Source of the DNA: Candidatus Scalindua arabica
GTDB lineage: Bacteria; Planctomycetota; Brocadiia; Brocadiales; Scalinduaceae
Length of the DNA: 44,666 nt
Assembly: GCA_018263435.1 (NCBI GenBank)
Contig: JAANXD010000043.1
Location: 1-44,666, forward strand
Direction of reading: 5' to 3'
Shown here: one piece after another, positions 1 to 44,666 of the stretch
How positions within the stretch are numbered: the first letter of the stretch is position 1
Layout of the letters: every line of letters begins with the position of its first letter
Notes under the pieces: model-generated
Database searches by the model: none
What the model was told of the DNA's origin: nothing
The model's input: the letters and a program-made list of their open reading frames with translations, nothing else
Made by a program: the position numbers and the translations under genes

Positions 1-13
1 TCTGTTGTTGTAC

Positions 14-72
14 ACACTTTCTTTCCCATTTTCTCCTCACCCTTAAGTGGGAGAAAATGGGAAAGAAAGTGT
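14..72. repeat. Perfect 23-bp inverted repeat (large hairpin)
   Basis: Positions 14-36 are the exact reverse complement of 50-72, with a 13-nt spacer. Two more pairs form outside one mismatch (11-12 with 74-75). The purine/pyrimidine-biased arms have no T-run typical of a simple terminator. It abuts a pair of direct repeats and may be part of an insertion-sequence end, or a strong transcription-blocking hairpin. Confidence 0.8.
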
Positions 73-115
73 ATACGGTCTCATGAAACAAAAAGTGTAA
101 ACGATGTCATGAAAC
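66..115. repeat. Two 24-bp direct repeats, possible IS21-like end
   Basis: Positions 66-89 and 92-115 match at 21 of 24 positions with a 26-bp period. Both end in TCATGAAAC and contain AGTGTA. Repeated transposase-binding sites of this size near the tip are known for IS21-family ends, so this could be the end of an element lying left of the window. No istA or istB sequence is visible here, so the family call is a guess. Confidence 0.4.
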
Positions 116-213
116 TCGCCATTTATTTAATAAGTGCTTGCTCTGTTAGTTGTGGTTAGACTTTTATCTGCGTGTACACCTGTGTCCTATTATTTCCTCA
201 GCCACACTTCTGC

Positions 214-480
214 CTATAATGCCCGCATGAATGCCACCAGGTCTTTTTTCTGCTGAGCCGTCAGTTTAAGTCCCTGGATCAGATTAAAGAATTCCACCGT
301 ATCTTCCAGGGTCAGGCACCGCCCGTCGTGCATGTATGGAGGAAAATCCTTGATCCAGCGTAGAGTGAAGGTCTTGATCAGCCCCTCAGCACGTCCATCG
401 TAAAAGCGCTCTACCTGCAAGTCGTGTGCAAGGTTGTCAGTGTAGTATGGAGCTGGGTGACATTGTGAACATGACATTGC
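214..480 (-). pseudogene. C-terminal remnant of a planctomycete-type di-haem cytochrome c peroxidase-like protein
   Basis: The minus-strand frame carries a CSQCH haem-binding motif followed by PAPYYTDNLAHDL, a KTFTLRWIKDFPPYMHDGR segment and an EDTVEFFNL...KKDLVAFMRAL ending. This order is typical of the last quarter of bacterial di-haem peroxidase/MauG-like proteins. The intact C-terminus and stop are present. Everything upstream of the haem motif is replaced by sequence that overlaps the end of the neighbouring FecR gene in another frame. The open frame reaches 594, but residues before about 480 are not family-like. I read it as a 5'-truncated gene relic left by rearrangement. Confidence 0.7.
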
Positions 481-532
481 AAAAGATAGAATATGGGAAT
501 ATGGAGTCAAGCCTGAACAAGCCAAGATTGCT

Positions 533-1265
533 CTAATCATCATCGTCGTCATCGTCACCACCACCAACCGAGCATGCACCCAGAGAATCACCATGTGCTA
601 AATGTGCATCCAAAGCAGAGGCATCTACCTCCATGGTTTTTTCAGCAGGTGTACCCGGTTTGTGGCAAATAGTTGTACCACCACCACCGCTATCATCATC
701 AGTTCCTGCTAAGGGTTTTCCATGGTGAGCCTGGTTCTGAGATGGATGTTCGTGCATGTGTCTTTCACCATTTGCATGAGTATGCCAGTGCGAATGCTGT
801 AGCACATCTCCGGTGGTCGTAGATGTTGTACCACCACTCTTCAATGTAGTCGGCTTTCCCGTTTCACGATCCATTACAACTACAATCCCGGAGGTAAGGA
901 CTACATCTGTCCGGTAACCGGCCACGCTGCCATTAGCACTGGTCGTAACGGTAAACTCTGTACCCCGTACGCCTACGATTGCACTCGGTGTAACAACCTC
1001 AAATTTAGACCCTGACGTAACCTGAGCATCTATAGTACCGTTGTCCTGTACCTTTATTATGCTGTACAGGGTACCATCAGCAAGCTGGACTGATTGTATG
1101 AGGATACATCCATAGCTTCCTGAACCATTTGTTACTGTAACCGTGCTCCCATCAGCAAAGTTCATTTCATCGTTTACACTGCTAATAGTTCTCTGTGCAG
1201 TGGTTCCATCTGGTGGTATCTCCTGTAAGTTTTTATCCTGTACAGTACCAACACTTGTTATCTCT
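533..1265 (-). pseudogene. FecR-domain 3' part of an intron-split prepilin/FecR gene
   Basis: The minus frame is open from the intron edge (about 1265) to the stop at 533; an internal ATG at 1165 could start a 210-aa piece. A FecR-type segment with KFEVVTPSAIVGVRGTEFTV is followed by a His-rich stretch (HSHWHTHANGERHMHEH). Next comes a small Cys/His module (ICHKPG ... AHLAHGDSLGAC) and a tail of seven aspartates. FecR domains usually sit in envelope or extracellular proteins; the His/Asp-rich tail suggests metal binding (inference). The residues upstream of 1165 read through without a stop to the intron and continue in frame with the prepilin-like part beyond it (3289-3593). Because the intron lies on the opposite strand, the gene is presumably dead. 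Confidence 0.75.
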
Positions 1266-1771
1266 GTGGCGCCCGGTACGCCATGAGGCGTACATATGTC
1301 AGTTGGTGAAACTCCAACCCGTCAATTGATCGTTCGGACGGTAGCCAAAGAAACGGTAAGTTTCGTGGGAGGGCGTAATCAGCGATGAGTGCGTTCAAGT
1401 TCCCTGTAAGCGAACAGACAGACCGTAGCGAAAGCGAACACGCTGGCTTCGTTACACCAATGCGATTGGTGAGCCTCCCGGATTAGGTGAAACCTGTAAC
1501 TGCATACGAAGGAAAACGGTACAAAGGTATGTGGGATCGTCGGAGTTATGAGTGATGGTATGTTTGTAAACGGTATATGTATGAACATGGGAGGTCTCAT
1601 TATTCAGGTTGATGACCGTAGCGCAATACTATAAGGCTTGCCGAAAAGTACTGTGGAATAATGAGAAGTCGGAGATGCCCATAGTAGTGCTGATTGTGAA
1701 GACAACATAACTTTACAGGAGCGAAGGGGCATTGCTTCAGTGAGTGTTTATAAAGAGAAGAGGATATTGTA

Positions 1772-3103
1772 TTGGGAGACCTACAAACAAGACCTAAATC
1801 GCAAATGGGCGATGAGGAACGAGTCCGAGATTTTCAGCGTAAACTATATCAAAAAGCCAAGCAGGAGGAAACATTTCGTTTCTATGTATTGTATGACAAG
1901 GTGAGACTGCCACATTTTCTAAGAGAGTCCTACAAGCGTTGTAAAGCCAATAGAGGAAGCGCCGGAGTAGATGGTATGACATTTAAGGATGTGGAAATGT
2001 ACGGGACAGACAAGTTTCTAACTGAAATAGTAGAGGAGCTTGAGAACAAAACCTACAAACCACAGCCGGTATTGAGAGTATATATACCCAAAGCCGACGG
2101 CAAAACTCGTCCGCTTGGTATTCCGGTGATAAAAGACAGGATAATACAGATGGCGGTAAAGCTTGTAATAGAACCGATCTTTGAAGCGGATTTTGAAGAG
2201 AGTTCCTATGGATTCCGCCCGCGTCGTTCAGCGGGTGATGCCGTGAGGCAAATTAAGCAAAAGCTGCAAGAAGGTAAGTGTGAGGTGTTTGATGCAGATT
2301 TAAGCGCATATTTTGACACAATTCCGCACAAGGAATTACTCCAATTAGTTGGTAAGAGAATAAGCGACAAGAACGTATTGCACCTTATAAAGATGTGGCT
2401 GAAAGCCCCAGTGATGGACAATGGCAGGCTTACAGGTGGGAAGAAAAACAAGCTTGGAACACCGCAGGGTGGAGTGATTTCACCGTTATTAGCAAATATT
2501 TATCTTCATGAGTTCGATAAAGCAGTAAATAGAGAGAAAGGTGTATTCTGTCAGTGTGGAATAAAGATTATTCGTTATGCCGATGATTGGGTATTGATGG
2601 CAAAGCGAATACCGCAGAGTGCGCTTGACTACCTTAATAACTTGCTAAAGAGTATGAAGCTGAAACTTAACGAGGATAAGAGTAAAATTGTAAACGCCTT
2701 AGAAGAGAGCTTTGATTTTCTTGGTCATACTTTCAGATTAGACGATGATGTGTTTGGTAGAAGGAAGAGGAAATACTGGAATGTAGAGCCAAGCAGTAGG
2801 TCGCAAATGAAAGCTCGTGACAAGATAAGAGAATATCTGAGGTATAATGGACATAAACCTCCGCAAGATGTAGCTAATGATTTGAATACAATAACAAGAG
2901 GATGGATAAATTACTTTTCAACAAAAGGAGTAACTTATCCTGGTAAGGCGAAGAGAAACCTTAGATATTATCTCAGAGGGAAATTGATGAGATATTATAA
3001 AAGGAAAAGTCAACGCAAGTGCAAGCTCTATAATCAAGGAGCCTTTATGGTCTTAGTCAGTAGATACGGACTAATTGACCCCACGAAATATGCGTTTGGT
3101 TGA
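1772..3103 (+). CDS. ltrA: Group II intron reverse transcriptase/maturase
   Basis: This 443-aa protein copies and helps splice its host intron. An N-terminal RT-0/RT-1 region (RANRGSAGVDGMTF-like, here KANRGSAGVDGMTF) is followed by the RT palm with YADDW around residues 269-273. GTPQGGVISPLLANIYLHEFD is the RT motif just before it. The C-terminal half carries the X/maturase signature TRGWINYF. The protein stops soon after, with no HNH endonuclease domain, so it is an endonuclease-minus type. No frameshift is seen, so the element may still be active. It sits between the intron's 5' domains and domain V, the normal position for an intron-encoded protein. Confidence 0.95.
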   Translation: MGDLQTRPKSQMGDEERVRDFQRKLYQKAKQEETFRFYVLYDKVRLPHFLRESYKRCKANRGSAGVDGMTFKDVEMYGTDKFLTEIVEELENKTYKPQPVLRVYIPKADGKTRPLGIPVIKDRIIQMAVKLVIEPIFEADFEESSYGFRPRRSAGDAVRQIKQKLQEGKCEVFDADLSAYFDTIPHKELLQLVGKRISDKNVLHLIKMWLKAPVMDNGRLTGGKKNKLGTPQGGVISPLLANIYLHEFDKAVNREKGVFCQCGIKIIRYADDWVLMAKRIPQSALDYLNNLLKSMKLKLNEDKSKIVNALEESFDFLGHTFRLDDDVFGRRKRKYWNVEPSSRSQMKARDKIREYLRYNGHKPPQDVANDLNTITRGWINYFSTKGVTYPGKAKRNLRYYLRGKLMRYYKRKSQRKCKLYNQGAFMVLVSRYGLIDPTKYAFG

Positions 3104-3136
3104 CGATCTGCGAATGCTTGAGATGAAAACTGTCGG

Positions 3137-3173
3137 AAAGCCGTGTGCGGGAAAACCGCATGCACGGTTTGAC
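3137..3173 (+). ncRNA. Group II intron domain V
   Basis: This short hairpin has the catalytic AGC triad (3139-3141), a lower stem AGCCGTG paired with CACGGTT, and a GAAA-type loop. It lies just downstream of the maturase stop, as expected for the catalytic core. A domain VI candidate follows at about 3250-3288, but its bulged adenosine cannot be fixed by eye. Confidence 0.85.
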
Positions 3174-3288
3174 GAGGGGGAGTTGGTAATTTGGTATGGT
3201 TGTTATATTGTGACACTCACAGACGAAAGGGTGAGAAACAGTGAACACAAACTTCAACCTGTAGCTACTGCGCCAGTTCTCTACTCTA

Positions 3289-3593
3289 CTGGAAAATGAG
3301 CTTGTTGAACAGTTTCCTCCTCTGTGGCGTGGACAGCCAATGGCAAGTTCATCAGTGTCATAAGGGCCGTTTCTTGCTACATAGTATGGATCATAACTTG
3401 CAAAGTTGCCGGTACTGGTTGTATCTTGATCATCAGGGCATACAAACGTAGATTTATTATTTATGTAGCCGGCAAAGTCTGTAGAAAGAGGATAGAGATC
3501 ATCACCATCGTCAGGGTAACCATCATCGGGGAAGGACATGTAATCGTTATAGAGCAGACGCATAAACTCCATTCTGGAGAAGGGTGAAGCCAT
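3289..3593 (-). pseudogene. Prepilin-like 5' part of the intron-split gene, N-terminus missing
   Basis: The minus frame encodes a segment (YINNKSTFVCPDDQDT ... SYDPYYVAR ... ELAIGCPRHRGG) that looks like the C-terminal half of planctomycete prepilin or pseudopilin-like proteins. It continues in frame across the intron into the FecR part (533-1265). The hydrophobic methylated pilin helix that should open such a protein is absent. The frame begins abruptly near 3593, beside the transposase region, so the 5' end was probably lost there. Residues past 3288 in this frame are intron sequence. It is a double-broken envelope protein gene. Confidence 0.65.
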
Positions 3594-3626
3594 ATGTAAG
3601 GCTACATATAGTACTGATAATTATTA

Positions 3627-5373
3627 GTGTACTATAAATAGTTATTCTCCACAAATTGGTAAGTACTTGTTTTTGATGGTTTTAAGGTTACAAAAGTCTA
3701 TGAAAAGCCTTGCAAAATAGGAGTTAAATGTTATAATCCATTTCGTGTAAGATATTATATATCAAAGGATTATATCACAAACCCCCAATTGCAAGGAGGA
3801 GAAATGAGGAAGATTTACGACACCCAACTGAGGCTTGAATTCTATCAAAGTGATAGCAAAATGTCAAAGAAACTGGAAAAGATGTCAGAATTATTGCAAA
3901 AAGATAGAAGTTTTTTAGAGAAAATAGCGGAAGATTTCAAGACGCCAAAAGGGTCAGATTCTGGAGCAAAAGGAATGACTATTGAGCAGGTAGTAAGGGT
4001 ATCAATATTGAAGCAACTCTGTCGTTTGAGTTATGAGGATTTATATGATGAACTAAACGACAATATAAGTTACAGGCGTTTTGCAAAGATCCATGAAGGT
4101 CTGGTGCCGAAGAAGAGTGCATTAAGCGGGAACGTAAAGAGGATATCACCAGGTGGATTTGAAGAGATAAACAAGATTATGGTAAAGGTTGCGATAGAGT
4201 TGGGTGTAGAAAGTGGCAAGAGGGTGAGAATGGATTCAACAGGTGTAGAAAGCAATATTCACTATCCGACAGATGGTGAGTTATTGTGGGATTGTGTAAG
4301 GGTGATAGATCGGATAATAGAAAAAGTAATGGAAGAATACCCTGATATGGAGTTGGAGTATCACAATCATACAAAGAGGGCTAAGAAGCGTAGATACAGG
4401 ATAGTAAATACGAGTAGCAAAGAGAAGCGAGTGGAAGCGTATAAGGATTTGTTGAAGGTATCAAGGGCGACAGCGAAATACAGTGAGTCTTGCATCGGAG
4501 AGTTAAAGGGGAAAGCCCGAGAAGGCTTTATAGAGGCAGTAGTATACAAAGATGAACTGGAAGGATATTTAGCGTCTCTGATAGTTATAATAAACCAGGC
4601 AGAGCGTAGGGTATTAAACGATGAGAAGGTAGAATCAAAGGATAAATTGGTATCAATATTTGAGACACATACAGATATATTGACTAAGGGCAAGAGGAAG
4701 ACGGTATTTGGCCATAAGATACAACTAAGCGGTGGAGAGAGCAATATGATATTGGATTGTGTAATAGAGCGAGGTAATGGAAGTGATGCGGAATATTTTC
4801 AAAAAGGTATAGATAGACTTGAAGCAAAGTATGAAATTCTCCCTGAAGAGATAACGACAGATGGTGGGTATGCGAGCAGTGATAATTATGAAACTGCAGT
4901 TGGTAAAGGCATTAAGCGGGTTCTGTTTACTAAGAAGTGTACGTCTAAGATAGTGGAGCTTATAAAGACATGCAGAGCATATAAGAAGTTGAAAAAGTTT
5001 AGAGCCGGAATTGAGGGTTGTATATCTGCGGCAAAGAGATCGTATGGTTTAAGCAGGTGTACGTGGAAGGGATGGCAGGGTTTTCAAAGCTATGTTTGGT
5101 TGAGTGTGTTGGCGTTTAATCTGAACATTCTGGCCGAAGCCTTACTGAAATAACGACTACAAGGAAACGACGAAAAATTATAAAAATAAGACTACGATGA
5201 TGGTATGTCTAAATTTGGATATGACTCAACTTATCTGATATGAAGATCTAAATCTTGGAGAAAACACCTGTTTTCTTTGCAGAAAAGATTGATTTTAGTG
5301 GAAGAGTGCTTTCAAATCAGATGGTGAGCAGTCTTTACACCTCAATTTTTGGATACAAACTAAATAGTACGCA
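3627..5373 (+). mobile_element. Probable ISNCY-type insertion sequence (ends tentative)
   Basis: A full-length transposase gene is flanked by imperfectly matching ends. The left stretch beginning GTGTACTATAAATAG (about 3627) resembles the reverse complement of the right stretch ending CTAAATAGTACGC (about 5373). The match includes CTCCACAAATTGG against TATCCAAAAATTGAGG and needs gaps. No target duplication is evident. The element sits exactly where the prepilin/FecR gene has lost its 5' end. Confidence 0.35.
3804..5153 (+). CDS. DDE transposase, ISNCY-like
   Basis: This is a 449-aa cut-and-paste transposase. The first catalytic aspartate lies in MDSTGVESNIHYPTD (about residue 143). The second lies in TTDGGYASSDNYE (about 352) and the glutamate in RAGIEGCISAAKRSYG (about 404), giving a complete DDE triad. 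The N-terminal region (MTIEQVVRVSILKQLCRLSYEDLYDEL) is the usual fold-back domain of IS5/ISNCY-like enzymes. I place the start at the ATG at 3804 because AAGGAGGA lies eight bases upstream; a TTG at 3789 in the same frame lacks such a site. The gene is intact. Family assignment between ISNCY and IS5/IS1182-like groups is from motif style only. Confidence 0.85.
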   Translation: MRKIYDTQLRLEFYQSDSKMSKKLEKMSELLQKDRSFLEKIAEDFKTPKGSDSGAKGMTIEQVVRVSILKQLCRLSYEDLYDELNDNISYRRFAKIHEGLVPKKSALSGNVKRISPGGFEEINKIMVKVAIELGVESGKRVRMDSTGVESNIHYPTDGELLWDCVRVIDRIIEKVMEEYPDMELEYHNHTKRAKKRRYRIVNTSSKEKRVEAYKDLLKVSRATAKYSESCIGELKGKAREGFIEAVVYKDELEGYLASLIVIINQAERRVLNDEKVESKDKLVSIFETHTDILTKGKRKTVFGHKIQLSGGESNMILDCVIERGNGSDAEYFQKGIDRLEAKYEILPEEITTDGGYASSDNYETAVGKGIKRVLFTKKCTSKIVELIKTCRAYKKLKKFRAGIEGCISAAKRSYGLSRCTWKGWQGFQSYVWLSVLAFNLNILAEALLK

Positions 5374-5461
5374 TGTTTTATGCGAGCCGAGTTTATGCGT
5401 AGGCTCTATAGGTCAGGCATCTTGCCTGACTATTGGCTAACACCGAGGCAAGATGCCTCGG
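5154..5461. other. Intergenic region after the transposase
   Basis: This 308-bp stretch holds the tentative right end of the insertion sequence, a short GAGCC/GGCTC hairpin near 5384, and the nested hairpins listed separately. A 61-codon open frame on the plus strand has no ribosome site or recognisable protein and I do not count it as a gene. Confidence 0.5.
5412..5461. repeat. Paired hairpins built on AGGCATCTTGCCT; possible terminator
   Basis: Positions 5412-5430 form GTCAGGCA-tct-TGCCTGAC and 5443-5461 form CCGAGGCA-aga-TGCCTCGG. The core of the second is the reverse complement of the core of the first, so either two small hairpins or one larger one can form. It ends at the stop codon of the AAA+/HD-GYP gene, where it could terminate transcription. 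Its form also fits a dispersed intergenic repeat. Confidence 0.7.
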
Positions 5462-6502
5462 CTATTTCTGATTGGTTTCGGTACTTGTTGTTTCTGTATT
5501 TTTTTTCATAAAGTCTACAAATGCTAATGCGAGTTTGGGATCGAACTGAGTTCCGGCCCCCTTTTCGATTTCCTTATAAGCCACTTCCTTTGGCAGCCCC
5601 TTTCTATAAACCCTGCTGGTTGTCATTGCGTCGTACGTATCAGCAATTGATATGATCCTGGCAACAAGATGGATTTCGTCACCTTTTAAACCGTCCGGAT
5701 ATCCCCTGCCGTCATAGCGTTCATGATGGTGTCGGACGCTCGGCATCAAGGTGCGTAACCGGGACATGAGTTCCAGGATCTTACTGCCTTTGACGACATG
5801 TGATTTTATGGTCTTAAATTCTTCATCTGTTAATTTATTTATTTTCTTGCCTGATAGGATGCCAAATCTATTAATAAAGACACTAACCAGTTCAGGAATA
5901 TCGTCTTTTCTTTCACGTAATGGAGGTATATGTATTCGAAAGACGTTAAGACGGTAATATAAATCCTCTCTGAAGTTTTTAGAATGAACTTCATCTAATA
6001 ACTCTTTATTGGTTGCAGAAATAATGCGTGCATTTGTTTTAATGAGTTTGTTTCCACCCACTCTTTCAAATACCTGTTCTTCGATTACGCGCAGGATTTT
6101 TGCCTGCATGGCAAGAGACATCTCAGTTACTTCGTCCAAAAACAGTGTACCCAGGTTTGCACGTTCAAGCTTACCTATTTGTTGTTGGATTGCTCCGGTA
6201 AATGCGCCTTTCTCGTGTCCCATTAATTCACTTTCCAGCAAATTCTCAGGAATCGCTGCGCAGTTTATAGTGCATAAGGGTTGCTTGCTTCTTGGTCCCC
6301 TATAGTGGATCGCTTTTACAACTAGTTCCTTTCCTGTACCGGTTTCTCCCTGAATAACTACCGGTACATCACTCTCCAGGACAGTCTGTATCTTTGCGAG
6401 AACATCCTTAATTTCTTTACTACTGCCAATAATTCTCCATAGTTCAGGTTCTTCTCTGAGTCTAAGCGTATTCCTGATATCTGAGGGTTTTGTTTTCTCC
6501 AT
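5462..6502 (-). CDS. Sigma54-type AAA+ domain fused in frame to a half HD-GYP domain
   Basis: This 346-aa protein has two incomplete domains. Residues 22-212 are a sigma54-activator AAA+ core with Walker A GETGTGKE (52-59), the sigma54-contacting GAFTGA loop (99-104), Walker B GTLFLDEV (118-125) and the arginine-finger region LRERKDD (195-201). From about residue 220 (KLTDEEF) it becomes the second half of an HD-GYP c-di-GMP phosphodiesterase, with HHHERYDGRGYPDG (248-261) and ADTYDAMT. Missing are the AAA+ lid with WPGNVREL, the DNA-binding helix-turn-helix, and the first HD-GYP half with the HD dyad. I infer a deletion joining two neighbouring genes, perhaps at a shared LTDEE-like sequence. 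It is open and has a purine-rich ribosome site, so a product may be made; neither activity is likely complete. Confidence 0.8.
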   Translation of the reverse strand: MEKTKPSDIRNTLRLREEPELWRIIGSSKEIKDVLAKIQTVLESDVPVVIQGETGTGKELVVKAIHYRGPRSKQPLCTINCAAIPENLLESELMGHEKGAFTGAIQQQIGKLERANLGTLFLDEVTEMSLAMQAKILRVIEEQVFERVGGNKLIKTNARIISATNKELLDEVHSKNFREDLYYRLNVFRIHIPPLRERKDDIPELVSVFINRFGILSGKKINKLTDEEFKTIKSHVVKGSKILELMSRLRTLMPSVRHHHERYDGRGYPDGLKGDEIHLVARIISIADTYDAMTTSRVYRKGLPKEVAYKEIEKGAGTQFDPKLALAFVDFMKKNTETTSTETNQK

Positions 6503-6644
6503 ACTACCTTTCCTGCCTTTACTTTTCTTGTCCTGTCTTTTGGTTTAGACAGGGATGGTTATCCAATTTCAGAGCCAGGTACAGCGTAGCCTCTGAAAGC
6601 TGGTATTGTTAACTTTATCTGCTGTACTCTTCATAGATGATTTT

Positions 6645-6747
6645 ATTAATATGGCAATTAAATACATTGCTATGTTGTCTATTTATCCGGTTGACAAATA
6701 ATGCTTTATGCCATCATCGGCAATATCTAAACAATTGCCGGGTTAAT
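6645..6747. repeat. 103-bp element with inverted ends, copy A
   Basis: The left end ATTAATATGGCAATT and right end AATTGCCGGGTTAAT are near-reverse complements. A second copy of exactly the same length lies at 44020-44122 and the two align without gaps, including TCTAAACAATTGCCGGG at the right end. Copy A lies about 140 bp upstream of the AAA+/HD-GYP chimera. It could be a miniature transposable element or a conserved regulatory or RNA module. Confidence 0.75.
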
Positions 6748-6905
6748 ATACGGTTACATTAAGTTGTCAACGGAAAATCTGCCACTTAAGTCTTTTTAAT
6801 ATTAGCCTTTAGAGATCGCATATAGATTGGGACGATTAATAATATACTTCTTGTGGCAGGTGAATAGTGTGGTGGGTAAGCTTAGAGGAGTATGAAGGCA
6901 TCCTA

Positions 6906-6933
6906 TTGACATGATTATCGTCAGGTGTATAAT
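6906..6933 (+). promoter_or_regulatory. Sigma70-like promoter for the cheR-cheB remnant
   Basis: TTGACA (6906-6911) and TATAAT (6928-6933) are both perfect consensus boxes with a 16-bp spacer, about 50 bp upstream of the cheR start at 6984. Confidence 0.7.
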
Positions 6934-6983
6934 TTTGTAAAATCCATGTAAATGATAAGAAACCCTTTCAGTCCCAAATTGTT

Positions 6984-7819
6984 ATGGAGATAACAAACGA
7001 AAATGAGAAAATCGAGTTTGACCTGCTATTACAGGCAATCTACCAGAAGTATGGCTATGATTTCAGGAATTATGCAAGGGCCTCCTTAAAGCGCCACATC
7101 CGTTACAGACTATCTCAATCAAATTCAAAACGATTTCTGAGTTGCAGCACAAATTACTTTACGATAGCAAATTCTTTGTAACATTACTTTCAGACCTTAC
7201 CATTAATGTTACTGAGATGTTCCGGGATCCATCTTTTTTCAAGGTACTCAGGGAAGTCGTGATTCCTGAACTGAAGAAACAGCCTTTTGTAAAGGTATGG
7301 CATGCCGGCTGCTCCAGTGGAGAGGAGGTTTACTCCACCGCAATTCTAATGAAGGAGGAGGGATTGTACAAGACGTCCCTGATTTATGCGACAGATGCTG
7401 ATGATGTTGTTCTTGACAAGGCCAAATTCGGAGTTTTTGCAATTGACAGGATGAAGGATTACACCACCAATTACAGGAAAGCAGGCGGGCTTGCATCTTT
7501 TGCGGATTATTATACTGCTCGATATGACAATGCAATAATGGACAATTCCTTGAAGAAAAACATTGTCTTTTCTAATCATAATCTGGTGACGGATGGTGTA
7601 TTCGGGGAAATGGATATGATAATATGCAGAAATGTGTTCATTTATTTTAATAGAGATTTACAGGATCGCGTATTTAGGCTTTTTTCTGAGAGTCTGCGCC
7701 CGGGAGGCTTTCTTTGTCTGGGTACCAAAGAAACTATAAGGTTTTCATCATTCTCGGATGACTTTGAGAATGTAGCTGATCATGAATGAATATATAGGAA
7801 AAAAGCTGACGAGTAGTAA
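6984..7819 (+). pseudogene. cheR: Broken CheR chemoreceptor methyltransferase
   Basis: CheR uses S-adenosylmethionine to methylate chemoreceptor glutamates. The N-terminal helical domain (YGYDFRNYARASLKRHIRYRLSQ) is in one frame. At the A-run 7127-7130 the homology jumps to another frame (KTISELQHKLLYDSKFFVTLLSDLTINVTEMFRDP), consistent with loss of one base. The SAM-binding motif VWHAGCSSGEEVYS and MIICRNVFIYFN follow. A TGA at 7787-7789 then cuts the usual tail, which continues as IYRKKADE to a second stop at 7819. Two independent lesions mark it as a pseudogene, although a sequencing error could explain the first. Truncated cheB follows directly. Confidence 0.8.
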
Positions 7820-7825
7820 AGGAGT

Positions 7826-8147
7826 ATGATATATCCCTGCTTACAATTCCATGTCTGTAGAAGGGGTTGTTAATTATGCGCGCCCATCTGTTGTTGTAGT
7901 TTTTGAGTCAGCGGCAGATGTTTATGGCCAAAGGCTTATTGGGATTATTCTGACGGGTGCTAATAAAGATGGCAGCCAGGGGTTGAGAAAAATAAAGGAA
8001 GCTGGCGGCCTTACTATTGTACAGTCACCGGAAACATCAGAAGTTGCGGATATGCCTGAAGCGGCAATAGCAGTTGTTAAGCCTGATCATGTATTGCCCC
8101 TCGAAAATATAGGACCTTTCCTTAGAAAACTTGAAAGTGAAGGATAA
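7826..8147 (+). pseudogene. cheB: Truncated CheB methylesterase, C-terminal third only
   Basis: From about 7836 the frame reads AYNSMSVEGVVNYARPS and then the end of a CheB catalytic domain: DVYGQRLIGIILTGANKDGSQGLRKIKEAGG ... SEVADMPEAAIAVVKPDHVLPLENIGPFL. The catalytic aspartate (ANKDG) remains. The N-terminal half with the nucleophilic serine and the histidine is absent. An ATG at 7826 with AAAGGAG upstream looks like the original start but is out of frame with the surviving part, so an internal deletion with frameshift is likely. A 98-aa open frame begins at 7851. Not expected to be active. Confidence 0.75.
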
Positions 8148-8230
8148 GAGTTGTATAATGCGCAACTTAGTACCGTAATGTAATACTCTGCCGATAGTTA
8201 TTATAGAACACATTAAACGATATAGAAAAA

Positions 8231-8412
8231 ATGGAAATTCTTATTGTAGATGACAAACCTGCGAATCTTCTTGCTCTTCGGAAGATTCTGGAACGACTGG
8301 CTTGAATATCGTAGAGGCTACAAGTGGTAATGATGCTCTGGCGTTAATGTTAGAACATGACTTTGCGCTTATTCTCCTTGATGTTCAGATGCCGGCAGTT
8401 CCTCTATTGTGA
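8231..8412 (+). pseudogene. Receiver-domain fragment with frameshift
   Basis: The frame opens MEILIVDDKPANLLALRKILERL, the acidic start of a response-regulator receiver, then hits a stop. In the next frame the homology continues as TGLNIVEATSGNDALALMLEHDFALILLDVQMPA, including the phospho-acceptor aspartate, and ends at a junction where the rest of the receiver should be. One base appears lost near 8301. This is the relic of a hybrid kinase or response regulator that followed cheR and cheB. Its stop overlaps the GTG start of the next gene. Confidence 0.75.
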
Positions 8413-9347
8413 GCTTTAATAGAGAAATAAATTTACTAGTGGTGGATGATTCGGAGGATGTCTTTGAAGGTATAAAGGCATTCTTAGGAGACCAGAAACT
8501 TATCAATATGTCCTGGGCTGCGAATATGAATGATGCATTAACAATGTTAGGACGGGGCCAGTTTGATGTGATTTTTCTGGACCATCATCTGAAAGACGGA
8601 ACAAGTCTAGATTTTCTCAGAAAGGCTGAAAAAGAAGGAATAGAGACGCCTGTAATAGTTGTTTCAGGACAAGGCGACGAGATGATTGTGTCACAGGTGA
8701 TACAGTCAGGTGCCTATGAATATTTACCAAAAGACAGAATCAACTTGGAGTCCATGTCCAGGGTTATAAATAATACACTGGAAAGGGCTCACCTCAGAAA
8801 TGATGTGAAAAAGGCACATGCAAAGATGGCAGAAATGTCTACTGAAGACGAATTAACAAAATTACATAATCGTCGCTACTTCGTAGAAGCATTGGAAGGG
8901 GAGTTTGAAAGGGCAAGCCGTTATGAGTCTGAGATGGCTCTTATCATAATGGATCTGGATCACTTCAAGGATATAAACGATGTCTACAGCCACCTTGCCG
9001 GTGATATGGTCTTATCGGAGGTTGGAAGGATACTCAAGGAACATGTCAGGCGGAATGATATTGCATGTCGTTATGGGGGAGAAGAGTTTGCGGTAATCCT
9101 GTCGAATGTGAGCAGAGATAACATTTATGCAGCATACGAAAGATTTCGTGAGATGGTATCCGAGCATCTCTTTGAATATGAGTCAAATCAACTTCACATA
9201 ATGCTCAGTATCGGCATTGCATTCAGTAATAATGCGGAGTCAGCCAACGACTTATTGGCACATGCCGATCAAGCTCTCTACCAGGCAAAGAAGAGTGGCA
9301 GAAACAGGACAGTAGCTTATAAAGATAAGGAAGAGTTTACTGATTAA
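8409..9347 (+). CDS. Response regulator with GGDEF diguanylate cyclase output
   Basis: This 312-aa protein has a receiver domain (residues 8-125) with the acidic pair in VVDDSED (13-14) and a phospho-acceptor aspartate in DVIFLDHHLKDG near 58. A coiled linker leads to a GGDEF domain (about 145-308). The active-site GGEEF is at 223-227, with an RRND inhibitory c-di-GMP-binding site (RxxD) at 214-217. It should make c-di-GMP from two GTP when phosphorylated, with product feedback. The GTG start overlaps the stop of the broken receiver upstream. It is intact in a block of decayed signalling genes, and its cognate kinase is not in view. Confidence 0.9.
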   Translation: MSFNREINLLVVDDSEDVFEGIKAFLGDQKLINMSWAANMNDALTMLGRGQFDVIFLDHHLKDGTSLDFLRKAEKEGIETPVIVVSGQGDEMIVSQVIQSGAYEYLPKDRINLESMSRVINNTLERAHLRNDVKKAHAKMAEMSTEDELTKLHNRRYFVEALEGEFERASRYESEMALIIMDLDHFKDINDVYSHLAGDMVLSEVGRILKEHVRRNDIACRYGGEEFAVILSNVSRDNIYAAYERFREMVSEHLFEYESNQLHIMLSIGIAFSNNAESANDLLAHADQALYQAKKSGRNRTVAYKDKEEFTD

Positions 9348-9486
9348 GAGTTTCGGCAACGAAGGATGATTGTTTCGTCTTTTTCCTAAATGTAATGTTT
9401 GATTGTCAGTGCAAACCTCAACTGAGGCGAACTGGTATATCCTGTTTAATTTTCTATCTCAATAAACACTTAATACAATAAAATCG

Positions 9487-10959
9487 ATGACACTAAAAAT
9501 TTATAACACATTGACAAGGCAGAAAGAAAAATTTATACCTTTCAAGAAAGGTAGAGTTGGGATATACGTGTGTGGTCCTACGGTTTATGATCATCCTCAC
9601 ATTGGACATGCCAAGAGTTATATCAGCTTTGATGTAGTTGTACGTTATCTAAGGTATCTAGGTTATAAGGTACGATACGTGCAGAATATTACAGATGTCG
9701 GGCACTTAACGGATAACGCAGATGCAGGGGAAGATAAGATTGAGAAAAGGGCCAAGCTCGAACAGGTAGAACCTATGGAATTAGTTGAAATGTATATGCG
9801 AAGCTATTATGAAGACATGGATGCCTTGAATATCTTGCGGTCGGATATTTCACCTCGTGCAACAGGTCATATTCCTGAGCAAATAGAGCTTGTTGAGAAA
9901 TTGATTGATAAAGGATTTGCTTACGAGTCAAACCAGTCTGTTTATTTTGATGTGTCAAAACTGAAGGATTATGGCAAACTTTCGGGGCGGAAACTGGAGG
10001 AGCAGGAGTCCGGAGCGCGTATAGAGATAAACCCGGAGAAAAAAAATCCGGCAGACTTTGCACTCTGGAAGAAAGCCGAAGCCGGACATATTATGAAATG
10101 GAACAGTCCCTGGGGTGTTGGGTTTCCAGGGTGGCATCTTGAATGTTCGGTCATGTCTATGAAATATCTGGGCGAAACGTTTGATATTCACGGTGGCGGG
10201 ATTGAGAATGTCTTCCCTCATCATGAGTGCGAAATCGCACAAAGTGAGACTGCCAATGAAATGCCTTTTGCCCGTTACTGGATGCACAACAATATGGTAA
10301 CAGTTGAAGGGCAGAAGATGGGGAAATCACTGGGAAATTTCGTTACCCTTAAGGATGCGTTTAAAAAATTCTCACCTTTAACAATACGTTTCTTTGTTCT
10401 CAATACACATTACAGCAGTCCGATTGACTACAGCAACGAGGCGCTGGAAGCTGCCGACAAAGGGCTGGTGAGATTGCACAATACAATACGTAATTTGAGA
10501 GAAAGGCTGGGTTTATCAGGGCATGAAGGGGCTGAGGTAACCGGGGATTGGAAGGGAAAGCTGGAAAATTATAAAAACTCCTTTGAAGAAGCCATGGATG
10601 AGGATTTCAATACGGCAGAGGCGCTAGCCGTTCTCTTCAATTTAAACAAGGAAGTTAACAGTCTGCTTAGCACGGATGAGGAAATCAGCGAAGGAGTCTT
10701 GTCAGGAATTGATTCTTTTTACAGGACTTACGGAGGCAATGTTCTGGGAATAGTTCCGGAAAAAACGGTTCAGCATGATACCGATGATGCAGATGCTTAT
10801 AAAATGGAGGAAGATTTAATAAAGGCATTGATTGATACGAGAAATGAGTTGCGGGAAGCCAAACAGTGGGAACAGGCAGACAAAATAAGAGACAAGTTAA
10901 GTGAGCTGGGAATTATCATCGAAGATAAAAAAGAAGAAGTAGCCTGGCGGAAGAAATAG
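9487..10959 (+). CDS. cysS: Cysteinyl-tRNA synthetase
   Basis: This 490-aa class I synthetase charges tRNA-Cys. The HIGH signature is seen in DHPHIGHAKSYISFD (around 36-45), and the second signature is KMGKSLGNF, the KMSKS variant with glycine. Zinc ligands are visible in CGPTVYDHPH, HLECSVMS and HHECEIAQSE. The C-terminal helical region and anticodon-binding tail (LIDTRNELREAKQWEQADKIRDKLSELGI) are complete, and the length is normal. The acyl-activating enzyme gene follows 13 bp later and may be co-transcribed. Confidence 0.97.
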   Translation: MTLKIYNTLTRQKEKFIPFKKGRVGIYVCGPTVYDHPHIGHAKSYISFDVVVRYLRYLGYKVRYVQNITDVGHLTDNADAGEDKIEKRAKLEQVEPMELVEMYMRSYYEDMDALNILRSDISPRATGHIPEQIELVEKLIDKGFAYESNQSVYFDVSKLKDYGKLSGRKLEEQESGARIEINPEKKNPADFALWKKAEAGHIMKWNSPWGVGFPGWHLECSVMSMKYLGETFDIHGGGIENVFPHHECEIAQSETANEMPFARYWMHNNMVTVEGQKMGKSLGNFVTLKDAFKKFSPLTIRFFVLNTHYSSPIDYSNEALEAADKGLVRLHNTIRNLRERLGLSGHEGAEVTGDWKGKLENYKNSFEEAMDEDFNTAEALAVLFNLNKEVNSLLSTDEEISEGVLSGIDSFYRTYGGNVLGIVPEKTVQHDTDDADAYKMEEDLIKALIDTRNELREAKQWEQADKIRDKLSELGIIIEDKKEEVAWRKK

Positions 10960-10972
10960 TCTAACAAATTTC

Positions 10973-12511
10973 ATGCTTATAGAAAGCTTTATTAAGACTG
11001 CAAAAGAGAATTTTAGTAAGGTTATTCAGGAGGACTCTACCGGAATCTCCCTGACCTTTGGTCAGACACTTACTGCCAGTGTTCTCCTGTCAAAACATAT
11101 TCGCAATTTTGAGGGTGAGAACATTGCCCTTATGTTTCCCGCTTCTGTTGGAGGGGCGTTGGCATATATTGCTACGTCATTTGCAGGTAAAACCCCTGTT
11201 GGTTTAAATTTCATTGCAAGCAGGGAGGAACAGGATTGGGTAATGAAGACCTGTGATGTTAAAACAATTTTCACTTCCAGGAAATTCATTCAAAAGGCGG
11301 AGATTGCAGAAGACCCGAGAATGGTTTTCATTGAAGATATAAAGGAAAGGGCATCGAAGCTGGGCAAGTTGCTGACTTATTTTTCCTGCAAGATTACATC
11401 ATGCCAATCATTGATTCAAAAGTATAAGGAGTTTGATGCACCTGATAAGACAGCGATTATACTCTTTACCTCCGGCTCGGAATCTCATCCAAAGGGAGTG
11501 ATATTAACAAACAAGAACATTTATGTGACCATTCAAAACTATAGTACTGTTTTTAAGCCTGTACCGGAAGACAAGATACTAGGGACATTACCGTTTTTTC
11601 ACGTATTTGGATTTGTTGCCTGTCTCTGGCTGCCGTTGATAATGGGAATGGGAGCTTTTTACCATCCAAATCCTACTGATTATGAAAAGCTTGGTAAGAT
11701 AGTCCACAGGTATCGAGTGACAATGCTTCTGGGAACCAGTACACTCTATAGAGGTTATATGAAAAGATGGAGCAGGGAACAGGTTTCCACTGTTCGCCTT
11801 GCATTTGCCGGAGCAGAGAAGTTAAATGAAAGTGTAAGAAAGAAATTCAATGAGAAACTGGGCATAAACATTCTTGAAGCCTATGGGGTTACTGAAAGCT
11901 GTTCATGCATTACGGTAAATTATCCGGATGACTTCTGTCATGGAAGCGTGGGACGGCTCCTGCCTGACGTCCAATGTAAAATAGTGAGTACTGATGGTTA
12001 TGAAGATCTGCCGCCCGGAGAAGAGGGGTTGATACTTGTCAAAGGTCCTAATGTTATGAGCGGATATTATAAGTCACCTGAATTGACCAGCCGGGCCTTT
12101 GATGACGGTTTTTATATTACCGGTGATATAGGGAAATTTGAAAATGGATTTTTGTATATCACTGACCGCCTGAAAAGATTTGCCAAGATAGGGGGAGAGA
12201 TGATCCCCTTGACACCAATAGAAGATAAATTATCCCATGTCCTGGATGAGCATACTGAAGATGAAAAAAGAAAGTGTGCAGTTGTGAATGTCCCTCACGC
12301 TCAGAAGGGAGAACAGCTTATAGCCTTTGTTGTAGAAGATAACCCGGACAAACTAGTACTTAACAAGAAACTTGACAACTTAGGCCTGACACATCTATCC
12401 CAACCCGATCACTATATGCCGATAGACTCCATCCCCATGCTTCCTTCAGGAAAAGTTGATTATAAAAGTATTAAGAATCTGGCTATGGAGAGGTTTGTAC
12501 AAGTTGCCTGA
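10973..12511 (+). CDS. AMP-forming acyl-ACP/acyl-CoA synthetase
   Basis: This 512-aa adenylate-forming enzyme activates a carboxylic acid as acyl-AMP and then transfers it to a thiol. Motifs include the phosphate-binding loop LFTSGSESHPKGVILTNKN (A3), EAYGVTESCSCIT (A5), the YITGDIGKFENGFLYITDRLKRFAKIGGE run (A7/A8), and a C-terminal lysine in PSGKVDYKS (A10). The layout, including LPFFHVFG ... LPLIMGMG, resembles the synthetase half of Aas (acyl-ACP synthetase acting on fatty acids). No acyltransferase or carrier domain is attached. It closely follows cysS. The substrate is not determined; a long-chain fatty acid is likely. Confidence 0.85.
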   Translation: MLIESFIKTAKENFSKVIQEDSTGISLTFGQTLTASVLLSKHIRNFEGENIALMFPASVGGALAYIATSFAGKTPVGLNFIASREEQDWVMKTCDVKTIFTSRKFIQKAEIAEDPRMVFIEDIKERASKLGKLLTYFSCKITSCQSLIQKYKEFDAPDKTAIILFTSGSESHPKGVILTNKNIYVTIQNYSTVFKPVPEDKILGTLPFFHVFGFVACLWLPLIMGMGAFYHPNPTDYEKLGKIVHRYRVTMLLGTSTLYRGYMKRWSREQVSTVRLAFAGAEKLNESVRKKFNEKLGINILEAYGVTESCSCITVNYPDDFCHGSVGRLLPDVQCKIVSTDGYEDLPPGEEGLILVKGPNVMSGYYKSPELTSRAFDDGFYITGDIGKFENGFLYITDRLKRFAKIGGEMIPLTPIEDKLSHVLDEHTEDEKRKCAVVNVPHAQKGEQLIAFVVEDNPDKLVLNKKLDNLGLTHLSQPDHYMPIDSIPMLPSGKVDYKSIKNLAMERFVQVA

Positions 12512-12520
12512 TTTGATTAA

Positions 12521-12838
12521 TTAAAGCAGTTTTATCCCTGTTTTCAGTATTTCTTTTGCAAATGGATTTTGCAGATTGAAATCGTCAGGAGCAAAAGGTA
12601 TGACCTCAATTTCACTACTTATAGATAGTGTAATTCTTCTTATTTTGTCCTTATCATCGATTCGGTTTCCCTCAAATATGTCAGAAACTAAGGCAATGTC
12701 TATATCGCTCCATTCCTGATAATCACCTTTTGCATAACTCCCAAAAAGGATTGCTTCTTTAATTGGAATATTATTCCGATCTAATGCTCGGATATATCGG
12801 TCTATAGTATGCTTTACTTCAGCAGGGAACTGAACCAT
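12521..12838 (-). CDS. MNT-type nucleotidyltransferase domain protein
   Basis: This 105-aa protein is a minimal nucleotidyltransferase. GSYAKGDYQEWSDIDIALVS holds the GS glycine-serine turn and the SDID metal-binding aspartates, which look intact. Such proteins pair with HEPN proteins and can act as antitoxins by adding nucleotides to the HEPN partner. Here the start codon overlaps the 3' end of the HEPN gene by 25 bp, the usual arrangement. Whether this pair is a toxin-antitoxin system or a housekeeping variant cannot be told from sequence. Confidence 0.85.
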   Translation of the reverse strand: MVQFPAEVKHTIDRYIRALDRNNIPIKEAILFGSYAKGDYQEWSDIDIALVSDIFEGNRIDDKDKIRRITLSISSEIEVIPFAPDDFNLQNPFAKEILKTGIKLL

Positions 12839-13206
12839 ACGTAAAACTCCTTTATTTTGGCAAAGTACTCATTTGTATATTCTAAATTGCAGCGCTTATA
12901 AAAGTCCATCTTGTAATCAGGATAACGTGTTTGAATATTAAAATCAGTAATTTTGTCTAAATGAAACTTCTGATCTTCATCCAGTTTTATTTTAGATAAT
13001 TCTGCCAATCTTACAAGGTTGTGAACTTTTGGCGGCATATTATTGTCATTTCTGTCAACGAATACTGCTTTCAAAATCTTTTCTAATGCTAAATGCCCAA
13101 TAAATAAACACCAATCATATCTTCCTAAATCAAGAATACTTTCAGCAGATTCAAGATCATGTTGAGCGCTTTCAAGCCAGTATTTGATATGGTCTTCTTT
13201 TGTCAT
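12814..13206 (-). CDS. HEPN domain protein
   Basis: This 130-aa all-helical protein has the HEPN pattern: YWLESAQHDLESAESILD in helix 1, HLALEKILKAVFV in helix 2, then HNLVRLAELSKI and a DFNIQTRYPDYK segment. HEPN RNases carry an Arg-x(4-6)-His motif near the last helix. I do not see one here, so ribonuclease activity is doubtful; it may be of the nucleotidyltransferase-binding type. It is first in a two-gene unit with the MNT gene. Confidence 0.85.
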   Translation of the reverse strand: MTKEDHIKYWLESAQHDLESAESILDLGRYDWCLFIGHLALEKILKAVFVDRNDNNMPPKVHNLVRLAELSKIKLDEDQKFHLDKITDFNIQTRYPDYKMDFYKRCNLEYTNEYFAKIKEFYVWFSSLLK

Positions 13207-13258
13207 CTTTTATGTCGGAGCTTGTTGTATTAAAAAACTTATTCTTACGGTATAGTAG

Positions 13259-13284
13259 GTTGGGTGAAGTGAAGCTCACCCAGC
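13259..13284. repeat. Hairpin repeat between YIP1 and HEPN genes
   Basis: GTTGGGTGA and TCACCCAGC form a 9-bp stem with one wobble pair around an 8-nt loop. It sits just downstream of the YIP1-family stop on the minus strand, where it may terminate transcription. GTAGGTTGGGTGAAG-type sequences occur as dispersed repeats in many bacteria. Confidence 0.6.
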
Positions 13285-13334
13285 AAAACAATAATGACGG
13301 TTTTACTCCGTTTAACATATCCCACAATCTTAAT

Positions 13335-13871
13335 TTAAACTGGTTTCGGTAAAATATTTAGAAATGAAAGGATTGTTATGATGATCGCAATCTGGATAAC
13401 CCAGCCTATCACACAAACAATAACAGCACGCATGGTTCCTTTGTAATCAAGCGCCTGTCTTACCGCAATAACCATTGCAACAATCATCCATATTGATGCA
13501 GCCGGAAAAACGAATCTTTCTATTTCTGGAACAACACCCAATACTCGAATCAAACCCGGTGAGCTTGCAAATCCGATTGTTCTCAGTAATTCACCAACAT
13601 CAGATTTAGTCTGTGGTTCAGGCAGGAATTTGGTTCCTATCAAATAAGTAAGAAATGCCCATATATACCATCCTACTAAGGCCGTAACTGTTCCAACCGC
13701 AATTCCCAGGTATCCGCCATGTGATATACTTCCCACTCCTGCAGCAACACCGGATAGAATTACTACCAGCATAGCCTGGCGCATCGAGGTTTTATCAGCT
13801 TCTACTTCTTCATATAGGTGTGCATCAAGCCTGGCAGCTCTAAAAATACGACTTATAAAATTACTACTCAT
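13335..13871 (-). CDS. YIP1-family membrane protein
   Basis: This 178-aa integral membrane protein has an N-terminal cytoplasmic stretch (FISRIFRAARLDAHLYEEVEADKTSMRQA) followed by about five hydrophobic helices, including GWYIWAFLTYLIGTKFL and SIWMIVAMVIAVRQALDY. The GTKFLP and VRQALDYKG segments are typical of prokaryotic Yip1-domain proteins, whose role is poorly known. It is a single gene with a purine-rich ribosome site (GGAGGAAGAATG) and a hairpin after the stop. Confidence 0.8.
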   Translation of the reverse strand: MSSNFISRIFRAARLDAHLYEEVEADKTSMRQAMLVVILSGVAAGVGSISHGGYLGIAVGTVTALVGWYIWAFLTYLIGTKFLPEPQTKSDVGELLRTIGFASSPGLIRVLGVVPEIERFVFPAASIWMIVAMVIAVRQALDYKGTMRAVIVCVIGWVIQIAIIITILSFLNILPKPV

Positions 13872-14136
13872 TCTTCCTCCTTAATTAAGATTTTGTAATC
13901 TTGCAATTGTAGAACGCTTTTAGTTAATGAATTGTGGTTTATATCAAATCATCAGAATTATTACCAATTAATAATGTTGCTATCTTGCCTGTATTGATTT
14001 TGATTCTGTTTTTGTAAATCAATCTTTTTTCTTGTAGGTTTTTTATGAATATCATATCATTAAGAGCTTAAGTCACTGGATATTTAAGGTTATAGATGTT
14101 TTTATGAGGTTGACTTTTAACAAATTGAGGTAGCAA

Positions 14137-16260
14137 ATGACACTTAATTCAAAGAAGGCGTATCATGATATCGTTAGTTGTCTTATCGGCAATGGGTCTA
14201 AGGATGGAATATGTGGAATTGATATCATAGAACAATTTAAACCGGAAGACAATAGTCGGCTTGCAATTCCCAGAAACATTAATGCCGCATTTTTAGTAAT
14301 TCTTTCAGGTGGTGGTAATTCAAGGTACCATGAGGCCGTTGGATTCATGGAAGAGACAGGAAGAGACCCTCTCTGGACACCACTTGTCGAATTCTATACG
14401 GACGGACTCGATTTATTGTTAAAAGAGTTTGAAGGCTTCTGCACAAATGATAGTAATGGTGCGGAAAGGGTAAGGAAATTCTTAGAAAGAATGATTCAAC
14501 ATGAGAAGCTGTCCTCAACTTCACATGAAATCCAGGAAGATATTTGGGCGTTATTACACCCTGCCGCATCCGGCATATTAAATAATAAAGAAGTCCAGTC
14601 ACAGAGCTTGAGAGAAAATAGGAAGATAAATATTACACGTCTGAACTCCAAACCCATAGAGAATGTTCCTGAAGAGGTTATCTTTACAGCGAATGCTCTT
14701 TTGACTGTTCCTCCTGCCGGAAAAAGGTTTGAAGACCTTGACATAGACTCCAGTTTGTGGAGCGCCCTTAAAGAAGTTGTAAAAGAGGATCAAGTCTTCT
14801 GGTACGATCATCCAATTCAGATAGGGGTCGAACCTGATAAGAATGAAATACTTTATGGCCTTCACCATCTGTCCGAAACACTTCTCTATGAGAAGAAGCT
14901 AAAGAATATAAAAGAGGGTGAGGAGTTAACGTGTATACTATCAGCTTCTGTCACACACGAGGGATTGCAGGGTATTGTGAAGGAGTATATTGAATACGAA
15001 TTGGAAAAGGCCCATGATTTACCTGGACTTAAAATATATCTTTTTACAGAGGCGGAAACAAGTAAACTGATACATGAGATACTTGTGCCGGCAGCAAAGA
15101 AGTATATTGATAATATAGAAAACCCCTCAGCTCTTTTGAGAGAGGTAGTGGGTGTCAACGGTAAATACGGAAGACACTATAGTTTTCTTAAAGCTATTTC
15201 CGCATTCTGGCAAGTATTTATAGATCCTTGTAAGAAGGCAACATTCAAGATAGATCTTGACCAGGTTTTCCCACAGGAGGAATTACTTGATGAAACCGGA
15301 AAGAGTGCTTTTCAGCACCTGATGTCTCCACTTTGGGGCGCTGAAGGCATTGACTCCAAAGGGAATTCAGTTTATCTGGGTATGATTGCAGGTGCTTTGG
15401 TAAATGAAAATGATATAGGTACATCACTTTTTACTCCAGACGTGACATATCCATCTCCACCATTCAAGGGTGAAGATAGTGTCTTCTGCAGTAAGATACC
15501 TCAGTCATTGTCCACAGTTTCTGAGATGATGACGAGATATAATAAACACGATATCGATGGCAATAGCTCTTGTATATCAAGGATACACGTAACTGGCGGG
15601 ACTAATGGGATATTAATTGAATCACTGAGAAAGTACCGCCCATTTACGCCTGTGTTCATTGGAAGGGCAGAAGATCAGGCTTACATTCTTTCTGCCTTGT
15701 TTTCCAAAGATGGAGAATCTGCACTTAGGTATTTGCATAAAGATGGCCTTGTTTTGAGACATGACAAACAGGCTTTTGCCGGAGAGGCTATAAAGGCTGC
15801 TGCCATTGGCAAAGCAGTAGGTGACTATGAGAGGATACTGTTTTTCTCTTATTATGCCAGAATTCTTCCCTGGGAAATAGAGGAGATTAAAAGTATAATT
15901 GATCCTTTCACGGGAAGTTTTGTCAGCCAAATTCCTTTAAATCTCGCCTACCTCCGCCTTGCGCTTAAGGCTGCTGAATTATTTGCCACAAAAGAAGAAG
16001 GGAATGAATATAAAGGCCTTGAGCTTATAGAGACAGGATCCAGAAGGTTACGTGCGAGCATCCAGGAGGTTTCTATGGGTGATGGAGAAGGGCTTAAGGA
16101 AAGGTATAAAAGAGAGAAAACTGTATGGGATCTTTACTATGATATTCTTGAACAGATTGAGAATGCCATGAGAGAAGGAGATCATTTCGCTATAGAATTA
16201 CAAGAGAGAGCCAAAAAGCTTATTAATAATACCAGGGTTATTGTAGGTAAGAAAAAATAG
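14137..16260 (+). CDS. Large unknown protein, possible GT-A-like transferase
   Basis: I do not recognise the family of this 707-aa soluble protein. GKYGRHYSFLKAISAFWQ is followed by ATFKIDLDQVFPQEEL, where IDLD resembles the DxD metal site of GT-A glycosyltransferases. Later VTGGTNGILIESLRKY, PVFIGRAEDQAYILSALF and DGLVLRHDKQAFAGEAIKAAAIGK form a second conserved-looking block, as in enzymes that bind a nucleotide sugar. No signal peptide or membrane segment is visible. The start is supported by GAGGT eight bases upstream. It lies 13 bp before the open frame containing clpX. The glycosyltransferase reading is inference from one motif and general texture. Confidence 0.5.
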   Translation: MTLNSKKAYHDIVSCLIGNGSKDGICGIDIIEQFKPEDNSRLAIPRNINAAFLVILSGGGNSRYHEAVGFMEETGRDPLWTPLVEFYTDGLDLLLKEFEGFCTNDSNGAERVRKFLERMIQHEKLSSTSHEIQEDIWALLHPAASGILNNKEVQSQSLRENRKINITRLNSKPIENVPEEVIFTANALLTVPPAGKRFEDLDIDSSLWSALKEVVKEDQVFWYDHPIQIGVEPDKNEILYGLHHLSETLLYEKKLKNIKEGEELTCILSASVTHEGLQGIVKEYIEYELEKAHDLPGLKIYLFTEAETSKLIHEILVPAAKKYIDNIENPSALLREVVGVNGKYGRHYSFLKAISAFWQVFIDPCKKATFKIDLDQVFPQEELLDETGKSAFQHLMSPLWGAEGIDSKGNSVYLGMIAGALVNENDIGTSLFTPDVTYPSPPFKGEDSVFCSKIPQSLSTVSEMMTRYNKHDIDGNSSCISRIHVTGGTNGILIESLRKYRPFTPVFIGRAEDQAYILSALFSKDGESALRYLHKDGLVLRHDKQAFAGEAIKAAAIGKAVGDYERILFFSYYARILPWEIEEIKSIIDPFTGSFVSQIPLNLAYLRLALKAAELFATKEEGNEYKGLELIETGSRRLRASIQEVSMGDGEGLKERYKREKTVWDLYYDILEQIENAMREGDHFAIELQERAKKLINNTRVIVGKKK

Positions 16261-16387
16261 CTGAATCATCCGAGTGGAAGAGATGGCGACTCCACATTTA
16301 TTCTGGATTAATGAATGGCTTTTTGCTAGCATATTGACCGTTTTATTTATCATTATATTTAAATGTCATATTAAACGAGGAATAGAA

Positions 16388-17638
16388 ATGGACAAGAAAA
16401 CCAGAGATAAAAAAGGTAAGGCAATGTCATGTTCATTTTGTGGCAGAAATTATAATGTTGTTAAGAGGTTAATACAGGGAGACCGCAACGTATATATTTG
16501 TAATGAATGTGTTGAGGCCTGCTACACACTTATACAGAAGGATAATGAAAAGACCAGCAAACATTTAACAAGAAAAATACCAACCCCGATATATATAAAA
16601 GAACGTTTAGATGAATATATTGTGGGACAGGATATGGCAAAGAGAGTCCTGGCTGTGGCAGTTCATAACCATTATAAAAGGTTAACTTCAGAGGTAACCG
16701 ATGATGATGTAGAGCTGGAAAAGAGCAATGTCCTTTTAGTCGGCCCTACAGGTTCAGGGAAGACTTTGCTGGCAAAAATACTTGCGAATATTCTTGATGT
16801 GCCATTTGCTATAGCTGATGCTACTACTTTTACTGAAGCAGGTTATGTTGGTGAAGATGTTGAAAATGTTCTTTTAAGGCTGCTGAGGGATGCGGATTTT
16901 AATGTGACTCGTGCACAGCAGGGGATTGTCTATATAGATGAGGTAGACAAGATTGCAAGAAAAGGCCCAAATGCGTCTATCACACGAGATGTTTCCGGTG
17001 AAGGTGTACAGCAATCACTGCTTAAGATGTTTGAGCAGTCTATAGTCAATGTGCCGCCGCAGGGAGGAAGAAAACATCCTGAACAGCAATACATACAAAT
17101 GGATACCAAGGATATTCTGTTTATATGCGGCGGGACCTTCAGCGGCATAGAGGATATAATAAAAAAGAGGATTGGTAAAAAGGCAATAGGGTTTGGCGCA
17201 AAAGGGGATCTCACAGATAATAAATCTACAGGGGAAATTCTATCCGAAGTTAAAATGAACGACCTGATCGAATATGGTATGATACATGAATTCATCGGCA
17301 GGCTTCATGTGATCACATCACTGATGCCGCTTGATCGGGATGACTTGATCAGGATTATGCTGGAGCCAAAGAATGCTATCGTTAAACAGTATCAAAAGAT
17401 CTTTGAGATGGAGAATGCAGTTGTAGAATTCCCAGAAGATACCCTGGTGGAGATAAGTGAAAGTGCTCTTGAGCGTAAGACCGGGGCAAGGGCGCTGCGT
17501 TCGATATTTGAAGGTTTTATGCTGGATGCTATGTTTGATTTGCCAACAGAGGGTAAAGGTGCTGTTTATGTCGTTACGCCGGATGTTGTAACCGGGAAAA
17601 CTCAGCTTGTGCCAAAAAAGCTTCGGAAGAGCGCATAA
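16388..17638 (+). CDS. clpX: ATP-dependent protease ATPase subunit ClpX
   Basis: This 416-aa unfoldase feeds tagged proteins into ClpP. The N-terminal zinc-binding domain is [14 protein letters not shown] ... [10 protein letters not shown]. The AAA+ core shows GPTGSGKT (Walker A), [10 protein letters not shown] (Walker B), the [23 protein letters not shown] stretch, an IGF loop in KAIGFGAKG, and sensor [10 protein letters not shown] chose ATG 16388, preceded by GAGG at 16377-16380, because it gives a standard ClpX length. The same frame is open back to a GTG at 16274, which would add 38 residues with a hydrophobic run ([14 protein letters not shown]). No clpP lies nearby. Confidence 0.93.
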
Positions 17639-17644
17639 GTAACT

Positions 17645-17679
17645 GTTTAAACTGTTTGATCGGTTCAAACAGTTTAAAC
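17645..17679. terminator. Bidirectional terminator between clpX and holA
   Basis: GTTTAAACTGTTTGA (17645-17659) and its exact reverse complement (17665-17679) form a 15-bp stem with a 5-nt loop. It lies in the 50-bp gap between two convergent genes, so it probably stops transcription both ways. Confidence 0.85.
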
Positions 17680-17688
17680 CTCATTACT

Positions 17689-18801
17689 TTAATTACACAG
17701 CCTTGTTATCAGTTGATCTATTATGAGGGTTGGAGATAGCCGACTGGTTTTACATAACAAATCTGCTTCTAACATATACTTCCATTTCTCAGGCATTTCT
17801 TCTTCGTTAAAATTCTGAGCCTGTTTTATAAATTTGTCAACAAATGGCCTTGGAGCATATTGTTTTTCTAAAATCTCTTTTTTGCTTCCACCCTTATCCA
17901 GTATCCGCAAAATCTTCCATAAATCCTTCATTCTTCTATGTGATGAACTTACTATTGTTATGGCAATCGACTTTGCATCATAAGTGATATTCTTGCGCTC
18001 ATTCTCCATTCCAACATCGAAGATATTTTCTGCCATTTTTACTGCTGAGATAGTGTCCTTCATACCAATTGCATCGAGTAGATTATAAAGTTTCTCCCTG
18101 TGACTGACGCCCAGCAAATCTTGAATATTTTCTATGGTAATTTCATTCCTGTCACCTGTATAAACTGATAATGCGTCTATCTGATTATTAATAATTGCCA
18201 GATCGTTTCCTGTCTTTTCCAGGAGACAAAAAGCAGATTTCAGATTTATGATTTTGCCAAAATTCCTGGCGTGCATGACAATCCATCTCGTTAACTCACT
18301 ATCATATTCCGGTTTCTTCGTCTCCCAGGGTGCAGGTTTATCATAAAGTTTGTCACACTCAATGAGTATACCTTGTTTGCCGTCCATGGCCTTTGCTAAT
18401 TTTGTCCTTTTGTCTATGGATGAGACTTCTAAGATCAAGCAGTTAACACTGCAAGAATTCTTAAGATAGCCTATAATTTTATCCTGGTTTCTACCCAGAA
18501 ATGTATCTGCATTCTCAACTATTATCAATTTGTGTTTTCCAAACATGGGAGTGGTTTTGACTTCATCAATGACATCGTTAAACAAAATGGAAGGTCCTCC
18601 TGTCAGATTGCCTGCAGGATTACGATCGGTATCTTTGCCATTAAATTCGATCAAGCTTTGTTCAACTCCTCCTTCAGAAAAGAACCGTTTTTTAATCTCT
18701 GTTAAAGCCTGTTTTTTTAAGAAATATTCATTTCCACTTACTATATAGAAAGGGATGTTATTTGTTTTGCTATACTTGTGTACGAATTCGGTGAATTTCA
18801 T
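17689..18801 (-). CDS. holA: DNA polymerase III delta subunit (HolA-like)
   Basis: This 370-aa protein fits the clamp-loader delta subunit that opens the sliding clamp. It opens with IPFYIVSGNEYFLKKQALTEIKKRF, the usual delta start without a Walker A, then PMFGKHKLIIVENAD and LILEVSSIDKRTKLAKAM. The C-terminal collar contains LEKTGNDLAIINNQIDALSVY and KEILEKQYAPRPFVDKFIKQA. Length and order match the family. It is transcribed alone, convergent with clpX, and ends with IIDQLITRLCN. Confidence 0.88.
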   Translation of the reverse strand: MKFTEFVHKYSKTNNIPFYIVSGNEYFLKKQALTEIKKRFFSEGGVEQSLIEFNGKDTDRNPAGNLTGGPSILFNDVIDEVKTTPMFGKHKLIIVENADTFLGRNQDKIIGYLKNSCSVNCLILEVSSIDKRTKLAKAMDGKQGILIECDKLYDKPAPWETKKPEYDSELTRWIVMHARNFGKIINLKSAFCLLEKTGNDLAIINNQIDALSVYTGDRNEITIENIQDLLGVSHREKLYNLLDAIGMKDTISAVKMAENIFDVGMENERKNITYDAKSIAITIVSSSHRRMKDLWKILRILDKGGSKKEILEKQYAPRPFVDKFIKQAQNFNEEEMPEKWKYMLEADLLCKTSRLSPTLIIDQLITRLCN

Positions 18802-18839
18802 AATAGAACCTTAATGGAATTATATTTCAGTATCGGAAT

Positions 18840-18960
18840 TTCAAAGTTTCACCACAAAAACCAGAAGCAGCCACATATTTCACAGATAAAAAAATATAAT
18901 TATCAGTGTAATCTGAGAAATCTGTGGTTCCATGCTTTTCGTTAATCATATTGCGGAGTT
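18840..18960. repeat. Degenerate CACAGAT-type intergenic repeat
   Basis: ATTTCACAGAT near 18878 and AAATCTGTGGTTCC near 18919 form an imperfect inverted pair around an A-rich spacer. CACAGATT/AATCTGTG repeats of this form are common intergenic junk in many genomes. No coding potential is seen. Confidence 0.4.
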
Positions 18961-19020
18961 GAGTTCATAAAGTTAATATAAATACACTCTTCAAAAAAAC
19001 CAGCTTTTTTCTCAAAGCTA

Positions 19021-19048
19021 TTGACATAATTAAACTTATGTGTATAAT
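19021..19048 (+). promoter_or_regulatory. Sigma70-like promoter of the HU/IHF gene
   Basis: TTGACA (19021-19026) and TATAAT (19043-19048) are perfect boxes with a 16-bp spacer, 46 bp upstream of the start codon. Confidence 0.75.
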
Positions 19049-19093
19049 AATCGTGATTTTATGAACTGTAAATGTTTATGGAGTAAATAGAAT

Positions 19094-19387
19094 ATGGCCA
19101 CAATAACAAAGCGAGAACTAGCCGAGGCTATTTCCCAGAAATTAAAAAGCCCGCAAATAGTTACTAAACAAACAATCCAGCTTTTCCTGGAGTTATGCAC
19201 CGAAGAACTTGTAAAAGGGAACCGTCTAGAGTTCAGGGACTTCGGTATTCTCACTACAGTTGAAAGAGGGGCTAAGATTGGTAGAAATCCTAAGACAGGT
19301 GCAACTGTAGAAGTACCTCCAAAAAGAGTTGTGCGATTCAAATCCGGAAGGCTCTTAAAAGAAAAAGTACAGAACATGCCATCATAA
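19094..19387 (+). CDS. HU/IHF-family DNA-bending protein
   Basis: This 97-aa histone-like protein shows the dimer helices KRELAEAISQKL and IQLFLELCTEELVKGN, then LEFRDFGIL (45-53). GRNPKTG (63-69), the tip of the DNA-intercalating arm, is followed by PPKRVVRFKSGRLLKEKV. It bends DNA and organises the nucleoid. Sequence alone does not separate HU from IHF subunits, although the EFRDFG form is IHF-like. A strong promoter precedes it. Confidence 0.92.
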   Translation: MATITKRELAEAISQKLKSPQIVTKQTIQLFLELCTEELVKGNRLEFRDFGILTTVERGAKIGRNPKTGATVEVPPKRVVRFKSGRLLKEKVQNMPS

Positions 19388-19467
19388 GATTTCCAATAAG
19401 TACCATCATCAAGTCTTCTGAATTGCCGGTTTAACATTAATCGCTACTTAAGCCCATTGGTATAGTT

Positions 19468-20001
19468 TTAAGGCGAACTGTATTTTGAGAAACCATGTTC
19501 TTCCAGTTTCCACTTATCACCAGATTTCTTATAGGTGATTTTATAGGCGTAATCTACCTGCCCTAATTTCCAAAAGATGGGACGTGACAATCCAGTTACA
19601 AAAATATTTATCTTTTTTGTATGGGTGTCAATGCCTTCAAATATTGCGATCCCTTTTTTGGTAACTCCAGGACCAAGCTTTCCTTTCATTTCATCCGCAC
19701 TGATATATTCTTCCACCCCATCGGAAACTTTCTCTGCAATCTCCGGAATGTATTCATCTTTATAATATTCTTTTGTATCAGTTGTCAGCAAGGTTGATAT
19801 AGGCACCGTAATCTCTTTATCAATAGTATTCTTTATTGAGTAACACCAAATTAAATATTTTTTCTCATCTTCCGGGTCATTTTCATATGAAAGGAATTCA
19901 GGTGTGCTCCAGGCAAAATCTATTTGTGATGCTTCAGATATTACGGGAAAAGAGATGGCAAGGATAAGACACAAAGAAAAGATAATTGCTTTGTTCATCA
20001 C
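19468..20001 (-). CDS. Secreted protein of unknown function
   Basis: This 177-aa protein has a signal peptide (MMNKAIIFSLCLILAISFPVISEASQ, cleavage probably after EAS). The mature part, rich in charged residues, includes FLSYENDPEDEKKYLIWCYSIKNT and a VTGLSRPIFWKLGQV segment. I do not recognise the family. It is the last gene of a minus-strand operon, and its ATG overlaps the HAD gene's stop by 4 bp. Probably periplasmic. Confidence 0.75.
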   Translation of the reverse strand: MMNKAIIFSLCLILAISFPVISEASQIDFAWSTPEFLSYENDPEDEKKYLIWCYSIKNTIDKEITVPISTLLTTDTKEYYKDEYIPEIAEKVSDGVEEYISADEMKGKLGPGVTKKGIAIFEGIDTHTKKINIFVTGLSRPIFWKLGQVDYAYKITYKKSGDKWKLEEHGFSKYSSP

Positions 20002-20642
20002 TTTAACAAAAATTTAGAGACGTCATCAATGTCTTGAAATATCCTGTCAGCATCTTTTAAATATTCTTCCGGAAGAGAGGTTTGTACCGCAAAGCATGTC
20101 AAGCCCGCACTCTTTGCAGAAGTTATACCCGCCGGTGCATTCTCGATTACTATACAGTCTTCCTTCCTGATACCAAGTTCTTCTACGGCCTTTTCATAGG
20201 GTTCAGGATCAGGCTTCCCCTTATTTACACATTCTCCGGTTACAATAACCTTAAAGATGTCGTTCAGTCCCACCTGTAAAACCTTTTTCACAACCTCTAA
20301 ACGAGTGCCGGTTACCAGCGCAAGGTGGTACCGGCGAGCCTTTAATTCAAATAGAAAATCCTTAATACCCTTCATTAATATTACTGTAAATATATCTTTA
20401 AATATCTTGCGTTTAAGTTTAATCACCTTTTCAGTAGTTTCATCTGAAAGATATCTTTTGCTTCTGCTGGCAAATATTTCCATTGTTTCCCTGCCTGTCA
20501 TGCCTTCCATCAGGTAAATTTCCAGGTCAGATACGGACATGTCTATAGTTGACAATGCCTCTTTCCATGATTGGATGTGGTAGGGCATACCGTCTACAAC
20601 CACACCATCCATGTCAAATATAATCGTATTAATATTTTTCAT
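19998..20642 (-). CDS. HAD-family phosphatase, beta-phosphoglucomutase-like
   Basis: This 214-aa hydrolase opens IIFDMDGVVVDGMPYHIQSW (motif I, nucleophile and acid/base aspartates). A helical cap follows, then LALVTGTRLEVVKK (motif II), KGKPDPEPYEKA (motif III lysine) and DCIVIENAPAGITSAKSAG (motif IV). The layout matches the beta-phosphoglucomutase/phosphoglycolate phosphatase subgroup. The substrate is unknown. It overlaps the FHA-protease gene by 14 bp and the secreted protein gene by 4 bp, so it is translationally coupled to both. Confidence 0.9.
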   Translation of the reverse strand: MKNINTIIFDMDGVVVDGMPYHIQSWKEALSTIDMSVSDLEIYLMEGMTGRETMEIFASRSKRYLSDETTEKVIKLKRKIFKDIFTVILMKGIKDFLFELKARRYHLALVTGTRLEVVKKVLQVGLNDIFKVIVTGECVNKGKPDPEPYEKAVEELGIRKEDCIVIENAPAGITSAKSAGLTCFAVQTSLPEEYLKDADRIFQDIDDVSKFLLK

Positions 20643-21978
20643 CTTCTATTAACTCTATGGCGTACTTTATAGGGACACCAAAGTTTGCACCGCTGAAACC
20701 GCGAAAGATACCGTAATTTATGGCAATTACCTTGCCTTTATTATTAAATAGCGGGCCTCCACTGCCGCCAACAGTTGTCAATGCGTCGTAGACTATTCTT
20801 TCGTTTAAGACATCGCTGATGTGCCCCTGGGTTGATATAGGTTTTATTAAGTGGTGGTTTGAAAGTTCCTGGGCGGCTTCTAAAAAAGGTAATTCCGATA
20901 TCTCCTTAGCAATATCCGGATCAGTCTTTGCAAAAAGAGCTTTCATACCGGCCGGATAGCCTAGCAGGACAACAGGTTCACCTTCTGTTGCTTCCATGCC
21001 GCTCAAATCCAATTCAAGTACAGGGATATCCATACCTTCAGGTTCAAAACTTAACAAGGCAACATCGACTACTTCAGAGACCTTTTCCAATTTAAGCAGA
21101 ACAGGATCTTTTACGTTCGGGAAAAAGGCCCTTAATACCTCAATCCTGGGTTTTAAACCTGGCTCTGTAGGAATGAAACTTCCAGGCTGATTCCACCATG
21201 GTTCTACGACATGGCGATTTGTTAATACCTTACCATTCTTGCTGATTATAAATCCTGTTCCGGTAAGGTCATTAGTCAGTATTCGTCCACTATTCCATGC
21301 TTTCAGTGGTTCACCGGACACTTCGTCAACTAACGAAAAAGAACACTGTATCAGGCAGATACCTTTACTGAAATCTTTGATTATCTTTTCACCGATGGCA
21401 CTTTCAAATTCTAATAGTTCCACTCTTTTTGTTGTCTCCGTCAGGTTGGTGTATATAGTATAAAATAATGTACCAATTCCAACAGTTGTGAGGAAGAAGA
21501 TAAGAAGGGTAACGAATTTGAATTTGAATGAAGATTGTGTAAAGGCTTCAGTCAGTAAGTTTTTGAGAAAAGATGTTGCCGTAATTAGTTTTCTTCCTTT
21601 ATGTGGTTCTCTTGCAAGATCCATAGAATCTGCCAGCATTTCTCTGAATGGCTTACATACATCTCCTTCCTCTGCTTTTATTCTGAAACGTACCCTTGGC
21701 CCATTATCACCAAACTCAATAAGGTCACCATCATGAATAACAACTTCCTCTATCAACCTGTTATTTACGAAGGTACCTTTGGAACTGTCTAAATCCTTCA
21801 GGATATAATCACATTCTTTCAGATTTATTTCGGCATGAAGAGGCGATGTATTCTTATCAGTAAGAAGGTTAAACCTTAGATTACATGAAGAGTCTGTTCC
21901 AATACCGATTTTCGCGTCTGCAAAAGATTCGGTCTTGCCTCTCTTACTTCCGGATAGATGTACAAAGATGGCCTTCAT
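20629..21978 (-). CDS. Membrane-anchored FHA-domain trypsin-like serine protease
   Basis: This 449-aa protein begins with a forkhead-associated phosphothreonine-binding domain (about 20-100; IGTDSSCNLRF ... SPLHAEI ... DSSKGTFVNNRLI). One transmembrane helix (154-175) leads to an HtrA/trypsin-like protease. The apparent catalytic triad is H256 in VLTNRHVV, D305 in VVDVALLS and S406 in TTVGGSGGPLFN. No PDZ domain follows. The topology puts FHA in the cytoplasm and the protease outside, suggesting that phosphorylation signals inside could be linked to proteolysis across the membrane (inference). Its start overlaps the upstream repeat-protein gene by 4 bp. Confidence 0.9.
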   Translation of the reverse strand: MKAIFVHLSGSKRGKTESFADAKIGIGTDSSCNLRFNLLTDKNTSPLHAEINLKECDYILKDLDSSKGTFVNNRLIEEVVIHDGDLIEFGDNGPRVRFRIKAEEGDVCKPFREMLADSMDLAREPHKGRKLITATSFLKNLLTEAFTQSSFKFKFVTLLIFFLTTVGIGTLFYTIYTNLTETTKRVELLEFESAIGEKIIKDFSKGICLIQCSFSLVDEVSGEPLKAWNSGRILTNDLTGTGFIISKNGKVLTNRHVVEPWWNQPGSFIPTEPGLKPRIEVLRAFFPNVKDPVLLKLEKVSEVVDVALLSFEPEGMDIPVLELDLSGMEATEGEPVVLLGYPAGMKALFAKTDPDIAKEISELPFLEAAQELSNHHLIKPISTQGHISDVLNERIVYDALTTVGGSGGPLFNNKGKVIAINYGIFRGFSGANFGVPIKYAIELIEDEKY

Positions 21979-22547
21979 TTGTCTTTATTGAGAAAGAAAT
22001 TGTACACAATATCAGCAAAAGCATTTAACCCTTTCACGCCTCCACCTAATTTTGATATCCTTCCTTCAAGTTCTTTATTGTTTTTAAAGTTGTTTGAAAT
22101 ATATTCAGCTACGAAAGTTTGGGCTGAGATAGTATCCAAATCTGCGCCTTTGGCATCTGAACATTGTGCTATCTTGTATGCAACCAGATCAGCAATTGTC
22201 TTTAATCTTATATCTTTCTTACTGCTTATTTTTTCCTTTACTGTGTCAAAACTCAGACGATCACTGTCAGTATAGTATTGATAAATGGCATCCGCACAGG
22301 TTTGTATCCCCTTGATTCCTTCACCTGACTTTGACAAATCTTCGTAAAATTCATCCAGAGTGCTGTAGTTTTCTGAAATATATTCTGCCGTTATTTTCTC
22401 AGCTTTAGTAAGATTATTTTCCGGTTCCCCGTCATATGGGCCCTTGGATATTTTAAGTGCCACAATGTCTGTTATGGGTTTTAATGTAACATCTTCAGCA
22501 TTGCGGATCTTATCTATAATTGCTTCCACATCCATTTTTTTCTCCAT
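21975..22547 (-). CDS. Protein of two tandem ~88-residue repeats
   Basis: This 190-aa soluble protein is made of two similar halves. Repeat 1 (about 5-92) reads IIDKIRNAEDVTLKPITDIVALKI ... AEYISENYSTLDEFYEDLSKSGEGIKGI, and repeat 2 (about 98-187) reads VKEKISSKKDIRLKTIADLVAYKI ... AEYISNNFKNNKELEGRISKLGGGVKGL. The family is unknown to me, and both halves look helical. As first gene of the operon, coupled by a 4-bp overlap to the FHA-protease, it may regulate or be a partner of it. Confidence 0.8.
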   Translation of the reverse strand: MEKKMDVEAIIDKIRNAEDVTLKPITDIVALKISKGPYDGEPENNLTKAEKITAEYISENYSTLDEFYEDLSKSGEGIKGIQTCADAIYQYYTDSDRLSFDTVKEKISSKKDIRLKTIADLVAYKIAQCSDAKGADLDTISAQTFVAEYISNNFKNNKELEGRISKLGGGVKGLNAFADIVYNFFLNKDK

Positions 22548-22908
22548 CGGAGTTCATTATACTAATGCTTAGATATAAATCAACTGTGATATGTATTGTT
22601 GCTTTTTTAAAGCTGTCTGGAGAAACTGCTTCCTCACGCAAAGCCGCGAAGAGCGCAAAGGAAAACTGAAGTCAAAGACAAAGGAAAAAAGGAGGCTTAC
22701 TTCTTGTATCAAATGACAAATAACTAATGACTATTGAAGGTTGAGGAATGTCAGACTGGTTGACATGATTTGATAGCGGTAATGAACATCCCGGCAGAGA
22801 TCAGAATAATAATGAGGCTGGTGAAATGTTTCTTAAATAAAAAAAGGCTTCAGGGTTAAGCTTGAACCCTGAAGCCTGTAGTTAGTTCTTACTAAAAGTA
22901 AGTGTGAG
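22548..22908. other. Intergenic region with a repeat and terminator
   Basis: This 361-bp spacer contains a CGCAAAGCCGCGAAGAGCGC-type dispersed repeat (22637-22660) and the hairpin at 22845-22877. No gene is seen. Confidence 0.6.
22845..22877 (-). terminator. Rho-independent terminator of the small secreted-protein gene
   Basis: AGGCTTCAGGGTT and its exact reverse complement form a 13-bp GC-containing stem with a 7-nt loop. On the minus strand it is followed by a run of T residues, 32 bp after the stop at 22909. Confidence 0.9.
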
Positions 22909-23280
22909 TCAATGAGATCCTGTAGCTGGACGGCCTGCAGCACCTAATTCAAATGTTACCTGTATAATTTCTCCCGGGCTAACCCTAACTTCTCTGCTAC
23001 CGGTATTACCATGGTGGTCCTCAACTGAAGCTGTATGAAAACCGTTTTCAACCCACAAAGTTGTGTTCCCTTGTGGACCTGTTGTACCAGAAGCATCTCC
23101 AACACTTACTTCAGCATCTGCAATTGGTGAACCCATTGCGGTAACATAAACGAAGACTGTTCCTCCCTCTGTAGGTGGCCACTCACCGCCTCTATCATAA
23201 GCATAAGATGCATTGCTTATGCAGAAAAGTAACCCTGCAGCCATTAGCGAGACAAAAGCAAATTTCAACTTATTAAACAT
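22909..23280 (-). CDS. Small secreted protein with an Ig-like carboxypeptidase-regulatory fold
   Basis: This 123-aa protein has a signal peptide (KLKFAFVSLMAAGLLFCISNASYA) and a short mature domain. GGTVFVYVTAMGSPIADAEVSVGD ... GTTGPQGNTTLWVENGFHTASVED ... VSPGEIIQVTFEL matches the pattern of CarboxypepD_reg/Big-type beta-sandwich modules. Function is unknown; it may bind or coat at the surface. A strong terminator follows and a long AT-rich region precedes it, so it is likely a single-gene unit. Confidence 0.8.
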   Translation of the reverse strand: MFNKLKFAFVSLMAAGLLFCISNASYAYDRGGEWPPTEGGTVFVYVTAMGSPIADAEVSVGDASGTTGPQGNTTLWVENGFHTASVEDHHGNTGSREVRVSPGEIIQVTFELGAAGRPATGSH

Positions 23281-23774
23281 TCCTCTCTCCTTTCAAAATT
23301 AAAAAATAAAACTATCTAAATGGCAGATATTGTGTAATAAAATAAAAATTGCGGCTAATACCACCCCTCTCAACTAGAGATGTTTTGTTAGCCAGTAAAA
23401 TCAAAATAGTTTAGGAATTATACATCAAAACACATTTTCGTCAAGAGATTTTCTGCTTTTTGTTGGCTGAAAGTTGGTAGCTTTTTTCTATTTTGGTTGT
23501 AATTTCTGGTTGAATTGCTCTATTGCTATAATAATGATATATTTCAACCAAAAGAATCCTAAACCATGAGTATTAATGATTATGTTTATTGATGTCAAAT
23601 ATTTATGAAATATTGACACTTCTTATGGTAAATTGTGGATATTTTTGTTTTCTTTCATTATTTAATGAGGTAGTATAAAGATAAGGGTGTAAATACAGTC
23701 ATAATTACTTAATACAAAATTACTTATGCCAAATTACTATTTAAAGAGATCCTGATTTAGTAATTAAAAATAAA
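23281..23774. other. Divergent AT-rich intergenic region
   Basis: This 494-bp spacer separates the small secreted protein (minus) from the cNMP-GAF-AAA+-polyferredoxin gene (plus). Boxes such as TTGACA at 23613-23618 lack a well-spaced partner. I see no ORF, RNA or repeat that I can support. Confidence 0.5.
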
Positions 23775-26700
23775 ATGACAGAAGATATTAGTTTTTTCAA
23801 ACAAAAAAGAGATTTTTTAAAGGATTACGAACCTTTTTCCCTGTTGTCTAACAATCTATTAAAAAAGATTGTTTCAAAGCTGCAAGTCCAACATTATGGG
23901 ACCGGTCAGACTATATGCGAAAGAGGGCACAAAGGTAACTGCTTATATATAATTCATACCGGATCTGTAATAGAAACTTTAACTGATAGCAGCGGAGAGG
24001 ATATTACTGTAGCAATTCTCAAGGAAGGGGGTTGCTTTGGAACTATCTCACTGCTTACTGATGAACCATACCTTGCAACTATAAAAGTAAAAGAAGATGC
24101 TGAACTCCTTGTGCTTTACAAAAATGATATACAAGAACTTATTCAAAGGAATCCTGTCTTGAGCATTTATCTAAGCAGGGTTATTTCTATGAGAATGAAG
24201 ACATTCTTTGATTTCATTGAGAAGGAAAATATTAAGATAGTTGAGGAACTTGAAGACACGATTGAGAAGGAGAGAAAACTAGATGTAATAAATAGAGTAA
24301 CCAAGCTTTTTCATCTGGAGGAAGACATCAGTAAGATTTTGTCTATGGTTGTTAAGGAAGTTAATGACGAAATGAAGGCAGATGCCTGTTCGATTTTTCT
24401 GCTTGATTCAGTCTCTAATAATCTGATTTTAGAAGCGGCTGTAGGATTTGACAGTAAGACAATAAAGAAAATAGGGATGAGATTAGATGAGGGAATTACT
24501 GGATGGGTAGTCAGGTATGGCGAGCCCGCAGCGCTTGAAGATATACACACCGACCCAAGGGTAAAATTCTTTTCTGAAGTCCATGAGGAACGTTTATCGT
24601 CACTACTTTCAGTACCATTAGGCGACAAGAAAGATTTAATTGGTGCAATTAATATCCAGACTGTTGATAAAAGAAAATACGCATACGAAGATATCAGGGG
24701 ACTGACTATACTGGCAAACCACATTGCCCTTGCAATTTCACACGCACGACTTAAAAAAAGGGTACAGATTTCAGAGAGAGAGAGAGACGGAAAAGATGTT
24801 AAGGATTTAGGATTTGTGGGCAAAGGTAAATACATAGATAAAATAAATGCTTTCGTCAATGCCATGGCTTTAATTGATGATTCCGTGTTGATAGCCGGTG
24901 AAGATGGGACAGGCAAAATCCCTATGTCAAAAATCATTCATTATAAAAGCAAGCGTTCAGAAGGGCCTTTTGTAGAGGTAGATTGTAGAGATATTGAAAA
25001 GGACTCATGGGGAGAAGAGCTTTTTGGATATGAAAAGAGTACATATGTAATAAGTTGCGATGACGCCATGGGAAAAGATAACCGCGAGATCTCCTCTCTT
25101 GATAAAGGTGTTGAGATAGATGATATTGCAACACGCCTTGGATATATCGAATTGGCTGATTCCGGGACGATTTTTCTGAATCATGTGGATAGTTTAAATC
25201 AAGCGAATCAAATCAAATTATTAAATTACATACAGGAGGGAAAATTTAATCGTGTCAATGGAGGAGATAAAATCTTCTCAAACGCAAGGATTGTTGCATC
25301 CGTGACTGGAGGCAGTGCCTCCTCTCTTGAGCAGGGTAAGTTTGATAAGAAACTTTATAATATTTTAGGTAAGAATTTTTATCAATTAAAAGCTCTTAGA
25401 AACCAGAAGCGCAGTATTCCGATGCTTACGAAACACTTACTCGAGAAGTTCAGCAGGGAATTACACAAAGATGTAAAAAATGTGTCTGATAATGCAATGG
25501 GACGATTGATGAGCTATGATTGGCCTGGAAATGTTGTTGAGCTTGAGAACGTTATAAGGCGAGCTGTTTTCCTTGCAAAAGGTAGTACTGTTACGTCGGA
25601 ACAGATATTTCTTGGTTTGCCAAGGGGAGAAAAGAAATGGTCTTTTAATATTCTTGCAGTGGATACAATTAAGAGATTCTTTGAAAGTAAATATTATCCA
25701 CAGGGAATTCAAGTTCTGAGTTTTGCATCTCTCGTAATTATACTTTGTATGTTATTCATGGGACATAAAGATGGTCTCTTGAATTTTGTAAATGTATTTT
25801 TGTGGTCTATCGGATTATTTGGTGTGTACTTAATAACCCTGATATCTGGAAGATCTTTATGCGGAGTCTGTCCTTTTGCTGCGGCAGGTGATTGGTTACA
25901 ACGTTTGAAATGTTTTAATCTTAAGATTCCGGAGGTACTTGTTGTATATGGGAGGTATATCACTATTGGGATGATCCTCTTAATATTCTGGTTGGAAGGT
26001 GTGACCATAATGCCACGGTCATCAATACTAACGGCATTTTTGATCATATTTATTCTTTCCGGTGCGGTTATTTCCGGCCTTCTTTATGAAAGGAGAGTGT
26101 GGTGTAGATACGTTTGCCCGCTTGGCGGTTTGATTGGGACTTATTCTCTTTCATCACTAACTTCTTTAAAGGCAAACAGAAGTGTCTGTCTTAATCAATG
26201 TGAGACTCATGATTGTTATCTGGGGACGAGGTTAATAGAAGGCTGCCCGATGTTTTTACATCCCTATGGGTTGGAAAGTGGTAGAGATTGTGTTTTGTGT
26301 ATGAACTGTTATAAGAATTGTAGTCACGGTTCAATAAAAGTTAATGTTCAGGTACCAGGAAGTGACATAGCAGAATTGTCTAATAGATCTCTGGCTGATT
26401 CATTCCTTTCGTTATCGTTATTAGGTATACTTTTAGTAGAGTACAGAAGCCTTCTTAGTATAGATTCAGGGTTATTTCAGTCTTTGTACAACCTTATTGG
26501 AATCAGTCAAACTGTACTTTATACACTAATATTCATCTTTGTATCTGCAATACCATTTGTTCTGATTGGATCTCTTGATTATGTGTGCAGTGGGTTTTCA
26601 CTTGATAATACAAAGAAAAGAATTGCGGATTTTGGATATGCCGCTATTCCACTTGCGCTTATGGGGCATCTCGCATTTTATTGGGATAAACTTAAGGCAA

Positions 26701-26945
26701 GTTTCTGGATGTTATTGGAGATAGCTAATATTTACAAACCAACGGGACAGGTAGTTCTGATTACTAATAAAATAGGAAATATTTCAGCGCTTGAGCTATT
26801 ATTTATTCTTGCGGGGTTTATAGGAACTGTTTATGTTTTCTATCTAACATCGAAGAAAACAGAACATGTCTTGTCAAAGGCTACTATTGCCTGTTATTTT
26901 ACTGTCTTTGCGGTCTTTGCCCTTTTATACATAAGCATATTGTAA
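23775..26945 (+). CDS. Fusion of cNMP-binding, GAF, degenerate sigma54-AAA+ and NosR/NapH-like polyferredoxin domains
   Basis: This single 1056-aa chain has four parts. The first (about 20-135) is a cyclic-nucleotide-binding fold, followed by a coiled linker. The second (about 180-325) is a GAF sensor. The third (about 345-610) is a sigma54-type AAA+ with Walker A GEDGTGK (near 375) and an intact WPGNVVEL lid (near 582). It has no GAFTGA loop and a broken Walker B (GTIFLNHVDSL). The fourth (from about 630) is a multi-pass membrane unit with CGVCPFAAAGDW (near 695), CRYVCPLGG (near 775), and a CVLCMNCYKNC cluster (near 836), as in NosR/NapH polyferredoxins. Later membrane helices end the protein. 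It may couple electron transfer or redox state to signalling. It has no DNA-binding domain. Confidence 0.85.
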   Translation: MTEDISFFKQKRDFLKDYEPFSLLSNNLLKKIVSKLQVQHYGTGQTICERGHKGNCLYIIHTGSVIETLTDSSGEDITVAILKEGGCFGTISLLTDEPYLATIKVKEDAELLVLYKNDIQELIQRNPVLSIYLSRVISMRMKTFFDFIEKENIKIVEELEDTIEKERKLDVINRVTKLFHLEEDISKILSMVVKEVNDEMKADACSIFLLDSVSNNLILEAAVGFDSKTIKKIGMRLDEGITGWVVRYGEPAALEDIHTDPRVKFFSEVHEERLSSLLSVPLGDKKDLIGAINIQTVDKRKYAYEDIRGLTILANHIALAISHARLKKRVQISERERDGKDVKDLGFVGKGKYIDKINAFVNAMALIDDSVLIAGEDGTGKIPMSKIIHYKSKRSEGPFVEVDCRDIEKDSWGEELFGYEKSTYVISCDDAMGKDNREISSLDKGVEIDDIATRLGYIELADSGTIFLNHVDSLNQANQIKLLNYIQEGKFNRVNGGDKIFSNARIVASVTGGSASSLEQGKFDKKLYNILGKNFYQLKALRNQKRSIPMLTKHLLEKFSRELHKDVKNVSDNAMGRLMSYDWPGNVVELENVIRRAVFLAKGSTVTSEQIFLGLPRGEKKWSFNILAVDTIKRFFESKYYPQGIQVLSFASLVIILCMLFMGHKDGLLNFVNVFLWSIGLFGVYLITLISGRSLCGVCPFAAAGDWLQRLKCFNLKIPEVLVVYGRYITIGMILLIFWLEGVTIMPRSSILTAFLIIFILSGAVISGLLYERRVWCRYVCPLGGLIGTYSLSSLTSLKANRSVCLNQCETHDCYLGTRLIEGCPMFLHPYGLESGRDCVLCMNCYKNCSHGSIKVNVQVPGSDIAELSNRSLADSFLSLSLLGILLVEYRSLLSIDSGLFQSLYNLIGISQTVLYTLIFIFVSAIPFVLIGSLDYVCSGFSLDNTKKRIADFGYAAIPLALMGHLAFYWDKLKASFWMLLEIANIYKPTGQVVLITNKIGNISALELLFILAGFIGTVYVFYLTSKKTEHVLSKATIACYFTVFAVFALLYISIL

Positions 26946-27094
26946 CTTATAAAGGTCTTTGTGAAGTTGAGTGGCAGGGTGATGTATTTTTATTCTGCAG
27001 TTAAGCCCGGGCCGGTAGTCGTTGGTTATGTATTGATGACTTTGGGATTATGAGATTTCAATGTACGATGTGAAAATGAGTTCAGTAATGAATA

Positions 27095-28129
27095 TTATTT
27101 TGATAAAGACGGAGAAGTAATCAAGGTGTCACTGGCCCTAAATTTGTTACGCGGATCCTTTGCCCCCAGAAACCAAATAAACTCTTTCAGCAATTCCCCG
27201 TCAAAGCAATCTAACATTTCTGCCTTCATTTCTGCCAGTGCGGCAAAAGGTCTTTTTGCAGGTGCATACGGCCTGTTAGTCGTCATTGCATCATATACGT
27301 CGAGTATTCGTGCTATACTTCCAAATAAATGGATATCAGGGCCTCCAAGTCCATAAGGGTAACCTGTTCCATCACGGTTTTCATGATGTTGAGCGACTAT
27401 TTTTAAACACAGTGAATCAACGTTTTTCTTTAGTTCTAAAATATCCAGTCCTGCTTTAGGGTGCTTTTTTATTTCATCAAACTCTTCCTTAGTAAGACGG
27501 CTGGTTTTATTGATGATTTCCGGAGAGACTACTACCTTGCCTATATCATGCAAAAGCAGGCCTGTCCCGAGGCAATCCAACTCATGTGGGTTTAAGGAAA
27601 GATATTTGCCAAAGAGTAACCCAATTACTGACATGTTAATAGAATGAGAATATGTACGGTAGTCGTGGGAGGTAACTTCAAACAAACTGGAAAATGTATT
27701 TTCATTCTTAACGATGTGGCTAACTGTGTTATTTACCCACGTTGAAGCTCTTTCAATATGTGTGCCGGATTTTGGATTCGCCAAAAGCGCCTCTGTTATG
27801 TTTTCTGCGACCTGATAAAGCGCTCCTGATTTTTCTAAAGAAGTTTTATCTTTATCATCAATAATACTCTTTAAGTTTTCTTCCTGATATAAGAGGTATT
27901 TGTCAGTATCTTTTTTAAAGATATAAAGTTTTTCTGCATTTTTGCTTAGTAATTCCTCTTGCCTCTTAGCACTGAAATGATCATCTGCACGGCAGAATAA
28001 TATATATCTGGCCTTTCCACCAACGTCGTTTCTCAAAAACAAATCAAACGCTAATTTTGTGTTTGAGACTATAGCGTTTTTTGTTATTGCAGTATATTCG
28101 TTCGTTGTTGAAGTTGTAGTGTTTTCCAT
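27095..28129 (-). CDS. HD-GYP domain phosphodiesterase
   Basis: This 344-aa protein has an N-terminal regulatory region (1-150; FLRNDVGGKARYILFCRADDHFS) of unrecognised fold. A complete HD-GYP domain follows: HDYRTYSHSINMSVIG, LLLHDIGKVVVS (HD at 194-195), HHENRDGTGYPYG (248-260) and ILDVYDAMTTNRPY. It should degrade c-di-GMP to GMP. It is convergent with the polyferredoxin fusion gene and transcribed alone. The domain is intact, in contrast to the half domain at 5462-6502. Confidence 0.9.
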   Translation of the reverse strand: MENTTTSTTNEYTAITKNAIVSNTKLAFDLFLRNDVGGKARYILFCRADDHFSAKRQEELLSKNAEKLYIFKKDTDKYLLYQEENLKSIIDDKDKTSLEKSGALYQVAENITEALLANPKSGTHIERASTWVNNTVSHIVKNENTFSSLFEVTSHDYRTYSHSINMSVIGLLFGKYLSLNPHELDCLGTGLLLHDIGKVVVSPEIINKTSRLTKEEFDEIKKHPKAGLDILELKKNVDSLCLKIVAQHHENRDGTGYPYGLGGPDIHLFGSIARILDVYDAMTTNRPYAPAKRPFAALAEMKAEMLDCFDGELLKEFIWFLGAKDPRNKFRASDTLITSPSLSK

Positions 28130-28671
28130 TATTTAGATAGTAAGTAATTAAGCCAATAGTTCTTATTAAATTATCCGTTAAAGAACGCAACAATACCAAG
28201 TTGTCATATGCTTTTACCAAACATTTTCAGTGCTTACATCCATACTTTCAAGGCTTATAGCGCTAAAATCGTGCCTAAAGTACCCTATATACACAGAAAT
28301 AAGCGATCCAGGGAAGAAATATGCCGTAAGTGATTATCTGCGGCTCTGTTGATTTACCTCGTTATCAAAATTAAATATCAACATATAGTACATTTAGCTA
28401 TGGACGGATATACAATATTTAGTATGTCAAAATTTTAAACTGAAATGAATCAACAGAGCCATATACTTAGTGCATTACCTGTTATGGATATACCGATAAA
28501 ATAGTCGGGTGGCAGCTCTATTTTTCTACTTTTATTGCATTGTCCATTTTCTCAACGTTTTGTGGGTAAAAGTTTCCGCTTTTAGATTACTATGGAACTT
28601 TTTGTAAAATAAGGATTAATGAATTGAGTGTTGAACAGAAGCTGTAACAGAGGTGATATATTGTTTATGGT
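28130..28671. other. 542-bp intergenic region with an inverted-end element
   Basis: Between the HD-GYP and methyltransferase genes there is no ORF or RNA that I can support. It contains the 119-bp inverted-repeat-bounded element at 28342-28460. Confidence 0.55.
28342..28460. repeat. 119-bp element bounded by perfect 13-bp inverted repeats
   Basis: GGCTCTGTTGATT (28342-28354) and AATCAACAGAGCC (28448-28460) are perfect inverted repeats around 93 bp of AT-rich DNA. GGCTCTGTTG is reminiscent of IS6-family ends. I see no target duplication and no coding sequence, so a miniature transposable element is a reasonable reading. Confidence 0.6.
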
Positions 28672-29319
28672 CTATACATTGATGTCTTTGTGTCCTGGTG
28701 AGTGTGTAAACTTATAAGGAAGAAACCCGGGTACATTTCTTTTATAAAGCTTATACCTGGTTCCAAAAACCCTTAACATTCTCTTTTCCTCAAAAAGCGA
28801 CCCTATGATAAGATAGCTTACTGCACAAATCCTGTCTGTCAGTGTGAGTGTACTGATAAAAGGATTAAACAGAAAGACCAGAGAAACTCCAGAATACATT
28901 GGATGCCTCACAAATCGAAATATTCCATTAGCAACTAATTTATCATAACCAAAAAGTTCTTTTGATCCCTTCTTCCCTTTTATAAAAAACCTCCATACCT
29001 GCTTGATCCCGAGAAATTCCAGTACGTCTGTTTGGAAGAAGGCAATAACCGCAATCAGAAATCCTGTAAAACTTATAATGGCAAAAATATATATTAAAGG
29101 GCGTGGCAGTAAAAATGTTTCTGCGCTGTTTTTAACGAAATAGACAATATTTGAATAAATAACAAGCGATATCAGATTATAAATTATTCTATAGAAATAT
29201 GTTTCGAATGCCTTCCCGGTGAACCTAATTAATATCTCTTTAAAGAAATGTGAGATCATAATGCTGTGTACAAATCCAAAGAAGCACCAGAGGAATACTA
29301 AATAGACTACATCCTTCAT
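28672..29319 (-). CDS. ICMT/PEMT-like integral membrane methyltransferase
   Basis: This 215-aa multi-pass protein has about five hydrophobic helices and the family signature NGIFRFVRHPMYSGVSLVFLF (RHP at 138-140). EEKRMLRVFGTRYKLYKRNVPGFLP follows, where ICMT/phospholipid methyltransferases bind S-adenosylmethionine. The substrate is probably a lipid or lipid-linked group but is not determined. NnrU-type proteins are a related alternative. It stands alone and diverges from the metV-like gene. Confidence 0.85.
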   Translation of the reverse strand: MKDVVYLVFLWCFFGFVHSIMISHFFKEILIRFTGKAFETYFYRIIYNLISLVIYSNIVYFVKNSAETFLLPRPLIYIFAIISFTGFLIAVIAFFQTDVLEFLGIKQVWRFFIKGKKGSKELFGYDKLVANGIFRFVRHPMYSGVSLVFLFNPFISTLTLTDRICAVSYLIIGSLFEEKRMLRVFGTRYKLYKRNVPGFLPYKFTHSPGHKDINV

Positions 29320-29494
29320 GCCTCATTTTAGCATAAAAATCAAAACCTGAAACAAACTTTTGCTCCCGATCAGAAACATTTTACGGGTGCGGCTATAATA
29401 ATCTACGGGTTTTTTACTTCATTTCCACTGTTTTTGTGTTATTATTCCTCTTATAAGTTTCACATAAATACAAATATTTTCAGGGAGAAAAACT

Positions 29495-30172
29495 ATGATA
29501 GTAGCTGAGTCAAAACCATTTAACGAAATATATGACCTGGTTAAAGACTTCAGTAAAATTTGTGTAATCGGCTGTGGAGATTGTGTAACGGTATGTCATA
29601 CAGGCGGCCAGAAACAGGTAGGAGAGCTTGCATTAAAATTACGCATTGCAGCAAAAAGAGATGGTCGAGAGCTTGAGGTAAGGGAAGAGACTGTATTAAG
29701 ACAGTGTGAACAGGAATATGTAGAACCGGTTGGTAACTATGTTAATGATTATGATGCAGTAGTTTCTATTGCCTGTGGTGTAGGAGTGCAGACATTAGCA
29801 GAAAAATATACGCCGGTCAGAGTAGTTCCCGGACTTAATACCACCTTCATGGGAGCGCCAGTAGAACCGGGATTATTTCTGGAAAGATGTGCCGGTTGTG
29901 GAGATTGTGTGCTGGATGAAACTGGTGGACTCTGTCCCATAAGCAGGTGTTCAAAAAGCCTGCTTAACGGTCCATGTGGAGGGTCGATGGGCGGTAAATG
30001 TGAAGTGTCGAAAGATATACCCTGCGTATGGAATCAAATATATGACCAGCTTGACAAACAGCAGAGAATGCATTTCATGGATGATATCAGGCCGCCAAAG
30101 AAATGGTCGGTAAGTACCGGAAGTACTCCACGTAGATTAGAACACAAACATCTGCAGAAGGAAGCGGAATAA
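29495..30172 (+). CDS. metV: MetV-like methylenetetrahydrofolate reductase C-terminal domain protein
   Basis: This 225-aa cysteine-rich protein matches the stand-alone MTHFR_C family. An N-terminal CGDCVTVCHTGGQKQV stretch is followed by CAGCGDCVLDETGGLCPISRC and KSLLNGPCGGSMGGKCEVS. It ends CVWNQIYDQL, the shared ending of the family. In acetogens, MetV forms a complex with the catalytic MetF to reduce methylene-THF in the Wood-Ljungdahl pathway, which anammox bacteria also use. No metF lies beside it. It is followed directly (stop/start adjacent) by fprA, suggesting a common transcript and a redox link. A GGGAG ribosome site precedes the ATG. Confidence 0.85.
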   Translation: MIVAESKPFNEIYDLVKDFSKICVIGCGDCVTVCHTGGQKQVGELALKLRIAAKRDGRELEVREETVLRQCEQEYVEPVGNYVNDYDAVVSIACGVGVQTLAEKYTPVRVVPGLNTTFMGAPVEPGLFLERCAGCGDCVLDETGGLCPISRCSKSLLNGPCGGSMGGKCEVSKDIPCVWNQIYDQLDKQQRMHFMDDIRPPKKWSVSTGSTPRRLEHKHLQKEAE

Positions 30173-31366
30173 ATGGAACAATCAGTCAAGATTAAGGAAG
30201 ACGTTTATTGGATTGGTGTGTTGGATCCGGACCTCGTTACATTTGACATAGTTATACCTACCAAATACGGTACAACTTACAATTCCTATCTGGTTCGCGG
30301 TGAAAAGGTAGCAGTTATAGATACTGTAAGGGCATATTGTGTTGACGAGTTTATTTCAAAAATAAGATCGTTAGTCAGGCCGGAAGATATAGATTATATA
30401 ATTATCAATCACACAGAGCCGGATCATTCGGGCGGTTTGATCAGATTGATGGAGTTAGCGCCTAAGGCAATCCCTGTATTCTCCAGAGGTGCCAGAACTT
30501 TCGTGAAGAATATTTTGCACAAAGAATTTGATTACAGAGAGGTGAAAGCGGGTGACAGTATTGATCTTGGCGGTAAGGTATTAAAGTTCATATCCGCTCC
30601 ATTTCTCCATTGGCCTGATACCATGTTTACGTACCTAGAGACCGACAAGATACTATTCCCGTGTGATGCGTTTGGTTCACATTATTGCAGTGATAAGAGA
30701 TTTAACGATGAACTGGGTTCCAAGGAAGATGCATTTAGTGCATACGAATTTTATTATCATACGATATTAAGGCCTTTTAAACAGCATGTTATTAATGCCC
30801 TGGATAATATAAAGGATATTGATATAGAAATTATTGCACCCTCCCATGGCCCTATACTGAGAGAAAATATAGAAAAATATATTGATACTTATAGGGAATG
30901 GTCAGGAAGGACAAAAAGATATCCTGACAAAAAAAAGATTACAATTATATATGTTTCATCATACGGCAGCACAAAGAGAATGGCAGAGTCTATTTATAGA
31001 GGAGCATGCCTTCCTGACACAGATGTTTCACTTTTCAATGCAGCAGATACTGATTTGGAGGTTTTGCTTGAAGAGATCGAGGCCTCTGATGAGATTCTCC
31101 TGGGTACTCCCACACTGAATGCGAAGGCGCCAAAACCCATATTCGACATTATTTCAAGCCTTGTAACACTGAATATCAGGGGCAAGGCAGCGGCTGTTTT
31201 CGGGTGTTACGGCTGGAGCGGAGAAGCCGTACAGATAATTGAAGATATATTAAAGAGTTTACGTTTCAAGATAGTTGCTGAAGGTTGTAAGTTAAGGATG
31301 ATACCTTCTGAGGAAGCGCTGAATGAATGTGAAGAATTTGGTAGAAAATGCGCATCAGCTATTTAA
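30173..31366 (+). CDS. fprA: Flavodiiron protein (A-type flavoprotein, FprA)
   Basis: This 397-aa enzyme reduces O2 to water or NO to N2O in the cytoplasm. The metallo-beta-lactamase domain carries the di-iron ligands H80, E82, D84 and H85 (INHTEPDHSG), H146 (FLHWPDT), D165 (FPCDAFG) and H225 (APSHGP), a complete set. The flavodoxin domain starts near 256 (ITIIYVSSYGSTKRM) and binds FMN, the usual FprA layout. Rubredoxin, its usual electron donor, is encoded 1.9 kb downstream, and rubrerythrin lies between. The gene begins directly after metV. Confidence 0.93.
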   Translation: MEQSVKIKEDVYWIGVLDPDLVTFDIVIPTKYGTTYNSYLVRGEKVAVIDTVRAYCVDEFISKIRSLVRPEDIDYIIINHTEPDHSGGLIRLMELAPKAIPVFSRGARTFVKNILHKEFDYREVKAGDSIDLGGKVLKFISAPFLHWPDTMFTYLETDKILFPCDAFGSHYCSDKRFNDELGSKEDAFSAYEFYYHTILRPFKQHVINALDNIKDIDIEIIAPSHGPILRENIEKYIDTYREWSGRTKRYPDKKKITIIYVSSYGSTKRMAESIYRGACLPDTDVSLFNAADTDLEVLLEEIEASDEILLGTPTLNAKAPKPIFDIISSLVTLNIRGKAAAVFGCYGWSGEAVQIIEDILKSLRFKIVAEGCKLRMIPSEEALNECEEFGRKCASAI

Positions 31367-31528
31367 TTCCCTGATTTCTGAATCATCAATGTCTTTGCAT
31401 GTATGACGTGCAGGCAACCCTTCCGAAAATAAACAGACCATCAACCAAAGTTTTTCTTTTGATAATGTACCCCCTTCTTTATATTATATACCTTCAAATA
31501 CTTTCACAAATCATCAGGAGTCTAAATC

Positions 31529-32038
31529 TTGCAGAAAAAGCAAATTGATTCAGAAGACAGAGATCTCACTTTGGATATAGTTGAGACTGCGATGGCAGAA
31601 GAACTCAAGGCAAGCGGCTTGTACAGGAAATTATCAGCACAGCTTGAAGACAAGGCCGCAAAGCTTAAGTTTGACGTAATGGCAGATGCAGAACAGAGAC
31701 ATTATGAGAAATTAAAAGAATGGTATGAGGCGAATTTTGGTAAAAGCCCTGAAGATAAAAAGATAAAAACATCTAAAGCCGTCAAAGTGAAGAGACCTGA
31801 AAAAAAGGCGGGCTATGAGGATGTAATAAAAATAATAATAGAGGCAGAGACAAATGCCTGCAAATTCTATGAACACGCTGCAAAGAAGACAAAAGACGAA
31901 GGTGCAAAAAAACTGTTTGAAGCGCTTATAAGAATGGAGAGCGCTCACGTTACGCAGTTCAAAGATGAATTTCGCGTAATAACAGAACCATCGCTCTGGT
32001 GTGCAGAGGAAGATATTCCATGGATGTTGGAGGTATAA
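31529..32038 (+). CDS. Rubrerythrin-like di-iron protein without rubredoxin domain
   Basis: This 169-aa four-helix ferritin-like protein has metal ligands visible in MAEELKASGLYRKL, DAEQRHYEKLKEW, IEAETNACKFYEHAA and MESAHVTQFKDEF, the E...ExxH pattern of di-iron rubrerythrins. The rubredoxin-like tail is missing, consistent with the separate rubredoxin gene downstream. It likely reduces peroxide. The start is TTG with AGGAG just upstream. It follows fprA by 162 bp in the same direction. Confidence 0.85.
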   Translation: MQKKQIDSEDRDLTLDIVETAMAEELKASGLYRKLSAQLEDKAAKLKFDVMADAEQRHYEKLKEWYEANFGKSPEDKKIKTSKAVKVKRPEKKAGYEDVIKIIIEAETNACKFYEHAAKKTKDEGAKKLFEALIRMESAHVTQFKDEFRVITEPSLWCAEEDIPWMLEV

Positions 32039-32081
32039 GTAAATATCCTTGCCACATCTGCACTGTCAGGTGGAGGATGAC

Positions 32082-32169
32082 GTCACGCTGAGCGGAGTCG
32101 AAGTGTTATCAACATTGAAATTCCTATGCATAAATTTGACAACCTGCCCGACTACGTCGTTCGGGCGGG
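32082..32169. repeat. Intergenic repeats: GTCACGCTGAGCGGAG motif and CCTGCCCGA hairpin
   Basis: Positions 32082-32105 match the widespread GTCACGCTGAGCGGAGTCGA-type intergenic repeat. Positions 32143-32169 form a hairpin (CCTGCCCGA paired with TCGGGCGGG, one wobble, 9-nt loop) that may terminate the rubrerythrin message. This repeat type is common in bacterial genomes. Confidence 0.6.
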
Positions 32170-32193
32170 CTGAAAGGGGATATACTATAAATT

Positions 32194-33207
32194 ATGTGGG
32201 AAAGAATTGTAGATGTTATAAATGAGGGGAAAAAGTTTATCATAACAACCCATCTTTTTTCTGAAGGTGATGCGATCGGTTCTGAGCTTGCACTTAAGCG
32301 TTTTCTATGTAATTTGAATAAAGAGGCCGTAGTAGTAAACAACGAATTACTGCCTCCTGTTTACAGTTGTTTTGATCCTGACAAGGATGTTAAGTTTCTG
32401 AAAAGTAAAGATGATAACATTAACCTTAATGATTTTGATGCTATATTTATGGTTGATGTGGCTGCTTGGGGACAGTTGGGTGATTTTGCAGACATGATCA
32501 AGGCCAGCCGGATTACTAAGATATGTATAGATCATCATCCAACGAATCCCGGTTATGCTGATATAAATGTTATAGACAAAGACGCATCTTCTGCCGGAGA
32601 GCTGATATATGACCTGATCACACATATGAATGGTGAGCTTACACTGGAAGTGGCCACTCCTTTATACCTTTCAATTGCAACTGATACAGGGTGGTTTAAA
32701 TTCAGTAATACAAGTGCAAAGGCTTTTAAGGCTTGTTCTGCTTTAATAGAGGCCGGGGTTAAATCCCAGATAATATACGAAAAACTGTATCATAATAAAC
32801 ACGTAAGCTATTTGAAGTTACTAAACCTTATGCTTGGTACCTTAAGTTCAGAATGTGACGGGCAGCTGGTATGGACAAAGATTACGAAGAAGATGATTAA
32901 ATCATCTGGTGTAGAGTTCGTGGACACGGATGTAATTATTGATCTTATCCGTGCAGTAAATAAGGTGGAGGTTGTAGTTATTTTCAAGGAACTGGGAGAG
33001 AGAAAAACAAAGGTGAGTTTTCGTTCAAAACACACGATAGATGTAAGTAAATTAGCATCCGATTTTGGGGGTGGTGGCCACGTGCGTGCCGCCGGAGCAT
33101 CACTGGAAGAACCAATAGATACGGTTATTGGAGACGTCGTATCTGTAGCAAGTGAATTAATAGAGGAAACCTCAGCCTGTGTCTCTTCGGGCAGTAGTCT
33201 CACATAG
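32194..33207 (+). CDS. nrnA: DHH/DHHA1 phosphoesterase, NrnA-like
   Basis: This 337-aa protein fits the NrnA family (degrades short oligoribonucleotides or pAp, and finishes c-di-GMP turnover by cleaving pGpG). Motifs: SEGDAIGSELALKRF (motif I), FMVDVAAWGQLGDF, ICIDHHPTNPGYADINVI (DHH) and the DHHA1 end FGGGGHVRAAGASL. Motif I usually reads HxxPDGDA; here HLFSEGDA lacks the proline and changes the first Asp to Glu, which might alter metal binding. It sits between rubrerythrin and rubredoxin genes. Confidence 0.88.
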   Translation: MWERIVDVINEGKKFIITTHLFSEGDAIGSELALKRFLCNLNKEAVVVNNELLPPVYSCFDPDKDVKFLKSKDDNINLNDFDAIFMVDVAAWGQLGDFADMIKASRITKICIDHHPTNPGYADINVIDKDASSAGELIYDLITHMNGELTLEVATPLYLSIATDTGWFKFSNTSAKAFKACSALIEAGVKSQIIYEKLYHNKHVSYLKLLNLMLGTLSSECDGQLVWTKITKKMIKSSGVEFVDTDVIIDLIRAVNKVEVVVIFKELGERKTKVSFRSKHTIDVSKLASDFGGGGHVRAAGASLEEPIDTVIGDVVSVASELIEETSACVSSGSSLT

Positions 33208-33259
33208 TAGCATTTGAGAGAAGATTAGAAACTCAATTCATATTAAGGAGGTTGTTAAG

Positions 33260-33424
33260 ATGGCTAAATGGGAGTGTTCTGTTTGCGGTTATATATATGA
33301 TCCGGAAAAAGGAGATAGTATTAATGGTATTCCACCTGGTACTGCTTTTGAAACATTGCCGGATGACTGGGTTTGTCCGGCATGCGGCGCAGGCAAAGAT
33401 GCATTTGAAAAGATAGAAGAATGA
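33260..33424 (+). CDS. Rubredoxin
   Basis: This 54-aa electron carrier has four iron-ligand cysteines in CSVCGY (6, 9) and CPACGA (39, 42). The typical YDPEKGD stretch and LPDDWVCP are present. The ribosome site AAGGAGG is eight bases before the ATG. It most likely donates electrons to FprA and rubrerythrin encoded upstream, forming an oxygen/peroxide reduction chain. It is short but unmistakable. Confidence 0.97.
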
Positions 33425-33516
33425 GACTTAATAACAAGAGGGTAATTATTAAAAAATCAATACTATTGACTCAATCAGTCCATTGTTGAGATATTGCTAT
33501 CAACTTTTTACCCAGC

Positions 33517-34308
33517 TTATGGAAGCAAATTAAGTTTTACAATTTGTACTATTTCACTGAGAACTTGGCTCGCGGAATTCTGAATCAAATAATCCGCATA
33601 TTTATCATAGGGAGTAGGAGTCCAGTTGATAATTGCTAGTTTGGCTCCTGCTTCTTTCGCCTTTACAGGTAAATAGGCTGCCGGCTGTATTTCCAGGGAG
33701 GAGCCGATAACAATGAAGAGTTCTGAAGAATTTACCATCCTTATGGCCATACGCGCAATATTAGGTGCGATATTTTCTCCGGGAAAAACTGTATCCGGCT
33801 TCAATATGCCCTGACAATAATCACAATAAGGCACTATTGTTCCTTTTGCTATAGACTCATAAACAATTTTGCAGTCATATTTTTTTCCGCAGTCCAGACA
33901 AGAGATTGAATGAAATGTTCCATGGATTTCAATAACAGCTTTAGAGCTATTACCAGCTTTTTGATGAAAGCCATCCACGTTCTGGGTTATAATTCCTCGC
34001 AGGAGTTTCATTTTCTCTAGCTCTGCAAGGGCAAAGTGTGCATGATTTGGTAATGCATGCTGTATAATTGTATAGAATTCAGCACATGCTTGCCAGCATC
34101 TTCTTCTACTCTCACTGTTATTTACAAAATTCGATATGTAGGAATCCGTTATGCTATATTTCCCCCAAAACTGTCCATTCGTACCCCTATAATCAGGGAT
34201 GCCCGATTCAGTACTAATACCCGCTCCTGTAAGGAAAACCGGGTGAATGCTGTTTGATATTGCCGTTGCCAATTTCTTCATTACTAAACTCATTTTATAT
34301 TCTTCCAA
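33517..34308 (-). CDS. cobB: Sirtuin (NAD-dependent protein deacylase)
   Basis: This 263-aa SIR2-fold enzyme uses NAD to remove acyl groups from lysines. Seen are GAGISTESGIPDYRG, TQNVDGFHQKAG, the catalytic histidine in IEIHGTFHS, zinc cysteines in CLDCGKKYDC and CDYC, and GSSLEIQPAAYLP. It lacks membrane or extra domains. It is the last gene of the peptide-ligase operon, overlapping the urea transporter by 19 bp (starting at 34308; ATG 34293 is an alternative). The coupling to that operon is unusual for a sirtuin. Confidence 0.9.
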   Translation of the reverse strand: MEEYKMSLVMKKLATAISNSIHPVFLTGAGISTESGIPDYRGTNGQFWGKYSITDSYISNFVNNSESRRRCWQACAEFYTIIQHALPNHAHFALAELEKMKLLRGIITQNVDGFHQKAGNSSKAVIEIHGTFHSISCLDCGKKYDCKIVYESIAKGTIVPYCDYCQGILKPDTVFPGENIAPNIARMAIRMVNSSELFIVIGSSLEIQPAAYLPVKAKEAGAKLAIINWTPTPYDKYADYLIQNSASQVLSEIVQIVKLNLLP

Positions 34309-35399
34309 TAAAGAGCGGCACTTCTGTGTCGCTTATATTCGCGTAATGTTTCCTCCGGACGAACTGCTCGATTTAGATCCACCGCAAATAGCCGTGGAAA
34401 TTTTGTAGCAAAGTAAGGTAGCTTAAGGGGCAAAATGAATAAAGTAATTGTAACATTAAAAGCAATAGTTAAAATGGGAATTCCATGGGGTGCTAAAATA
34501 GGAGCAATCAGTAACCACAAAAGAATGCCCAAGCAGGTACCAAGCATGGAATACAAAAAACAGGGAATATTAAATGCAATAAAGAAACCGCCAAGAGCAA
34601 TAGCAATAGGCACACTGGTAAAACCATGAAGTCCGAGTTGGTTAAGGTTTAGTCCTTCTTGACCCATCAGTAAGTATACAGTTATGAGACTTAAACTTCC
34701 ACCTACAAGGGCAAATAAGGCCGATGTCTTGGAGTAGAGCAAGATACCGGTGAAAAATATCCCAATAATAATGGCACGGTTGAATAACCAATTTCCCAAA
34801 GAGAACCATTCTTTAGATTGGAAGATTCTCTCTTGTACGTTTGTCATGTCTAAAGTACTTATGTTTAGGTGGATAAGCTCAAAGGAATTCTTAGGCAACA
34901 GCCCAAAGACATATGCATAACTAATAGACAAAAGAAAGATTACCACAAAAGGAATACTAGTAATAGGTAGATTCACTTTACTGTCACTGATGATATTTCT
35001 CAGAAGGATTGCATAAAAGGTAGAAAGACCGGACGCCAGGATTAGAATGGGTATACTAACATAACTCAGTGGCCAGAAAAATGGCCAGATTAATCCTAAT
35101 AGAGCTCCGTTATAACCAAATAAACCATTCTCTATGTAGACTGACTTTTGTCTGAAAATGAAAGCCGTAAGCGTTGCAACGGCACTCCCAATGAGGCAAT
35201 GTGGTACAATAACCCACCAACTGAATGCGAAGGCCACAAGAAATAAGAATCCAGACAAAGGGCTACAACAAAAGAGTATTTGTCCCACACCTTTAAATGT
35301 TGTATTAATGAATCTGAAGCTTTTGTTGTTATTAAGTATTCTCTCTTTTTCTCGCAGCCAATTAGTAGATAATTTAATAAAAACTAAAGGGTTAAGCAT
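34290..35399 (-). CDS. Urea transporter, UT family
   Basis: This 369-aa channel has about ten hydrophobic helices in two related halves. LFGYNGALLGLIWPFF in the first half and LGLHGFTSVPIAIALGGFF in the second resemble the two signature loops of UT-type urea channels. It should pass urea, probably passively. It follows the PLP decarboxylase by 29 bp and overlaps the sirtuin, so it appears to belong to the same operon. This suggests that urea or a urea-like amide is a substrate or by-product of the pathway (inference). Confidence 0.8.
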   Translation of the reverse strand: MLNPLVFIKLSTNWLREKERILNNNKSFRFINTTFKGVGQILFCCSPLSGFLFLVAFAFSWWVIVPHCLIGSAVATLTAFIFRQKSVYIENGLFGYNGALLGLIWPFFWPLSYVSIPILILASGLSTFYAILLRNIISDSKVNLPITSIPFVVIFLLSISYAYVFGLLPKNSFELIHLNISTLDMTNVQERIFQSKEWFSLGNWLFNRAIIIGIFFTGILLYSKTSALFALVGGSLSLITVYLLMGQEGLNLNQLGLHGFTSVPIAIALGGFFIAFNIPCFLYSMLGTCLGILLWLLIAPILAPHGIPILTIAFNVTITLFILPLKLPYFATKFPRLFAVDLNRAVRPEETLREYKRHRSAALYWKNIK

Positions 35400-35428
35400 A
35401 TATTGAAATCAGTAGTATCCGATTAGGT

Positions 35429-36796
35429 TTATTTTCGTTTTTTAGTAAGAAGTCTTCGCGGTACTCGTTCCAGTCTGCGAACATCCTGGGTTGTCTCCGG
35501 TCGTTTTACATATTCAGACTTACCATTATTGAGCAATACGATACCCGGCCTAGGAAAAATAAACTGCATCGACTGGGAGAAATTGTAGGCGCCTGTATTT
35601 TTTACCACCAACATATTCCCCTTTTGCAGAGGTGGCAAACGCATACTCTGTCGTAATACATCTATCTGCATACAAAGAGGTCCACATATGGTCGCTTCTT
35701 CTACCGATACACCGGCGCTGTGTACAGGAGATATATCATGTTTAAAATAAAATGCTGTGGGCAAGAGATTTACACCAGCATCAACTATAACAACTTTAGA
35801 GCCAGTTGCTGAGCGTTTTGTTGACACTACTGTAGTGAACAAAAACATACACTCGTCTACAATAGATCTCCCCGGCTCTAGAATAAGTCGAGGATTGCCT
35901 ACGAATTTATCTAAGCTTTTTATAAGTGGATTACACACGGCATCTGCATATTGTTCATAGCTGGGACAAGTGGTGATTCCAGGCATAAGGTGTTTATGGA
36001 GTGTATTAGGAGATGCATATCCACCTCCCAGGTCAATAAACTCAATTTCTATATCAAACTCATTCTCTAGACTTACTCCCAACGTGACTAGATTATTAAT
36101 TAAATTAGCGTAAATGTTAGGATCCGCAAGATAAGTACCTGCATGACAGTGAAGCCCAGTGACTTTCAACCACCCTGTATCTGTAGCCTTTCGACATGCA
36201 TCAACTACCTGTCCACACTCATAGTTAAAGCCAAATTTGTCCCATGTGGGACAGTTTAGCTGCATATTAACTCGAAGGCCAATTTCGACAACCTTATTGG
36301 AACGGCGTGCCACTTCTTCTAGTTGATAAAGCTCATTGAAGGAATCTACATTAATAATGGAACCGTTATTGACAGCTCTTGACAGGTCTGGTAAAGGTTT
36401 GTAAGGACCATTAAAGATAATCCTGTCTCCTGGTATTCCTAAATCTTCTGCAATATCATATTCAAAGCCGGAAACTACCTCTGCCCATGCCCCCTCCTGT
36501 GCTAGAATGGCACACACTGCAGAAAGATAATTGGTTTTGTAAGAATATGCAATCATTGTGTTAGGATAACGCGAAATAAACGCATCTCGAAATTCTCTAA
36601 ATCTATCCCTTAATATCTTTTCTGATATAACATAAAGAGGTGAACCGTATTCTTCTAAAAGATTTTCTACCGAAAAACCATCTATCTCGTTAAAAGGCAT
36701 TGAATCAAGAACCATACCTGCATGCTTTCCAAGGGAAAATGGCGAATGAAGTGTTACCATTGGCTTTTCGTAAATGTACTTGGTTTTTTTAGCCAT
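35429..36796 (-). CDS. PLP-dependent decarboxylase of the DAP/ornithine decarboxylase fold
   Basis: This 455-aa type-III PLP enzyme carries the PLP lysine K87 in MIAYSYKTNY. HCHAGTY (216-222), GGGYASP (257-263), EPGR (307-310) and the active-site CGPLC (371-375) follow in the usual LysA order. N-terminal residues GSPLYVISEKILRDRF match the family. It decarboxylates a basic or D-amino acid. DAP is possible, but the operon context (ATP-grasp, PqqD) suggests a secondary-metabolite substrate. Its start overlaps the preceding ATP-grasp gene by 8 bp. Confidence 0.88.
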   Translation of the reverse strand: MAKKTKYIYEKPMVTLHSPFSLGKHAGMVLDSMPFNEIDGFSVENLLEEYGSPLYVISEKILRDRFREFRDAFISRYPNTMIAYSYKTNYLSAVCAILAQEGAWAEVVSGFEYDIAEDLGIPGDRIIFNGPYKPLPDLSRAVNNGSIINVDSFNELYQLEEVARRSNKVVEIGLRVNMQLNCPTWDKFGFNYECGQVVDACRKATDTGWLKVTGLHCHAGTYLADPNIYANLINNLVTLGVSLENEFDIEIEFIDLGGGYASPNTLHKHLMPGITTCPSYEQYADAVCNPLIKSLDKFVGNPRLILEPGRSIVDECMFLFTTVVSTKRSATGSKVVIVDAGVNLLPTAFYFKHDISPVHSAGVSVEEATICGPLCMQIDVLRQSMRLPPLQKGNMLVVKNTGAYNFSQSMQFIFPRPGIVLLNNGKSEYVKRPETTQDVRRLERVPRRLLTKKRK

Positions 36797-37835
36797 TGTG
36801 AATCAATCTCCTAGATGAAGTTAGGGAAAAAAATGTATGTATATCACAAGCTATGTCTTTCGTATTCCTAATGTACATATGACCTGTTTTATATTTCATG
36901 CTAGCCATAGGAGCTTTACCCATAGCCAATTTTATGGCTTTTAAAGGTAGATTTTGTCCAATCTTAGCAGCAAGATAAATCCAAGAAGGAAAACAAGGTT
37001 GTAACCTTATAAGGTTATAAGAGTAACTGATTACATCTTTTTTAAATGTTAACTCTATTGGTCCTGTCCACTTAAAATGTTTAACTAATTTTTTGGTAAA
37101 GTCTATAAGTTCTTTGGCCACGACAGATACTACAATCCAAGGCGCACCTTGATCTGTTAAAACCAGCTTCTTAATGACAACCATACCATATAATTTACTG
37201 TTTTCATCTGCCAGTGTAGTGAGTGAATATTCCTCTCCATTTATATACTCCTGTATGCATATCGGATCATTACTAAATTGAAAATAAGAACTAACAAAAA
37301 CCTCTGCCTCATTAATGTCATGAGCCTTATAGTTCTCTGCTACACTTTTAATGATTAGCGGAAAGCGTAGAAAAGAAACCTTTTTCGCCAAATTCCGTTT
37401 ATCAGAAATGAATATATAAGGTGGAATTTTGACACGATTATAAGATACAAAAGAAAAAACCTTCGGATCAAGAATATTTATAACTTCATCCATCTGAGGA
37501 GTAATGATTTTTATTTTTCTACGCTTAAACCTCTTTTTCAATGCCGCAAAGGCAGGCACCTCCTCGGGTATGGCAGGGATGACTACTTCTAAACCGCTTT
37601 TTTCTTTAATCCTAATAATTTCCTCAAAAAGGCTATCCTTATTCTGTAACGGGTTGTCAATCAGATGGACTTCATCGAATATATCCTTAGTGTAACATCC
37701 AGGGGATAATGGGTCGTAACTAATACCAAGAACCTTGATATTTTTGTTTAATTTCAGGCATTTAGCTATACCTAATCCTGACATCGGATTGTCAGAAATA
37801 TCAAGACCTGTTATTCCGACACATAAGTTCTTCAT
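36789..37835 (-). CDS. ATP-grasp protein with degenerate metal site, paralogue 2
   Basis: This 348-aa protein shows the ATP-grasp layout of carbamoyl-phosphate-synthase-like ligases. An N-terminal Rossmann-like part (GITGLDISDNPMSGLGIAKCL) precedes the ATP-binding stretch FPLIIKSVAENYKA, CIQEYINGEEYSLTTLADE and the WTGPIELTFKKD segment. Where the paralogue has EINSRFP, this one reads IRLQPCFP (276-283), so the Mg-binding Glu and Asn are replaced by Arg and Gln. It aligns with the upstream gene over its whole length and starts one base inside that gene's stop (TAATG). It may be a regulatory partner. Confidence 0.85.
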   Translation of the reverse strand: MKNLCVGITGLDISDNPMSGLGIAKCLKLNKNIKVLGISYDPLSPGCYTKDIFDEVHLIDNPLQNKDSLFEEIIRIKEKSGLEVVIPAIPEEVPAFAALKKRFKRRKIKIITPQMDEVINILDPKVFSFVSYNRVKIPPYIFISDKRNLAKKVSFLRFPLIIKSVAENYKAHDINEAEVFVSSYFQFSNDPICIQEYINGEEYSLTTLADENSKLYGMVVIKKLVLTDQGAPWIVVSVVAKELIDFTKKLVKHFKWTGPIELTFKKDVISYSYNLIRLQPCFPSWIYLAAKIGQNLPLKAIKLAMGKAPMASMKYKTGHMYIRNTKDIACDIHTFFSLTSSRRLIHNG

Positions 37836-38901
37836 TAGTTACCTCTTTTTATACTATGGTACATTAAACTTCCTCTTGTAGCAAGATTACCCAGGGTTTC
37901 AAAACTGCAAATGTGTTCTTCAACCGTACGCACAAAAATGGTTCCAAGTTTACATTCCCGAAATGGTGTTACTTTTTTCCCCAACAACAATTTAACTGCT
38001 GCAAGTGGTAAATTCTGACCTGCTGCTACTGTCAGATATACCCATGCAGGAAAACGGGAGTTAATCTCCAAAAGGTACATTTTACCAGATGAGGACTCTT
38101 TAATTAATTCCAATTCTAAAGGGCCAACCCATCCCAAGGCCTTTATAATTCTATCTGTTAATGATAATATACTCTTGTCTCCTATAGTTATACCTGCGCA
38201 ACCCTTACCTTTTTCTGTAAGAGCAATTTTTTTCATTGCAACTTTGCCAATAATATTAGATTTTTCATCTGCCAGTACTGCTACGTTGTATTCTTCTCCT
38301 GGTATAAACTTCTGCAATAAGAGAGGGAGACCCCACTCTCTGGACAGTCTATCAAAATAAACTTTTGCTGTTTCCAGCGAATTTATCCTACGAGCATCTG
38401 TAAAGGACCCTTTCAGAACAGAAGGGTATCCAATGGTCTTGTCATGTTGTATGTCCTTAAATTCGTATATTATCCTAGACTGAGGTGTGTCAAAGTTATG
38501 TTCTTTGCAAAAGTTTGCAAGCATTTGTTTCGAACTGATATGAACCTTCGCCCTGTCGGGTATCAACATTTTAATTCCCATATTCCTCAATCTGGATTTT
38601 AGAGACGAATACAACATTACCTCAGCATCTAGGGAAGGAATGATTATGTGCAATTTGGCGAGTTTATTTATTTCTATCAACCGACTTAGTAATGGCGCTT
38701 CACCTTCTGATGGGTATGGTACTATATAGACCTCGTCTAGTATGGAATTATCATAGGCGCCAGTAGATAGAATGTCGTACGTCAACCCAATAATCCTGAT
38801 CCGATACCGGGTATATTGGACTCTTGAATTGCTCTACTTATACTCAGGCCTGGTCCTGGATTGTTATTTGCGTTAAGTCCTGTAATAGCGATGTTAATCA
38901 T
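37835..38901 (-). CDS. ATP-grasp ligase, paralogue 1, with apparent N-terminal frameshift
   Basis: This is an amide-forming ATP-grasp enzyme of the carbamoyl-phosphate-synthase-like type. ATP-binding and metal motifs are intact: YPSVLKGSFTDA, LLQKFIPGEEYNVAVLADE, LELELIKE and YLLEINSRFPAWVY (metal-binding E and N). The open frame runs 37835-38785. The true start is probably ATG 38901, overlapping the PqqD gene's stop by 8 bp and encoding MINIAITGLNANNNPGPG, which matches the paralogue's N-terminus. The frame breaks near 38805-38812 (one base missing), then resumes as IIGLTYDILSTGAYDN. This is either a sequencing error or a real mutation. It likely joins two amino-acid-like units. Confidence 0.8.
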
Positions 38902-39277
38902 CTTCATTCGGTACAATTAGGCCCATTTCCATCAAATTGTCATAGAAGTTACGAAAGTCACTGAGGAATTTTGATGAGCCAGTACCATATCTTCTTGCCA
39001 CTGCTTTGACTATTACAGTAATTGGCTTATTTTCTCTCATCATCGAATATATATATAATCCCGTTGAATTAAGAAAATAAATATGGCCAAGATTTGAATC
39101 AAATATAAAACCCTGATCGTTATCAGAGGGTTCGAGAACTATATGGTCTGGAACTCTATATTTGATTAAAGAGTCTACTTCGCTAATATGTGCTTCACAA
39201 AACGTAAATCCTTCAATAGCTAGGTTGCGACAGTTCCGTTTCCCCTTTTTTACAAAAGAGCATCTTTTCTTTCCCAT
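38894..39277 (-). CDS. Zinc-finger plus PqqD-like peptide-binding protein
   Basis: This 127-aa protein has two parts. The N-terminus carries a short Cys/His motif C6-x9-C16-x10-C27-x2-H30 (KKGKRNCRNLAIEGFTFCEAH), a likely zinc knuckle. Residues about 40-124 are PqqD-like: YRVPDHIVLEPSDNDQGFIFD ... LNSTGLYIYSMMRENKPITVIVKAV ... FYDNLMEMGLI. PqqD domains bind a precursor peptide and present it to a modifying enzyme. The gene is 28 bp after the TPR gene, overlaps the first ATP-grasp gene, and so begins the biosynthetic part of the operon. No short precursor-peptide gene is apparent. Confidence 0.82.
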   Translation of the reverse strand: MGKKRCSFVKKGKRNCRNLAIEGFTFCEAHISEVDSLIKYRVPDHIVLEPSDNDQGFIFDSNLGHIYFLNSTGLYIYSMMRENKPITVIVKAVARRYGTGSSKFLSDFRNFYDNLMEMGLIVPNEDD

Positions 39278-39305
39278 TAAATCCTACTCAATTTCAAATT
39301 TATAG

Positions 39306-42300
39306 CTACTTAATCCCTGATATCCCTTCAAGTGAGCTGGCATGGTAAGGATTAATTTCAAGTGCCTTAACAAAAGACTTCTTGGCCTCGGAATAATTCT
39401 CATTTCTTAGGTAGCTCCACCCCAGACCATTGTGAGCATCTACCCAATCACTGTGTGCTTTGCTAACTTTATCGAACGCATCTATGGCCATGTCATAATT
39501 GCCCATGTTATACCAGCACCACCCAACAGTCAATCTAACAGCGCTGGCTGTAGGGTCTTTAGAAAGTACCTTTTCGAATTCCTTTATTGCAGCATCAAAC
39601 TTCTTTTGGGCGTAATTCAGATAGCCCATACCCTTTACAGCGTCTGTATCATCTGGCATATTAGATAATGCTGTTTGGAAGGCTTCTCCTGCTTCGGGGT
39701 ACCTGAGTTGATTATAGTAAGTCCATCCCAGTGTGTTGTATAGCTCCCACATACTCTCTTCCTCAACCATTTCTTTCAGTTCATCGTCAAAAATATAAGC
39801 AGGATAGATACCTATCGCTGTGCGGAAGGTTTCGACAGCCTTATCCTTGATGCCGTTCTTTAAGTAACTCCAGGCCAACCCATCATAGGGACCAACAAGG
39901 TATGGGTTAATCGTTATCGCAGCCTGAAATTCTTTAATCGCGGTTTCATAATCTCCAATCTCATTATAGCACCATGCCAGGGTGTTTTGGGCATCATATT
40001 GGCCCTTCAGGAGACCAAGAGATTTCCTTAATGCTTCAATAGATTTTTCATATTCCCTGTTGTTGTAATATACGAATCCTAAACCACGCAAGGCGTCAAC
40101 ATTATCTGGGTCATCTGAAATGGTTGTTTGAAACTGTTCCATTGACCCTTCGTAATTACCCTTCCAGTAATTACACCAACCTATGCCACTTCGTGCCCGC
40201 CATTTTTCTTTATCCGGGAATTTTCCCGTGGTGTCGGCTATTGTCTCTTCAAACACTTTGATAGCTTCATCATATTTTCCCTGATAGAAATGTGCCCATC
40301 CAAGGTTAAAACTGCCAAACCTTGCCGCTTTTATGGCTGCGAGTCCGTTGTTGGCGTCAGCGTAATATGGGTATTTTTTCAGGCACATCAGAAAACTGGC
40401 TTTGGCTTCTTCTAAATCTTCCTTGAAAAAGTAACACCATCCCAAGCCATCCCAGGGATCGCACCATGTAGGATTCTCTTCAGCCACTTTTTTAAATTCT
40501 GCTATTGCCTTATCGTATTCCTTAATACTTAAGAAACTCCAGGCTAATGTACCTCTTGCATTACTGACTACGAGGAATTCTCCGGCTGTCCCAGGGAAAC
40601 TTGTATACTCCTGAATCGGTAGGGATTCTTCTTTTATGGAAAGGCTCTTATTGAGGGATTTGATAGAATTATCATAGTCCTTTAACTGATAATATGCATA
40701 CCCTAGACCTTGCAACGCCTCTGCATCCTCTGGTTTCTTTTTTGCAGAAGTGGCAAAAACATCTTTTGCCTTTTCATATTGCTTGGTATTGTATAATCTC
40801 CAGCCTAAATATTTAAGAAGAGCATACCATCCATCCTCGGCAGTTAGCGCTGCTTCGAATTCATCATCAATGGATGGGTAAATGCTTACAGCGGTATTAT
40901 AGTTCTTTAATGATTTTACTTTATCTCCGGTTTTGTAATACACATGGGCGATTCCGTTATATGGATCTGCAAGGTAGGGATTGATCCTCATAGCGCCTTT
41001 AAAGCCCTTTATTGCCTTTTCGTAGTTATCTAGCCGATAGTTAGCCCAGGCCATCATTGAAACAACATCTGCTTGTCCGGGAAAGATTTTAAGACTCTTC
41101 TCTAAGGTTGTAATGGCCTTTTCGTATTCATCCTTCCTGAATTGAACGTAGCCCAAACCCTTTAGAGCATCGGAATTCTTAGGAAGGAGCTTGAGTGTTT
41201 TTTTGAATATTTTTTCCGCCTTACTATAGTCTTCCTTCCAGTAGTAACTCCACCCCAGACCACCATACAAAGACCACTTTTGATCCTTTGGAAAACGGTT
41301 ACTTTTATCATCAATTACCTTCCTAAATTGCTTTATGGCCTCATCATAATTTCCCGCATTGTAATAACTCCATGCTATGTTGGACATTTGGTATCTCCAT
41401 GCATTTACTCTTCTCAATCCATCATTAGCAGAGACATGCTTGGGAAGCAGCTTTAGCGCCTCTCTAAACGATTTGTCTGCCTCTAAATACTCTTTTTTCC
41501 AGTAATAACACCACCCCATTCCATCATGTGCGTTTGCCCAGTCAGGGTGTTTTTCTGCTATCGGTTTTAGCCCGTCAATGGCAGTGTCATATTCCATCAG
41601 GTAGAGATGGCTCAGCCCTTTCATCATCTTGGCATCATCGGCATCTGGATGCTTGGAAATGAATTCCTGCAAATCTTTAATAGCGTCTTTATATCTCCGC
41701 GTCCTTAAGTATGTAGAGGCAACACCCTTTACGGCCTCTTCATTACCCGGATCTTTAACCAATGCCTTTTTAAAGTTGGTTTCTGCCTCTACATACTTAA
41801 GCTGATTGTAATATCCCCATCCCATAGCAGTATAAAGATCCCACCACTTTTCCTTTTTTAGTACGTCCAGGATCCTTGTTTCCATTCGTGGTGACAAATA
41901 CAGGTAATCCTTAAGTTTTCTCCGGGCTTCTTCTTTTTTCTCACTGCTATAGTAACTCCATGCCATACCATAGTGTGCGCTAGTAAAGGCGGGATAAATA
42001 TCAATTACCTTCTGGTATTCCTTTACCGCCTTATCATATTTGCCAAGTTCATGAAGATTTTCACCTATAGTGCTTAAAATATCTGATTGCAGGGGAAGGA
42101 GTTTCAAGGAGCCACGTAAGGCTTCTATTGCCTTCTCGTACTTTTTGCCTTTGTAGCGGCTATATCCCAGTCCCTTAAGGGCGTCAGCGTTTTCGGGTAA
42201 GTGTTTTAAGGACTTATTGAATGCATTCTCCGCCTCACTATATTCCCCGTTCCAGTAATAACTCCACCCCAAACCACTATGCAAAGACCATTTTTCGCTT

Positions 42301-43973
42301 TTTGGAAAACGGTTACTTTTATCATCAATTACCTTCCTAAATTGCTTTATGGCCTCATCATAATTTCCCGCATTGTAATAACTCCAGGCCGTATTAGAGT
42401 TTTGGTATCTCCATGCATTTACCCTTCTCAGCCCATCGTTAGCAGAGACATGCTTTGGAAGCAATTTTAATACTTCTCTAAAAGACTTGTCTGCTACTAA
42501 ATAGTCTTTCTTCCAGAAATAACACCACCCCATTCCGTCATGGGCATTTGCCCAGTCAGAGTGCTTCGTCACAACCTGCTCTAGCTGAGATATAGCATCA
42601 TCATACTGTAAGTTGTAGAGGTAACTAAGCCCCAGCATGAGTCTTGCTTCATCCTCCTCTTGGTTGTCCTCGAGAAAGGCTCGCAGGTCTTCTATGGCCT
42701 GACTGTACATCGCCATCTTAACTTTCACATAGGCCTGACCCCTTCTTGCATCAGTGTCTTTAGGGCGCTTTCCCAGCGCTTTGGTAAAGAAATAATCTGC
42801 ATCTGTATATTGAAACTGATCGTAATACCCCCATCCCATAGTGGCATAAAGATCCCACCATTCTTCACGTTCAATCATCTCAATGAGTTTAGTATCCACA
42901 AGCTGAGGATACAACCTCAGGGCCTCTCTATATTCACTTTTGGCGTCTTTTTTATTACCAGTCTTGTAGTAACACCAGGCAAGCCCGCTGTGCAAATATG
43001 AGTCTAACGGGTTTTCCTTGATGGCCTGTTTAAAATGCTTTACTGCTTCATCATATTTATTCTCCTTATAGTGTTTCCATGCATCATCCTGTGCCTTGGC
43101 AAGAACTATCCTTTTAACAGTAGTGGCACCTATGTCTGCACTATACAGGTATGGATTGAGCTTTTTTGCCTTATCAAAGGAGTGACGAGCCTCTTCATAT
43201 TTCTCTAACTTCGTATAGTTCCACCCTAAGTCAACATATGGGTCAGCCCAATTATCGAAACTGGCAGTCAAGCTATGCAGTGTTTTTATCGATTCTTCAA
43301 ACCCACCAAGTTCGTAATAGCTTTTAGCTAGTAAAAGCCTAACACGAGTTAATTCTGGCTTCCTCTTTGCCACTTTCTTGAGAAAGTGGATAGCCTTGTT
43401 ATATTCTCCAAGTTGAAAATAACAGAATCCCATTCCCTTCATACCATCAGCATCCGCGGGGAATTCCATGTAATAACGTTGAAATGACTTTAGTGAGTTT
43501 TCATAATCAGCAATTTTGTAGTAACTCCATCCAAGACCAGCGTAGGCAGAGTATTTAGAGGAATCCAGATAGAGAAGGGTTTTGAATTCCCTGATTGCGT
43601 CATAAATCCACCCTTTCATGACGTAACACCATGCCATACCCTCGTGGGCATCAAGGCTGCGGCTGTCCAAGCAGTAAAGGGCATTGAATGCCTCTAGCGC
43701 CTTATCTGTTTTACCCTCTTTAAAATAACTCCACCCTAACATACCCATAGTGGATGTTGCGTCAGGTCTTAGGGCTATTGATTTTTCTAAGGTCTTTGTA
43801 GAATTTTCATAATCTTTTGCCAGAAATTGGGCAGTACCTATCCGTTCTTTGTTCCTGGCACTCATATAATTACAACCACTGGAGAAGATCAATAATATAG
43901 TTAGGAAAATTAATCCACAGTTTCTTGGAACAATACGATATGCTCGCGTCAAAACAGTAAATATGGCATTCAT
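39306..43973 (-). CDS. Giant TPR-repeat lipoprotein, 1555 residues
   Basis: The N-terminus has a hydrophobic export segment (LIFLTILLIFSSGC) with a probable lipidated Cys at 34. The rest is almost solid tetratricopeptide repeats (AHEGMAWCY, GLGWSYYK ... YDEAIKHF-type helices), a surface for protein-protein contact. Repeats are grouped into modules of about 338 residues, and two copies share an identical 86-bp DNA stretch (41287-41372 and 42301-42386, 1014 bp apart). Probably periplasmic, outer-membrane-attached. The PqqD gene starts 28 bp after its stop, so it likely heads the operon. Copy A/B repeat element lies upstream. Confidence 0.9.
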   Translation of the reverse strand: MNAIFTVLTRAYRIVPRNCGLIFLTILLIFSSGCNYMSARNKERIGTAQFLAKDYENSTKTLEKSIALRPDATSTMGMLGWSYFKEGKTDKALEAFNALYCLDSRSLDAHEGMAWCYVMKGWIYDAIREFKTLLYLDSSKYSAYAGLGWSYYKIADYENSLKSFQRYYMEFPADADGMKGMGFCYFQLGEYNKAIHFLKKVAKRKPELTRVRLLLAKSYYELGGFEESIKTLHSLTASFDNWADPYVDLGWNYTKLEKYEEARHSFDKAKKLNPYLYSADIGATTVKRIVLAKAQDDAWKHYKENKYDEAVKHFKQAIKENPLDSYLHSGLAWCYYKTGNKKDAKSEYREALRLYPQLVDTKLIEMIEREEWWDLYATMGWGYYDQFQYTDADYFFTKALGKRPKDTDARRGQAYVKVKMAMYSQAIEDLRAFLEDNQEEDEARLMLGLSYLYNLQYDDAISQLEQVVTKHSDWANAHDGMGWCYFWKKDYLVADKSFREVLKLLPKHVSANDGLRRVNAWRYQNSNTAWSYYNAGNYDEAIKQFRKVIDDKSNRFPKSEKWSLHSGLGWSYYWNGEYSEAENAFNKSLKHLPENADALKGLGYSRYKGKKYEKAIEALRGSLKLLPLQSDILSTIGENLHELGKYDKAVKEYQKVIDIYPAFTSAHYGMAWSYYSSEKKEEARRKLKDYLYLSPRMETRILDVLKKEKWWDLYTAMGWGYYNQLKYVEAETNFKKALVKDPGNEEAVKGVASTYLRTRRYKDAIKDLQEFISKHPDADDAKMMKGLSHLYLMEYDTAIDGLKPIAEKHPDWANAHDGMGWCYYWKKEYLEADKSFREALKLLPKHVSANDGLRRVNAWRYQMSNIAWSYYNAGNYDEAIKQFRKVIDDKSNRFPKDQKWSLYGGLGWSYYWKEDYSKAEKIFKKTLKLLPKNSDALKGLGYVQFRKDEYEKAITTLEKSLKIFPGQADVVSMMAWANYRLDNYEKAIKGFKGAMRINPYLADPYNGIAHVYYKTGDKVKSLKNYNTAVSIYPSIDDEFEAALTAEDGWYALLKYLGWRLYNTKQYEKAKDVFATSAKKKPEDAEALQGLGYAYYQLKDYDNSIKSLNKSLSIKEESLPIQEYTSFPGTAGEFLVVSNARGTLAWSFLSIKEYDKAIAEFKKVAEENPTWCDPWDGLGWCYFFKEDLEEAKASFLMCLKKYPYYADANNGLAAIKAARFGSFNLGWAHFYQGKYDEAIKVFEETIADTTGKFPDKEKWRARSGIGWCNYWKGNYEGSMEQFQTTISDDPDNVDALRGLGFVYYNNREYEKSIEALRKSLGLLKGQYDAQNTLAWCYNEIGDYETAIKEFQAAITINPYLVGPYDGLAWSYLKNGIKDKAVETFRTAIGIYPAYIFDDELKEMVEEESMWELYNTLGWTYYNQLRYPEAGEAFQTALSNMPDDTDAVKGMGYLNYAQKKFDAAIKEFEKVLSKDPTASAVRLTVGWCWYNMGNYDMAIDAFDKVSKAHSDWVDAHNGLGWSYLRNENYSEAKKSFVKALEINPYHASSLEGISGIK
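41287..42386. repeat. Identical 86-bp segments in the TPR gene, 1014 bp apart
   Basis: Positions 41287-41372 and 42301-42386 are identical, with further similarity on both sides. The spacing is 338 codons, so the module copied is in frame. This indicates a recent duplication or gene conversion. Confidence 0.9.
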
Positions 43974-44019
43974 AACTTCTCTCCTTTGCTTATTTTATTG
44001 TTCTAAATAATGGTCTAAT

Positions 44020-44122
44020 ATTAATCTGGCAATTAAATTTGTGAAATTGTCATATATTTATCAGGTTGATATATATGATTTTATGGCATGGTAGATGTCA
44101 TCTAAACAATTGCCGGGTTAAT
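44020..44122. repeat. 103-bp element with inverted ends, copy B
   Basis: ATTAATCTGGCAATT at the left and AATTGCCGGGTTAAT at the right match copy A (6645-6747) in length and position, without gaps. It sits about 47 bp upstream of the TPR gene start. The right halves (TCTAAACAATTGCCGGGTT) are identical, and the middle is about two-thirds identical. Confidence 0.75.
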
Positions 44123-44149
44123 ATGTAAAATATCTGTGATATGGTAATC

Positions 44150-44666
44150 TTAAAAACTAAACTCAAAGCCTACGGCCATGAGAAATGCATCGCTGGGATC
44201 GCCACTTTTATCCTTCGGAAGAACAGGGCTCTGGCCCAGATCACCTCTTGCCAGCAAGTCTCCTCTTACTTCTCTGTAATACTTTCCAGGGAAGAAAAAG
44301 CCTCCTTGCATGTTTACTGAGAGGTGTTTTGTTATAGCATAACTTGTAAAGAAATCGATCTCGTGTCCAAGCTCGGAAGGCAATCTTTCTACCTGGCCGG
44401 AGCCATTGAGACCATAACCCGCTTCATCCGCATGCATTTTCCAATAGTCTATTGACATGTACATCTTGTCTATGGGAAAAATCTCTACACCTACATTAGT
44501 GAAAATAACATTTTCAATTACAAACGGATCATTAAAGACACCCGGCCTGTCAATCCCAAAGTTAAATAAGCCGTGCTGAAGAAGGTGCTTTCAACGGCAG
44601 AAACACCAACGCCAATTTTTACGCCGCAGATTTCATGGTAAAGGAAGGGAGGAATTCCATACAGCC
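44150..44666 (-). pseudogene. AlgE-like outer-membrane barrel C-terminus, frameshifted, runs off the window
   Basis: Minus-strand residues near the stop read KHLSVNMQGGFFFPGKYYRE ... FLMAVGFEFSF, ending in the terminal Phe of outer-membrane barrels. Upstream the frame reads PGVFNDPFVIENVIFTNVGVEIFPIDKMYMSIDYWK, like alginate-export (AlgE-type) family proteins. Further upstream, near 44570-44590, that frame meets a stop while the homology continues in another frame (KIGVGVSAVESTFFSTAYL), so one indel is present. The 5' end lies beyond the window. It would precede the TPR gene in the same direction. Confidence 0.7.

Follow-up and report, generated by a model that had tools for sequence, protein, structure and literature searches.

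Pathways in which a ligase is followed by a decarboxylase acting on a conjugated or tethered amino acid are known from two settings that resemble the locus described here. In the Francisella rhizoferrin pathway, the NIS synthetase FigA performs the ligation and FigC/FslC decarboxylates the conjugated amino acid, while in butirosin biosynthesis the ATP-grasp ligase BtrJ works with the carrier protein BtrI and the type III decarboxylase BtrK on a tethered amino acid. The decarboxylase clade 2 brings LysA-type enzymes together with FigC, SbnH, AcsE, MccE and BtrK (PMC7857480), and the latter enzymes act on conjugated or tethered substrates (PMC7857480; for BtrK, a tethered amino acid, PMC8503589). 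RRE-dependent RiPP clusters, such as those for lasso peptides and PQQ, place a stand-alone PqqD/RRE-type protein beside a modifying enzyme, and graspetides are made by ATP-grasp ligases.

The locus analyzed here shares features with each of these. It lies in 44,666 nucleotides of the planctomycete Candidatus Scalindua arabica (contig JAANXD010000043.1; hereafter the window, meaning the whole stretch of DNA that was analyzed) and is a rearranged, sirtuin-containing form of a four-part cassette, PqqD–ATP-grasp–decarboxylase–UT (urea-transporter fold), that is represented in five or more phyla of bacteria. Where the rhizoferrin pathway has a NIS synthetase, the cassette has an ATP-grasp, and the rhizoferrin pathway holds no counterpart to the cassette's PqqD, UT, SIR2/M23 and TPR components. 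Butirosin synthesis uses an acyl-carrier protein, whereas the cassette has a PqqD-type protein instead, together with membrane and sirtuin/M23 parts; no acyl-carrier domain was detected among the cassette proteins scanned. Unlike RRE-dependent RiPP clusters, the cassette is centered on a decarboxylase; neither a radical SAM enzyme nor a B2 protease was found, and no gene for a short precursor stood out. The chemistry resembles known ligase-decarboxylase pathways, and the architecture in which UT is joined to SIR2 or M23 may be new in kind.

Within the window, six minus-strand genes occupy positions 33517-39277, and Pfam and NCBIfam scans returned the families assigned on first reading. The sirtuin gene (33517..34293; Sir2-Af2/CobB type, SIR2 3e-43) most likely starts at ATG 34293, which overlaps the UT stop codon as ATGA, rather than at the listed and less likely TTG 34308. 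It is preceded by the genes for the UT membrane protein (34290..35399; UT 7e-47) and for a type III (alanine-racemase-fold) PLP decarboxylase with Orn/DAP decarboxylase N and C domains (35429..36796), the latter overlapping ATP-grasp 2 (36789..37835) by 8 bp. ATP-grasp 2 in turn overlaps ATP-grasp 1 (37835..38907) by 1 bp, and pqqD (38894..39277) completes the block. These start-stop overlaps point to tight coupling. The first-pass annotation had described them as an operon, and this stands, except that the unit reaches further upstream: pqqD is separated by only 28 bp from the gene of a large secreted TPR protein of 1,555 residues (39306..43973, minus strand), which is colinear with orthologues upstream of pqqD, followed by an outer-membrane beta-barrel gene (44150..44666, minus strand) that is partial at the contig end and has an Alginate_exp-like orthologue. 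The whole block, from the sirtuin through pqqD and TPR to the barrel gene, is colinear with the orthologous locus in genome G023.

Cassette members were collected by scanning genome contigs and by searching sampled phyla with a decarboxylase profile at E-value cut-offs of 1e-140 to 1e-150, with gene calls based on profile searches and a codon-usage caller. Members were present in 23 of 392 Planctomycetota genomes and, with phylum labels following the loci used as search centers, in 34 of 395 sampled Bacteroidota genomes, 13 of 297 from the phylum of Smithella, 10 of 149 sampled Armatimonadota and a single one of 301 sampled Chloroflexota. When the decarboxylase was used as bait across five phyla, at least one further core gene accompanied it in 54 of 56 loci, and the order PqqD–ATP-grasp–decarboxylase–UT was constant in the loci with core neighbors. 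The UT is fused to an M23 peptidase in 29 complete cassettes (unfused in one) and to SIR2 in 12; the unfused UT/SIR2 form is limited to three loci (the window, G023 and G029). Another five have ATP-grasp, decarboxylase and UT::SIR2 with no PqqD match, all except L045 being close to the end of a contig, and the remainder are cassettes shortened by contig ends (4/56) or a decarboxylase alone (2/56). Altogether, UT is followed by M23 in 30 loci (29 fused) and by a sirtuin in 20 (17 fused). The same order was recovered in all 20 loci fetched after the cassette had been defined, one of which is cut by a contig end inside UT.

The proposal that these genes form a conserved functional unit is thus borne out by the linkage of their homologues. 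The set had also been considered unlike any described system. We likewise found no published description of it in the open literature (subscription papers and preprints lay outside the search), all scanned cassette proteins stayed below the NCBIfam cut-offs, and no PADLOC model matched the six window proteins; the set is, however, not peculiar to this genome. An anti-phage defense system was considered as well and rejected, given the lack of a PADLOC match. A strictly ordered cassette over at least five phyla implies a conserved, transferable function, and it supplies a set of decarboxylases, a pseudo-ATP-grasp that has been conserved, and proteins in which a urea-channel fold is fused with either a sirtuin or an M23 peptidase.

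In profile comparisons, the best solved relative of the cassette decarboxylase is the N-citrylornithine decarboxylase FigC/FslC (7kh2, 324 bits, versus 257 for LysA 1twi), with which it has C354/M355 and the PT...Y specificity helix in common. All 34 complete cassette decarboxylases keep FigC K63, R290, C354, M355 and Y383 (residue roles taken from PMC7857480), but the citrate-binding positions differ: H357 is replaced by Ile (33) or Met (1), R387 by Gln in 34/34, and N389 mostly by Met. LysA shares the fold, the PLP lysine and the catalytic Cys with the cassette enzyme; it nevertheless forms a separate clade and carries a substrate-binding Glu (CES motif; 20 of 21 LysA of relatives) at position 355, beside the catalytic Cys, where all 34 cassette enzymes have Met. 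The acidic residue with which free basic substrates are bound is thus missing from the cassette decarboxylases. In the tree, the cassette enzymes and FslC are set apart from LysA, with FslC/FigC on a long branch whose exact position is uncertain. The window enzyme scores 251.7 against the NCBIfam lysA model (cut-off, 297.9) and 255 bits against the FslC model (cut-off, 500), and a separate LysA copy is encoded elsewhere in the genome (G000:C47). A housekeeping LysA identity was therefore rejected on residues and tree, so that the first-pass expectation of a decarboxylase not grouping with LysA held. By its residues, the enzyme is best assigned to a new subfamily near N-citrylornithine decarboxylase without the citrate-binding residues. 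Since the FigC-like residues are kept, the citrate-binding ones are replaced and the non-LysA members of the clade use conjugates, we infer a conjugated, non-citrate substrate, which fits the amino-acid or peptide conjugate pathway suggested at the outset.

For the ATP-grasps, the initial picture of two working enzymes had to be revised, as only the PqqD-adjacent copy keeps the catalytic residues. Both are PRK12767-like. ATP-grasp 1, the candidate catalytic amide ligase, has intact EINSR and Lys in the window; the ExNxR motif is kept in 49/49 sequences and the phosphate-binding Lys159 is invariant in A3. In ATP-grasp 2 the motif is lost throughout (0/15; LIRLQPCFPSW in the window), a count that includes L039, an ATP-grasp 2 at a contig edge. 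This second copy is a conserved pseudoenzyme confined to the sirtuin clade, where its gene sits next to that of the decarboxylase, with TPR or ATP-grasp 1 on the other side. The AlphaFold model of ATP-grasp 1 (pLDDT 88.5) has as its best Foldseek match the uncharacterized CPS-like protein 2pn1, in line with the cassette ATP-grasp being nearest to that protein rather than to graspetide ligases, and the next matches are carboxylases and L-amino acid ligases, which do not settle the substrate. The start codon of the gene is ATG 38907, which falls within the last part of pqqD, and the listed ORF (38785-37835) is a 5'-truncated fragment about 40 residues short: a 5-base insertion near 38801-38815, absent from both orthologues, breaks the frame. 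The insertion may be real or may have arisen in assembly; in the former case, the frameshift means that the local copy may be non-functional. Nearly complete Bacteroidota genomes contain cassettes that are intact, so that the question is open to testing.

The PqqD protein scores above the PF05402 cut-off (PqqD 6e-7), and its best solved relatives are the lasso-peptide RRE proteins TfuB1/TbiB1. Its N-terminal Cys/His extension had been taken as a zinc finger belonging to the system, but this stretch is restricted to the window protein and the two orthologues closest to it, and thus marks the window lineage and not the cassette as a whole. No recurring short precursor gene stood out in the gene-order tables (ORFs of at least 30 residues), and the core genes of the window overlap or nearly touch.

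The sirtuin, which had been seen as simply closing the unit, stands where most relatives have an M23 peptidase fused to UT. Its catalytic His, NAD motifs and four zinc Cys are intact and invariant in nine members, and the acyl-binding Arg of desuccinylases, by comparison with CobB/SIRT5, appears to be absent from the window protein. Likewise, the 11 M23 domains have H, D and HxH where these are expected. SIR2 and M23 domains are both able to cut amide bonds, and the two may be functionally equivalent here. Because sirtuins need NAD+, the UT C-terminus, which bears SIR2 or M23 in most relatives, is probably cytoplasmic, and M23 would then reside on the same side. M23 peptidases usually act outside the cytoplasm, which casts some doubt on this placement.

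Taken together, the cassette probably makes and exports an amino-acid-derived product. Our preferred reading, held tentatively and at slightly less than even confidence, is that the window carries, in its sirtuin form, a conserved cassette for biosynthesis and export that performs ligation, conjugate decarboxylation and processing or export. The computational results establish the conservation, order and fusions of the genes, the catalytic residues, the pseudoenzyme and the decarboxylase subfamily; as to substrates, order of steps, topology and export, we infer the following scheme. PqqD would serve the ATP-grasp by holding a handle or client of peptide or protein nature, and ATP-grasp 1 would use ATP to join an amino acid to an acceptor by an amide bond, with the inactive ATP-grasp 2 possibly serving as a structural or regulatory partner in the sirtuin clade. 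The decarboxylase would strip the alpha-carboxylate from the conjugated amino acid to leave an amine-ended conjugate. An amide-cutting domain borne by UT (the sirtuin here, M23 in most relatives), probably cytoplasmic, might trim or release the product, which would cross the inner membrane via the UT protein and be passed onward by the TPR and outer-membrane-barrel proteins. The export step is open to doubt, as UT channels pass small neutral solutes and the decarboxylated conjugate would carry an amine. If UT does move the product, the known roles of UT proteins would widen, and the same would be true of the sirtuin substrate range should a metabolite conjugate prove to be the sirtuin's target. 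A broader formulation is possible but more doubtful: the cassette would be an envelope system of a new kind, its product made by a peptide-guided ligase together with a conjugate decarboxylase and released by an enzyme that is part of a urea-channel-fold protein, with sirtuin and M23 as interchangeable release or editing domains.

The main rival to biosynthesis and export is modification of an adjacent secreted protein. PqqD would hold the secreted TPR or Ig-like client before export, ATP-grasp 1 would attach an amino acid to it, the decarboxylase would convert this into an amine-bearing side group, and sirtuin or M23 would edit the result. PqqD/RRE proteins bind peptide leaders, protein lysines are sirtuin targets, and in many loci the immediate neighbor of pqqD is a gene for a secreted TPR or Ig-like protein. 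According to the gene-order tables, the TPR protein adjoins many cassettes and the outer-membrane barrel often does so, while a secreted Ig-like protein is encoded just upstream in L032, L033, L084, L085, L129, L135, L145 and L146. The latter contains one to three copies of a domain with the motif LGVSLYPK...YEVALW...GYHxEGLLAY, the model of which (pLDDT 85) gave no Foldseek match in the PDB below an E-value of 0.001. However, the secreted partner is not conserved (TPR in some loci, a different Ig-like domain in others), which speaks against this reading, and no common motif or tail was seen among the TPR C-termini read. We regard this explanation as rather unlikely.

The relationship to FigC/FslC, the closest enzyme to the cassette decarboxylase, could also point to a metallophore, i.e., a rhizoferrin-like chelator produced by a ligase and a conjugate decarboxylase without NIS synthetases. 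Yet H357 and R387 are replaced in every one of the 34 members, and neither a NIS synthetase nor an MFS exporter was found in the cassette (proteins scanned with Pfam and NCBIfam; gene-order tables), which leaves this improbable; a siderophore as such was rejected on the residues. Nitrogen or urea handling, with UT moving urea and the decarboxylase acting in polyamine or arginine metabolism, is more improbable still. The urea-transporter fold is clear and, at positions equivalent to the dvUT pore, the window protein matches Q24 and F27, but the other equivalents vary across the family (that of E187 is Asn in the window, Glu in L029 and varied elsewhere), and the decarboxylase is without the acidic side chain by which free basic amino acids are bound. 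Moreover, no full-length urease was matched in 20 cassette genomes, only two fragments of 35-40 residues, in a search that was positive in B. subtilis and other known urease bacteria. The involvement of urea proposed by the first-pass annotation is hence not sustained, and urea assimilation was rejected on the absence of urease and on the decarboxylase residues. Finally, genes for sirtuins, UT proteins and decarboxylases are each common and might have come together as a chance cluster of housekeeping genes. We give this next to no weight: chance is excluded by the conserved order in the 20 further loci and the core neighbor kept in 54/56, and LysA resides elsewhere in the genome.

Regarding the local history of the block, a flanking gene is 93% identical to that of a same-genus relative, in agreement with the assignment of the contig to this genome. 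In three same-genus genomes, colinearity with the window stops at 33424-33451, shortly ahead of the sirtuin end, and the sequences diverge from there on; none of twelve same-genus genomes contains a decarboxylase beyond the LysA level. The block was thus either gained here or lost in the relatives. A plasmid search with the decarboxylase yielded nothing above about 32% identity, equivalent to the LysA level. The nearest orthologues are found in another family of the same order, where the decarboxylases are 78-79% identical to that of the window.

Synteny between the window and genomes of the same genus ends at 33424-33517, just past the rubredoxin gene, and this interval is the boundary of a block that was gained or lost.

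L numbers denote homologous loci in other genomes, each with its own coordinates. At the Dehalococcoidales locus L034, an O-methyltransferase gene (11398-12453) lies between the decarboxylase and the urea-transporter-fold (UT) gene, a position hinting at tailoring of the product. The single ATP-grasp gene of L132 (7460-8459) is split over two frames, possibly by another frameshift. Within the UT proteins fused to an M23 peptidase, those of roughly 700 residues carry an extra C-terminal region beyond M23, comprising about the last 180 residues (L088, L089, L094, L095, L096 and others), for which the L088 protein gave no Pfam match.

Directly upstream of the cassette, a family of secreted Ig-like domain proteins with the pattern LGVSLYPK...GYHxEGLLAY was observed at L032 (1444-1842), L033 (1474-1932), L084, L085, L129, L135, L145 and L146, with one to three domain copies; the L033 member had no match in Pfam or NCBIfam.

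The decarboxylase of this family at L093 (9657-11045) has no cassette neighbours and adjoins a sulfatase-like gene. A divergent decarboxylase, at a contig edge in L091 (125-1432), lacks the catalytic Cys in the alignment; it adjoins TPR and barrel genes resembling those of the window.
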